Shown here one piece after another: positions 1 through 64,000 of a DNA stretch of 64,000 nt; position 1 is the stretch's first letter; each line of letters starts with the position of its first letter. Below the pieces are notes generated by a model. It searched no databases. It was not told where the DNA came from and was given only the letters and a program-made list of their open reading frames with translations. Both the position numbers and the translations under genes were made by a program. The stretch is from Siphonodentalium dalli (lineage: Eukaryota; Mollusca; Scaphopoda; Gadilida; Siphonodentaliidae): assembly GCA_032622095.1 (NCBI GenBank), contig CP136061.1, positions 58,731,301 through 58,795,300 on the forward strand, read 5' to 3'.

Positions 1-100
1 TTCAAAGGGTTAAGCATAAATATTTGCGCTTAAGTGCAAATGATAGAGGTTATTTGTGCTTAAGCGTTAATAAATAATAAATGTGAAAAGGACCTCCCAT
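1..100. repeat. Fragment of the GCGCTTAAGCGC-palindrome repeat family
   Basis: Contains variants of the palindrome TTGCGCTTAAGCGCAA followed by an end sequence reading AATGTGAAAAGGACCTCCCATA. The same end, with GGGCCTCCCATA, closes the larger element near 3900. The left part lies outside the window. It is non-coding. Confidence 0.7.
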
Positions 101-286
101 ACAGTTATGTTGACATTTTGCTCAGAGTTCCCCCTGCACTATTATTTGGGTCTGCACTTTTATTAACACTCAATGGAATTTCCCCCCTGCACTATTATTT
201 GGGTCTGTTCTTTTATTTGGAGCCCGAGAGTACTATCCCATTTACAAAGAAACAATAATTTCAACGACTCACTACTGCTTATGCAC
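101..286. repeat. Spacer with a short direct duplication
   Basis: A segment containing CTGCACTATTATTTGGGTCT occurs twice about 57 bp apart, at about 132-155 and 188-212. Nothing else is recognisable here. Confidence 0.55.
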
Positions 287-665
287 TATGGGAGGCCCTT
301 TTCACATTTATTATTTATTTGCGCTTAACACGTTGAGTGCCACTACGAGTTATCTCGTAGTGGTTTCCATGTCGTGTAACTGACAAACGGAAACAGTGGG
401 ATAGGTCGATGCACCACGAAAACCCGCCTCGGGACACCAGAACAATGATTTTATAAAATAAATAGTTTGGCTCTCCTTGCATTGTTCAACAGAGGTGAGC
501 ACCATGAGCACATATATTCTACTCAAAATGATCCAGTTGTTGAGTGAATACAGCTGACACTGTCTCACTGAGTGACCGCCAGAGGCAGTCATGTGTGGGC
601 AATTGGACTGGGTTTTTGGTATTCAATAGACTGATAATGTGCATGCACGCTTGCAAACACAGTCA

Positions 666-696
<31 letters not shown>
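666..696. repeat. Poly-G homopolymer, 31 bp
   Basis: This is an uninterrupted G run. Similar G or C runs occur at 16243, 25201, 32474, 33699, 55347 and 59787. The polyglycine and polyproline frames across it are artefacts. Confidence 0.95.
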
Positions 697-698
<2 letters not shown>

Positions 699-828
699 GA
701 TATTCACAATATACAAACATGCGAAGGCAGTTTCGAGGAATGGTTACATCGTTGTGTTTCAACACATTGAAACTTCGCACAACCACCCACACACGTCACA
801 CAGGCCTGCCAAATATGTTCCCTCTCAC

Positions 829-2230
829 TAGGGTCCTGCGAATTGGAGATTTTGATCGAATCGAATATCGAATAGAGTCTACGTAATCGAATCGAATATC
901 GAATCGAATCATACCTGTGTGTTGCATTCTCAATTAGGCATTTAATGTCAATGATTAGACGATTTGAGAAACGTTCTATGAACTTCCATGAAATTCCATC
1001 ATAACTTGTGTGGCGATCAACCGTCGTTCCCGATACTATTAACTTCAATTGAGAATTGCTGAGAGAGAAAAAATAGATTAAAACGTCCATGCGGTCGTAA
1101 CGACAATTAGATATATAACCACTAAACGGATTATCGGAATTAAAATCACGCGCAATTTGTAGAGTTTGCATGTACATGCACAATTGCAAATCGGCACTCG
1201 GAAACACCCGTTTTTATAAACTTGAAGATGCAACAACAGTCGCAGGGTATTCTGTTTATGTAGTGCTGGATGCTTAGATGTCTTGTTGTCCCAGACGCTT
1301 GCGATTTATATATCACGTTGCATTCATCACACGTGTAAGTTTCTGCACTACATGCAGCTTTTATCATGCTTAAAATAAACATGAATAACGGATGACAAAT
1401 TGTCAAGTTTCAAGGAACGCTCCGAAACTGAAAGTCAACTTCAAAAGAAAACACTGCCACACGCACTCTTCGACGCCGGGAGCACGTGTTGTTTACATTC
1501 TCGGCGATATTACAGAACGAATGTCGACCGCGACGAATGCGGAGGATGGGAAAGTTACATTTATTTTATTGTTAAATACACTTATTAAGTAACATAATTT
1601 GGTCGTAATATATATAAACATACCATGCATAAAATCATCTGGCCAATATCCATTTGCATTCATACTTCGTTCGAACGACGAATCACTAGAAAATGGGTTT
1701 GCGGTGTACTCAATTGGTACCTCGTATGCGCGGTTTTAGACAAAACAAGAAAAGTCGCATGCGGCGATCTGAATAAACTGATGTTTTTGTTGTACAATTT
1801 GAAAAAGTAGAATTACACCACAAAACTAGATCGAGATATCCATGGTAACGCGAGTAATGACCAATCTGGACAATGCTTTTAAGCATCTCATCGCTATTAT
1901 AATTTACGCGTGTCGTCGGTCCATCAGCGATCTCTGAGCTTTTAGTTACAATGTTCAAAGCTAGAATTCAGATGTATTTAGTCGTCCGATAGTGGCTAAT
2001 TACTGGCTATACTTATATTTAATAGCATGCGAACATTCGCGATGTACAATAAGAATTATAAGGTGCATATATTCATAATTTTTGGGAATTATATGGCACA
2101 GAAACAGCGAAGATCGACGTGTGCACTTGTCCGTAAACAGCTTACTTTTTTGTCAGTGTATATTCGAAATTTCGAGTTGGAAATTTTGAATCGAATCTCG
2201 AATCGAATATCGAATATTCGCAGGACCCTA
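829..2230. mobile_element. hAT-superfamily DNA transposon (1402 bp) nested in the piggyBac-type element
   Basis: A perfect 8-bp target duplication, CCTCTCAC, lies at 821-828 and 2231-2238. The ends are inverted: TAGGGTCCTGCGAAT on the left and ATTCGCAGGACCCTA on the right. Both ends continue into runs of the degenerate motif TCGAATATCGAATCGAAT. Eight-bp duplications are typical of hAT elements. A BED-type zinc-finger remnant lies on the minus strand inside, and BED fingers often precede hAT transposase cores. No transposase core (RNase-H fold, dimerisation region) is visible, so this copy is non-autonomous. A second copy lies at 40456-41692 in the opposite orientation. Confidence 0.9.
1146..1406 (-). 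pseudogene. BED-type zinc-finger fragment of a hAT transposase
   Basis: The 86-residue minus-strand frame contains a CDEC pair (C-x2-C), then KSQASGTTRHLSIQHY with a small/Gly-Thr turn and Leu-x2-Gln-His. This spacing resembles the C-x2-C...H finger of BED domains. No catalytic region follows within the element. It is read as a residual N-terminal exon of the transposase that once mobilised this family. In the copy at 41.16 kb the C-x2-C part is deleted. Confidence 0.5.
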
Positions 2231-3263
2231 CCTCTCACGCATGTGCGAATGGACGCATCCAATACAAAATAAGCGGATAATCCATGACGTTACGCACGTT
2301 GATGCTACCATTATCTCATTATTAAGAAACACAGCAGTTGTTTTTGGAATAGGCCTACACTGTGCGGCTCCATTTGGGGACTAGGTATTTTATTATTTAT
2401 AATTCAAGTAAAGCGGAACTATTCCCCAAAGCTACATTGTACCCTCTTCCGAACGTGTTGGACAATGGAAAGCAAAACAAAAACCGTACTCTAGACGTCA
2501 TGCAGTTCATCAAGCTGTTCCACATGTATGTACGGATAAATGTTTATGTGTAGCATAGAGGTTTGGGATAAGGGTAACTTATTTCCAGACGGATGGATGA
2601 TATGGTATCGTTACATGTAGCACACTCATGAATTTGGCTACTGTTGCATCGTTGCTTTAATTTTGTGCTGACCATTATTCCTATACACTATTATTTCGGG
2701 CGGTACTTTGGAACCGGGCCTAGCATAGGCCTAAATCAGGCTATATGGGAGATAACTTACAATGCCCGAAACAACAGAAGATGCATGCTCGTAAATATGC
2801 ATGATCGTAGTCATGGACGAAATAAACTCATCCTCACAGGAAACAAGTTCACCCGATTCCACATCGGATTCACCGTCTGTAGCCATGCATGCATGCTCAT
2901 ATAAGTAATTTGCTCCAGCGTGCATCAGCCATAATAACTATTTAACGAGCTATAACCACCACAAGGACAGACACACCTCCATAAATATGCTGACCACCAA
3001 AATAACTTGTTTGGGTTACATTCTACTTCATATTTGTTGCTCAAACGTGTCCAATTGTGTCTACGAGATAACTCGTAGTTGGCACTGGTGGTGGGAATAC
3101 CCATCGTAGTACTATCAATCGCCGTTTCTGTCATCTAAAGTCGCGACGTCGTCCAATTTTTGCTTCATTGAAGCCAAATTATGGTCTACTACGGGTATCT
3201 ATCTTGCCACGATTTGGCAAACTGGCGAGATTACTAATTGATTTCCGGCACTCAACGTGTTAA

Positions 3264-3750
3264 GCCCATAGTAATAGCCCCATACAGACTCGAAGTTGAA
3301 GAAAAAACATATTTCGATATGCATATCAGCATCTCTGTCCCTGGTGTCCCAGGAATTGGTGTCTCACTCCCAGACCTCTACTCTATTTTATTAAAGGGAT
3401 ATCTCCTGCACAGATATATACCATTTCCTTGGCCATAAAAAGGGAATTAGGGGTTTACCAGGGGCTTGCTTCCTTCATATGGTGTACTTATTGACTTGAA
3501 ATAGGGGAAAAAAAACCTATATTCATATTATCAGCATCCCTGTCCCCAAGAAATTGTGTCTCCATCATAGAGATCAAGTATATTTTATAAATGAGACATA
3601 TCCTGCACAGATCTATAACATTTCCATGTCATAAAAGGGATCTAGGGGTTACTGGGGGATTGATTCCCTCATATGGTGGGCCTATATAGACTTGAGTGAT
3701 GTGTTTAGGCCTGTGCCATTTAAAATTAATTCAGGGGGGAATCAATGAAT
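3264..3750. repeat. Two tandem, diverged copies of a roughly 210-bp unit
   Basis: Two successive blocks share the order AT(A/T)TCATAT...TCAGCATC(T/C)CTGTCCC, GGAATT/GAAATT GTGTCTC, ATATCCTGCACAGAT and CCATTTCC...ATAAAAGGGA. They start near 3300 and 3500. Short pieces also resemble 28.98-29.25 kb, inside another CTTAAG-type element. The frame at 3238-3438 is not supported as a gene. Confidence 0.5.
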
Positions 3751-3754
3751 ATTA

Positions 3755-3905
3755 ATTTTTATTTGCGCTTAAGCGCAAATATGATCTATTTGCGCTTAAG
3801 CGCAAATGATTTATGCTTAAGCGCAAATATTTTCACTTAAGCGCAAATGATAAAGGTTATTTGCACTTAAGCGTAAATAATAAATGTGAAAAGGGCCTCC
3901 CATAA
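3755..3905. repeat. Array of GCGCTTAAGCGC palindromes, right end of the composite element
   Basis: Five copies of TTTGCGCTTAAGCGCAAAT or close variants are spaced about 20-30 bp apart. The end sequence AATGTGAAAAGGGCCTCCCATA follows. Each copy is a self-complementary 12-16-mer, so the array could be a transposase binding region or a hairpin-forming end. Confidence 0.75.
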
Positions 3906-3929
3906 TGCGCAATTAATGATGTTTTAATT

Positions 3930-4130
3930 AAAGCCGGGCACACACGTCGCAACAATGTTGTGCAACAATGTTGTAGGTGTCGTACAACATTGTTGTAAGT
4001 GTCCACACACGCTACAACAAAATGACACAACAAATGTTGTGCAACAATGTTGTGACTGACCGCACACGGCGAATTTGTTGTACAACAAGTCACGTGATAA
4101 AACATCATCAAGTCACGTGTTTGTTGCATA
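3930..4130. repeat. CAACAATGTTGT palindrome cluster
   Basis: At least four copies of CAACAATGTTGT or ACAACATTGTTGT occur in both orientations, mixed with ACACACG(T/C) segments. The unit is self-complementary. This is probably an end or interior of an unclassified DNA transposon. No coding signal is seen. Confidence 0.6.
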
Positions 4131-5395
4131 CTAGTTGAGCCAGAGTAGATATTCATGGAATGATCTAGATCCAGACCCAGGCGCAAATATGTACACACTG
4201 AACCGATTTTAACCAATTTAGTACCCTTTTTTATAAGTAACAATTTATATGGAGTTATCATTAAACCTCCAGGCCAAATATAATTTGGTTATTTTGTACC
4301 TCCTGTGTTATTGGGAAGGGGGTATCAGGAGTTATTATTATACCTTCTTTATTAAATTATATGGAGTTACATGTACAATGTATCAGTAAAACTCCATGGT
4401 GGGTGAGGGCATAATATACACCAAACAGGTGGGTGAGGGCATAATATACACCAAACATGGACCTTGTTTTTTTGTTTTATTTGGACAGAGTTCCTCTTAC
4501 AAGTGTTTATGAATAAATCTCATGTCCTTTCATTATTATTGGGAATTTTGGAAGGAGCGTATAGTCGTGGACCTTGATTTAGAACCTTTGTTCATATTAA
4601 CTTTTTTGAAATCGGTGCAGGATTCGACCAATAATACATGACCGAGCGGAGCAGGTTATTAGGCTCAAAATATGATATAATTGTATTTACCAGCCGCTTG
4701 AGCGATAGCCAACTTCTGGGTTGAATAATGAATATATTGTTATTTTCACTTCTATGTCTTGGTGAATTAACTTCCTATCCAACGGAATGACACACCCACA
4801 TCTTGAAAATTGTACAGGTCTGGGTGAATCACCAATAAGCGAGATGACTGAGTCATGGCGATATTGGACTCATCCAGTTCTGATCCATGGTTTCAGAGAT
4901 TCATCCAGCTCCGGTTGTGTGGCTCTGTAGGGCTCAGGTCAACATTCTTGAGCAGCATTTCCACACAGAGAATACCACTCCAGAAACCCCGACCCATAGT
5001 ACCAAAACCACGGAACCGGGCGTGGTGGTTCCACTGTTGTTCATGATTATAAATAGCGCTGGCACATACATGTATTGTAACTAATTCCGTCGTAGCCATA
5101 ACGAGAGTGTTGTATTATGAGGGAGGACTTAGTTATATGTGGAGATGTTGAAGAGATGATTGTTGCTTATATATATAATGGCGTTAACCACGCGGTCGAT
5201 TTATTGTAACATAAAATATAATAACTGGTTCCTCCAAACAGCACCCTTTGCTGAACGTTAGTTATAGTTATTCAACAGAGAGGTTTTAAAAGTAGCTTTC
5301 TTAATTAATCATATTAACTCAGTGCTTGCTTATGGACGTCTATACCTCCAACATGGCGGCGCGTCCCGTATCCAATCACGTGATTAAGAATGCTC
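4131..5395. other. Intergenic; only a short tandem duplication seen
   Basis: A 29-30-bp direct duplication, GGTGGGTGAGGGCATAATAT plus its tail, lies at about 4400-4457. The frames near 4855-5099 overlap on both strands, have no recognisable domain, and are not called. The rest is AT-rich with no feature I can support. Confidence 0.5.
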
Positions 5396-5399
5396 TATA

Positions 5400-5470
5400 C
5401 CCGACTGGGAATCGATCCCCGGACCTTTAGCACGAGAGACCAGTACGCTATCCACTCGTCCACTGACTTC
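5400..5470 (-). repeat. tRNA-derived sequence with A and B boxes (SINE head or tRNA pseudogene)
   Basis: On the minus strand, TGGACGAGTGG (5462 to 5452) matches the pol III A box. GGATCGATTCC (5418 to 5408) matches the B box at 10 of 11 positions. Their starts are 44 nt apart, the standard tRNA spacing. A T-arm can pair with one mismatch, but the acceptor and anticodon stems do not close, so it is not a functional tRNA. A SINE 5' region is the likeliest explanation, but no second copy was found here to define its length. Confidence 0.6.
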
Positions 5471-5641
5471 TCTACAAACTTAATGAACCCCTGAACTTGC
5501 CCATGCAAGCCAACGACCCATGGATGTCACTGTCAGGTGATGAGGGCACTTTAGTTTTTCAGGGCAGGTTCATCTGAACCCATCAATCACAAGCTGGCTA
5601 CGCTCATGATAGTCAGTCAAGCTACATGTATATTAAACTAC

Positions 5642-5857
5642 CTTTGAACAAACATATGTATTCTTTGTAATCCTGTCGATAGTGAAGTTTTCCTGACTTC
5701 TGTTACACAGTCTGACCCAACGTAAACATCGTTCTTTGTTAGTTTTTGGCTTCGGAAATGGCCAAAATATCACTGTTGATTTACCTTTCAAATCTGGCTC
5801 CAAATTTTTTATGTAACGACTATCACTATTACAAGATGCAAACGAACACCTAGGCAT
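5642..5857 (-). CDS. THAP-type zinc-finger protein, first coding exon (copy 1)
   Basis: The exon encodes 72 residues and begins MPRCSFASCNSD. THAP domains are C2CH DNA-binding folds of P-element-related transposases and of domesticated chromatin regulators. Visible hallmarks: C-x4-C at residues 4 and 9, FWPFPKP around residue 32, the conserved Trp in CLRWVRLC, and a closing Y-V-C-S-K. The exon stops in phase 0 at AAG|GTAG. The fourth zinc ligand (His of C-x2-H) should be the first codon of exon 2, usually followed by Phe. An in-frame ATG four codons upstream (5869) is an alternative start; the inner ATG is preferred because family members align there. Exon 2 was not found. The protein could be a host regulator or the 5' end of a transposase gene. 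Confidence 0.72.
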
Positions 5858-5975
5858 CTTTAAAATCACTGAAAGAAGTTATATGATCGTGTTAACGTTA
5901 TAAACGAGCGTAAATTATGCATTATACTTTACAGGGAGGCTCTTTTGTTTAGAAAGTTGTTGGCCTTGAACTTCG

Positions 5976-6263
5976 ATAGGGGAGCACTTTGACGTTCGTA
6001 CTCATATTTCACCAATTTTTGTACCTGGCTTGCCTGTCCTAAGTTTCACGGGAAAATGGCTAATTTGATTCTATTTGTCGTTATATACATATTTATCACC
6101 CCATTTATTATTAATTTTCATAAAAATAAAATAAAAGAAGCCGAGGATGACATGTTTAAAATGTTTGAAGCATGAATTTGGCGATAAGTTGTTATCAGAG
6201 TACGCTATACTTGTGTACGTTACGCACACGGGTGTTCCCCTATCGTATTGCGATAATCGACAA
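5976..6263. mobile_element. Insertion of about 288 bp in the upstream region of THAP copy 1
   Basis: The paralogous upstream region of THAP copy 2 (14740-14905) runs straight through CCTTGAACTTCG into the CCAAT region. Here CCTTGAACTTCG occurs twice (5964-5975 and 6264-6275) around extra sequence. The extra sequence begins with ATAGGGGAGCAC. An inverted match, GTGTTCCCCTAT, lies near 6232-6243. It is either a small transposon with an unusually long 12-bp duplication or a microhomology-driven insertion. Confidence 0.6.
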
Positions 6264-6330
6264 CCTTGAACTTCGTTTACCATAACGCGATTGGTCAGTT
6301 ACCACTGTCTGTCAATAATCTGAGAGTGAC
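6264..6330 (-). promoter_or_regulatory. Conserved upstream region of THAP copy 1 with an inverted CCAAT box
   Basis: On the minus strand the segment includes CTGACCAATCGC, an NF-Y-type CCAAT box (6290-6294 on the plus strand as ATTGG). The flanking GTCAGTTACC(A/G)CTGTC(T/A)GTCAATAAT is nearly identical in THAP copy 2. Sharing outside the exon suggests a duplicated promoter. The insertion at 5976-6263 now separates it from the start codon. Confidence 0.5.
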
Positions 6331-7157
6331 TTCGAGATCAGCTGCAGCCGATATAGGAAATAAGTCTGCGCATGTCTATTTCCGAGGCATGAATTAAAAT
6401 ATAAAATCCGCCTTTCCAAAATAGTTTCATGAAAATGTTTTCCTGTTTTCGTAAAATAAGCATCGAACCCGAACATAAACATTTATCAATCACACATTAA
6501 TTTTTATCATTCAATCATAGTCCAGTACCGTCAATATGGTAATTATTTACATAAATATATTGTCCTAATTTAGGAATTCACCAACAAAGAACGCTCTTTA
6601 TGTTTACCATCATAATATAAACAAACACAAGAAAAGTAACTTTTTATGCTTTTGTTTACATAACAATGGTTAAACATACGAGAATAACATACTGTTTATG
6701 GGCTCTTTCACGTTAAAGGTTGACCACAAGTGGCCAAACAGGGTGAAAAAAAAGTGTTTTTCAAATTACTTTTTCTTCGTTAATTCATGTTAGGAACATC
6801 ATACTGGATCGTGAACTAAAGTTTCAGAGCAGTAGCAAGTGTATTTTGATTTTTCAGGTTTGGTCTATGCAGGATTCCCTCAAAATTGAAAATAATGAAC
6901 AACTAATTTCTAATGTCTGAATTTTAATTATTATGCATCTGTTTCCAGAACGATATCACACGACGTTGAGCATTGAACAATCAGAGAACATATATGTCAA
7001 AATTACTAAAAATATCTTAAAATTTCGATATTTTTCAAATTCATATGTAAATTATGAACTCTTAATATCCATATTCCCTAATGGTTATTCTCTGATAATA
7101 GAAATATGATTTAGTTGTGTAAATATTTTACATCTAAAGTTGAAGTGCATGCTTTAA

Positions 7158-7749
7158 AGGGGTACTGTACCCAAGATGTTGTTGTTGGTTTCTATAATCC
7201 CCGAGTCGGAGAATAATGTAACAACTTTTCCATTTTTTGAAAGTTTGTTGAGTACGAAGTATTGTTACGGATGGCAAATTTACCGGAATGCAAAAATACA
7301 AATTGTCGTTGTCGAGTAATTTTTGTAAAGTTTTCAACCAAATGAATCAAATAAACATTATATTATATGGTTAGTAGTCCCATATACTCATTTAAGTTAG
7401 TGTACCGTCACTAGTCAATGAGTGGCTTGGGTTTTCTCCCCGTATAAGCATAATGTTTCAAACGATCGTGTGTGCAATTGTTTTCCTAATCCAATATCCC
7501 TCAATTATAATTTGATTACGTTTTGTACACGGAAATTCGAATTTTAAGAGACGCCATTTTATGGCTGGAGCCATAAAATCAATTTATATTAAATTATTAA
7601 CTTTTAAATTATTAAATTTTAAGATAGCCTATTAACCTGAGCGTTTACAGAATACATCTTCGACTCAAATTACTTATATTTCTATATAGTATCGATAATA
7701 GATCGTTGTTATCACCGGGAATTTATTGAAAATGGCGTACAGTACCCCT
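7158..7749. mobile_element. TTAA-flanked MITE, AGGGGTACTGTAC family, copy A
   Basis: Ends are AGGGGTACTGTAC on the left and GTACAGTACCCCT on the right, with TTAA at 7154-7157 and 7750-7753. Copies B (38482-39071) and C (58250-58842) are full-length relatives in the opposite orientation, recognisable by the segment ATTTCCGGTGA(C/T)AACAACGA. Conserved TTAA on both sides of every copy favours a TTAA target (piggyBac or Kolobok type) over a TA target. It is non-coding. Confidence 0.85.
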
Positions 7750-8109
7750 TTAAGGATTGTAATGTTGAAAACATTATCAAAATCGGACAACAATTGACTC
7801 AACAAGAGCATTTTTTTAAATCGCCAATTTCCACTGACTTATTCTCGGAGAGGACACCCTTTTTTAACATTCATTCTCTGTAGACATCAGTCTTGTAACT
7901 AGATGATAGAAAGATTACTGATTTCCATTGCCTTGTAATATATTTTATAGAACTTGAATAGACCTGTCAAACTGAGAAAAGTGAAGATAAACATATTGAG
8001 ACTCTTGGAAACATGGCAAATGATAAGTTGGGGCAAAATCTGTTGTCCCAAAAAGCCATAACCAGTTTTTATGTATGGGACACATAGTTTCGGTCCAGCT
8101 TGACTACTC

Positions 8110-8510
8110 ATTGTCCGTCCGTCTGTCTATCCATACATAGACATTTTACGCATGATGCGATAACTCAAACATTTTCTATGCAATCGGAACTGAATTTTGA
8201 ATGAGTTTCTCAGCCCAAATTGCAGTACGAGTTTGAAAATGGGTTTGATCTGATTTTTAAATCATATAGGTATGGGCCTCTTCGACTTAGATTCATGCAT
8301 GCTGCAATGACTAAAACATGTTATATCTGATCGGAACCAAATTTGGTAATTGGTTTGTGATTTCTCAGCCCAGAATACAGACCAAGTTCCAATATGGGTT
8401 CCAATTTTTTTTTACTGGAGTTATTGGCCTTTTTCGACTTAGAATTATTCAGATGTGAGGTATCCTGATTAATACAGGCTTCACTATATAAGAGACAAGA
8501 GACACCTACA
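8110..8510. repeat. Diverged tandem repeat of the CCGTCCGTCTGTC type
   Basis: Begins with GTCCGTCCGTCTGTCTATCC. Two units of about 170 bp follow, sharing ATCGGAAC(T/C), TTTCTCAGCCCA, CAAGTTC/CGAGTTT and GGCCT(C/T)TTTCGACTTAGA. A comparable start (CCGTCTAGCCATCCGTCCGT) occurs near 58030. These repeats are non-coding. Confidence 0.55.
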
Positions 8511-11146
8511 GACAACGTGAATCTTTGAAATAAGAGTTATTTTTTAGCTATCATATGTTAGCCCTATTATAATCTGTAATGCATTGGCATTCATAAATGA
8601 ATGCAGTTTCCAATTAAATTCTAAAAGTATAAATTAGAATAGTCCATTGTCCATTGGTAGGGATTTTTTTCAGAATATGAGCAGACAGCGAACCCACAAT
8701 TAATGTAGTAGTGTATTTAAAATTCAAAATTATTTGCAGTCTCACTGGGTGGATTTCCATAATACATGTACTTCGTATTGAGCATTGCCATAAGACATAG
8801 TTTATAATTTGTTCATTTGGTCATGGTTGAGTGGATTTTAGGGGACACCGATGGGGTGAGAAGATTAACATTGAGGGCTATGGGGTTGTCATGGATTTCA
8901 TGTCAAGAACAGAAATCAATGCTTTTCTATGAAAGAAACAAATCTAGTGAGTGCTATTAGAGCATTTGGAAAAGGGGCTAGCAGTATCTTCAGTTTATCA
9001 TGTCAGGAGCTTCAGGGGGTTCTAGTCAGGAGGCATTAAAGGGTCAGATAACTCTGAATAAGATAAGTACTTCAAAAATCTATTTCTCCAGTCCAAGAAG
9101 GCAGATGAACATTGTTAATACTTGGTATGGATTATTGTGATAAACAATAGTTTTCAAGTTGTTCATCTTGTCATGGTTGATTGAAATTTAGGGGCCACAG
9201 AGTGAGCACAGAAGACTAACATTAAATATTATTGATTTTAGCGTTGAAGGTAATTACAAAACATTGTGATGTGTGAAATAATTCTATAAGGGGCTACTTA
9301 CTGTCTTTAATATGAACTATGATAAACTGTACTGAGTGTAATAAGGGTCATAGGGGCAGAATCCTCATCATATTATGGTGTATAAACATTGTATAGATAA
9401 TACATTTGTTACTTGTATGGTCTCAACTATTTTCTTGAGAACTATGCTGACTACCAGGGTACTAGTATGAACTTTGTTCATATATCTCAGGTTGAAGGTC
9501 CTAGGGTATTCCAATATTAGTATCTGCCTATCAATGTCAATTTGTCAAAGTGAGACTACTAATGAAAATTGGCACAAGGACCAACAAATTCCAATAATTT
9601 GAGAATTTGTGTTATTATGTACATTTGTCTGTACTAATATTAGTACATTACAAAATATATAACTCTCTATAATTCAACATTATAACTGTAGATTATGATT
9701 CCAATCATAGCTTTTTACTATCGCCGAGGGATGGGTTAAACATGATCAGCCTCTTGTTAATAATCGGATATTTGTAAAAATACGATTATTTTAATATATG
9801 TACTTGTACTAAATATCACTTCCATATTATAAACAAATATCTTTGTTTATAATGCTAAATTTATCCAGTTAAAAAGTAACAACTTATAGTATACTTAGAG
9901 AAGACAACTTTAATTTCAGTTTTGTATGCCTTAGTCTTGTTGTCGTTTTCTCTGAGAAAATTAACATAAATAACACATGGATTATTCCTTTAATATTGCA
10001 AATAAGTACAGATACTCTGTAATCTGTTAAAAAATATGTCCTCTCCGATAATTCAGGACATTTATATTTAACTATTGAGAAACACATGTTTTATGAACAA
10101 CACTTCCATCAAACCACATGTAATCACTGACATGATTATAAATAATCAAGAAATAATCAAGAAATTCTTCAGAATGACAATTTATTCAGACTATTGCAGT
10201 TGAGCAGACATGAATTGCCTCAAAGGAAATGAATGAAATAACACATTAGTAGCTCAAATTGGACACCGTATGTTGCATAGACTGTATATTAATATAGTAT
10301 ATTATAAGTAAACCCCATTTTCATGAACAGAATGGTTATAGTTTAATATAAACCAATGTCTTCCAGAAAATCTCTGGGTTCTATGCTTGAATTCTCGGAG
10401 AGGACATTTTTTTTAACATTTAATGAGCTGCTGTACGAAATCAGGATGGTTCAGCACAGCAATTAAAGTTTATACACCCTCAATACTAGTGACAGTTTAC
10501 CCACAATACAAAATGATTTTCTCATTTCATTAGTATTAGCAGTTGACAAAGATTCTCGGAGAGGACAGATTTTAACGGAATTTCTGTGCACATATTTTGG
10601 AGAATTGAATATAATTTAAATAGGATAATACACAGAAAAATATTTTTACCATTTATCTTCTATACCATGAAATGTCCAACTGAACTATATTCCTGATCCA
10701 TGGCTATTGTGAATTGCGTTAATGAAATGCTTTATTTTAGATTCACATTCTGTAAATCATTTAACGGAATTTCTCAATAACCTTTAAATTCAAATATCAT
10801 CAAACTGAATGCACGAAATCACTCAATATTTTCACCACACAATCAACCAGACATAAGCTAAAGGTTAAATGAGGACATTTTTGAAAAACCCATAACTACA
10901 AATAAATATAAGGAAAACAATATCATCACAGCAATGGTTGGCCACTCAAAATATGCCAAAATTGGTACCCATCACCCTATAATTTTGTTAATTTTTCAAA
11001 TGTAGCAGTGAAATTTTGCCTGCAGGTTGGGCTGGGTGTCAGTACTACAGAAATATTATTATGACACTCCTAACACAATGACAAATGCATCATTTTCCCG
11101 CCTATCCGAAAAATTCATTTTGTCAACCTTTAACGTGAAAGAGCCC

Positions 11147-11690
11147 TTATGCGATATTTCTTATTTATATACGGACAAAGTCTGTCTACATTTTGATGTT
11201 CTTTCTGTTTGTGGCGGTCTTTGACGGGTGGAAATATTTTCACAGGATACCCACCGCACCTTTAATAACACGGAAGTGATAAACTTATTACATGTGGGAA
11301 CAAATACATATTGTTTAAACTATTAGTACTTCTAACCAACTACATCCATCCATGCATTGAATAGTAACAATATGTTTGCCCTTATTTGTGTAACTTTATT
11401 AATGATGGTGAGTAAATGTTTTAGAATCACATCAAGAAACATGAGATAACCATTTGGAATCAAGCAAATACTGCAGGTTTCAACAAAAAATAAAAATAAT
11501 TCCTGAACTGAATAAAACATGATATCAACAGTTCAACAGTCATTTTCAAAAGGCTATCACACTCTCATTAAACAATTTTATTAGCTCAAATATGCATTCT
11601 GTTGAAAGGTATTAGCATAAAATCACATAAAATAAAACTTTAATACACACAAAATAAGAGATAAGTTAACAGCAATGTCCATGTTACAAA
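11147..11690. other. Intergenic, nothing recognised
   Basis: AT-rich sequence. The short minus-strand frame at 11332-11520 has no recognisable domain and is not called. Confidence 0.4.
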
Positions 11691-12560
11691 TGATTTAAAG
11701 TCCCAGTAGAAAACCGCAGCCTATTTTTTTCTACCGTGTTCAGTGTAGCGACATGTTACAATGTGTTACAAGCAGGGAAGGATCCAGGGCTCTTTTGATA
11801 CCTGTTACAGGTTTGGGCGCCCAAACTCTGGTGGCCTAAATGTCCCCAAATTGCAAGTGGATAGTTTTATTAAAGCTGAGTTTTCTATATTCTGAAGGAA
11901 ATCTTCTATTATAATTCAACAACATGCAATGCAAATCATCAATATACAGTTGATATAGAGCCTTTATTTGCTTAATCAAGTGTCCAGTGAGAAATATTTT
12001 AACCCTTTCATGACTGGGACTTCTTGAAACTTTGCAAAAATCCTGTGCCAATGCATTCTCTTATATAAATGAGAGTCTCCCATCTAAGGAGCCTCGCATA
12101 TATAAGATAATACATTGGCCTTTATCTTGACCTTGTAAGCCAGTACATTTTCTTATGTGGGATCTTTAATGCTGCACCTAAGGGAGGGGGGGCTACCCCC
12201 CGTACCTACCCCCATCTCGGGCCTACGGCCCTCGGGATATGCCTTCGACATATCATGGTCCCAAAACAGGTGTCCCCAAAAAATCCCTGGATCCATCCCT
12301 GGTTACAAGTGTTACATTATTTCTGAGATACCAAAGAGACCGCTCGTAGACGGGTGTTACAAGTGTTACAAATGATTTAAAGTGCCAGTAGAAAGCCGCA
12401 GCCTATTTTTTTCTACCGTGTTCAGTGTAGCGACATGTTACAATGTGTTACAAGTGTTACATTATTTCTGAGATACCAAAGAGACCGCTCGTAGACGGGT
12501 GTTACAAGTGTTACAAATGTTACAAATGATTTAAAGTCCCAGTAGAAAACCGCAATATAA
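11691..12560 (-). repeat. Satellite arm 1, interrupted by a hAT MITE
   Basis: The unit includes GTGTTACAAATGATTTAAAG, CCAGTAGAAA(A/G)CCGCAG, a TTTTTTTCTACCGTGTTCAG segment, TAGCGACATGTTACAATG and GAGACCGCTCGTAGACGGGT. The same unit occurs in the opposite orientation at 13380-14100. The array is broken at 11773-12301 by a hAT MITE. The next unit (12441-12459) keeps the uninterrupted junction GTGTTACAAGTGTTACATT. Confidence 0.85.
11773..12301. mobile_element. hAT-type MITE (529 bp), copy 1
   Basis: An 8-bp target duplication, GTTACAAG, lies at 11765-11772 and 12302-12309. Ends are inverted: CAGGGAAGGATCCAGGG and CCCTGGATCCATCCCTG. A second copy at 49942-50456 has a different duplication. The interior contains TTAACCCTTTCATGACTGG, resembling a piggyBac end, and a TATATAAG-rich imperfect palindrome. 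The interior may thus be an older captured fragment. A third piece lies near 36210-36290. No coding capacity is seen. Confidence 0.92.
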
Positions 12561-12920
12561 TGAAAAGCTGAGTATTTGAACATATTGATTTCGGGATTAT
12601 AATTTCTGCCACAATGGCTTAAAACTAAGTTAAAAGTAACACACCACACTGTCCCCTCCAAACCTACACTGCCCTTATAATATGTGCCATCCCTATTAGT
12701 ATATACGTGTTTGCTTTATGTTGTGGTAGTATAAATGAGTCCCATGTTTACTATCATGAAGTAAATCATGTATATCGGTATGGCACATAATGGTAGTGCA
12801 GTTGGGAGAGGGGTGTGGCAGATCAGCGAGTGCATTACAATTACCCCTGTGTTTCTGCCTTTTGCAAAGAATACATGAATTTTGTTCAATTAAATGTATT
12901 GTTCAATGAAATGTTATTGG
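12561..12920. other. Spacer between satellite arms, nothing recognised
   Basis: AT-rich sequence. The minus-strand frame ending here reads mostly through satellite sequence and is not a gene. Confidence 0.4.
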
Positions 12921-12924
12921 TTAA

Positions 12925-13294
12925 AGTGATGTGAAACACTCCGGTAGGGTGATCAGCTATAAATAGAGAATAATCTTTCTAAAAGTAGCTATTTTTACAA
13001 ATATTATATCCAAATTGACAACACACATCGTCATTCTTACATATTAATTAAATACAGTGGCTCTCGATGATTAAATTGTTTTCGTTAGTTTATCGCCGAT
13101 ATTTACATCCCGAATCGAGATGTAAATATTTACAATTCAGCGTAGTTCTGACCATGTTTTCTATGGAGTGGTACATTCGATTTGCTTTAGATATACGGCG
13201 AAGTTAGTAGAATGCTACATATTCATCCTATTGGCATAGTGCCTGAATACTAACTCATCAGTTTCTCATACCCGAACAAGTCCATAATATGTCT
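12925..13294. mobile_element. TTAA-flanked MITE, AGTGATGTGAAACAC family, copy A
   Basis: TTAA lies at 12921-12924 and 13295-13298. The left end is AGTGATGTGAAACACTC and the right end CATAATATGTCT. Relatives lie at 31321-31695 and 53843-54203. All share ATCTCGGTGGC-like or CGATGATTAAA-like centres and CCCGAATCGAGATGTAAATA. Terminal inverted repeats are very short, so the TTAA flanks are the main boundary evidence. It is non-coding. Confidence 0.85.
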
Positions 13295-13379
13295 TTAATG
13301 GAACAGATTCCAGATGGAAAATTACATAATTAAAACAGACTGGGCGACCATATTGGTCATCTAGCTTGGGCTATAGTCA

Positions 13380-14100
13380 CCATGCGGTCTACGAGCGGTC
13401 TCTCGATCTGGTATCTCATAAATAATGTAACACTTGTAACACATTGTAACATGTCGCTACACTGAACACGGTAGAAAAAAATAGGCTGCGGTTTTCTTCT
13501 GGGACTTTAAATCATGTGTAACACTTGTAACACTTGTAGCACTGTTACAAAATGCCTAGTGGAGGAAAAATGTACCGGATTCATGCAATATATGTAGATA
13601 CAAAATATGCTGCGGTTTTCTACTGGGACTTTAAATCATTTGTAACATTTGTAACACCCGTCTACGAACGGTCTCTCTGGTATCTCAGAAATAATGTAAC
13701 ACTTGTAACACATTGTAACATGTCGCTACACTGAACACGGTAGAAATAAATAGGCTGCAGTTTTCTACTGGGACTTTAAATCATTTGTAACATTTGTAAC
13801 ACTTGTAACACCCGTCTACGAGCGGTCTCTTTGGTATCTCAGAAATAATGTAACACTTGTAACACGTACATTGTAACATGTCGCTACACTGAACACGGTA
13901 GAAAAAAATAGGCTGCGGTTTTCTACTGGGACTTTAAATCATTTGTAACACCCGTCTACGAGCGGTCTCTCGATCTGGTATCTCAGAAATAATGTAACAC
14001 TTGTAACACATTGTAACATGTCGCTACACTGAACACGGTAGAAAAAAATTGGCTGCGGTTTTCTACTGGGACTTTAAATCATTTGTAACACTTGTAGCAC
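13380..14100 (+). repeat. Satellite arm 2 (inverted relative to arm 1), about four units
   Basis: Units of about 150-165 bp repeat ATTTGTAACA, CCCGTCTACGAGCGGTCTCT, GGTATCTCAGAAATAATGTA, CATGTCGCTACACTGAACAC and GGTTTTCTACTGGGACTTTA. They start near 13380, 13640, 13800 and 13945. A 60-bp block beginning TGTTACAAAATGCCTAGTGG follows the first unit (13543-13604) and recurs after the last (14101-14163), so a multi-unit segment was duplicated. The frame at 13552-13734 is a satellite artefact. Confidence 0.85.
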
Positions 14101-14109
14101 TGTTACAAA

Positions 14110-14421
14110 ATGCCTAGTGGAGGAAAAATGTACCGGATTCATGCAATATATGTAGATACAAAATTCAGTTATCCCAAACCGTCAAAAAAAATCCCGAACC
14201 AGCTGCCCGAACTGGGAAAAATGGGTAGGGTCATTTCAGAACCAAATACATTTTTTTTTACCGAAGCTCGATCTGAAAATCATTTTAAATACTGCAGAGT
14301 ATATGTTTCCTTATGTCTTGGAACAACGTATGACCATGCAAATCAACCGATAATTTTTTGTGCAGCGAGAATGCGATCAGTTATCCTGAACTGGGAAAGT
14401 GACTGTATTGAAGTTAGGTGA
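14110..14421 (+). other. Open frame of 103 codons, unrecognised, probably not a gene
   Basis: It begins MPSGGKMYRIHAIYVDTKF, inside the duplicated block that also lies at 13552, so its N-terminus is repeat-derived. The remainder shows no domain, signal peptide or membrane segment. There is no splice or promoter support. It is recorded only because it lies between the satellite and THAP copy 2. Confidence 0.15.
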
Positions 14422-14517
14422 CTTGAAATTTATGTCGTTGATGTCGCTATTCTGAAGTCATGTAAGCAAAATATATCAGTTAAAAATCCGAAATATATAT
14501 TAACTATATTAACCTAC

Positions 14518-14733
14518 CTTTGAACAAACATATGTATTCCTTGTAATCCTGTCGATATTGAAGTTCTCGTGACTTCTGTTGCACAGTCTGATCCAACGTA
14601 AACATCGTTCTTTGTTAGTTTTCGGCTTCGGAAATGCCCAAAATATCACCATTGGTTTACCGTTAGAATCTGGCTCCAAATTTTTTATATAACGACTGTC
14701 ACTATTACAAGATGAATACGCACACGTAGGCAT
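14518..14733 (-). CDS. THAP-type zinc-finger protein, first coding exon (copy 2)
   Basis: The exon has 72 codons, beginning MPTCAYSSCNSD. THAP hallmarks: C-x4-C at residues 4 and 9, FWAFPKPKTNKERCLRW with the conserved Pro and Trp, and a final Y-V-C-S-K. It ends in phase 0 at AAG|GTAGGT, a good donor. It closely resembles the exon at 5642-5857 and keeps the same upstream region without the insertion seen there. It is therefore the better preserved of the pair. The next exon, expected to start with His-Phe, was not identified at lower coordinates. THAP proteins bind DNA; whether this is a host gene or a transposase exon cannot be decided here. Confidence 0.75.
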
Positions 14734-14819
14734 CTTTAAAATCTCGGAAAGAAGTTATATTATCGTGTTAAACAGCGTTTTAAAAGGAGTGTAAATGCGT
14801 CACCGAGAGGTTCTTTTGT

Positions 14820-14905
14820 TTTGCAATGCAACGCCCTTGAACTTCGTTCGCTATAATGCGATTGGTCAGTTACCGCTGTCAGTCAATAATTTGAGATTCG
14901 TCAAT
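14820..14905 (-). promoter_or_regulatory. Upstream region of THAP copy 2 with an inverted CCAAT box
   Basis: The CCAAT box reads ATTGG at 14861-14865 on the plus strand, about 130 bp upstream of the minus-strand ATG at 14733. The flanking sequence matches 6264-6330. No TATA box was identified. The role is inferred from duplication and position. Confidence 0.5.
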
Positions 14906-15273
14906 TGGAAGTCGTGGTCGCCCAAATAATTCAGCATTTAATATATGATAGCTGCTCAATATCAAAGCTTTCGGCCACAGGCCTTCCTCAGTGATGATAC
15001 AAAATACACTTTCGGCTACATAGTCCAGTGCATTTATGGTTTCACCTCAAACTAATTGCAAAATCAAAGATTTTCAGTGGGAATAAGTACTTTAACCCAT
15101 CACAAACAACATACTAAAAATAAAAAAGAATCAAGAAAGGCGAAATTGGTGAATTTTGTAAAATAAATTATTGTCATAATTTGGTAAAATACTCTATGAG
15201 TCTATGATACTAGTCTATGGCTTTTCAAGAATGTTTATAAAAAAAACTTTATTTCACAAGGCCTTTCATTTAT

Positions 15274-15867
15274 GGCCGTGGCTAAAGAACGGTATACCGC
15301 TCTTTAGTACCAAACGCTAAAGAACGGTATACCACGCTTTAGCTATATGGGCCTGATACGCGAATTAACGGTATACCGTACCGCTCTTTAGCGCTTGGTG
15401 CTAAAGAACGGTATACTGCTCTTTAGTGACAAACGCTAAAGAGCGGTATACCACGCTTTAGCTATATGGGCCTGATACGCTAATGAACGGTATACCACTC
15501 TTTAGCGTTTGGGGCTAAAGAGCGGTATAGGCCTACTGCTCTTTAGCCCTCGGTGCTAAAGAGCGGTCCAGGTTGGATGAGCGGCACGTGCGTTGCCAAG
15601 ATATTTTGCGCATTGCGCCAACACATAACGTTATAATCCGTATCGCTCTTTAGCTCTCATCGCTAAAGAGTGGTGTGCCGTTCTTTAGCCCTCGGTGCTA
15701 AAGAGCTGTCCATGTTGGATGAGCGGCACGTGCGTTGCCAAGATATTTTGCGCATTGCGTATAACGTTATAATCCGTACCGCTCTTTAGCCCTCATCACT
15801 AAAGAGCGGTATACCGTTCTTTAGCCATCAGTACTAAAGAGCGGTATACCGTTCTTTAGCCACTTCG
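15274..15867. mobile_element. 594-bp element made of GCTAAAGAGCGGTATACC palindromes, with a 9-bp target duplication
   Basis: TTCATTTAT flanks both sides (15265-15273 and 15868-15876). The inverted opposite arm of the host foldback shows the uninterrupted sequence, confirming an insertion. Ends are inverted repeats: GTGGCTAAAGAACGGTATAC with CGC on the left, and the inverse at 15842-15863. The interior is a run of GCTAAAGA(G/A)CGGTATACC units in both orientations. A block with GGTTGGATGAGCGGCACGTG is repeated near 15570 and 15712. A 9-bp duplication is typical of Mutator-like elements, so that assignment is plausible. Confidence 0.85.
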
Positions 15868-16242
15868 TTCATTTATATATTCATTTTGTAGAGTACACAA
15901 CCCTGATTACAGAACAGAAAACCTTTCCCTGATACCTTGAGTATTTTTTTAGTTATGTGCCTCCAAAATTTGGAGTTTATCTAAATTCGGAGCCTCAATT
16001 TCTCAAAATTAGTTAAAATCCATGTTTTATGGTCTTGTATTTTAAAAACTAATGAAAAATTAATGGATGTCTTGTTGTTTTAGTCATTTCCTCTCTAGGT
16101 TGTGCACAAAATATGATTTCTGTATGCATCTACGATTGAAAGGACAAAAATATTCTTAAACAAATTGTGTGTTCCAGCATTGTATGGACAGCCAAATTTG
16201 CCTGTGGTCCAGAACCGGTGTAACAGGCGGGGAAGATATGCT

Positions 16243-16264
16243 GGGGGGGGGGGGGGGGGGGGGG
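16243..16264. repeat. Poly-G tract, 22 bp
   Basis: A homopolymer within the left arm of foldback copy 1. The corresponding part of the right arm (near 17275) lacks it, so it arose after the arms formed. Confidence 0.9.
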
Positions 16265-17924
16265 AGATGACGTGTTACACCAGCATGATGAAATAGCATA
16301 TTTGAGGTCATACAACTCAAAAAATATATATCCATATTCATCTGTATTTCGCATAATCACTTAAGTATACATGGTTAAACACACTGTGAAATTCCAAAAT
16401 CATGGAGTGGAAAATCAAATTATGACCTTATAAACACTTTAGTGTTGAAATAATAGCCCTATATATATATTAGATATGTCAATGAATGTCAGTGAATTTC
16501 ACTAATTTTTCTGGAAACTGACGCTTAATTTGAATATCTGAAAAATGGGGTAGGGGAAACCCTATTGACAAAATCTCAGAAAACATGGACCTTGATTCAT
16601 AAAACTTTACTATCACCAGCTCCTACAAACATTATTCTTTGATATAGAGTATACTGCTTCCTGTTTTGATGTTCATATTTAGAGCTATGATCCTTTTTGT
16701 TGCAACTCGATAGCGAAATGTTGATTCATTATTTCGTGGGTTGTTCTATATAGCATGCTCACAAAGATCTAAATAAACCTCCACTAAAGTACTAAGCTTT
16801 TTATTATGCAAGAATAATCCACACAAACTGGAATAAAACAACCCTTTGTCTCCAATGACTAGAATATGGTGACAAGATCATAGCCTTTTGTGATTTCACC
16901 TACCCATTATCAATGTTCAAATTTGGAGTCAGTTTCTTGAATAATATGTGAAATCCAATGACTGTTGATTCTATTTTTTCCAACACTAAGTGTTTTAGGA
17001 GGAATATTCAAAGATTTTACACATTAAAACACTAATTGTATTCATTGTTGTTTACTATTTGTGCCAAAAAAAAAATTAAAAAATGGACAAAACACCCCAA
17101 AACAGTCCAAAATGGTATTTTTTGGAAAAGAGTCAATACCAAGGATTCATAGGGCCATAAGTTGATTTTGGCACATATGTGTTACCTCTTAAGTATACTA
17201 CCCGGTAAGTTAAATAATATGAGAAATAAAGGCATATGGATATCTATTTATTGAGTTGTATGACCTCAAATATGGTATTCCATCACACCAGTTCTGTGTC
17301 ACAAGGCAAATTTGGCAAAGTCCATACAATGGGACACACATTTTGTTTAAGAATATTTTTGTCTTCTCGATCATAGATGCATGAAGTGAAGTAATCATTT
17401 TTTGTGCACAACATAGACTAAGAGTGGAAACTAATACAACAGCAAGATATCCCTTCATTTTTATCTAGTTTTTAAAATACTAGACCATAAAATATGGATG
17501 TTAGTTAATTCTTGGAAATTGAGGCTCCGAAATTAGACAAATTCCCAATTTTGGCAGCACATAACTCGCAAAATACTCAACGTATCTGAAAAATGTTTTC
17601 TGTTTTGTAATATTCATTGTGTACTCAACAAAACGGATATATCAATGGAAGGACATGTGAAATGAAGTTTTTTATAAATATCCTTGAAAAGCTATAAATT
17701 GAGTCTTTTACCAAATTTACTTCACAAAATTGATCAATTTCACCTTTCTTGATCCTTTTTGATTTTTAGTAGTTGTTTATAATTGGTCAATAGACATACT
17801 CCTGCTAAGAAACATTGTGTTGCAATTAGTTTGAGGTTTGGCACTTTTTTCTCATAAATGCACTGGACTAACATGTTACAAGATTACTTTGTGAAGTTTG
17901 AGCTATTGCCATGGCTTGGTATCC

Positions 17925-18540
17925 GTGTGTGTGTGCACGTGTCATTCGTCAACAATTTCCTTTAGCACGGGTTACAGGTCGTACGTTTGGTCGGATCATT
18001 ATGAAATTTGACATGGGCGTTGATATTAACATGTAGATGGGAACGAGTCATTTTGGGGTCATCAGGAAAAAAAACATGGATTTTACTCTTTGTATGACTA
18101 CATCATTTGACACAGGCTACAGGCCGTATCTTTGGTTGGATCATCATGAAATTTGTTATGGATGTTAACATTGACATGTAAATGGGAACGAGTCATTTTG
18201 GGGGTCATTCGGCAAAAAGAAAACATGGCTGCCAGTGGCCATCTTGGATTTCAAAATTCAATCCATTAGCAGGGGCTACAGGCCGCACTGTTTGTGTGAT
18301 CATCGTGAAATTTGTCATTTATGATAATGTTGACATGTAGATGGAAACGAGTCATTTTGGGGTTATTCGGCCATAAAACATGGCCTCCAGTGCTCAGCCA
18401 TCTTGGATTTTACTCTTTGCATGACAAAATTCTTTGGCACACCCTACAGTCCACTTCCCTCAGCCGATCATTTGAAAGCATAGCCTTGGATTTTACTTTA
18501 TCTATATCTCTTCATGTTGATAATCTAGTATGACTTAGAC
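17925..18540 (+). repeat. Tandem array of about 155-170-bp units
   Basis: Three to four diverged units share GGGTTACAGGTCGTACGTTT or GGCTACAGGCCG, then GGATCAT(T/C)ATGAAATTTG, ATGTAGATGGGAACGAGTCA, TTTTGGGGTCATTCGGC and CATCTTGGATTTTACTCTTT. The frame at 18312-18533 runs through the array and is not a gene. Confidence 0.7.
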
Positions 18541-18766
18541 ATTTCAACTTTCCACATTCCTAATCGCCCCATTGACTGTAACATGAAATTATTCCCTTTT
18601 CAAGTTAAGCTACAGTCTCATTGACACTTTCATTTTGGTCACTATCAATTATTACAGCTCTGGTATCAAAATACTTTAGTGAATGGGTCGTTGACAACTA
18701 CCTGGCTAGAAATATACACATGTTACTGTATTGGAGTATATACATGTACAATCTGCAGGCATATTA

Positions 18767-21065
18767 GTCCAGTGCATTTATGGTTTTACCCAGAACTAAT
18801 TGCAACAGAATTTTTTTTTGCTGGAATTGGTACATATACCCTCCGTAAACAACATACTAAAAATCGGCAAAAATCGGAAAAAGGGAAATTAGTGAATTTC
18901 GTGAAAAAAAAATTGGGAAAATTTGGTCAAATCATCAATATATGGATTTTCATGAATGTATATAAAAAATTCAAATTTACAAGTCCTACAAATATCATGC
19001 CTATTTTGTCGACCACATTTTCCTGAATCCAGAACTGGAAACCATTCCCAGATTCCTTAAGTATTTTTCGAGTTGTGTGCTTTCAAAAACGCGAGTTTAC
19101 CTGATTTTGGAGCCTTAATTTCGCAGAATGAGCCAAATGCCGTATTATATGGTTAATTATTTAAAAAACTAGTGCCAAATTATTGACTTTTTCACTGTTT
19201 TAGTAATTTCCTCACTAGATTAAACACAAAATATGATTAATATGTGCATCTATGAATAAGGAGAATAAAATATTCTCAAACAAAATGTGTGTTCCATTGT
19301 ATGGACTTAGCCAAATTTGCCTTGACACATAACTTGTGTGATGAAATGCCATATTTGAGGTCATGTAAGTCAATAAATTAATATCCATATGCTCTGCTTT
19401 TCTCATAACATTTTGAGAATACTAGATTGAAGAAATTGTGAAGTAATATCCAAATACATTGGTGAAGAAAATAAAATTATGGTCCTATGAACTCTTAGTC
19501 TAGCCTCTTTTCCGAAAATGCTATTGTGGGGCGTTTTTATCAATTTTAAAAGGATTTTAGGCATATTAAGAATAATTAACGAAAGTTTATTGTGTAAAAT
19601 TATGTGATCTGTCCTCTTAAATCATTTTTTTGTTGAGAAAATAGCATTTCAATGGTTATACCAATGAATGTCACTGGATTTCACTCATCATTATGGAAAC
19701 TTACTCCAAATTTGAACGGCAGAACAATGGGGTAGGGGAAAGCATATCAACAAAAACTTCAAAATTATGCATCTTGAAGCATAAAACTTTATATTAACAG
19801 CTTCTGCTTACATTGTTCTTTCGTGCATAATTTCATATTTCCTTTGTTTATGTTTATTGACAGAGCTATAATATTTGTTGTCATAATTTGGCAGTGAAAT
19901 GTCAAATTGGCATTTTGAGATTGTTTTTATACAACATAACCATAAAATTCTAAATCAACGTCCGATAACGTATTAAGCAGTTTTATAATGCAACAGGAAT
20001 GTACACAAACTGGAAGAAAACAACATTGTGTCTGAAATGGCTGTAATTTGGTGATAAGATTGCATTTTGTGATTTTTCCTACCCCTATACCAACGTTAAA
20101 ATTTGGAGTCAGTTTCGTGAAAAATGAAAGAAATCTAGTGACATACTATGGCATAACCAATGTAAGGCTAATTTTTTATCACTTAAGTGTTGTGGGAGGA
20201 AAGTTCAAATAATTTTACACATTAAAACACCCATTGTTTTTTGTTTTTATGGCCCAAATCCTTTTAGAATGGAAAAAAATGCCTCAAACTGGCATCTTTG
20301 GAAACAAGCTAAGACTAAGTATTCAAAGGGCCATAACTTGATTTTCTTAAATAATGTCCTGTTGATACCTTTACAATTTGTTCAATCCAACATACTTAAA
20401 AGGTTATAAGAAACACATGGCATATGGGTATTAAATTATTGAGTTACATGACCTCAAATGTTGCATTTCATCACACACGTTCAGTGTCAGAGGCAAAATT
20501 GGCTAAGTCCATACAATGGAACACACATTTTGTTTGAGAATATAATCTTCTTCTTAATCATAGATGCACATATTAATCATATTTTGTGTTTAATCTAGTG
20601 AAGAAATTACTAAAACAGTGAAAAATCCCTTCAGTTTGCTCTAGTTTTATTTAATAATTAATCATAAATAAGGCATTTTGGTTCATTCTTCGAAAGTGAG
20701 GCCCCGAAAATGGGCCGAAATCAGGTAAACTTGCATTTTTGAAGGCACACAACTCGAAAAATACGTAATGAATCTGTGACTGGTTTTCAGTACTGGGTTC
20801 AGGAAACTGAGGACGACACAATACACATCCTATTTGTAGGATTTGTGAATTTGATTGTTTATAAACATCCATGAAAATCCATAAATTGATGATTTGACCA
20901 AATTTCCCCAAATTTATTTCACGAAATTCACCAATTTCCCTTTTTCCGATTTTTGCCGATTTTTAGTATGTTGTTTATGGAGGGTTTATGTACTTACTCC
21001 AGCAAAAAAAAATTCTGTTGCAATTAGTTCCGGGTTTGGCATTTTTTCTCATAAATGCACTGGAC
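18767..21065. mobile_element. Foldback element, copy 2, 2.3 kb
   Basis: It has the same GTCCAGTGCATTTATG ends as copy 1, with TA at 18765-18766 and 21066-21067. The arms match closely. The segment at 19188-19310 (TTTTTCACTGTTTTAGTAAT through TTCCATTGTATGGAC) is nearly the exact inverse of 20513-20617. The predicted turn lies near 19.9 kb. Related fragments lie at 25.2-26.06 kb. Frames at 18679-19026, 20651-20911 and 20894-21082 are arm sequence, not genes. Confidence 0.85.
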
Positions 21066-21099
21066 TATATATGGATAGTTAGACATCTGAGAATAAGGT

Positions 21100-21701
21100 C
21101 CTACTCAGCTAGTTTGTATGCAGTTGCATGACCAAATAAAAGTAAGTCTGGTGACAGTGGTCTCTTTCCAAAATGCAATTGCATAAATAGCGGCCGAATA
21201 GTTTTAATATATATTCATTTTCTGAGGTCATCAACCAGGTGAATTTATCTTTATTGCTGAGATTTTTGAAGTTTTTATTTTAATAGTATTTATTTAATCT
21301 TTAAACTTTCAGTTTTCTAACATTATTGTACTTTTTACATCATCCTCAACTAGATTGCCATCACAATTTAAACATATTTGCTCAATTTCCTTTATTTTTG
21401 GCATGTTATGAGTATCATGCTTTAACCGATCCTCAGTTTTAATATGAGCGCTAATTCTGATTTTAGTGATTATTCTCCTGTAATAAAATGTTTTTAGTTT
21501 TTTGAGGTAACTCTCCATTTAAAACACAATTTCAGTATGAAATATAAAGTTAGTTTGTCTTTAGTTCCAGTCTTTCCTTTGTGTATGCCAGTTCAATAAA
21601 AAAATGTTTGTCAATTATACTCTTAAGGGCTTTCTATGTCTGAGCCATAGATGTCAGGAGGTGGAAGTTTAGATGGACCTACACAGAAAACTACTCAATT
21701 G
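21100..21701. other. Intergenic, nothing recognised
   Basis: AT-rich. The small frame at 21309-21518 (minus) has a charged, possibly helical sequence but no recognisable domain. Confidence 0.4.
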
Positions 21702-21705
21702 TTAA

Positions 21706-21840
21706 AGGCCCATTTAATTTTTCGAGTCACCGATTTAGTTTTAAAAACAATATATGACATAAAAATAAAATAACGATCAATATACTATAATTCATTCATT
21801 ATATATTATATAACAATAACAAATGTCAAAAAGATTACTT
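21706..21840. mobile_element. One end of an AAGCCCACTTAATT-family element, truncated
   Basis: TTAA at 21702-21705 is followed by AGGCCCATTTAATTTTTCGA and GTCACCGATTTAG. These match the left ends of the elements at 52356 and 62490. No matching right end is found nearby. Confidence 0.6.
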
Positions 21841-22204
21841 TAAAGGGACTCAACAATCATCGCCACCGTGTTGTTGTTGTTGAAACAGCTGTTCACTGCC
21901 TGTTCCTAACGCTTCTGAAAACTGCATGCATGGTTTATCTCCCCTGATTTCTATAAATAGATTGGGGGTATTCCTATGTTTTCAGTGACAGCAAGCATGG
22001 TTTCAGGATATCGTTAGAAAAAGACGATATTTATTGAGCTTAAATTGGCAAAATGCGATCAAATAAGACGTTTTTGTCAGCGCGAAGATGCCGAAAAATT
22101 GGAAAGAGCAGCGAATGGGGTGTCTTCCGCCATGGATTTTGGGAAGTTCACGAATGTCAGTGGATTTCCATGCAAATCTGCGGAGCAAAATTCTGAAAGT
22201 TACG
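21841..22204. other. Unassigned; open frames on both strands, unrecognised
   Basis: Overlapping frames of about 70 codons at 22003-22215 (-) and 22045-22251 (+) have no known motif. The plus frame runs into the inverted-repeat element that follows. Not called as genes. Confidence 0.3.
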
Positions 22205-22528
22205 GAGTTGCACATACCTGCATACTTCTCAGTCTTCTGAGTGTGACTTGATGCGGTACTATAGTATAAGAAACAGCAGGTATTTATCTGGTGGGTCCGC
22301 TTTGTAAATTATAAAATTTTGCAATAAATATATTTTTGATAATTTTTTTCTGGATTTACATCACTTGACCTACATATTAATTTGTCAGATTTGAAATATC
22401 AATATTGAATATAAAATTCAAAAATAAATACACTAACATCTATACAAGTTCCAATCGGACCTGCCAGATAAATACCTGTTGTTTTCAAATATACCACATC
22501 AAGGCACACTCGGAAGTATGTGCAACTC
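22205..22528. mobile_element. MITE with GAGTTGCACATAC ends (324 bp)
   Basis: The left end is GAGTTGCACATAC and the right end GTATGTGCAACTC. Further inverted blocks are CAGGTATTTATCTGG (near 22279) and CCAGATAAATACCTG (near 22464). A partial copy lies at 38210-38412. No clear target duplication was found. Confidence 0.75.
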
Positions 22529-23076
22529 TAGTTCAGTCGTGATCAACGTAGTGCGTATCCTTCCTTGCTGGAAGCAGCAATCTGCGAAAGCGGTCATGTT
22601 GACTTAAAGAACAAATACAGAAAAGAACAAATACAGACGAGATGATGGATCAGTCACAGGCATGCTGTTTGAGGTAAAGCTACCACCCCTCGAAGAATGA
22701 AGGAAAGAACAGTGACTGGTTCAATACCACAAAATAGTCAAGGGGTTGGTTTCAGCCCTGCCTAAAGCCTGATTATCTAGAACACGAGAAGAAAGACACA
22801 AGGGAAATACAGCCAACAAAATTTTAGGACTGTGTCAGTCAAAATCCGGTGGAGAAGGAGGTGTGTAACAACACAGAATCGTTCCAACTTCTGCGTACCA
22901 GCAGCTCATAATACGAACACTCCTTATTTGTTATTTAAAAACAACTGTGGAATTGAACTACCTGGAACAGACTTCAGTCGGTTGTTGATGTCAGTGATAT
23001 TGACGGTTTTCTATCTGCTCTGCGAGGGGAAAAACAGTATGGAGTGTTTTCAACAATGCTAACAAGGAGCTATTGC
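22529..23076. other. Unassigned; one small open frame
   Basis: The frame at 22832-23062 (+, 76 codons) reads MSVKIRWRRRCVTTQNRSNF at its start. It contains a hydrophobic stretch near its C-terminus (LLMSVILTVFYLLC). No homology is recognised and no splice or promoter signal is obvious. It could be an exon remnant. Confidence 0.25.
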
Positions 23077-23080
23077 TTAA

Positions 23081-23314
23081 CCCTTTGAGTGCCAGGGGCC
23101 GATCTCATCGGCCCTAAACCTACAAAATAAGTCTGTTTAAGAATATAAGAATAAATTATTAAAATTGTAAAAAAAATTGTAAAAAAAATAAATTGTTAGG
23201 CCAATGCATTCTCTTATATATGCGAGGCGACCTATGGTCGACTCGCATATATAAGAGAATGCATTGGCACAGGGTATATGGGTTGATACAAAAATCGACC
23301 TGGCACTCAAAGGG
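23081..23314. mobile_element. piggyBac-type MITE (234 bp)
   Basis: TTAA lies at 23077-23080 and 23315-23318. The terminal inverted repeat CCCTTTGAGTGCCAGG is exact. A subterminal palindrome, GGGCCGATCTCATCGGCCC, follows the left end, paralleling the one in the element at 329-3259. The interior holds a 70-bp near-perfect palindrome, GCCAATGCATTCTCTTATAT...ATATAAGAGAATGCATTGGC. That palindrome also occurs at 12.05, 25.46, 26.47 and 50.22 kb. Confidence 0.92.
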
Positions 23315-23449
23315 TTAAATATTTAAAAATTATGCTTGTTTATCATATATAATAAATTATTTTTCAATTATTTCGCTTGCTGCTTATATTTATACTCCAA
23401 AATAATTTTGGATGGCTCAAACAACAACATTATCATTGCATATATTAAG

Positions 23450-23885
23450 TACTATATGGGAGATTAATCTAACATTTAATGGCTGATTTAAACGCTTAAG
23501 CGTAACTCCATTACGCTTAAGCATAATTGGTTTGTATTGCCTTGCAACGTTATATGTAATGGTAGGCCTACATGTATCTAACTTAGTAAGGTTTAATGTT
23601 CTGGGCGGATGGTAAGATTACTAGCATCGTAATTGACTGCATCAATTTCAGCTTCAGGGGAGTTTTTCCAATTCTATTACGCTTTACTTTAGCGTGAATG
23701 CATTATGTGTGATCGTAAATGAATTACGCATAAGCATAATGTAATACGCTTAAGTATGGTATAATGGAAATCTAAATTACACTTAGGCATTGCGAATTAA
23801 GCTTAAATTCATGCTTAAGCATAATGAATTACACTTAAGCGTGATTGGCAATTAAATGTGAATTTTGCCTCCCATATGTGTACTA
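23450..23885. mobile_element. CTTAAG-palindrome family element
   Basis: Starts near TATATGGGAG...AACATTTAATGG and ends TTAAATGTGAATTTTGCCTC followed by CCATA. Between are many ACGCTTAAGCGT and ATGCTTAAGCAT motifs, clustered near both ends. The same architecture is seen at 287-3905 and 28330-29590. Confidence 0.65.
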
Positions 23886-23889
23886 TTTG

Positions 23890-23985
23890 TTGTTTCATAC
23901 ACTTTGCCCCACGTGTTTGGTTGTTTCGCACCATATATTTGGCCATTTCTCACCACATGTTTTGTCGTTTCCCACAACTGTCATG
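23890..23985 (+). repeat. Imperfect 22-23-bp tandem repeat
   Basis: Four diverged units of the form TTTGG(T/C)(T/C)(G/A)TTTC(G/T)CACCA(T/C)AT occur in a row. No coding potential is seen. Confidence 0.5.
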
Positions 23986-24022
23986 CGTTGCTTTTGAAAA
24001 AAATCCTTTGAAAAAGAACATA

Positions 24023-24234
24023 CAGTAATACCCAAAGTAATGACCCCTTAACCACACCAGGATTATGGAAAATAATTCAGGATTTAGTTGGAAATATGGC
24101 TTGTTGCTATTCGTTGGAAAGCTCTCGTCGAGAGCTTTCCGATGAATGGCAACAAGCCATATTTCCGACTAAATCCTGAAAAGTTACCCATAATTCTGCT
24201 TTGGTTAAGAGGTCGATTAATTAGAGCATTACTG
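24023..24234. mobile_element. Palindromic MITE, CAGTAATGCCC family, copy 1
   Basis: TA flanks at 24021-24022 and 24235-24236. Ends are CAGTAAT and ATTACTG. The whole element folds back: GATTTAGTTGGAAATATGGC pairs with the inverted GCCATATTTCCGACTAAATC. The centre, GAGAGCTTTCC, is symmetrical. Other copies lie at 26802-26979 and 27070-27175. TA flanks suggest a Tc1/mariner or pogo-like mobiliser. Confidence 0.85.
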
Positions 24235-24236
24235 TA

Positions 24237-25200
24237 CATGTGTATATACCAATCACATGTATATTGAGTTTTTAAAAAAAGTTTCTGAACCCCTTCGGTT
24301 GTAAATAGAATGCACTCAGTGATTCTGACTTCAAACTTGTGCCTCCTAATTATATAGGTTGATTGAGTTGAAAGGTTAGAAAATCAGTGCCCTCTCTTGA
24401 AATTATTTCTTAAGGAATAATCTCTGTTTCATATTTTGATTACAGTTTAAAGATGGTCTATATATTCTTATTACAAGTTTTATATATTTTCCTGGGTATA
24501 AAATAATGTCCGGAAATGCTTCAATCAATTACTGTTCATTCTATTTTGAATTTTCTGGTATATATACTAGTATACCTACAAATAATTTGTGACATTTTAC
24601 TGCTTGAGGAAACGTTCGGAGCATAGCAAGCAGGAAAATAGTAAAAAAAGATTGTCCCAACTGATTATCAATCAGTTGTAATATTAAATGATAGAAGCGT
24701 TTCTGGACTGGTGTCTTTGACAACTTGACTTATCATTATTATTTTATACCCTAGAAATTATAGAAAACAATTTAGGAAGAGATGATCCATCTTTAAGCCA
24801 ATCGAGCAAAGTTGATCTATTTCTCCATGTTCTTCTAATAGGTGATGTTTTTATCGAATATATTTGCACATTTTACCCACTGCCGCACTGCGAGTGCATT
24901 GGTCCCTTTAATATTTCATGTAAAAGTGGTGAAAACTGTAATATTAAACAAGAACAATAGCTTTAGTTAACACAAAATTCACTGAAATATTTTCACAGTG
25001 GGGTTTCTGTGAGGAAAAAAATATTTGTTTTCCTCATAGAATCTCCACATATATATTCAGACAGACAGATGAGGAGGGGTGTTGAAAAATGCTTGGGGAA
25101 AACAGTTGTAAAGAGGGAAAGAAATTGGTTGCGGGGCTGGGTGAATTGCAGAAATGGTCAAAGGTAAAAAAGTAACATACGTGTCTGAATATATATTAAC
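24237..25200. other. Intergenic, nothing recognised
   Basis: AT-rich with no frame over 60 codons of interest and no repeat that I could match elsewhere. Confidence 0.4.
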
Positions 25201-25220
25201 ACCCCCCCCCCCCCCCCCCT
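25201..25220. repeat. Poly-C tract
   Basis: A homopolymer of about 19-20 C at the boundary of the foldback-derived region that follows. Confidence 0.85.
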
Positions 25221-26060
25221 CCAGAGCAAATTGAAATAATTTAAATCCATATACCCTGCTTTTCTCATGGCATTTGTTTTGGTGTTTTTGGTGATTAAAA
25301 TTAACTTATGACTGAGATTAATCCTTCAGTCATGATACTTTTCCAAAAATGACATTTTTTTGTATTTTTGTCTGTTTAACAAATGTTGGGGCATAAATAG
25401 AAAAAAACAATCAGTAGAGAGTGCACTGGCTTAGAAGTTCAATACAAGTATTGTTAGCTTAATGCATTCTCTTATATATGCAAGGCATCCTATGGGAGAC
25501 TCGCATATATAAGAGAATGCATTGGCACAGGTTTTCAAAAAAATTCATGAAGCTCCAGTTATGGAAGGATTAATCATAAATAATGGTCTCCCATATGGCA
25601 CCTTGTATATATAAAAGAATGCACTGGCTTGCATAGTCAAGATAAATGTTGTTAGGTCAATGAATTCTCTTAAATATGTGAGTCTGCCAATGGGAGACTG
25701 GCATATATAAGAGAATGCATTGGTATAGTGTTTTTGCAAAATTTCAGGAAGCTCCAGTCATGAAATGTGCAAAATTATTTGAACTTTCCTCTTAGAACAC
25801 TTTAAATTGTAAAAATATAGCATCGCAAGGTGTTTGGAAATCCCTTCAGTTTGTAAGTCTAACACACAATTTGTTCAAAAATAGTTTTGTCTTCATCATA
25901 GACTAATAAAGAAATCATGTTTTGTACACAATCTACATTGTAGTCAGAAAATTACTAAAACAATGAAAAGGCTGTACAAAAAATTTCTAGTTTTTGAAAT
26001 ATCTGACCATCATATATTGAATTTGGCTCAGTGTGATACACTCCCATTCTTGAAAACACA
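25221..26060. repeat. Degenerate fragment of the foldback family containing TATATAAG palindromes
   Basis: AATCCATATACCCTGCTTTT (near 25243) and the segment around 25853-25975 (TTTTGTCTTCATCATAGA... ATTACTAAAACAATGAAAA) match arms of the elements at 15.0-21.1 kb. Between them, 25450-25760 carries two AATGCATTCTCTTATATATG / CATATATAAGAGAATGCATT inverted pairs. Confidence 0.6.
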
Positions 26061-26459
26061 CAACTTGAAAAATCCTTACTCTAACAGATGGATTAATAAT
26101 TATCTCTTTCTGTAACAATTATTTTATAGTTTCCTGTGTATAACATAATAAATATGAATCGAAGACCCTTGCCTGGAAACACTTCTATCAATTAGTATTA
26201 TAATAGTATACAATCAATTTCCAGTATTTTAATGGTATCTCCGGCTTATTTTTATAATTTTATAACCAGTAAACTATACAACACATGTTAGAGGAAGAGA
26301 TAATCCATCTTTAGTGAATCCTGGAAATTTGTAAATGATTAAATTTCCTCTGTAAAGCAGGAAAATAAAATCTACAAAACATGCAGTTGGAAGGACTTGG
26401 GAGACTCGAATATATAATATAACCATTTCTTGATGGGAACTGCGCTGGTGGAGCAATGA
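26061..26459. other. Intergenic, nothing recognised
   Basis: AT-rich sequence. One minus-strand frame of 60 codons has no recognisable features. Confidence 0.4.
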
Positions 26460-26718
26460 ATCATGTGCCAGTGCATTCCCTTATATTTGCAGATACCATA
26501 CTAGGTAGCCTCACATATATAAGAGAATGCACTGGCTTACAAGGTCAAGGTAAATATTGTTAGGCCAATGTACATGTAATGTATTCTCTTACATATTCTC
26601 GGATCCCTACTGGTAACTACCATATATAAGAGAATGCATTAGCACATGGTTTTTTCGCAATATTTCCAATGCTCCAATCATGGAAGGGTGAATGCTGCTC
26701 CCATAATGAAAGGGTTAA
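26460..26718. mobile_element. Probable piggyBac-derived fragment with TATATAAG palindromes
   Basis: The right side ends CATAATGAAAGGG followed by TTAA at about 26714-26717. This is the inverse of TTAACCCTTTCATGACTGG seen inside the hAT MITE at 12001. Two GTGCATTCYCTTATAT / ATATAAGAGAATGCA inverted pairs and the linker GGCTTACAAGGTCAAG lie inside. The left end is not preserved clearly. Confidence 0.5.
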
Positions 26719-26801
26719 TTGATTTTATTCCAAATAGACATTTTTTGTTTTAGTTTTAGTTCCGACCCTCCAGGTATTTTGTCTCATAAATGAACCACAT
26801 A

Positions 26802-26979
26802 CAGTAATGCCCTAATTAATCGACTGCTTAACTACAGCAGCATTATGGGTAACTTTTCAGGATTTAGTTGGAAATATGGCTTGTTGCCATTCATCGGAAA
26901 GCCATATTTTCGACTAAATGCTCAAAAGTTACCCATAATTCTGCTGTGGTTAAGGAGTCAATTATTTAGGGCATTACTG
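26802..26979. mobile_element. Palindromic MITE, CAGTAATGCCC family, copy 2
   Basis: TA at 26800-26801 and 26980-26981. Ends CAGTAATGCCCTAATTA and its near inverse TTATTTAGGGCATTACTG. The centre is shorter than in the copy at 24023. Frames here are artefacts of the palindrome. Confidence 0.85.
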
Positions 26980-27069
26980 TACTATGATGGTGGTGGTTCT
27001 GCTGAGTTTAGTAAGGCCAAATCAAATTAATGTTCTGTTTCTGAGACACTGCCACTTCATTATTATATG

Positions 27070-27175
27070 GGAGAGATTTCCGATGAATGGCAACAAGCCA
27101 TATTTCCGACTAAATCCGGAAAAGTTACCCATAATTCTGCTGTGGTATTGGAGTCGACTAATTAGGGCATTACTG
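27070..27175. mobile_element. Half copy of the CAGTAATGCCC palindromic MITE
   Basis: Only the right arm is present, from CCGATGAATGGCAACAAGCC to GGGCATTACTG followed by TA. The left arm is missing. Confidence 0.75.
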
Positions 27176-27179
27176 TAGT

Positions 27180-27955
27180 TTTGATTACTCTGACTACTGA
27201 TGGTATACATGTACTAGCACCTGCCATAAATCATGAATAACAGAGGTGAATCATGAGTACCGGATACAAAAAATATAGGATAGAAGCCATGGTTATTTCA
27301 CACTGTTATAAATATGAAAATAATTACATTTTTGCTGCTGAAGTATTGTCCATAACTCCAGCTCATCAAGAAGTATGAGACTGAATTATATCAAAATATG
27401 TCATTTTGACAAAAAATAATCAATTTGATGCTCAATGACAATTATTCTCAGTGAGATATATCATACAGTTCCAGGAGATTTCACTCCATTGTCACTATCC
27501 ATATTTTCTTATCTGGTACCTGCTGGTACACAGAAAAATCACCTATTTGTTATTAGTATTCAGAATAGGAGTCTGGGGTCCGCCATGGGGGACATCATCA
27601 ATATCATGAAGAGATATATTTAAGAAGACTTATTTTAAATGATTTATTAATAAGGTACTTAACACAATAACACATGTATGAATTTTCACTAATGAATTAA
27701 ATTTAATATAATTAAAAAGTCTGTTAATATCTGAATATCACAATTGACTGTCACTAGCTGTGATAGACTTGCAATTGAATTTATTAATTGAGTAATTGGC
27801 AATCATGAATATTTTTGTGGGACAAACCCCAGCTTCTGGCATGATTTAGTCCTTGTTTAAATTATTGTTGAATGTTGGGTCAACAGCCTGGAGCTATCTA
27901 GTTGAAATTGAAGAAACCCCCTCCCCTAGATCATGCCATGAATCTTTACTCTGCT
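27180..27955. other. Intergenic, nothing recognised
   Basis: AT-rich, no domain-bearing frame. The frame at 27435-27623 has no recognisable motif. Confidence 0.4.
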
Positions 27956-27959
27956 TATC

Positions 27960-28335
27960 GCCTGTAGAGATCTTATTCCATCAGTACAAAACTTGGGAAC
28001 TTTTTTATGTTTTGATAGGGAACTTTATAACATTGAAAAAACAAGGCAGGGAACATATTTATTTGTTTATAATTGTTCCTCGATAATCAACTTCAAAGTA
28101 TGGGGGAAATTCCATGATTGTAAGTGCGCATAGCAAACTCACCCGTCAAGTCCTGTTAAATAATGTCATCTCGAGCTGGCACTTTCGCCCTACTTATGAA
28201 TAAACTGTTAAGCGACAGGTATTAACAAAGAAATATATTCCCGTGTTATTTTTTCAGCTTTATAAGGTTCCCTATCAAAACCTCAAAAAGTTCCCAGGTT
28301 TTTCATTGGTACAATATGATTTCTACGGGCATTAG
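27960..28335. repeat. Inverted-repeat element of about 375 bp
   Basis: The left arm GCCTGTAGAGATC...ACTTGGGAACTTTTTTATGTTTTGATAGGGAACTT is mirrored at 28261-28333 (GGTTCCCTATCAAAACCTCA ... TGATTTCTACGGGC). The arms are imperfect. The frame at 27853-28086 crosses the left arm and is not a gene. Confidence 0.65.
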
Positions 28336-29592
28336 CCTCTGGGAGGCCAAATTGCCATTTAGTAATGAAGTGTGATTAAGCGCAATTAATTGCACTTGAG
28401 CGCAATTATTGCACTTAAGCACAAATAATTACACTTAAGCAGAATTACTTGAACTTATCATTGTTCTTAAGCGCAATCATTGATCTTAAGTGCAGTCGAT
28501 TGCGCTTAAGCATAGTAATTTGTTCTTGAAAACATAATTATTTGTGCTTAAGCGCAATCAATCTTGCTGCGGTGCGCAATCAATTGGCTAATCTTAAGCG
28601 CATTTCATGGTTATATGTAACTATTATATAAAACACCCCTGGTGAATAAATAGGTTTTATCCATAACTCAACCTTATAGTTCTTACTGACATATCACCTC
28701 TTGTTTTCATTAGTTTGGATGGGTAGGGAGCAAGTCTAAGTTCTTTATTGATATGGTAGACTCGCGATAGCATTACCTTCTGTTTTAGTTCAGGCAATTC
28801 GTGACTAGCATTGACTTCTGTATTAGTTGGTGCAACTTTGATTTTCGAGTATATACCGGTATACATGTGCACCATATGAGGGAAGCAGGTCCTCAGTGAC
28901 ACCATATTCGCGCTACAGTTTATGACATGGACATACTACAAGAGACGCTGATTTTAATAAAACTACCAGAGCTCGAGGAGTGAGACACCAAAGCTCCCAG
29001 AATGAAACACATATTTTTGGGACAGGGATGCTGATAATATGACAATATTTAGGTTTTTCACACGATTTAAGTAAATAAGTAAACCCTCATACAGTGACAC
29101 CACATTATTGCTATATGACCATAGCTATGGCCCAAATCTGTGCAAAATTCTTTAAAAAAAATATATTAAAACATACTAGAGGAGACATCCATTTTTTGGA
29201 TATAAGGGATGCTGATAATTATATGACATTATGGATTATCTTTGAATGTTGCACACATACAGTTAGAGGCCCCGGTAACTGTACTAGGCTTATTTAAAAA
29301 GGTTAAAATTAGCACATGCTCTTCTTGTGATGCTAGGCGATACTCCAGGTTATGACAATTAATATTTTATGGGTAGGCTAGATAGTAGTTACAATTAATT
29401 GCACTTGAGCGCAATTAATCATGCTTAAGTGCAACTCATAATGCTTAAGCATGAATGCCCTATTTGTACTTAAGCACAATATTTTATCGCACTTATGCAC
29501 AATCGTTTGCCCTTAAGTGCAATAAATTTTGCTTAAGCGCATTCAATTGCACTTAAGCGCAATTCAATGTGAATGTGGCCTCTCATAATCAT
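28330..29592. mobile_element. CTTAAG-palindrome family element, about 1.26 kb
   Basis: The left end is CTGGGAGGCCAAATTGCCAT and the right end AATGTGAATGTGGCCTCTCA. Arrays of (T/C)TGCGCTTAAGCGCAA variants lie at 28375-28610 and 29395-29570, i.e. subterminally on both sides. The interior (28.62-29.39 kb) is unrecognised. Frames at 28657-28905 and 29094-29297 show no motif. Confidence 0.65.
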
Positions 29593-30245
29593 ATTACCCA
29601 GAGTAGAGATCATTCATGGCATGATCTACACTTCCCCCAACAAAAAAATATATCTAATATTGGGCCACACATTTTGAAATTAGTCATTTTAATACTATAC
29701 GGGTCACTGTTGAGACTTGTTGAATTTGAATCTGCAGGGTCTGTATGTAGTCAGTGTAGGCATAATGCAGCCAGTCCAATCCAAAGCCATACATGCATAT
29801 TAGTACATTTCAGTGTCAAATTGCACTTGCTACATGTACATTTGTCTGACGCTATCTACCCACACTGTTTTTTTTAAATCTGCGTGTTTGAACGATTGGT
29901 TCTCCAACAGGTCCCATTGAGACCCGAGTCACTCGGCTCCTTGGTCATCAGGCTGAGAATTCCCGCTGTTGACAATATTCAATTACAATGTCAACAACAC
30001 ACGAACTTATTCGAAACGAGTTTTGACCAGTTTTCCAGGCAATAATCGTTGAATTCATATGTGACGACCCAACACTCAACGCACCATACACCGAGTTAAA
30101 ACTCCGATAATCTAATTCAAATATACGTTCTAACTAGGTTTTAATTAATTTACTTCGTCTTGAGAATGAGAGTGATTTATTATTCCAAAGTCGTAAAAAC
30201 AATCGTATCAAATTGGTGACGAAAGGTCGCCGACCAATCGGATCG
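29593..30245. other. Intergenic, nothing recognised
   Basis: No repeat or domain recognised. The frame at 29569-29877 (102 codons) begins inside the preceding element and shows no motif. Confidence 0.4.
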
Positions 30246-30249
30246 TGCG

Positions 30250-31290
30250 GATGGAATTGTGGCTAAAAATAGATATCTGCGGGATTCCGCCTTATCATTG
30301 CTTCAGTCAATGGGGGTATATTGGTGAAGATTGTTGTGTCACTTTAATCATAGTTTTAGAAGGGAAATTTTGGGAACAGCTTTCTCAGCAAATAAACAAA
30401 TTAAGTGAAAATGAAGAGTACAAAAAGTATATGATCTGAACCTGTAAGATGGTGGAATGGCAATTTAATTGAGTTCATTACTGCTTCAAGCATTTCAACA
30501 TTATGTTAGGTGTGTGTTGAAAAATGGCGAACATCCATTTTGCAAGAATTAATATAAATCTTTGGACTGAGATGAGTTTTAGCCTCATTTTTAGGTCACA
30601 AGTCCATTGCCAAATTTCCAGATTACCAGCTACATGTACATGTATCTCTAACACTGTGGTCTATTATTGGTGATTGCTCCCAGCTTGAGTGGACTGACCT
30701 GAATGCCAACATTGGATTAGTTCCTTGATGTAACAATTCATGGTAATGGCTTACACAATTTTCTTACACACACCTAACATAATGTTGAGATTCTTTAAGC
30801 AGTATTGAACTCAATTAAGGATACAGAATTCACAAACCAAATTACGGAAGAAGATGGATAACTCTAAAATCAAGTGGCTTTGGCTGTTAGATATTTGACA
30901 ATCCGGCCATATTTCATCGAACAAAATGTTGATAAATAACACGTTTTGGGCATTTTTATTTCTATAGTTGACTGTACATGAAGTAAAAATAGCATTATTT
31001 TTGGGCAATTAATCGATTCTGATAACTGAAACGGCATTTTTTTTTTAATTTGTACAAGTTGGAATCTGATGATATGGGGACCATCGAATCGGATTGAGTA
31101 CCTTTAAATTACCATTCCACCCTTTTACTAGTTCAGATAATGTACTTTATATAGCAGTTATTCATTTCCACCAATTGCTGTATATTTGCTGTTCCCAAAA
31201 TTTACCTTCTAAAACTATGATTAAAGTCATCATTTCATCATTTGACATTGTATTGTTATACAATATGGTTGAGGTGGTCTTCACATAGTA
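30250..31290. repeat. Foldback-like inverted repeat of about 1 kb
   Basis: ACTTTAATCATAGTTTTAGA and AGGGAAATTTTGGGAACAG near 30341-30380 are mirrored at 31185-31228. The block containing AACATTATGTTAGGTGTGTG near 30498 is mirrored near 30763-30790. No coding content is recognised. Confidence 0.65.
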
Positions 31291-31320
31291 CAGATTCCTT
31301 TATGTGGTGTACTAGCTTAA

Positions 31321-31695
31321 AGTGATGTGAAACACTCAGATAGGGTGACTAAATAAAAATGTAGAATAATCTTGCTCAAAGTAGTTATTTTGCTAATATA
31401 AATCCAAATTTACAACACACACCGTCATTCTTATACATCAATTAAATTCAATGACTCTCGGTGGCGAAATCATTTGCGTTCGTTTATCGCTGTTTGTTGC
31501 GTCCCGAATCGAGATGTAAATATTTACAATTACGCGTTGTTCAGGCGATGTTTTCTATTGAGTGGTGTGGTAACTGTGGTTGATTTCATTGAGATCATCG
31601 GCGATGTTAGTAGAATTTCACATCCCCCCAGTTGGTACAGTGCCTGAGTACTAACTTATCACTTTACTGCACCCGAACAAGTCCATAATATGTCT
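31321..31695. mobile_element. TTAA-flanked MITE, AGTGATGTGAAACAC family, copy B, with a paralogous empty site nearby
   Basis: TTAA at 31317-31320 and 31696-31699. The left flank (ATAGTACAGATTCCTTTATG...CTAGC) and right flank (CAATTAAATAGTTTTCTGTG) are joined without the MITE at 31719-31789: ...TGTAGC-TTAA-CAATTAAGTAGTTTTCTGTG. That duplicate proves both the element boundaries and the 4-bp TTAA target duplication. Confidence 0.93.
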
Positions 31696-31789
31696 TTAAC
31701 AATTAAATAGTTTTCTGTGTCATAGTATAGATTCCTTCATGTGGCGTACTACCGTACATTGTAGCTTAACAATTAAGTAGTTTTCTGTG

Positions 31790-32084
31790 AAGGTCCATCT
31801 CAACTTTCCAACTCATGACATAGCTCAGGCATGGAAACACCTTAACTAATTTGCTAACTACAAAAATATGTATACACACAAGCCCTCTACATGGGAAATT
31901 CAAAAAAAAAATGGCTGATTACATGCTATATTCCAGATTCTGTTTGGCGGTTTGTCATTGTTCCACATATCCCATCCCATTTCGCAAAAAACATGATTAC
32001 ATTTCAACCCATTTCAGACCCCATACAGCTGCATTTGTCCCGACTTCCTGCTATTACTGTTAACTGTTGTGTACCATACTTACC
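31790..32084. other. Intergenic, nothing recognised
   Basis: Two overlapping 70-codon frames lack motifs. This region would hold any intron of the THAP pseudogene at 32085-32301. Confidence 0.35.
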
Positions 32085-32301
32085 TTTGAACAGACGTATG
32101 TAGTTTTTTAAATTCTGTTACATGGTAAAGTAGAGTGCTGCTATTAATTAGTTTCATCCAACGTAAACAACGCTCATTATTAGTTTTTGGCTTTGGAAAT
32201 GGCCAAAAGGCCACTGTTGGTGTTCCACTCGAATCAAACTCTAATCTTTCTGGATAACGGTTGTCAGTGTGACTATTTGGATAAGCGCACCTTTTAGGCA
32301 T
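32085..32301 (-). pseudogene. THAP-type first exon (copy 3), degenerate
   Basis: The frame starts MPKRCAYPNSHTDNRY and keeps VAFWPFPKPKTNNERCLRW, the THAP core with the conserved Pro and Trp. Two defects are visible. The second zinc Cys is replaced by Ser (C-A-Y-P-N-S). A one-base shift late in the exon moves the closing Y-V-C-S-K into another frame. The donor after it, AAG|GTAAGT, is still a perfect consensus. It is probably a decayed relative of the copies at 5.7 and 14.6 kb. A sequencing or assembly error could explain the shift but not the lost ligand. Confidence 0.65.
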
Positions 32302-33790
32302 GCTGAAAAACCATGAATAACATCAAGTCGCTGCACTAAAGAAATTACTTTCCTTAGCAGCTTGGGCTTGGTTGTATTCAATGACTATTGATGATGTTGT
32401 AGCAACCACTCTTCCATGCAGAAAAAGCTACAATAGAAGCAAAGCAACCTGAAAAAAAGAACGCCAGGTCCAGGGGGGGGGGGGGGGTCTGCAAAAAAAA
32501 TTATGTATATAGGGCCGTGGTGTTAGGGTGGTCCAGAGGCTGAAAAAAATGGGCTTGTAATTTTTTTCCAAAATGGGGTTTTTTCAAACAATTTACAAGT
32601 ACTGACCATGTAATGTTGTTTGTAAGCATGTTAATACCATGCTTGTTGGTATAGGGCTATATAGGCAGCTATAGTGACTCTTTAGCCTCAGATTTAGCAA
32701 CATTCTTGGTTTCACAGGATCCCGGCCCACTTCACAGTGGACCACCATAATAGCGTTCAGGAAACTTATGATCAACGGAAGAAATATTTAGTAACAAAAT
32801 TAATATATTACCCAGTTGTATTACCTGAATAAAAGTAATAAAACAAAAAAACTATCACAAATTTGATACTACATTGTGAATACTGAAATGATGACTAGAT
32901 ATCATTAACCTGATTGTTTATTGACATGAAATTGAAAAGGGTATCTCATAAATTTCTAATGTCTGAAATACTGTCTTGTTCTGGCAGACTGGCATGTAAT
33001 CAAATTCATTCCTTCTGGTTATTTCTCATCTTGAATGATTGCAAAATATGACAACAGACTCTTGAGTTATAATGCAAAATGTTTGTACGGATGCACGGAC
33101 GGCTCGAGACGTCAACTATATACCTGCCGACTAATATCGGGGGGTATAATAACCATATACATGTATCTATGTGTATACCTATCCAAAAACAATTCCCCTC
33201 CCCCACCCCGGTGGATAAGACTAAAGAGTTCTTTGGTCATGCACAAATAATTGTGGAACCCCTGACCTGTTTACCACTATTTACCCTGGCCAGTGTTCTC
33301 TGTCAGACACAACACACTCGATATATGAAGGTTATAATGGGGTCTAGGGAGATGTGTGACATATAGTGTAACTACACAATGCTTTATTATTGTTGTTGGC
33401 TACTGAAAACACCAGGAAACTCCTGGAAATACATTTTTTTCGTTTTTCTGATCTGTGTTTAACAATTAAGCATGTTATTGCTTGAGTCTTAATGGTACAC
33501 AGCAAGAGTTTGCCCCAAAAAAGGATAGTGGAATGTGATTGAAAGGCAGTTATTGAAGAACGGCTAAAAAAAAACTCTGAAATTTTGATAAAAACATGAG
33601 AAAGGGGAGTGGGGTTTTTTTTTGCACAAATGGGGTGGTGGATCCATCGGGTTCGGAAAAAACACTTTTAGGGCACTATATGTACAACTTTTTCCCAGAC
33701 CCCCCCCCCCCCCCCTGCCAGGTCAGGTTAAAAGCATGAATATTTTTTTCTATAATGTGGTTGGTCTTGGCTAGATATTAATTAAAAGGA
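32302..33790. other. Intergenic with poly-G/C tracts
   Basis: A G run of about 14 bp lies near 32474-32487 and a C run of about 16 bp near 33699-33714. Frames near 33006-33366 overlap on both strands and have no domains. Nothing else is recognised. Confidence 0.4.
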
Positions 33791-33799
33791 TGCATGGCC

Positions 33800-34450
33800 A
33801 CTATGGGAGGCCATTTTCGCATTTATTAAATAATTGGTCTTAAGCATAATTAATTGAGTTGTGCTTAAGCACAATTGATTTGATTTTTTTCTATATATTC
33901 ACAATTAAAAAGTCTATAAATTCAATTGCACTTAGGTGCAATTATTGAGTATCACAAAAAAATTCTTATTTTTTTTTGAAACAACTGAAATTGGTGTAGG
34001 GTTCTCTATTCTGAAGGTTCACTATTCCGAAGGTTCTCTATTCCGAATGTTCACTATTCCGAAAGTCTTCTATCTATTCTGGGCATATTTATCCAGAAAT
34101 TCATACAAATTTACATGTCCCCCCCAGCAAAAAAAAACACATTTTTATATTGTGCACAATTAAAAACTCTATAAATTCAATTGCGCTTAGCCTTAGGTGC
34201 AATTATTGAGTATCACAAACAAATTCTTTTAAATTCTTATAGAATAATCTGCATTCAGTATAACTATCGGGTGACATTTACTAGTATATGATATTATTTT
34301 AGAAACAACAGAAATTGGTGTATGGTTCTCTATTTTGAAGGTTCTTTATTCTGAAGGTTCTCTATTCAGAATATTCGCTATTCCAAAGGTCTTCTATCTA
34401 TTCTGGGCTTATTTATCCAGAAATGCATACAAATTTACATGTCCCCTCAA
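33800..34450. repeat. CTTAAG-family end followed by a tandemly duplicated block with a TATTCCGAAGGTTC minisatellite
   Basis: CACTATGGGAGGCCATTTTC near 33808 is the end motif of the CTTAAG family. Two copies of a roughly 270-310-bp block follow, near 33895-34140 and 34155-34445. Each holds TCTATAAATTCAATTG, a run of (C/T)TATTC(C/T)GAAGGTT 15-mers, and ATACAAATTTACATGTCCCC. The 15-mer repeat is the one found at 51848 and 53155. Confidence 0.7.
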
Positions 34451-34899
34451 CAAACAAAAAAACACAAATGGAATTGAATATACTATTACACTCACATAGT
34501 ACATTAATACACCCAATTCTAATTTCCAAATTCTTCCAGATTTTGGTTATTAATATCAGGAAACAGAATGGAAACATGGTGACTGTATGACTGAAACAAA
34601 ATAAGGGATAAAGTTCTGTCTTTGGAAGAAATATCAAATGTCAATAGTTACGTCAGCCCACACATGAGTCATAAACGCTAATACATCCATACTAAGATGG
34701 CATATGTTTGTAACGCACACCATCGAGGAGGAAAGGTCCTAGTTTAATAGAATAATAAAAGGCCGCTCGGCCACAGTGTCCCCCGAACCGGTGGCTTCAT
34801 TTGGAGCGGAGGCTTTGTAGAAGTATACTATATGGATAAGACACTTGTGCATTGTCTCATTACTGTCATGCATACAAATAACCAAATCTTAAAAAAAAC

Positions 34900-35830
34900 T
34901 CTTAAAGTCAAAATATAACCTCAAATTGGCACAAAATGAAGAAAATTACAAGAAAAATTGAACTTTCTAAGTCGAAAAGCCCATAACTCCATGAACTCTG
35001 AGCAAAATCATCGGTTCAAACTGAAATTCGTCGAACTTGATCTGTCTTTTGTGCTAGTAAACCTACATATACCAAATTTAATTTCATTCAGTACACATTT
35101 ACTAAAGTTTTCATCCGGAAACCTCAAATTGGCAAAAATTCTAAGTCAAAAAGGGACATCAACCTGGTGAAAATTGGCGGGCGGAACCCGAATTCGAACT
35201 TGACCTGTGTTTTGCTGGGAGAAAGAGACATACCATATTTGATTTAAATCTGATTAACTTTACTAAAGTTATCATCCGGACACCAACTTTTGGGGTTTTA
35301 TATGTCCGGTCGGCGGACAAAAAAGGGCCATAACTCTCGCAAAAATTATCGGATTAAACCGAAATTCAAACTTGAGCTGTATTTTGATATAAGTAATCCA
35401 CAAAAAAACGTGTTTTGCATATAATCAATCCAAAATCAAGTTATCATCCGGAAACCAAAAAAAAGAAGTAATTGAATTTTCTATGTCGAAAAAGGGGCAT
35501 AACTCTGCCAAAAATGGTCGGGCAGAACCCAAGTTCGAACTTGACCTGTGTTTTGCTGGGAGAAAGTAATATACCAAATTTGGTTTGAATCCGATTAACT
35601 CTACTAAAGTTATCATCCGGAAACCAACTTTCAGGGGTTTTCCAAGTCAAAAAAGGGGTCATCACTCTGGTGAAAATTGGCGGACGGAACCAGAATTCGA
35701 ACTTGACCTGTCTTTTCTGCTAGTAAACCCACATACCAAATTTAATTTAATTTGGTTCACTCTAACTAAAGTTATCATCCGGAAACCTCGGACGCACGGA
35801 CGGACGCACGCACAGACGTGCTGATTATAA
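34900..35830 (+). repeat. Tandem array of about 150-160-bp units, AAGTTATCATCCGGAAACC family
   Basis: Five diverged units share GGCCATAACTCT, AAAATTGGCGGACGGAACC, GAATTCGAACTTGACCTGT, TTTTGCTGGGAGAAA, ACATACCAAATTT and TAAAGTTATCATCCGGAAAC. The array closes with CGGACGCACGGACGGACGCA. This closing style is common in invertebrate intergenic repeats. Frames across it are repeat artefacts. Confidence 0.75.
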
Positions 35831-36209
35831 TAGTCCTCCGAACCCGTTGGGCCTTAAAAAAAAAGACGTGTAGTATATTATGTATGTGTCTCACTTGAAT
35901 TTTATAAAATAGCCTATTATATGAATTAGAGTGATAATGGTAAGTCTCATTTCAAGCAGGATAAGCATAATCCATGGAACCAAAAAATATCTGACAATAA
36001 CTTATAAGCATTTCCAATCCATACATATATAAAAATTTCCAAAGTTATGCTTGAGAAACTTGATCAAATTGACCTCTCAGTAAAATTCAAAATTCTGACT
36101 CAAGTGCCCTAGATTAGCTCTAAATGCAATGGATTTTCAAAAAAATTCCAGGGGAAGAACCCCCACCATCAGCAGGGGGTCACCCCTCCCAAACCTTCCT
36201 CCACTCAGG

Positions 36210-36295
36210 CCTTCAGGTTATGCCTTTGGCATATCATTGCCCAAAAACAGGTGTCCCCAAAAAATACCTAGATCCTTCACTGAATGCGGAGGAGA
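36210..36295 (+). repeat. Fragment of the hAT MITE family
   Basis: GGTTATGCCTTTGGCATATC and CAAAAACAGGTGTCCCCAAA match the right part of the MITEs at 11773-12301 and 49942-50456. The terminal CCCTGGATCC is degraded to ACCTAGATCC. Confidence 0.65.
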
Positions 36296-36529
36296 AGGTG
36301 GGGTTGTGAAGCCATCATTAAGAGATCGGTTCAAGACGCTTACTCCAATATGTGACAGTGCAGTGGTGCTGGACTGACTCCAATTGTAGACTAGTATATA
36401 TGTACCGGTAAATATTGAAGCATATGCAAGATTGAATTGGAGTTTCTAGTTCCTCTGTCATTTGGGTTAACCCTGATTGGGGCTAAGAAGTGCATAGTTT
36501 GGGTTATTGACAAGTATTATACAGTTATT

Positions 36530-37270
36530 TTTAAAGATACTGAAAAAAAAAAGTTAACAAAAAAAACAACCAACTTTGGTTCAGATCAAATAATCCAAAA
36601 TGGAGTTATCGGTCGAAAACCAAAAATGTTAACGGACGGACTGACGGCCGGACAGACGGACGGACAGACTGATAACATAATACAACCTTTTTTCAAAAAT
36701 GGCGTATAAAAATCAAACAAAAAGCACAAACACAATATACAATACAAATATACAGAAGTCTGTGGGGGTCACCTAATCGCATTTCGACGGTCAAATTATA
36801 AATCGAAAAAGGGCTGTAACTCATGTAAAAATAATTGGACGGAACCCATATTCGAACTTGGCCTGTATCTTTAGCTGGGAAATACACATACCAACTTTGG
36901 TTCAGATCAAATAATCCAAACTGGAGTTATCGGTCGGAAACCAAAAATGTTAACAGACGGTCAAATTCTAAATCGAAAAAGGGCTGTAACTCATGTAAAA
37001 ATAATTGGACGGAACCCATATTCGAACTTGGCCTGTATCTTTAGCTGGGAAATACACATACCAACTTTGGTTCAGATCAAATAATCCAAACTGGAGTTAT
37101 CGATCGGAAACCAAAAATGTTAACGGACGGACTGACGGCCGGACAGACGGACGGACAGACTGATAACATAATACAACCTTTTTTCAAAAATGGCGTATAA
37201 AAATCAAACAAAAAGCACAAATACAATATACAATACAAATATACAGAAGTCTGTGGGGGTCACCCAATCG
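36530..37270 (+). repeat. Second array of the same style, with a large internal duplication
   Basis: Units share AAAAAGGGCTGTAACTCATG, TAATTGGACGGAACCCATAT, TCGAACTTGGCCTGTATCTT and GGAGTTATCGGTCGGAAACC. The tail GACGGACTGACGGCCGGACA with GACGG repeats, followed by CAACCTTTTTTCAAAAATGG, occurs at about 36632-36700 and again at 37120-37190. The two tail regions are nearly identical, so this duplication is recent. Confidence 0.75.
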
Positions 37271-37622
37271 CATTTCGATTCGCCCTATGGACATAATCGA
37301 GCCCAATACTGCTGATACACACTGATTCTGTATTGATAATCTATATCTATATAACGTTTAAACACGCTGACCTTATATTACCTTTACTCACTGCATCCCA
37401 ATTCCAAAATGTTATATTTGGAGGATTTACTTTGTGAAATACATACGGTACAACCCCCAGCCCTACCCAACAAACTTGTCATCTCAGGATTTTTTTTTCT
37501 TTCAGAAACAGTGGTTGTTGTTCACATGCGGTGGGTGTTATTCTGCCCTTAAAATTTTAAAGATCATGTTTTTGTGAAAAGATCGGCAACTATAGTAATA
37601 CTAGTATAAATTATAGACATAC
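37271..37622. other. Intergenic; would contain the start of THAP copy 4 intron 1
   Basis: No exon with the expected His-Phe start was identified on the minus strand. Nothing else is recognised. Confidence 0.35.
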
Positions 37623-37832
37623 CTTCGAACACACGTATCTGTTCTTTGATGCCGGTTTGTATAACAACTCCAGATTTAGCTGATCGTGTGGTCGTCCACA
37701 ACATGTTATCCATCGCAAACACTTCTCAATGTCAACTTTCGGCTTTGCAAATGGAATAAAAGTCACTCCGATACATCTATCAGGGTAACGATTATCGGTG
37801 TTACACCTCCCATGGCTGCACTTTTTCACCAT
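37623..37832 (-). CDS. THAP-type zinc-finger protein, first coding exon (copy 4)
   Basis: The exon has 70 codons, starting MVKKCSHGRCNTDNRY. THAP features: C-x4-C at residues 5 and 10, FIPFAKPKVDIEKCLRW with the conserved Pro and Trp, and terminal Y-V-C-S-K. It ends in phase 0 at AAG|GTATGT. It is more diverged from copies 1 and 2 than they are from each other, and its upstream region is not shared. The missing zinc His should start exon 2, which was not found. It is either a member of a local THAP gene family or a transposase remnant. Confidence 0.7.
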
Positions 37833-38209
37833 TTTATGAAAATCCGACTCAGCTTTGAAATATTCTGGAGCACATCGAACAAATTATCCAATTGAACTGA
37901 TAACAAAACAAACGAGATCTCTCGCCGGGCATCGAAATTAATCACCAAACCAGGAATAAATGACAACATTTTCTGATTGGATGATAAGGTGATGCACGGA
38001 TACTTTGTATGAAATTTAATAGTCTTGCTAATTACACAAAAAATTATGTTTAATCCGAACAAACATCTGCCGATATTACTGTTGCTACGCTAGTAAACAA
38101 ACATTGATGTCTTACCGGAAATCACACTAGGCTCTCAGTGAATAGATGCCGTTATCTGATTGGATCATGCCGATATCTGCCGATATCTGCCGAAGCGTCA
38201 ATTAATGAA
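37833..38209. other. Intergenic upstream of THAP copy 4
   Basis: This would hold the promoter of copy 4. No TATA or CCAAT box was identified confidently. A 10-bp direct repeat, CGATATCTGC, occurs near 38170-38190. Confidence 0.35.
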
Positions 38210-38412
38210 TTATACAATTTTGCAATAAATATATTTTTGAGAATTTTTTTCTGGAATTATATCAAATTTGATTGAGAATCAATACAAAATTATAAAATAA
38301 ATGCACCAACATTATAATAATGGAACAAGTTCCAAGCAGACCTGCCAGATAAATACCTGTTGTTTCCAATCCCACATAAAATCACACTCAGAAGTGTGTG
38401 CAACTCGGTACT
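38210..38412. mobile_element. Truncated GAGTTGCACATAC-type MITE
   Basis: TTTTGCAATAAATATATTTT, GACCTGCCAGATAAATACCT and the right end AGTGTGTGCAACTC match 22310-22528. The left end is absent. Confidence 0.7.
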
Positions 38413-38481
38413 AGTACTACTAGTAACTCCCCATTCAAAATTGGTCACTTGACACTCCCCTTAACTTGGCTTAAGCCTTAA

Positions 38482-39071
38482 AGGGGTACTGTACGCCATT
38501 TTCATTAAATTTCCGGTGACAACAACGATCTAATATCGATAATATATAGAAACATAAGTAATTTGAGTCGAAGATGTATTCTGTAAACGCTCAGGTTAAT
38601 AGGCTATCTTAAAATTTACTAATTTAAAAGTTAATAATTTGATATAAATTGAATTTATGACTGGAGCCATAAAATGGCGTCAATTAAATTACGAATTACC
38701 GTAATCAAAAATAGTAATTGAGGGATACTGGATTTTTAAACCGATCGCACACACGATTGCTTAAAATATTATGATGATACGGGGAGAACACTCAAGCCAC
38801 TCACTGACTAGCGACGATACAATAACTTAAATGATTATATGGGACTAGTATGCATATAATAATTAATATAACTTTTATTTTATTCATTTGGTTGAAAACT
38901 TTACAAAAATTACTCGACAACGACAATTTGTATTTTTGCATTCCGGTAAATTTGTCATCCGTAACATGACTTCGTACTCAACAGAGTTTCAAATACTGGA
39001 AAAATTGTTACCTTATTCTCAGACTCGGAGACTATAGAAACCAACAACAACATGTGGCGTACAGTACCCCT
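38482..39071. mobile_element. TTAA-flanked MITE, AGGGGTACTGTAC family, copy B
   Basis: TTAA at 38478-38481 and 39072-39075. Ends AGGGGTACTGTACGCCATTT and GGCGTACAGTACCCCT. It aligns throughout with copy C at 58250-58842 and inverted with copy A at 7158-7749. Confidence 0.9.
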
Positions 39072-39075
39072 TTAA

Positions 39076-40447
39076 ATTAAAGTTTACTTTAAGCAGTGTT
39101 AAGGCTTAATTATTAAATATGAATGACAAATACAAATCAGTCACCTGCAAATTCAAGGACTACGGCTACGTGTCTTTAAAATTAAACTCTCCAGATAACA
39201 ACTTGCATTATGCACAACTTGTCATCTCGTTCTGAGATAATGAAATTGTATTTTGTATAGACTGTTCTGCCAGCAAATCGCTGTGTTCATTAATATATTC
39301 ACGAAGGTCACGGTCACATATTCTACACAGGGGAGATAATCTTGTCTGAGATTCATTCGGACGTATAACTATAGAGTTATCTCTCCTGCATCACCACGAG
39401 ATGTCGGAGCTTTCTCTCTTTTTCCCTTTTTTTTTTCACCGTCAGGTCCAGCAATGGCACATGGCGATCCACGGTGGAGGCGGTGAGTTCTGATTGGCAA
39501 GATAATGGTCGAATTTCTGCGCGCTGAGGTTTATACATTTTCTGAATGTGAAACTTGATTTTAAAACAAATGTCGATTAATTAGGAAATATTAAAATATT
39601 GGAATTATATCACTCCCATTTCTGAGAATGGCATGCCCACATTAATAGGCCAAAAAAAAAGGTTAGGTATGTAGGAAAATCTTGTTTTGATTATTTTATT
39701 TTGTTATATTTGTGTATATTTTACCATCAAATTATCGGATTCAGTGGTTTGATAATATGGCAGGCTATAATAATTGTTCTTTGTTTTATGGAATTAGTAT
39801 GTTGAACAATAAACAGCACGTATATAAGCCTACCTTCTTTTTCTTCTTCTTATATTGATCTAACCGCTCTCGTAGAGCAACCACACTATACAAAAGTGTG
39901 TACACAGTTAATCATTAAATGTTAAATAAACACAACCATAAAATCTTCTCTGATGGACCCAAGTATCGCAAATGTATTGTAAAATATAGCCTAGAATAAG
40001 ACATTACATCCCACTCTCTTAGTGTCTGTTAAATATTCTGTCAGTATTTGATATCTCGAGAGGCATGTGTGCGGGATTGGGGCTGGTCAAAACTAAGATG
40101 TGATAGGTGTTTAGGCGTGTGCTAACTACTACAATATATATGATATCCTGAAAGTTATAATATACCAAATGCAAACTACCAAATGCTCAAAACCAATAAC
40201 GTGTTAAAGATGGATTATCATATAACAATTTTGAAACAGTTTCGCAGGTATAAAATATTAAATATGAATTGAAGACCTCTGTCGGAAACGCTTCTATCAA
40301 TTCATATTTATTTTATTTCGAATATTTATTATAAAATGAGATGATAAAATTGGACCGTTATTCTAATTTTACAACAGACCATTCTCAGGCTGGTGATACC
40401 ATATATCGATAGAGATCAGTAGGGTGTCCCCATAGCTACAAATCGAA
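39076..40447. other. Intergenic, nothing recognised
   Basis: No domain-bearing frame or matched repeat. A pyrimidine tract lies near 39415-39438. Confidence 0.4.
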
Positions 40448-40455
40448 CGTCAAAT

Positions 40456-41692
40456 TAGGCTCCTGCGAATATTCGATTCGAAAGTAAAATTCGATTCGAA
40501 TTCGATTCGAAATTTCCATCTCGAAATTTCGAACATACACTGACAAAAAAGTAGTAGGATGTTTACGGACAGGTAAACACGTCGATCTTAGCTGTTTCTG
40601 TGCCATATTATTCCCAAAAGTTATGAATATATGCAGCTTATAATTCTTATTGTACATCGCGAAAGTTCGCATGATATTAAGTATATGTATAGCCAGTAAT
40701 TAGACACAATAGGACGACTAAATGCATCTGAATTCGAGCTTTGAACATGGTAGCCAAAAGCTAGGAGATCGACGATGGACCGACGGAGAATGTAAATTAT
40801 AATAACGATGAAACTTAGCAACGTTGTCATTTTACTATTTCAGTTTAATTTCCAAACAGGGGCGGCAGGAAGATGGCCTATTTGGCCATGCCGCTCCTGT
40901 ACAATATAATCATGTTTATTTCTGAATGTTTCATTGTCAGCATTATGTTTGTAATTATTGTGCAAAAACAATAAAAAAAACCTCTATCATTATCCACCGT
41001 CTATACGTCTCAGATTCCGCGTTATGTAATGTCGCTGAGAATGCAAACAACACGTGTTTCCGGCGTCGAAAAGTGCACGTGTGCGGTGTTTTCGTTTGAA
41101 GTTGACTTTCAGTGTTGGAGCGTTCCTTGAAACTTGACAATTTGACGTCCGTTATTCATGTTTATTTTAAACATGATACAAGCTGCATGCAACATGGTAT
41201 ATAAATCGCAAGCGTCTGGGACAACCACCCATCTAAGCATCCAGCACTACATAAACAGGATACCCTGCAACTGTTGTTGCATCTTCAAGTTTATAACAAC
41301 AGGTGTTTCCCAGTGCCGATTTGCAACTGTGCATGTACATGCAAACTCTAAAAATTGCGCGTGATTTTAATTCCGATAATCCCTTTCGTGGTTATATATT
41401 TAATCGTCGTGACGACGCATGGACGTTTTAATGTTTGTTTTTCTCTCGACAATTCTCAATTGAAGATAATAGTATCAGGAACGATCGGTTGATCGCTACA
41501 TAAGTTATGATGGAACGTCATGGAAGTTCATAGAACGTTTCACAAATCGTCTAATAATTGACATTAAATGCCTAATTGAGAATGCAACACACAGGTATGA
41601 TTCGATTCGATATTCGATTCAATATTCGATTCGATTTCGTCGGCTCGATTCGATATTCGATTCGATCAAAATCTCCAATTCGTAGGACCCTA
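40456..41692. mobile_element. hAT-superfamily transposon, second copy, inverted relative to the first
   Basis: An 8-bp duplication, CGTCAAAT, lies at 40448-40455 and 41693-41700. Ends are TAGGCTCCTGCGAATATTCG and CCAATTCGTAGGACCCTA, with runs of ATTCGATTCGA inside each. Interior segments correspond to 829-2230 in reverse. The element is 1237 bp against 1402 bp, with internal deletions. One removes the C-x2-C part of the BED finger. Confidence 0.9.
41158..41364 (+). pseudogene. Deleted BED-finger fragment of the hAT transposase
   Basis: The frame contains YKSQASGTTTHLSIQHYINR, matching the fragment at 1146-1406. The preceding segment with the two zinc cysteines is missing, so this copy cannot form the finger. 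Confidence 0.5.
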
Positions 41693-42048
41693 CGTCAAAT
41701 GTACCAGATTGATAGTTTGTATTGTTTTATTCCCTATAGTTATGAGCGATAGTGAGTCTAATTATAGTATCAGGAACGATCGGTTGATCGCCACATAAGT
41801 TATGATGGAACGTCATGGAAGTTCATAGAACGTTTCACAAATCGTCTAATAATTGACATTAAATGCCTAATTGAGAATGCAACACACAGGTACGATTCGA
41901 TTCGATATTCGATTCAATATTCGATTCGATTTCGTCGGCTCGATTCGATCAAAATCTCCAATTCGCAGGACCCTACGTCAAATGTACCAGATTGATAGTT
42001 TGTATTGTTTTATTCCCTATAGTTATGAGCGATAGTGAGTCTAATAAA
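41469..42048. repeat. Tandem duplication of about 295 bp spanning the hAT right end and its flank
   Basis: ATAGTATCAGGAACGATCGG starts at 41469 and again at 41764. Both units run through the hAT terminal region, the end AGGACCCTA, the target duplication CGTCAAAT and 50 bp of flank ending AGCGATAGTGAGTCTAAT. Unit 2 lacks about 12 bp of the ATTCGATTCGAT run. The duplication therefore happened after insertion and copied the end plus host flank. Confidence 0.9.
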
Positions 42049-42050
42049 CG

Positions 42051-42425
42051 TTTATCTGTGACAAAATTACACAATAAACTTTCTGGTCTCTGCAAACACT
42101 TAACCACTATTGTTCGTTAGCTAAACAACCGCACGTTTTAGACCAGAAAATATTCGAAATATAGTCAATATTAAGCGATAGAATCATTTCCGGACAGGGG
42201 TCATCGCTTCATATCTAATATTTTATACCCCGGTAACTATATATCAAATGTTTACAAAGAGATAGACCATCTTTAAATCGATTTATTTGACGCAAGTACG
42301 GTACTCACTCTAAACGGATATGACTCATTCGAGCTGCCAAAATTTGTCTACGTAATTTGGAAGGAGTATATGATAGATCGACAAATGAGCCTGAAATCAG
42401 TTCCAAGAAGCTCAATCAGCGATAT
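42051..42425. other. Intergenic, nothing recognised
   Basis: No supported feature. Confidence 0.4.
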
Positions 42426-42429
42426 TCGG

Positions 42430-43160
42430 CAATTTTTAAATTTCTGGTGGCCATTTTGACAGCCATCTTGAATTTGGATGAACATTCCCCAACTCAGGTA
42501 AAAGAGGAATCCCAGCCCGGGTATCCCGTGCACATATATATTCATGGGTTGAGTTATAATAGCAATAACACTCATTGATTCGAAACAGACATTGCGTTAT
42601 TAGCGTCGTTTCGGCTTTGACCGGCATTTGGGAAATCGTGATATCAGACAAAAATATCCAACAAGGAATGTATTTTATGGCCCCATTGTGTTCATACAGC
42701 ACCATTCTATACGATAAATGTATAATTTCACGCCAAGATGTCCACATTTTCCCACAGAGACAAACAAAATGTGGTGAAATGTAAACAAAATAGCAATTTT
42801 TCACATTTCGGGGGCCATCTTGGCCGCCATATTGGATTTTTGTGTCGGATTTTTGGCTAATTTGTAAGGGTTGTATATTAGCCTAACGAATCGAGCGGAA
42901 AACAAGACCGCGTGTGATAACATCTTTACTATAACAGCAATCAAAGAGACCTGGTGCATATACAAAAAATGGCCGCCATGATGGGCGCCATCTTGTCTGG
43001 AGTCTCTGCGTCCACCTTTTTCTCTTTTTAACAACCGAAACAAATTAGAGGAGACATTAAGAACAAAATTAGTGGGGTGAAGTTGAGTCCTGGTGGGGTG
43101 CAGAAGTCGGCCAATATCTCCTGGACTAAAACGCTCATTCGGCAAACCTCGTCAGATTCC
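42430..43160. repeat. Repeat region with GCCATCTTGG/ATGGCGGCC motifs
   Basis: GGCCATTTTGACAGCCATCT (42449), GGGCCATCTTGGCCGCCATA (42811) and ATGGGCGCCATCTTGTCTGG (42980) recur about every 170-360 bp. The minus-strand frames of 122 and 114 codons here give Met-Ala-Ala-Lys-Met peptides typical of such repeats, not of a conserved protein. Confidence 0.5.
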
Positions 43161-43271
43161 GTCACAGTTCCTCTCCACCAGTTGCACTATTATAAGAGGC
43201 GAAAGCGCTGCATGTTATATACAAGAAAACCTTAATCAGAAATGGTAACGCCCTCAAGATCATATTATTAG

Positions 43272-43687
43272 CGATGAAATGGTCACTGTCGCCCCCTTTC
43301 GTTCAGTTGGGCCGGTACCCAGCTATTTAAAATTTTCAGTTGGGTACCCAGCTTTTGTAGAATTTACATTTGGGTACCCAGCTTTATGAAATCTCTCACA
43401 TAACGTGATTTAATTAGTGATTGCCATCAGTTGATTGCGAAATGCACTTGTTAAATTTGTGAATTTAATACTTGTTTATATAGAAATTATGATGTATATT
43501 CGTCACTATGCTTAAAAATAATAGCGGAGAAGAATTGTATGCATAGGAAATAGCCTGTACTGTAGATCGACTGCTCATAAAGCTTGGTACCGAAATATAA
43601 ATTTTATAAAAGCTGGGTATACCAACTGAAAGTTTTAAAAAGCTGGGTACCCAACTGAACGAAAGGGGGTGACAATGACCATTTCAG
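43272..43687. mobile_element. 416-bp inverted-repeat element with a 9-bp target duplication
   Basis: TATTATTAG flanks both sides (43263-43271 and 43688-43696). The inverted ends share TGAAATGGTCA(C/T)TGTC(G/A)CC followed by CCCTTTCGTTCAGTTGGG. The motif GGGTACCCAGCTTT is repeated within each arm. The 9-bp duplication suggests a Mutator-type mobiliser. Non-coding. Confidence 0.88.
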
Positions 43688-43699
43688 TATTATTAGCCA

Positions 43700-44140
43700 T
43701 AAATATTATATATTGGTTACATGAATGCACCGACTCAGAATTCCGTTAAAACAACTAATCATTCAAATTATTACAACAAAACTACGGCTTATTACTGCAG
43801 ATTTCTCAATCACCACACCAGAAAGCTTCTAAATGCGGATCAAAAATCGGAGGCATTGTGTTCCCGCCATAAAATCTTCAAGAGTGCATGGCCCAGCCAT
43901 TGTTCATACCAAACATCGAACGCAATTAACGCGGTCATAATAGTTACATACTGCAACTATAAGACATCCAGCGAATACACACCCCACGAAAACCCGAAAT
44001 GTGTTGTCCTGCGAGATTTACCATCGCTATAGCTCAACTTGACACGACCAGATTAGCCTTCCTACAATATCCTAAAACAATAAAGCTTCTCAAATCATCG
44101 GCATAGTCACAATAGAACGTTCACGAACTTGGACATCGAT
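43700..44140 (+). other. Unrecognised open frame upstream of the LINE remnant
   Basis: A plus frame of 103 codons at 43721-44032 has no recognisable domain. It could be decayed upstream LINE sequence, but no RT motif such as the YADD box is visible. Confidence 0.2.
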
Positions 44141-44148
44141 ACTTTCTA

Positions 44149-44628
44149 ATCGCTCTACATAAGCGTGGCCAGACCTATCATCGAATACTGTTACTCTGCA
44201 TGGAGCCACGTCACAAATATCAAAGCATATTGTGCTAGAGCAATACAAAGAAAAGCAACGAAACTAGTTCGTCAAATCAAAACTATATGCTACCGAGACC
44301 GAGTGATAAGACTCAATCTGATGTCTTTAAAATATCGAAGATTTAGAGGAGAGCTATCGAGGTATATAAACTGTTGAATAGTCATTACAACATCAATGCC
44401 TGTGACCTATTAGAAAGACATTCATCAGGAAGAACAAGAGGGCATAATAAAAAGTTACAGATGCCCATTGTTAACAAGGCCATAGGAAAATATTTCTTCA
44501 CGCAGAGGGTGGTAAATAGCTGGAACACTCTGCCAGACTTCGCTGTTGAGGCTCCAACACTCGATCAATTCAAAATATACATAGACTCATTCCTCTATTA
44601 TATAAAATACGTGTTCGACGACAAGTAA
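44149..44628 (+). pseudogene. Non-LTR retrotransposon reverse transcriptase, C-terminal remnant with a frameshift
   Basis: Upstream frame: LYISVARPIIEYCYSAW, then QRKATKLVRQIK, RVIRLNLMSLKYRRFRGE. After a one-base shift near 44355-44365: EVYKLLNSHY, SGRTRGHNKKL, FFTQRVVNSWNTLPDFAVEA. This order (RP-x-x-EYC-x-x-W, R-x-ATK, RL-x-L-x-x-L-x-YRR-x-RG, VYK-x-L, RGH-x-x-KL, F-x-x-RV-x-x-WN-x-LP) is the thumb and C-terminal part of Jockey/CR1-type LINE reverse transcriptases. Catalytic motifs and the endonuclease are absent, so it is 5'-truncated and dead. Confidence 0.88.
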
Positions 44629-44750
44629 TATGTTCAAGTGACTCACAAGTAAATATCGAATGACGATACACAAACATTGCAAATAATGTTATTGGACGAA
44701 AAGTCGCAAGACTTGTTCCGTATTATGATGATGATGATGATATGATTGAT
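44629..44750 (+). repeat. LINE 3' untranslated end with a (ATG)n tail
   Basis: It follows the LINE stop codon directly. It ends in TTATGATGATGATGATGATA at about 44721-44741. Short trinucleotide tails are typical of the 3' ends of several LINE clades. Confidence 0.65.
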
Positions 44751-44789
44751 AGAAGAAACCACTATTATGACGATCGTGTCGATATTTGT

Positions 44790-45228
44790 TTAAAATATAT
44801 CAATTGACATATACGCACCCGTTCCCTCATTAAAATCAACATATTTCGACCATTTTAGGGGACCTCTGCGAATTCGGAGATCTCCGCAAATAGGGAGCTA
44901 CTGCAAATTGTCACACGGATCAGCACCAATTAACGAACCGTGGCTGACTCGGCTGTATCCGACTAACCTCTTTAAAATACGTATCAATTGATATACGCAC
45001 CCGTTCCCTCATTAAAATCAACATATTTCGACAATTCGGGAGCTTCGCAAATTTCTCTCCGCAAATAGGGGACCTACTGCAAACTCACACCGATCAGCAC
45101 CTAATTACCGAACCTGTGGCTGACTCGGCTGTCTCGGACTACACTCTTTAAATCACACCGATCAGCACCTAATTAACGAACCGGTGGCTGACTCGGCTGT
45201 CTCAGACTACACTGTTTAAAACACGTAT
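44790..45228. repeat. Two tandem units of about 175-190 bp plus a partial third
   Basis: TACGCACCCGTTCCCTCATT occurs at about 44813 and 44994. GATCAGCACC...GAACC(G/T)GTGGCTGACTCGGC occurs three times, near 44919, 45092 and 45158. The third repeat covers only the later part of the unit. Confidence 0.8.
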
Positions 45229-46120
45229 CAGTTGACATACGCATTTTACAAATTATATTTTTCATTTCTTCTATTTGTAATTGGCAAAGCTTATCACAAA
45301 CGAAAATCAACGACAATAAACGAAATTGAAATTCCAACTACACCTTTTACCGGACTCGGGGTCGCACTACAACTTTTAATGCGTCCCAAAACAACCGGTA
45401 AAAACCCATTTTCTATAAATAAAACGCCCAGCGAACCATAGCTATCTAGAATTTGGAATTTAGTATACACCCGAGGACGTAATGAGCGATGAATGCGGGC
45501 CCTATACAGACGTCTATCGAAATGGACATACAATACATGTGGACTACTTTGTGAATATTTGTGTGTATAAAACTTGACTCATGTATATTACTATGTAATG
45601 ATATATACTCTCCGCATATGGAGGCAATAAATAAATACTATTTGTACCATATCAGGTATAAACTAACACGAAACCCACTTTTCTGTTCCATGCTGTGCAC
45701 ATGGCTGTTGTTTGTTTCGAAACCAAATACCGTGTTCAAAGTTGTATGTTTTTGACTTCAATCAGCGATAGCTTCAATGTGTCTTTCTGGGACATAAATT
45801 ATAATGGTAGTAAATCTATCGACATATTTGGATGGGGTGGATATACCACAACAGTTTATCAACCGATTGTAAATATCTAATATTATTTAGATCTATTTAC
45901 TAATGCCTCGATAATTTAAGCCCAAGTTCTAAACTATACATACTGTGAGGTTATTGTTATATAGTAGTGCATAATTTTTATATTGTAGGTACCGTAATTA
46001 TGTTTCGAATATGTCAGGTTAAATCCGCGGGTAAAATAAGTGTACTGACAAATTTTAGTACCGCCACCAACAACGTTATATAGAGTTTGGAGTCCCGGAG
46101 TGACATCCGATTTTGTTTAT
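45229..46120. other. Intergenic, nothing recognised
   Basis: Small frames on both strands near 45.2-45.9 kb lack domains. A piece near 45720-45800 (GTTGTATGTTTTTGACTTCA, GTGTCTTTCTGGGACAT) recurs near 53690-53745, so it is repeat-related. Confidence 0.4.
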
Positions 46121-46300
46121 AAAGTCGTGGATACGAGAATAGAGTCGTGGCCACGAAAATATGAAGTCGTGTCCACGAGAATAAAGTCGTGGCCACAAGA
46201 ATATGAAGTCGTGGCTACGAGAATAAAGTCGTGGCCACGAGAATATGAAATCGTGGCCACAAGAATATGAAGTCGTGGCCACGAGAAGAAAGTCGTGGTC
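46120..46300. repeat. Minisatellite of GTCGTGGCCACGAGAATA units
   Basis: About eight units of 16-20 bp contain the palindrome TCGTGGCCACGA, alternating ATAAA and ATATGAA spacers. The minus frame of Trp-Pro-Arg-Leu-Tyr repeats is an artefact. Confidence 0.9.
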
Positions 46301-46489
46301 GTATACTATAATATAAACACATCAACATCAACATCGAGACTTATATAGTAGCCAATGAAAGAGAACAACGAAAGAATGTGTACAGACAGCACTGCCGAAA
46401 CGATGACTGCGAATGGGTTGGTAATATAAGGTGGTGAAGACGTCAGGGTGGGCATAATCAGATGTTGTGTTGAAATATATATATACTAG

Positions 46490-47350
46490 CCGATGAGCCC
46501 GACGTTGTCCGGGCTACGTTGTCCGGGCTATTCAAAAACCAAATTTCAAGTCGATAGCTCTACCCGTTTCCGAGATCTGATCTGCGCATGCGCTAAGCTG
46601 GCGTCGCACGGGCTCGGCGACCCGATAAAATTCGTATCCGGGGCAAGATACATTCACATACCAAATTTCAAGTCGATAGCTCCACCCGTTTCCGAGATCT
46701 CGTCTGCGCATGCGCGAAGCTGGCGTCGCACGGGCTCGGCGACCCGATAAAATTCGTATCCGGGGCAAGATACATTCACATAGCAAATTTCAAGTCGATA
46801 GCTCCACCCGTTTCCGAGATCTCGTCTGCGCATGCGCGAAGCTGGCGTCGCACGGGCTCGGCGACCCGATAAAATTCGTATCCGGGGCAAGATACATTCA
46901 CATACCAAATTTCAAGTCGATAGCTCTACCCGTTTCCGAGATCTGGTCTGCGCATGCGCGAAGCTGGCGTCGCACGGACTCGGCGACCCGATAAAATTCG
47001 TATCCGGGGCAAGATACATTCACATAGCAAATTTCAAGTCGATAGCTCCACCCGTTTCTGAGATCTCGTCTGCGCATGCGCGAAGCTGGTGTCGCCCGGG
47101 CTCGGCGACCCGATAAAATTCGTATCCGAGGCAAGATACATTCACATAGCAAATTTCAAGTCGATAGCTCCACCCGTTTCCGAGATCTCGTCTGCGCATG
47201 CGCGAAGCGGGCGCCACACGGGCTCGCCAATACGACAACGTTCACCGCCTGGTCAAACTACACACACGTACCAAGTTTCGTCCCGATCGGTCGAGAATCG
47301 TAGATTTGTATTAATGACAGACAGACAGACAGACAGACAAACAAACATAC
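46490..47350 (+). repeat. GC-rich tandem array, exact 122-bp period, ending in (GACA)n
   Basis: The phrase AAATTTCAAGTCGATAGCT starts at 46541, 46663, 46785, 46907, 47029 and 47151: five intervals of exactly 122 bp. A diverged AAGTTTCGTCCCGATCGGT begins at 47273, again 122 bp on. Each unit carries TGCGCATGCGCG (first copy TGCGCATGCGCT), the NRF-1 consensus palindrome. A start motif ACTAGCCGATGAGCCCGACG with GTTGTCCGGGC precedes the array. ACAGACAGACAGACAGAC closes it at about 47317. Frames on both strands are array artefacts. Confidence 0.93.
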
Positions 47351-48225
47351 AGACAGAGGTCTTCAAAATATATATGAGATATGTGAGGTTATATGAGTTC
47401 CCAATGGCACAGGGTGTCCATATAATCTCAAGGGCACCCAAAATGGTACCGATATAATTAATCTTGCCAGATCACCATACATGTCCATTGTATCTATTGT
47501 AGAACATACGTATACAGTTATTGTACGTTCAGACGACCACGATACAATCGTATATATATATATAAGTGGAGGAATCGGGCCCGACAAGATCGTGGATAGT
47601 TTGTTCAGACGATTGCGACCTCGTCGTACTTATGATATCGTAGGTTGTTCTAAAGCATGTGATTGACTACCCTACGACCATTTCCAGCTACGATTTTTAC
47701 GTACAAACGACTGCGATTACGTCGCAAGTGGGGGTAACCAAGGATATGCCACGATTTCGCATTTAAAATCAAACAGCGCTTGATATTATTTTATGACCTA
47801 CGATTTTGACATGAGCATGCGCAATCGAACTCCCGGTTACTTCCTACGACGGAAATCTTTCCACTTACGATTGTAAGTCGTCTGAACTTACACTTACCTG
47901 AAGTTAGCATAATTATGGATCTTAAGACGTGTTTGCGAACCTAAACATTTTTTATAATATTTTAGTAAAAATGCACCAAAAAATCAATTTGGGGTAAAAT
48001 TTTCAAAACTAGTTAACTGATGAGTATCTTGTCCTATTTTTAGTGGAAATTGCAATTCATACATGGTGAAATGCATAACTCAAACAAATTAGGCCGAATC
48101 ATGGGGTGTCCATATTCCCTGTAGTGTCCATATCACCCCGCTTTACCCTATGTGTATATGTGGATATATGTGTGTGTGTCCTTCGTGTTGCCTCGTGTGG
48201 CATGATAAAGATCATTAAAAAGTGA
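47351..48225. other. Unassigned, with loosely inverted segments
   Basis: GTACGTTCAGACGACCACGA near 47523 and GATTGTAAGTCGTCTGAACT near 47871 suggest a degraded inverted-repeat element of about 370 bp. Nothing else is recognised. Confidence 0.35.
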
Positions 48226-48229
48226 TCTG

Positions 48230-48824
48230 ACCCATGACCGATTTCGGATCGGGATGGGGTGTATGGAAAGGGTGTCTTCAAGTTGGGGCCTTTGTTTGAC
48301 CGAATCGCTGAAGGGGTCGATATATGGCATGCATGGGTCCCATATTTACACCACTCAGAACGGCGCGGCCATTTTGAACTGGGTCGGGTGTCGAGGCACG
48401 TGTATGGACATGGTGTGTTGACTCCTGGGGTCACCCTACAACACATTTTGTTTGACTGAAATCTACCAAAGGGCCTATAAATGGCATGGTTTCACTGTTT
48501 GCACTCCTCTGGATGGCGGCTATTTTGGATCGGTGGGGTGTTTCGAAATGCTGTATTGTGGGCCCCATATATACAACATCCTTTGACCGAAATCGGTCAA
48601 GGGGCTATAAGAGATGGCATGGGACCGCTATTTGCACCCATGTATCTGGTCCGCGGCTATTTTGGATTGGGTGGGGTGTTGGAGTGTTTGGAAAGGGTGT
48701 CTTGTTGGCAACCCGACAACGCCCTTTGTTTGACCGCAATCTTTCAGGGGCGAGAAATAGCATGGATCCAATATTTGCACGTCTAGCTCAGGACGCCGGC
48801 CACTTTTGGATCGGATAGGTCTTC

Positions 48825-48902
<78 letters not shown>

Positions 48903-49510
48903 CTATGTTTCGCCGAAATCGATCAAGGTGTCGTAAAATTGCCGACATTGTTCCCGTATTTGCACCCATCTTAACGGCGACTATTTTGGATCGTTTTGAG
49001 GTATTGGGGTGTATGGAAATGGCGACTTAGTGGTCATCCTATACAAAACCATTTGTTTGACCGAAATCGGTCAAGGAACGAAATCGGTCAAGAAAATGGC
49101 ATTGTTCTCTATTTGCACCCTCTGGATGACGGCCATTTTGGATCGGGTGGGTGTTTGCATGTATGGAAAGGGTGTTTTTGGGGGCCACCCTACAACACCC
49201 GTTGTTTGTCCGAAATATCTAAACGGGTTGAAAAATGGTATGAGTGCAATAATTCGGACCCCTCTGGACGGCGGCCATTTTGGATCGCATTGGGTGTTTG
49301 GGTGCATGGAAAGGGTGTCTTTGGGGACCACCATAGAACACCCTTTGTTTGACCGAAATCGGACAAAGGCCGATAAATGGCATGGGTACCCTATATTTGC
49401 ACACATCTGGGCGGCAGCCATTTTGGACTTCGTGTCGGGGTGTTTGGAAAGGATGTCTTGGGTGCCACTGTGTACAGCTCTCCTTAATTGTTTGACCGAA
49501 ATATACAATT
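48230..49510 (+). repeat. Tandem array of units near 147 bp
   Basis: TTTGACCGAAATCGGTCAAG or a variant starts at about 48294, 48449, 48580, 48727, 48907, 49054, 49202, 49346 and 49490. The intervals are about 155, 131, 147, 180 (with a microsatellite inserted), 147, 148, 144 and 144 bp. Other shared pieces: ATTTGCACCC, CGGCCATTTTGGATCG, GGTGTTTGG, GTATGGAAAGGGTGTCTT and CCACCCTA(C/T)A. Frames of 101-207 codons arise because the period is near a multiple of three. No protein domain is visible. Confidence 0.85.
48828..48900. repeat. (AT)n microsatellite, 73 bp
   Basis: An uninterrupted AT dinucleotide run lying inside one unit of the 147-bp array. Confidence 0.97.
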
Positions 49511-49719
49511 TTCGAATAAGTAATAGGCTGGCATTAGCTGAATTGGTCATTGTCGCATGGTATCGTCCAAAAAAGACACCCAAGTGTGCAAAAGGTCACA
49601 CAGCATCCCAAAGTCCCGTTCGTCTGCGATAGTCAAACCTATTATATAACGCGGGACGCGGATGGCAAACCAATTCAAATTCCGTTAAAATTTCACTCGA
49701 AAATGCTTTTAATAATTAA

Positions 49720-50591
49720 AGGCGTACTGTACACTAAATCCGGCCATTTTGTGGCCATCTCCTTTTATAATCAATAGAATATATGCAACAAATGAATGAA
49801 TTTGAGCCAGGGATGAGTGCAAAATACACTCATGTGCTCTATGAACGATGCAAACAACATGGTAATGATAATGAAAATGAACTTATGACTACAGTCACAT
49901 ATTCATTTTCATTACAATTACCATGTTGTTTGTATTGTGCACAGGGAAGGATCCAGGGCTCTTTTGATATACCTGTTACAGGTTTGGGGGCCCAAACTCT
50001 GGTGGCCTAAATGTCCCTAAATTGCAAGTGGATAGTTTTATTAAAGCTGAATTTTCGAAATTTTGAAGGAAATCTTCTATTATAATTCAACAACATGCAA
50101 TGCAAATCATAAATATACAGTTGATATAGAGCCTTTATTTGCTTAATCAAGTGTCCAGTGAGAACTATTTTAACCCTTTAATGACTGGGGCTTCTTGAAA
50201 TTTTGCAAAAATCCTGTGCCAATGCATTCTCTTGTATAAATGAGAGTCTCCCATCTAAGGAGCCTTGCATATATAAGATAATACATTGGCCTTTATCTTG
50301 ACCTTGTAAGCCAGTGCCTTTATGCGGGATCTTTAATGCTGCACATAAGGGAGGGGGCGACATACCCCATCTCATGCATACGGCCCTTGGGATATGCCTT
50401 CGGCATATCATGATCCCAAAACAGGTGTCCCCAAAAAATCGCTGGATCCATCCCTGATTGTGCATATGGTAAATAAGTGTATTTTGCACTCATACATGGC
50501 CCAAATACATTCATTTGTTGCATATATTCTGTTGGGTATAAAAGAAGATGCATGGTTCCAAAAATGGCCGGATTTAGTGTACAGTACCGCT
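49720..50591. mobile_element. TTAA-flanked MITE related to AGGGGTACTGTAC, split by a hAT MITE
   Basis: TTAA at 49716-49719 and 50592-50595. Ends AGGCGTACTGTACACTAAAT and ATTTAGTGTACAGTACCGCT continue inward as inverted repeats (CCGGCCATTTT / AAAATGGCCGG). Further inverted blocks include GCAACAAATGAATG near 49784 and CATTCATTTGTTGC near 50508. Without the hAT MITE it is about 349 bp. Internally it differs from copies A-C, so it is a separate subfamily. Confidence 0.88.
49942..50456. mobile_element. hAT-type MITE (515 bp), copy 2
   Basis: An 8-bp duplication, ATTGTGCA, lies at 49934-49941 and 50457-50464. Ends CAGGGAAGGATCCAGGG and GCTGGATCCATCCCTG. It aligns with 11773-12301 through most of its length. 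Confidence 0.93.
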
Positions 50592-50676
50592 TTAACACGC
50601 GACTAATTTAAACGCAATTATTACGTGCGCTCGCGCAACAGTATGGCGATCAGACACCCTACTCCGTTTCACTCCA

Positions 50677-50684
50677 TGACGTCA
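50677..50684. promoter_or_regulatory. Consensus cAMP-response element palindrome
   Basis: TGACGTCA is a perfect CRE half-site pair. ACGACGTAAA and CGTGACGTTCTGACAT nearby add near-CRE cores. No supported gene starts here, so function is uncertain; chance occurrence is possible. Confidence 0.3.
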
Positions 50685-50727
50685 CCAAAAACGACGTAAA
50701 ACCTCGTGACGTTCTGACATTTTTACT

Positions 50728-51156
50728 GTGCCGCGTTTTTGCTATGTTTATTATATGTGTTGTTTTCGATTATTTGTTTGTCGCCGATATCGCCATTTGT
50801 CGGGATTCCCTGTTTCTATATTTAAAACTGGCATGCTCGTAGTGAGCCTCGATTTCGATTTTTTCTCCCAGGTCAAAATATGTCAGAGTTATGACAAAAA
50901 TAGATCGACCTACATTTTCTCCATCAGAACTCTACATCAAAGAGTCTATAGACTCCTTCCGGATCTACATAGACTCCTTCATTTGGGTATTTTTACTTAT
51001 AATTGGGAAGTTTTATCATTTTTGGTTCGTGCGAAGACCTCTTTTTATCGTGCGGGAAAAGAGAGACATTCAAAACGCGATTTCGTAATTCGACGCAATA
51101 GGCTGAATAGCCTAACCTTCAGCCGAGTTCCGGGTCAAATACGACGAATGACGTAA
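50728..51156 (+). other. Open frame of 142 codons, unrecognised
   Basis: It begins MPRFCYVYYMCCFRLFVCRR and is rich in aromatic and basic residues. It shows no clear domain, signal peptide or repeat origin. A CRE-like site lies about 45 bp upstream. A second frame of 65 codons overlaps it. The composition looks more like a chance frame than a conserved protein. Confidence 0.2.
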
Positions 51157-51159
51157 CAC

Positions 51160-51845
51160 AAAACAAAACGCATTTGTTGGCACAAACACCGTTAGAAGAG
51201 TTTATTATTACATAAAATGATCGTTATTGATTAATTATTAATTAATTATTGATATTTATTGTTGCATATTGGCTGCTATCAATATTTACACAAATGGTAT
51301 TCATTATTTCTTATAATTGCTCCTTTGGTCAACGTTGACTATCGGAAAATGAAAATGAAAATATGCCGCTGAAAAAAATGTAATCGATATTAAAGTCTCA
51401 TCCTTTCGGCAACATGGATTTGGTTGTAATTACTTAAAATGATTAATATAGTAATTTGCCTTTTATCTGTGATATAATGAGAAATGGTAATTGTCTTTTT
51501 TTGCTAACATTAAATTAAATTAAATTAATTAAGTAAAATACAGTTAAATTATTTTTTAAATTATTGTTTATTATATTTTTGCGCACGTTGGCATCTCTCT
51601 GAGTGCATTCTAGTTTTATTAGACTTTGCTATCCTGGGCAGTGTCCTGGGTGTCATTTTGCACGAAAACATGCGGCAATGACCAATTCAGCAGTAATAAG
51701 TAATGAAAGTCACCTTCGTAGAAATATGCCCTTTTTGGATATATAATTTACTGGCTTTTCTTGTGGCTAGATAACCAAATAAAACTATATCTGTGTTAAC
51801 AACATAGACAATTGAAAGCAAAGTTGGATTAAATGGGAACATGTC
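51160..51845. other. Intergenic, nothing recognised
   Basis: Strongly AT-rich, including TTAATTATTAATTAATTATT near 51231. No supported feature. Confidence 0.4.
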
Positions 51846-51847
51846 TC

Positions 51848-53275
51848 TATTCTGAGGGTTCGCTATTCCGAAGGTTCTCTATTCCGAAGGTTCACTACTC
51901 CGAAGGTTCGCTATTCCGAAGGTTCTCTATTCCGAAGGTTCGCTATTCCGAAGATTTTTTTTTTTTTAAAGGTTAATTCTATATTCAAGTATTGAGAGGG
52001 TTCTTTATCACGAAGACTCTTTTTTATGAAGGAAATAACTTAAAACATTGAAACAATAAATGTTATTTTTTATTTTTTTCGCGGTTTTCCTTGAGATTCA
52101 ATGACATTACGTATGACGTTATTTTCCAATACATATTCACGTCAGGCAGCCCACACTATTGCTCTTTCCATGCGATTTAATGTCATCGCGTATGGCGTTA
52201 TATCTCAATAATCTTACAGACAACAATACGCCAGCTAAAGGCGGGATTAAAACAGTGGGACTATAACTCTTAATGAATACTGCGAAGCAGAATGTCGTTG
52301 AATAGACGGGTATGAGTTGAACCTAACTGCAATTGTGAATTTGTATTAAATTGTAAAGCCCACTTAATTTTCGAGTCATCGGCTATTTTTTATAGTGCCT
52401 TGATATCAGGTTTTAAACACAATCTGTGCCATAAAATATGATTAAAACACTATATATAGTTCATCACCATTCCAAACGTCTGTATCAGAAGATGCCCCTA
52501 GAGAAATAGAAAACATCTTAAATCATAAAAAGATTCCCCCGTTATATGTCATGGCTCTCATAATGCAACAGAATTCAACCTAATGTATTTTCAATTGAAG
52601 GGGAATAACATTATCTTTAAAATATAGAGTTACCCCCCTCCATTGAAAATAATACATTTTACTCTGCGCAACAAAACCAGATGAACCTTAAGCACAAAAA
52701 CAAGTCGTTAACCCTGCGTTATCTCAACAAAAACAACATGTTCACAGTATATTACACCGGATAAGCTGATAATACAGTGTTAGAGAGCTTCATATTTCAA
52801 ATGGTATATATAGTGGCATACATTGTATGTATGTGATCTGGGGGTTCGAAAATTAAGTGGGCCTTGAATGTTGGTGTTGTTTTTTTTCAAATACAGATTG
52901 CCAGTTCGGAAAAAACTATATATCTTATACATGTAGTTTATTTCAGTCATCGTGTTTTTAACTTTCCATAATGAACGATAAACTGATACTCTTTTCTTGC
53001 TATTAATAACCGATATCTAGGACAATTTGGGAATTAGAAGTGGATGTATACATGCACTATATATGAATACTAGCGTAATCGTATTTTTCATTCCTCGTGT
53101 GATTTTTGTGGTGGGGTGCAAATTTTTATTCATTTCTGGTTAAATACGCCCAGAATAGAAAACCTTCGGAATAGCGAACCTTCGGAATAATGAACCTTCG
53201 GAATAGGGAACCTTCGGAATAATGAACCTTCGGAATAGCGAACATTCGGAATAATGAACCTTCGGAATAGAGAAC
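51848..53275. mobile_element. Element bounded by inverted arrays of a 15-bp TATTCCGAAGGTTC minisatellite
   Basis: About seven units lie at 51848-51955. About eight units lie at 53155-53275 in the opposite orientation (AACCTTCGGAATAGCG). The outer flanks are also inverted: GGGAACATG near 51838 and CATGTTCCC near 53301. The interior includes a second TTAA-type element (52356-52864). No transposase is seen. The minus frame of Ile-Pro-Lys-Val repeats comes from the minisatellite. Confidence 0.75.
52356..52864. mobile_element. AAGCCCACTTAATT-family MITE, copy 1
   Basis: Left AAGCCCACTTAATTTTCGAG, right TTCGAAAATTAAGTGGGCCT. Flanking tetranucleotides are TGTA and TTGA, so the presumed TTAA duplication has mutated. 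It matches the ends of 62490-63264 and the fragment at 21706. Confidence 0.8.
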
Positions 53276-53838
53276 CCTACCCGGATTAAATAATAACTGC
53301 ATGTTCCCAGAATCTTATTTTTCGTTTCTAAAAAGCCACCGTCAAAAAAAAACATCTCCTTTTTCCATGGACGTGTGGCCAAGCGGCCTTTTATTTCACA
53401 TTTTCTTTTCGATGTTTTAGAGGGACACCAAAATTATTATTACGTTAAATATTTAGTGACAACGTTATACTTGTAGACGATCTAGAGCTGTCTTCGCTCT
53501 GAAACGTGTATGGTAAATATAGTACTTAATTTTGATGATTAAAACGACGAGAAAGCTGTGTGTCAAGTTTTTTTTATAGTTTCATGTTAAGATACAATGC
53601 AATATACATTTACCGGACATTCGGTTTCCTATCCAGAATTCCGATGAATTAAATTGGCACTGTTTTTTACGGGGCATGCACGTCCATTATGTTCGAAGTT
53701 GTATTTTTTATGACTTCAATGCGTCTTTCTGGGACATGCAATGCTTAGTTCGGGTATCCAATGACGTATTTATATACCGGGACCAATTCAAAATCGAATA
53801 TTATTATGTATATTTTGGAGCGAACCGCCATATGTGGC
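53276..53838. other. Intergenic, partly repeat-related
   Basis: The stretch at 53753-53836, with ACCGGGACCAATTCAAAATC and GAGCGAACCGCCATATG, recurs in diverged form at 54365-54470. The two copies lie on either side of the TTAA MITE at 53843-54203. No gene is recognised. Confidence 0.4.
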
Positions 53839-53842
53839 TTAA

Positions 53843-54203
53843 AGTGATGTGAAACACTCATGTTGAGTGATCAAATAAAAATGTAGAATAATCTTGTTCA
53901 AAATAGTATTGTATATAGTATATCCAAATGAACAAAACGCACCATCATTCTTATATATTAATTAAATGCTGTGACTATCGGTGGCGAAAACGTTTTCGTC
54001 AGTTTACAGCCGATAGTTGCGTCCCGAATCGAGAAGTAAATATTTCAGTTGAGCTTAGTTCAGACGATGTTTTCTATGGAGTTGTAAGGTCGATTTTCTT
54101 CAGATTCGGCTATGTTAGTAGAATGTGACATTCCTCCAGTTGGCATAGCGCCTGAATACTAACTTATCAGTTTCACACACCCAAACAAGTATAAAATATG
54201 TCT
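53843..54203. mobile_element. TTAA-flanked MITE, AGTGATGTGAAACAC family, copy C
   Basis: TTAA at 53839-53842 and 54204-54207. Left AGTGATGTGAAACACTCATG and right AAAATATGTCT. It aligns with copies A and B. The frame at 53928-54128 is inside it and is not a gene. Confidence 0.88.
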
Positions 54204-54829
54204 TTAAATGTTTCGTTTTGGACTAAAATTTGAATATTTTTCTACCAGGCTTCAGCAAAATAAAAATATTTAGACTGAGTTAGCCATCATGCATTGTGAG
54301 TATTCTTTCAAATGAGTGCATGCAGTTGGGACACAATGCTCGTATACAGGTATATAGCTCAGGTATTTATCGATATCGACCTATTTCGATACCGGGACAA
54401 ATTCAAAACCAATATTATTAGGTGTTTGTGTGTATTTTAGAGCGCAAACCGCCATGTCTAAACTCCCCAGTTACGACGTTCCTGTTATACATGTTGCTAG
54501 GAACTCGTGACTCCTCTGGGTGATGCGATCCGGTCCCACGCCCGTTCTTATTCATAACCATGTGATATCTCTAATAAGGAGATAATATGGTGATAATCGC
54601 TTAATCTGTCTACAGTTACAACAATTACTCCCATTTATATCAAACAAAAGCGCGGGCGAATAGCGAGCCAAATTTAGACTAGAATCAAATTGACACCGGA
54701 ACAAGTCAAAACAAATAGGAATTAGTTATTTCGCATTGAAGCAGTTTAGTGGGGGAATCCACCCTAATCCTCGCTAGCATTGAATTGATATTCAGCCTCG
54801 AGCGCCACAGTCGAGTTCCAACGGCGATC

Positions 54830-54836
54830 TATAAAT
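54830..54836 (+). promoter_or_regulatory. Candidate TATA box of the arginine kinase gene
   Basis: TATAAAT lies about 160 bp upstream of the start codon. A pyrimidine-rich Inr-like CCCCAGCA sits about 24 bp downstream, and TCTCACTCAG about 50 bp downstream. Highly expressed muscle genes commonly use TATA promoters. No transcript evidence is available. Confidence 0.55.
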
Positions 54837-54996
54837 TCGCTTTGAGCTTCCCCAGCAACGCGCGGCCGATCTCTCCTCTCACTCAGTGTTCGCCTTATCG
54901 TTGTGGGAAGTGTTTTCTGTTTAGCTCGGAGAACTCTTGGTTTTGGGAATTCCTTTATTTCGTTGGGTTCATTGAAGGGAGTTAATTGTTTTCAGA

Positions 54997-55204
54997 ATGG
55001 CAGAGCAAGAGCAAGTTGTCGAACAACCGGAACAACCGGCCGTCGATCCAAAAATGGAGGAACTGGAGGCTTTGTTCAAAAAGATTCAAGATTCAGAAGA
55101 TTGCAAGTCGCTTTTGAAGAAAAATTTGACGAAAGAAATTTTCGAAAAGCTGAAAAGCAAGAAGACATCACTGGGTGGAACGCTCGCTGATTGTATCAAA
55201 TCAG
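54997..55204 (+). CDS. Arginine kinase, first coding exon (gene continues beyond the window)
   Basis: Arginine kinase (EC 2.7.3.3) transfers phosphate between ATP and arginine, buffering ATP in invertebrate muscle and other cytoplasm. The exon encodes 69 residues plus one base. Residues 1-19 are an acidic Glu/Gln/Pro-rich extension (MAEQEQVVEQPEQPAVDPK). EELEALFKKIQDSEDCKSLL, KKNLTKEIFEKLKSKKTS and LGGTLADCIKSG follow, the typical N-terminal alpha-helical domain of phosphagen kinases. The start has A at -3 and G at +4. The exon ends in TCAG|GTAAGT, phase 1, splitting the Gly codon after KS. TTGTTTTCAG immediately before AATGG also resembles an acceptor, so a 5'-UTR intron is possible. The phosphate-binding and catalytic regions are in exons outside the window. 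Confidence 0.93.
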
Positions 55205-55346
55205 GTAAGTTTAATCGATATTGTATAATTGTATACGTGTGTTTGGAATTGTCTATCAAAGTGCGGATCCGGGAACACCTTTTTGCAGGGGTGGCGGACG
55301 AGGGGGGATTTCGGACAGAGGAGGCAACTTTCCATCTGTCCTCCAC

Positions 55347-55369
55347 GGGGGGGGGGGGGGGGGGGGGGG
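55347..55369. repeat. Poly-G tract, 23 bp, in arginine kinase intron 1
   Basis: A homopolymer 143 bp downstream of the donor. Polyglycine and polyproline frames across it are artefacts. Confidence 0.93.
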
Positions 55370-57954
55370 CACACAGTTCCATTCAATTCTTAATTGAATG
55401 GCACGAAATACCTCGTGCATGTATATAAAATAAAACTGCATTGTTATATTGTCCCAAGAGAAAAACAACCATATATAATACTATAGTAGCTTAATACGAG
55501 CTTGACCAGGGGAAGTTGTACGATTACCAAAATATTTTTTTTTTGCTTTTGTGCCATCTCACTGTAAAAAGTGGCCTTTTCTGGGAGTTGTGCCCCTTGT
55601 CATTGATTGCTCCCGGGGCTCGTGCACTTTTTCATATTATTACACAATTATGTGATATTTAGAGGATATTACTTGGTTTGATATTAGGCCTGATATCAGC
55701 CAGAGGTACCAGAAACACGCATATATTTTATTTTTGCCGAAGTCCGGTCCCCACGGGGTGGGGGTGCGATGGGCGGAGGAGGCATCTCTATAAACAAAGA
55801 AGAGACCCCACCCCATGCACCCGGATAAGAACAGAGGGCCGTCTATATAGCTACGTCCCTGCTGATAATATTCGGTACCCACGCTATATGCCATTCGATA
55901 ATTATCCGTGCATTGGAACCGCGACATGCGGCGCACAACATCGGACTAAAGCAGACGACATTAGTGGAATGCTTGAGGTCGATTGCACTTCTGCTCCACC
56001 AAATTTATTTACACGCATATTACACAATTAAACGCCATGTTAATTAAACGTACCAGTGCGGTGTTTACATGGATCTCATTTATTGTAGGTTGTCAAACGA
56101 CATCGTTTTGGATGCAGGAATCTGGTTATAATGATTTGCCGCATGGGTGACAAGGACATGTAGATTCCGCTTCGAAATCAAAGGCGCATAATGGTTTTAA
56201 TCTGGAGTTTTCATGATTGCATTGAGTGGTTGTTCACCTCCGAATTTTTGGTTTTGGGCACTGTCTTGCCAAATTGTCGACCAATCTCCACACAGTGGCG
56301 TCCCTATGTTGCATGTATATGCCCGCGGTTAGAAAAATAGCAGTGCATGCATCATGGTTCGCTGGTAGAGCTTAAAGATATACATAATCTGATTCGATGC
56401 ATGGTCCCCATACCATCCAGTTATACAACCACAAAAACGGAATTTCACCATAGGACGATTTATTTATCCAAATTAGTTTATTACCAATCAATACTCACAA
56501 CAATTCAAATCACGATATCATATATTTTGCCGAAAAAGTCCCATAAAGACGGGGTTTCTTGCATGGTAGTATGGGCGATGAGCGAGTGTGGTTTACAACT
56601 TCCATATATGGTTATTCCTAGTTCAAATTGGAATTCCCCAAGCACGTGTTAGCACAACATGACAAATGTAAACTCATACAGTATTCCACGTATAACCAGC
56701 GTGGTGCCATATAACATGTCTATTTGCATGAATTAAACATGACTACCAATTTGCAAATAAGTATATATATATGTATCCGCGCGTAAACTATCAGAAAATA
56801 CCATATTCTTGCTGGTGACGATACTTGTCTTTTAATTCTGAATTTATTTGCGATCGCCATAGGACATCGAGCAGTGACGACCTTGCAAGACCTCTCGGAA
56901 TGGAGTCCGCGCATGGTTGTGCCATCAAATATTCCAGGTGGTGAAAAATAACAGATTTAAAAAATAGAAATCTGATAACTCTGAGTTTTGTTGGGTGGGT
57001 TCCTTGACTCAATTCCAATATTTTTTACGCACGAAGCCGAAGAAATAGTAATTTAGGGTTGTTAAATCGGATTATGTATCTTCAAATTGATTGTCGACAT
57101 GCATGTAATTTGCAAGATCATTTTTGCACCGCATTTTAGGTGTGGAACCCAGACAGTCTTTTTTTTATTTTGGGCCACCGACATGTACTAAGAAGGGTTG
57201 GGTTGAGTAATCCACGCGGTGCATACTGTCATTATGCGTCTCTTTTAAGTATCAAACTCCACACCACACGAGTGTTAATCAAAACCGCTTCCGTAACTTA
57301 TGGTATTCCGTCATCAAACAAAGGCGTTAGTCGTCGTGTTTATGATATTAGTTTTGTGTGACTGTGAAACACGGAGGCGGTGACATTTGGAATCAGATCG
57401 CATGCATCTGTCTGCTTGTTGTCACATCACACGTATAAGTACAACATTCGCTGCTTCATAATCAATTGAATTCAATGCGAATATGATAAGTCTGGTAATT
57501 CGAGAATATTATGTTTAAATACGATCGGCGTACAAAATAGTTCCAAAGCAATTCACATCTGTCACCATTCTAGAGTACACACACGTGGGCGTACATGTAT
57601 ATACATGCATCCTCGGGTATAGTCATGATTCACAACATACATTGTTGTATATATACAGGTCCCCTGATGATGTGGTTGTCATTTCTTAGTTAATATATGT
57701 TCCTTAATAAAAAGAAATACATTGCACTATATATATAGGTGAAGGTTCCAAATTTCAACTCAAAATTGCACGATTTAAGTGACATTTTGTGCGATTTTGC
57801 TTTGCGTTACTTACAATTATGGAATTTCTCCCGGGTAAATAGGTGTATTTAAATGTGTATTGCAATGTCGCCTCACACAAAAAAAACATGCAATCTCGAA
57901 CTGGGACAAACCCTACACTGTCAAGAAACATGTGTTAAAAATATATATATATGG

Positions 57955-58248
57955 CTGGCGACTTAATATATATACGCCCGTTTTAAAAACGGGACGTGCC
58001 ATGTTATGTTTTTGGTATATATACTGTCCGACCGTCTAGCCATCCGTCCGTTCATATTTCATTTTCTTGTGACTGTGTGATAGCTTTTGTAGTACTCGAC
58101 TAAATGGAATTGAATTTGGTATATGTATAGGTTCATGACAACAAAATACAGGTTAAGTTCAATTTTTGGATGCGGCCGCTCAAGGTACCAGAATTACGAC
58201 CCTTGGTTGAAATTTGGGCTCAATTTTCGTTTTACTGATGATAACTTA
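57955..58248 (+). repeat. Repeat with CCGTCCGT start, similar in style to 8110-8510
   Basis: A palindrome, CCCGTTTTAAAAACGGG, at about 57978-57994 is followed by CTGTCCGACCGTCTAGCCAT and CCGTCCG. Then come GTGACTGTGTGATAGC, AATTTGGTATATGTATAGGT and a CAAGGTACCAGAATTACGAC block. This style is widespread in invertebrate repeats. No coding signal is seen. Confidence 0.5.
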
Positions 58249-58249
58249 A

Positions 58250-58842
58250 AGGGGTACTGTACGCCATTTTCAATAAATTTCCGGTGATAACAACGATCTA
58301 TTATCGATAATATATAGAAACTTAAGTAATTTGAGTCGAAGATGTATTCTGTAAACGCTCAGGTTAATAGGCTATCTTAAAATTTAATAATTTGAAAGTT
58401 AATAATTTAATATAAATTTAATTTATGGCTGAAGCCATAAAATGGCGTAAATTAAAATACGAATTTCCGTGTACAAGACGTAATCAAATTATAATTGAGG
58501 GATACTGGATTAGTAAACCCATTGCACACACGATCGTTTGAAACATTATGCTGATACGGGGAGAAAACTCAAGCAACTCACTGACTAGTGACGATACAAT
58601 AACATAAATGAGTATATGGGACTAGTATGCATATATAATATAACTTTTATTCGATACATTTGGTTGAAAACTGTACAAAAATTACTCGACAACAACAATT
58701 TGTATTTTTGCATTCCGGTAAATTTGCCATCCGTAACACTACTTCGTACTCAACAGACTTTCAAATAATGGATTTTTTTTTACCTTATTCTCCGACTCAG
58801 AGACTATAGAAACCAACAAGAACATTTGGGTACAGTATCCCT
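58250..58842. mobile_element. TTAA-flanked MITE, AGGGGTACTGTAC family, copy C
   Basis: TTAA at 58246-58249 and 58843-58846. Left AGGGGTACTGTACGCCATTT, right TGGGTACAGTATCCCT. Colinear with copy B at 38482-39071. Confidence 0.9.
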
Positions 58843-59759
58843 TTAAACCATATACAAAATACAGTATTTGAGAAAATATAATAAAGGTGAACAGTTTTGA
58901 ATATTTGCTACTACCACCTAGATCTGCACATGTTAGGTATAGCTCGAGGCGCATGGTGATTTTTTTTCTTCATTGGGCTGCATAACGTTATCCATATTAT
59001 AAATTTGAAGAGACTGTCAAGGTGACACATCAGACCATGCAGTCTTGGATTGTGGCTGACTTGTCTCAAACTGTGCTTGAATCTTAGATTTATCGAATTA
59101 TTCTCGCCAGACTGATCTGGACTGATGGGCCCTTTTTTATTTTTAAATTGTATTGCTTTTCGGCTATGGCGTCCACCGTTGCGGTACTCCAAGCTTGTTC
59201 AACTGTTGGCCTTGGTGGTCTCAAATTTGACCTAGAATAGGAAAATGCTCATTTCTTTACAAGCCTGAAACTGATACGTTACATTAATTGTTTGTTGTGG
59301 CTTATAAATCTCCTACATGTTTTTCAGTCTTGAAAAGTTCCAACTAATTGTTGTTTCGGGTATGAAATTGTTAAGTTGCTAAAATGAATCCGAATTAGCA
59401 CTGCATGGGTGAGACATGTAACTCCCAGTAATGTAAATCGGTTTGCCACAGGACCTGCATGTCTGTCACAATATCAACCTCAGACTTGTTTGGGTGTATT
59501 CAAATCCTGGTTTGTTGGCGCTTGCGAACGATGCACGGGGCAGCAAGACATGCACATGCCGATTTGAACACAGAGAACAGACCAACATTGTTTACACCAT
59601 TCAAATTAAAAAAAAACAATGTTTGTCTATTTTATCATGTTTGTCTGTAGGTTGTTTGTGACATTAACGATTTTAACCACCAGGACCACCAGACTCTTAT
59701 TTCACTCTTCTTTGTCTGATTACTTCTGTATCCACAGCCTATATTTTTTACAATTATAC

Positions 59760-60809
59760 AGGGACGTGGCCATATGGTCTTCGTCGGGGGGGGGGGTGTC
59801 CACATTGGAATATCCAACTGCACCACCCCCCCCCCCCCTGGTTGGACATTGGACCAGGTTAACATTCCAAGTTGTTGTAATACCAATTGAACCCCCCGTT
59901 TGGTTGAAATTTCTGGCATCTCACAGCTTTTATTTTTAGTTATGGTCGGCCCAGGTGGAGAAAAAAATTTAATCTGAACCTGAAAACTGTAAAATCTGAA
60001 CATATAGAGGTCTACCTCCAGGCAAATTCAGGCCTCGATTTTATTTAATTGATTGATTGTTTTAACTGGCCACCGGGGAGGAACCAGGACTACTCAGCCC
60101 AGTGGGAGAAAAATTTGAAATCTGAATTTGAAAACTGTAAAATCCTATCATCTGGAGATGTAACTGCAGGCAATTATCAAGCTCTTCAATTGTTGGAGGC
60201 ACCCCACCCCCACTTGTCGCCACGTCCCTGCATTCAGCTATAAAGGCATACCTTGGTTGCACCACCCTCCTTGATTAAAAGGGATATTTTTATACAGTAT
60301 ACCCTGCATGCATGTAATGACCGGCAGATTGAAAAACACATCGATGATTCATTTCGACGGCTGTTATTCGAACATATATTAGATATTATCTGAACAATCG
60401 TGTACAAACGAGCAACTGCATATGAGAATTAAGTAACTAATCATCAGGAATCAGAAACCTGGCGACTGGGGGTGTATGGGGATGCCTCACCCCCAACTTT
60501 GGTCAAATTTTTCAACAGTTGGAAATTTCACGCTCGACACAACATTAGTCGGAAATGTTACACCACATATACATGTATAGGTTGAAATTATTCCCATTGT
60601 TTTATTTTATAACCGTAATTATTATATTTTTCTACCTTTGACTTTTGGTTAAAATTCTGTTGTGAAATAGAATATCAATTGGAATTTTTCCAACCTTATA
60701 GGGGGTGTTAGTTTGGAAAGTTTGGGTCGCGGAGTTTGGTGTATTAGGGTGGGGGTGGAAAATTCAAGGTGGACACCCCAACGAAGACTCTCTATAGCTA
60801 CGTCCCTGT
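59760..60809. mobile_element. hAT-like repeat cluster with CAGGGACGT ends
   Basis: CAGGGACGTGGCCATATGGT with CTTCGTCGG at 59760 is mirrored at 60776-60809 (CGAAGACTCTCTATAGCTAC, GTCCCTG). Another inverted end, CCACGTCCCTG, lies at 60221-60231. GTAAAATCTGAA/GTAAAATCCTAT and GCAGGCAATTATC/CCAGGCAAATTC indicate internal duplication. No target duplication matches, so the exact element limits are uncertain. A related TAGCTACGTCCCTGCTGATA occurs near 55850. Confidence 0.5.
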
Positions 60810-61345
60810 CAGCAAGTATTCGGTTATCAAAGGGTTAGCTGAGACGGGTGATTCGCCCAAACTTTATTTACTCCGTTAACATATTGCAGCCCGGGTTAAT
60901 TTGTCGGATCGATCGTACGCGCAATGTTGTAATACTGTCATGCAATGTGTGACCCTCAATCTGGGATCTATATTATTTGAAAAGACAACCAATACTCGAT
61001 TGTCTTGGGCTCTTGTTTATCTCAGTTGTGGCTACCACCATGGATTTAAATGGAATGTCATCGCTCTATTGTTTGCTTTAACCATGGTCCTAAAAAGCTA
61101 TATTGCGGTACAACAGTGGCTAATATTATTCGTCAATACCGAACAGGATAAAGGGTGAGCGGATGCTCCTATAGTCTGTTTATAAATCTGGACCACAGCA
61201 ACCGGTACCAGGGGCGTGACGACGGGGACGTTCTCACCCCCACAACTTTGATCACAATTTTGAATCGTTGGAAATTTCTTGCCTGACACAGAATCAGTTG
61301 GACATTTCACACAAAAACATACAGGTTGAAATTTTTATCATATAT
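60455..61345. repeat. Diverged direct repeat pair in arginine kinase intron 1
   Basis: GGTGTATGGGGATGCCTCAC with CCCCAACTTTGGTCAAATTT at 60470-60510 resembles ACGACGGGGACGTTCTCACC with CCCACAACTTTGATCACAAT at 61218-61256. Both continue with GTTGGAAATTTC, GACACA and GTTGGACATTTCAC/GTCGGAAATGTTAC, then ATACAGGTTGAAAT or ATAGGTTGAAAT. They are probably ancient copies of one element. Confidence 0.5.
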
Positions 61346-62489
61346 ATAGTTCGATTTTCCAAGTACTTATTTTTAGTGGGAAATTAGTTTTTTAGATCCA
61401 TATTTTCCTACGTCAAAATGTTATGATCTGAACACTTCCCGAAGGAACTGACAATCAATGGGTAGTTATAGTATAGAAAGGGTTGAGAATGAACAAAGTC
61501 GTCGATTCTCAAGGAAGCGAAACAACTCTGTCTTATGAACATTTCACGACACGCAATGCATTCTGCGAGAGAAGGGGTGGACATCTCCCCGCGATTTTCT
61601 ACCACTTCTACTATACTTGCATTGTGAAATGTGGATATATATAGTCCCAATATATAGGCCGAATATGTTTCGTATCAATATAAGGAATATATTTTGTTCA
61701 TAGTTTATGCAATTTATGGCACGGGTCTGATCCTTGAATTGTATTTTAATTACTCTTTATATATAATCGGGGGACTCGGTCGTTATATGGGCCTTTAATG
61801 TACACTTTTTTTCTTCTTCTAAATATATTCGAAATAGATCGGCGGCAATTGGGTGCTTCTAATAAGGGAGAGTCAAATCACGCGCGATTCAGTGAGGGGT
61901 ACCGTATATAGCAATTGGCAATTTCACTTATGACAACCGGACGTACGTTGCATTAATCACTTGTTTTGTTGTTTTTGGTGTAGTTGTACTTAGTGATAAA
62001 GATTATAAACAATTAAGAGCACCCACGTGTATTATACATGAAGCAAATGAACAGAACGGCTACCACGTTGTTTGTGACAGAAGGAGACAGAAAGTAAAAC
62101 TGAGGAATCGATTTATGAATGAATGCATTATCGCATATGGGGAATTGTCTCTGTTGGTATTTGCCTGATAGATTCTGCGACTGCACATTGTATGCCGATC
62201 GGAATCCAGGTCTAAGGCGATTATGAAAACAGAGCACGTGATCCATCATCAGATAATGTTTTATTCAGGTCAACGACATAAAGAGTCTATAACAGCTTCC
62301 AACGTTCTTACTGATATATCGTCGAACATATCTCGTAATAAATGACCCGATCAGGGTGCATGTAGGTCATATATATACAAACACATAGGAATGTAGGAAT
62401 ATATCTCAATCACGGGCATATACATCGTGGCGACCATCTTTATATGTTCAAAACAGGATGTTGACATTCGGTATCTACATCCGATTTAA

Positions 62490-63264
62490 AAGCCCACTTA
62501 ATTGTCGAATCACCATATCACATTTTATCACATAATTTGGCCATAAAAGCAGTTTCATAATTATCGGTAATAGACACGTTTAATATCAGCGCGTGCGATG
62601 ACGTCACGGCGTTCTTCAAATAACTTGCGATCGCTGTAGTTTATGATTGTTGTTTTCGATGAATATTTCGCGTTGCTTCGGGTTTATTTGATCATGTGAT
62701 AAAAGGTATCTCACACTCGTCCTATTTTATACGTTATTTATCAACCTCGTCCTCTAAATTCAATTTGAGCCTCGGTAAACCTCGTCTCAAATCGAATTTA
62801 GTGAACTCGGTTGATAAATTCAGTGTAAAATAGAAACTCATGTGAGATCCTCTATATATACAACACATTTCATATTATAGATACCATTTGAAAGAGGAAG
62901 CTCTAAAACATTGTATTAGCAACTGATCCGGTCGAATAAACTGTGAACATGTTGATTTTGTCGAGGTATCGAAGTCTGTTCTGTGCTTAATTTTGATCGG
63001 AACTGTATATTATAAAGTCTATCATTCTAAATGGAAGGGGAATAACTCTATCTCTTATTTTGAATTCTGATGTATTATGGGTTGACAACGGGGGAAGTCT
63101 TGGAATAAATCCGAGAATCTATCACCTGGTGGACACTCATAGCTAGGCCACAGCTCTTCCGTATTCTGGTAGAATATATATATATTTGGTTCCTCTCCTC
63201 TTCCAAATGGTATATAATATGGAATATGTTGTGTTATCTGGGCATTCGAAAATTAAGTGGGCCT
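62490..63264. mobile_element. AAGCCCACTTAATT-family MITE, copy 2 (775 bp)
   Basis: TTAA at 62486-62489 and 63265-63268. Left AAGCCCACTTAATTGTCGAA and right TTCGAAAATTAAGTGGGCCT. It is longer than copy 1. No transposase frame is visible. Confidence 0.87.
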
Positions 63265-64000
63265 TTAAATAACATTTGTGCATTTGGGGGAAGGGTGCAA
63301 ATGGCGTACATTAATATTTAGATTATTTATGGGGGTGGGTATATAGTTGTATATATATTGTTCTTGTAAAAAGTTCCGGGTGACGTTATGGGACGACTAT
63401 GCACTAGTTGAACAGCGCGATAGTCGAAATAACAATCAATCATGTTTATTTGTACGTTGCACACAATATATGGTCAATGAACATGGACACAGAATAACAA
63501 GACAAAATGGACGTATCACTCTAAACAAAGTTAAGAAGTAATAACAATCGTATACTATATGTGGGTATACGATAATATATTATAGTATATACAGCCTATG
63601 CCCACAATAAGTGGTGATAATATATATGATTGGCAAAAACTAGTACATGTATATATATACCATTCAGACCCGCAAGGTTTCAAGTCGAAGAGTCTTTGGT
63701 TCTTTTTAGTTGGGACTCGATTTAAGAGTTCGTCACTTGGTTGCTAAACCCATTTCTTTTTTATTTCACATGCAGTTGACGAAGTGTTCCAGTGCCCGTA
63801 TAGAGTATTTGAGTCTGTACTGGTCATTATTTGTTTAAATGGTCTCTCGTTTTGGGGATGTTTAATAAATTAGGTGGTATAGTTTCACGTAAAATAGTGC
63901 GCGCTCTCTGACATAATTACTGTAAATAAGAAATAACCCCACATGCAGTATGTGCCTATGCAGGATCAAATTTATGCTGGATTTATGATGCCCAAGGTTG

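Follow-up and report, generated by a model that had tools for sequence, protein, structure and literature searches.

Do closely spaced THAP exons mark a family of host genes, or do they belong to mobile elements? The question is raised by a 64,000-nucleotide stretch of the 2.23-Gb genome of Siphonodentalium dalli (C1:58731301-58795300), referred to here as the window, in which the minus strand carries four THAP first exons. A preliminary description had listed four such exons, three of them intact, with a common phase-0 donor after Cys-Ser-Lys. All four are present, and copies 1, 2 and 4 are open from the ATG to a phase-0 GT donor directly after this motif (Table 1). The donor positions given for these copies (5642, 14518 and 37623) are correct, while that of copy 3, given as 32085, is one base off. 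Judged from sequence, the four exons are almost certainly remnants of ISL2EU (PHIS superfamily) cut-and-paste DNA transposons. By homology, two ISL2EU families are represented, family A by copies 1 and 2 and family B by copy 4, with copy 3 as a divergent relative.

Table 1 THAP exons and element parts in the window (window coordinates).
Feature	Position	Strand	Remarks
Copy 1, THAP exon 1	5642-5857	-	72-aa open frame with phase-0 donor behind CSK; ISL2EU family A
Copy 1, element body (5' region and exon 1)	5629-5975	-	Matches family A loci at 83-91% (blastn)
Copy 1, 5' subterminal piece	6264-6325	-	Outermost TGACGAAC bases gone
Copy 2, THAP exon 1	14518-14733	-	72-aa open frame with phase-0 donor; subfamily A2 of family A
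Copy 2, element 5' part	14159-14903	-	Terminal repeat TGACGAATCTC adjoining flank ...CCAAT
Insert splitting copy 2	11680-14158		~2.48 kb, rich in inverted and tandem repeats; junctions compared with L044
Copy 2, element continuation	11260-11679	-	98.6% identical to non-autonomous copy L044
Copy 3, decayed THAP exon 1	32084-32301	-	Frameshift and in-frame stop; divergent family A relative
Copy 4, THAP exon 1	37623-37832	-	70-aa open frame with phase-0 donor; ISL2EU family B
Copy 4, element 5' part	37551-38200	-	Starts TGACGCTTCGGC beside flank ...TTAAT
Copy 4, further sequence	37199-37544	-	Common to family B copies L058, L060 and L070; interrupted by nested repeats; 3' terminus not located

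The copy 1 exon encodes the peptide MPRCSFASC...YVCSK and is followed by the donor GTAGTT. Copy 2 is 82% identical to it and ends at the donor GTAGGTT, and copy 4, with the donor GTATGT, shares 41% identity with the other window exons. In copy 3 (50% amino acid identity to copy 1) the frameshift and the stop sit close to the end of the exon; this copy is placed by homology only, with no close sibling and ~55-64% identity to family A exons. The Pfam THAP domain (PF05485) is detected above the cut-off in copy 1 (25.1 bits, E 3e-5) and copy 2 (26.1 bits, E 1e-5). Copy 4 alone falls below the cut-off, and its homology to copies 1 and 2 is clear (tblastn E 4e-13). Similarly, family B exon 1 scores a sub-threshold 17.5 bits against PF05485, yet is homologous. 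The window exons contain the first half of the C2CH finger, with two Cys residues and a third contributed by CSK. The last His of the finger would be supplied by exon 2.

Relatives of these exons are found throughout the genome. Copy 1 has dozens, at 75-88% amino acid identity, dispersed over all nine contigs. The 5' part of the copy 2 element recurs, complete or nearly so, in ~20 further copies with 92-97% DNA identity. The exon of copy 4 recurs unchanged 690 kb away on its own contig (C1:59458871) and at 93-96% identity on C1, C2 and C6, and tens of shorter derivatives retain just the first ~38-39 codons. Going by this distribution, the window exons are dispersed repeats and not a local gene family; the pattern is far beyond chance, because each open copy has many relatives on all nine contigs.

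A multi-exon THAP transposase, with a second exon starting with His-Phe and a DDE/RNase-H core farther downstream, had been suggested as one origin of the exons. Full-length relatives elsewhere in the genome, outside the window, bear out each of these elements. In the long family A copies L041, L042 and L043, exon 2 lies downstream of exon 1 behind the acceptor AG|CATTTT and encodes HFVDKKGPTVEFPDPLPADPHTPKPHK (L043 has HC in place of HF). In general form the exon 2 acceptor is AG|CAYTTY, with HFVDKKGPTVEFPDPLPAD encoded behind it, and family B exon 2 encodes HFHGAKGPTDEYPDPVPADPYTP. A later exon of family A matches HTH_Tnp_4 (PF13613, E 4e-15) and DDE_Tnp_4 (PF13359, E 7e-39). Intron 2 of family A holds an antisense ORF with a YqaJ domain (PF09588, E 6e-18). 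A family B copy at C2:191050111-191054767 is organised in the same way; its DDE exon (382 aa) and its YqaJ ORF (269 aa) are both open. The family B core matches DDE_Tnp_4 (E 1e-38), and HTH_Tnp_4 is above the cut-off as well. The cores of the two families are 51% identical, and the 269-aa YqaJ ORF is ~52% identical to the YqaJ of family A. Long copies span 5.8-6.7 kb, inserts included. When the exons are joined by matching splice signals and phase, and by protein homology, the predicted transposase gene has at least three exons: one for the THAP half-domain, one with the His-Phe start that would finish the C2CH zinc finger, and one for the HTH and DDE core.

DNA comparison of six copies defined the common ends of family A. 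They read TGACGAACCTC and TGGCGAACCTC, the latter in inverted form at the 3' end, and constitute a terminal repeat of ~11 bp with one mismatch. In family A, AT flanks are present at all 17 of the 5' ends and all four of the 3' ends, and likewise at all seven ends of family B, whose termini are known from the 5' side only, with the 3' end not located. The base preceding the flanking AT is A in all but one of these 28 termini, while bases farther out vary. The joined flanks of the full-length elements L042 and L041 were searched against the genome. Nine paralogous empty sites of the two family A insertions each contain a single AT, compared with two flanking the element. The target is thus A|AT|T, with a 2-bp duplication of AT. 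At another insertion site, that of L045 (C7:154003150-154013149), a non-autonomous family A element is centred in a ~75-bp near-perfect palindrome.

ISL2EU elements are defined by an AT duplication at A|AT|T and by two ORFs, one with THAP, HTH and DDE domains and one with YqaJ (PMC4482050; PMC9179366). The AT duplication within A|AT|T is seen here in the empty sites of family A and the termini of both families. Both also have a YqaJ second ORF, and domain matches and homology indicate a THAP/HTH/DDE transposase in each. Published ISL2EU elements have a mean length of ~4.8 kb (PMC4482050, PMC9179366) and terminal inverted repeats of 6-259 bp, mostly beginning with GG (PMC4482050). The terminal repeat found here is short, although inside this range, and starts with TG instead of GG. 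What is new is at least two ISL2EU families, of a kind that is already known.

The exons had also been proposed to be the DNA-binding ends of the transposases by which the TTAA-targeting MITEs of the window move. This would point to Kolobok, a cut-and-paste system whose transposases, too, carry a THAP domain and which targets TTAA. A Kolobok lineage is reported from several animal phyla (PMC9587614). However, the elements duplicate AT at A|AT|T where Kolobok has TTAA, and the gene content differs, with a core of DDE_Tnp_4 and HTH_Tnp_4 and a YqaJ domain in the second ORF. We therefore regard a Kolobok-type origin as extremely improbable, and the proposed connection to the MITEs does not hold. 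The AT duplication evident from the empty sites rules out TTAA targeting of either the Kolobok or the piggyBac type in family A. Multi-exon transposases with an N-terminal THAP domain and truncated derivatives are also found in the P element and THAP9. P elements duplicate 8 bp and use another catalytic domain, whereas AT duplications and DDE_Tnp_4 are found here. No P-element domain is present among the Pfam matches.

The copies in the window differ from complete ISL2EU members. They are non-autonomous relics without exon 2, core and YqaJ, and exon 1 is the only coding part retained. A homology search of the window and the 8 kb to its left detected no exon 2, DDE core or YqaJ, while all three were scored in a control locus. 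Searching the window for exon 2 by acceptor and His-Phe start returned two chance frames only, and four cores from different subfamilies gave no DDE core in the window. The similarity of copy 1 to family A ends ~13 bp past the donor, and a 288-bp insert (5976-6263) separates the element body from the 5' subterminal piece. Copy 2 keeps its 5' terminus (14903) and stops at 11260, with the 3' terminus absent. It is 96-98.6% identical to L044, a 1.96-kb non-autonomous element. The sequence that splits copy 2 contains several inverted copies of 90-260 bp and a 140-bp tandem array; it is probably another non-autonomous element. The 5' part of copy 4, with its terminus at 38200, is 93% identical to a complete-looking family B element on C2.

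These observations bear on the other origin put forward in the preliminary description, host THAP genes expanded into a family, or THAP transposases that became domesticated. In that case, exon 2 would lie farther downstream. Such genes would account for the open frames and good donors of three of the four exons, and for their clustering on one strand within 32 kb, with a fifth exon outside. However, the exons are enclosed in elements that have defined ends, terminal repeats and AT duplications, and exon 2 and the core are absent from the window and the 8 kb beyond. The nearest relatives are mostly on other chromosomes. Most copies lack a core: any core piece within 9 kb downstream was found for 9 of 41 family A exon-1 copies, a rough count in that the genome searches score only the best candidates.

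Substitution patterns differ between the subfamilies of family A. Compared with their consensus, nine near-identical copies of A2 exon 1 carry 11 nonsynonymous changes and 1 synonymous change. There is no sign of purifying selection on exon 1 in these recent, mostly non-autonomous copies, in a test of low power that covers 12 differences, includes two copies located in longer elements and ranks by protein similarity, which favours intact copies. The A2 exon thus appears unconstrained, which argues against host genes and domesticated derivatives alike. In family A1, exon 1 has a dN/dS of about 0.38 relative to the consensus, with a skew to synonymous sites. This ratio would suit host genes, but descent through active transposases would also be expected to produce it. 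We consider a host origin of the window exons, by expansion or by domestication, highly improbable.

The clustering itself exceeds uniform scatter. Among the 150 family A-like exons listed, 0.5 pairs less than 50 kb apart are expected genome-wide under uniform scatter, and the window alone contains three, its three family-A-like copies lying within 27 kb. The shared strand of the four exons is weak evidence (1 in 8 by chance). Because the copies fall in different families or subfamilies with near relatives elsewhere, we infer that independent insertions into a transposon-rich region explain the clustering better than tandem duplication. The fifth THAP exon 1 (L081, C1:58724851-58725021) lies on the minus strand 6.3 kb to the left of the window. 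With 42-46% identity to families A and B, it represents a further subfamily, apparently with dispersed relatives of its own. A separate, dead family of THAP repeats (G000; L014, L016, L019 and L020) has several dozen copies, with one TGA and two TAG codons in common in a 149-aa frame.

By analogy with known families, the THAP domain, together with the HTH, would bind the element ends, the DDE core would cut and join the DNA, and YqaJ would help transposition in some way. The non-autonomous copies would have moved with the enzyme from complete copies. Those in the window, now truncated, split by inserts or frameshifted, could at most have been mobilised from elsewhere, for example by the family B copy on C2, in which both the DDE exon and the YqaJ ORF are open.

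Many copies that have no core close by still carry exon 1 and its donor intact. It is conceivable that non-autonomous copies were kept as THAP-only repressors of transposition, similar to the KP derivative of the P element, or that exon 1 and the donor are spliced into host genes. The unconstrained exon 1 of recent copies speaks against such a role. Furthermore, readthrough past the donor reaches a stop in a few codons without the exon-2 histidine, so that no complete C2CH finger would form. We regard retention for either function as very unlikely. In remnants of ISL2EU elements, exon 1 and the donor would most simply be retained through their adjacency to the element 5' end, and not through use of the peptide. 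A related and similarly doubtful idea is that internally deleted ISL2EU elements serve as mobile THAP-exon cassettes, in which the donor joins host exons and gives rise to repeated THAP fusions, or to a short transposition regulator. If this were true, every new insertion would deliver a DNA-binding exon that is open and already equipped with a phase-0 donor.

For annotation, the THAP exons of the window are best treated as ISL2EU transposon sequence and not as host THAP genes, and their link to TTAA is removed. Our analysis adds an ISL2EU family A with both ends and empty sites, and a family B with an open DDE exon and YqaJ ORF. Many non-autonomous copies have spread carrying an intact DNA-binding exon and splice donor.

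Other features of the window were also recorded. A search for tRNAs in the window found none. On the plus strand, positions 44347-44628 encode a peptide that by eye resembles the C terminus of a LINE reverse transcriptase. An ORF at 54976-55200, also on the plus strand, begins like an N-terminal exon of arginine kinase (MAEQEQ..., by eye) and is possibly a host gene of the region.
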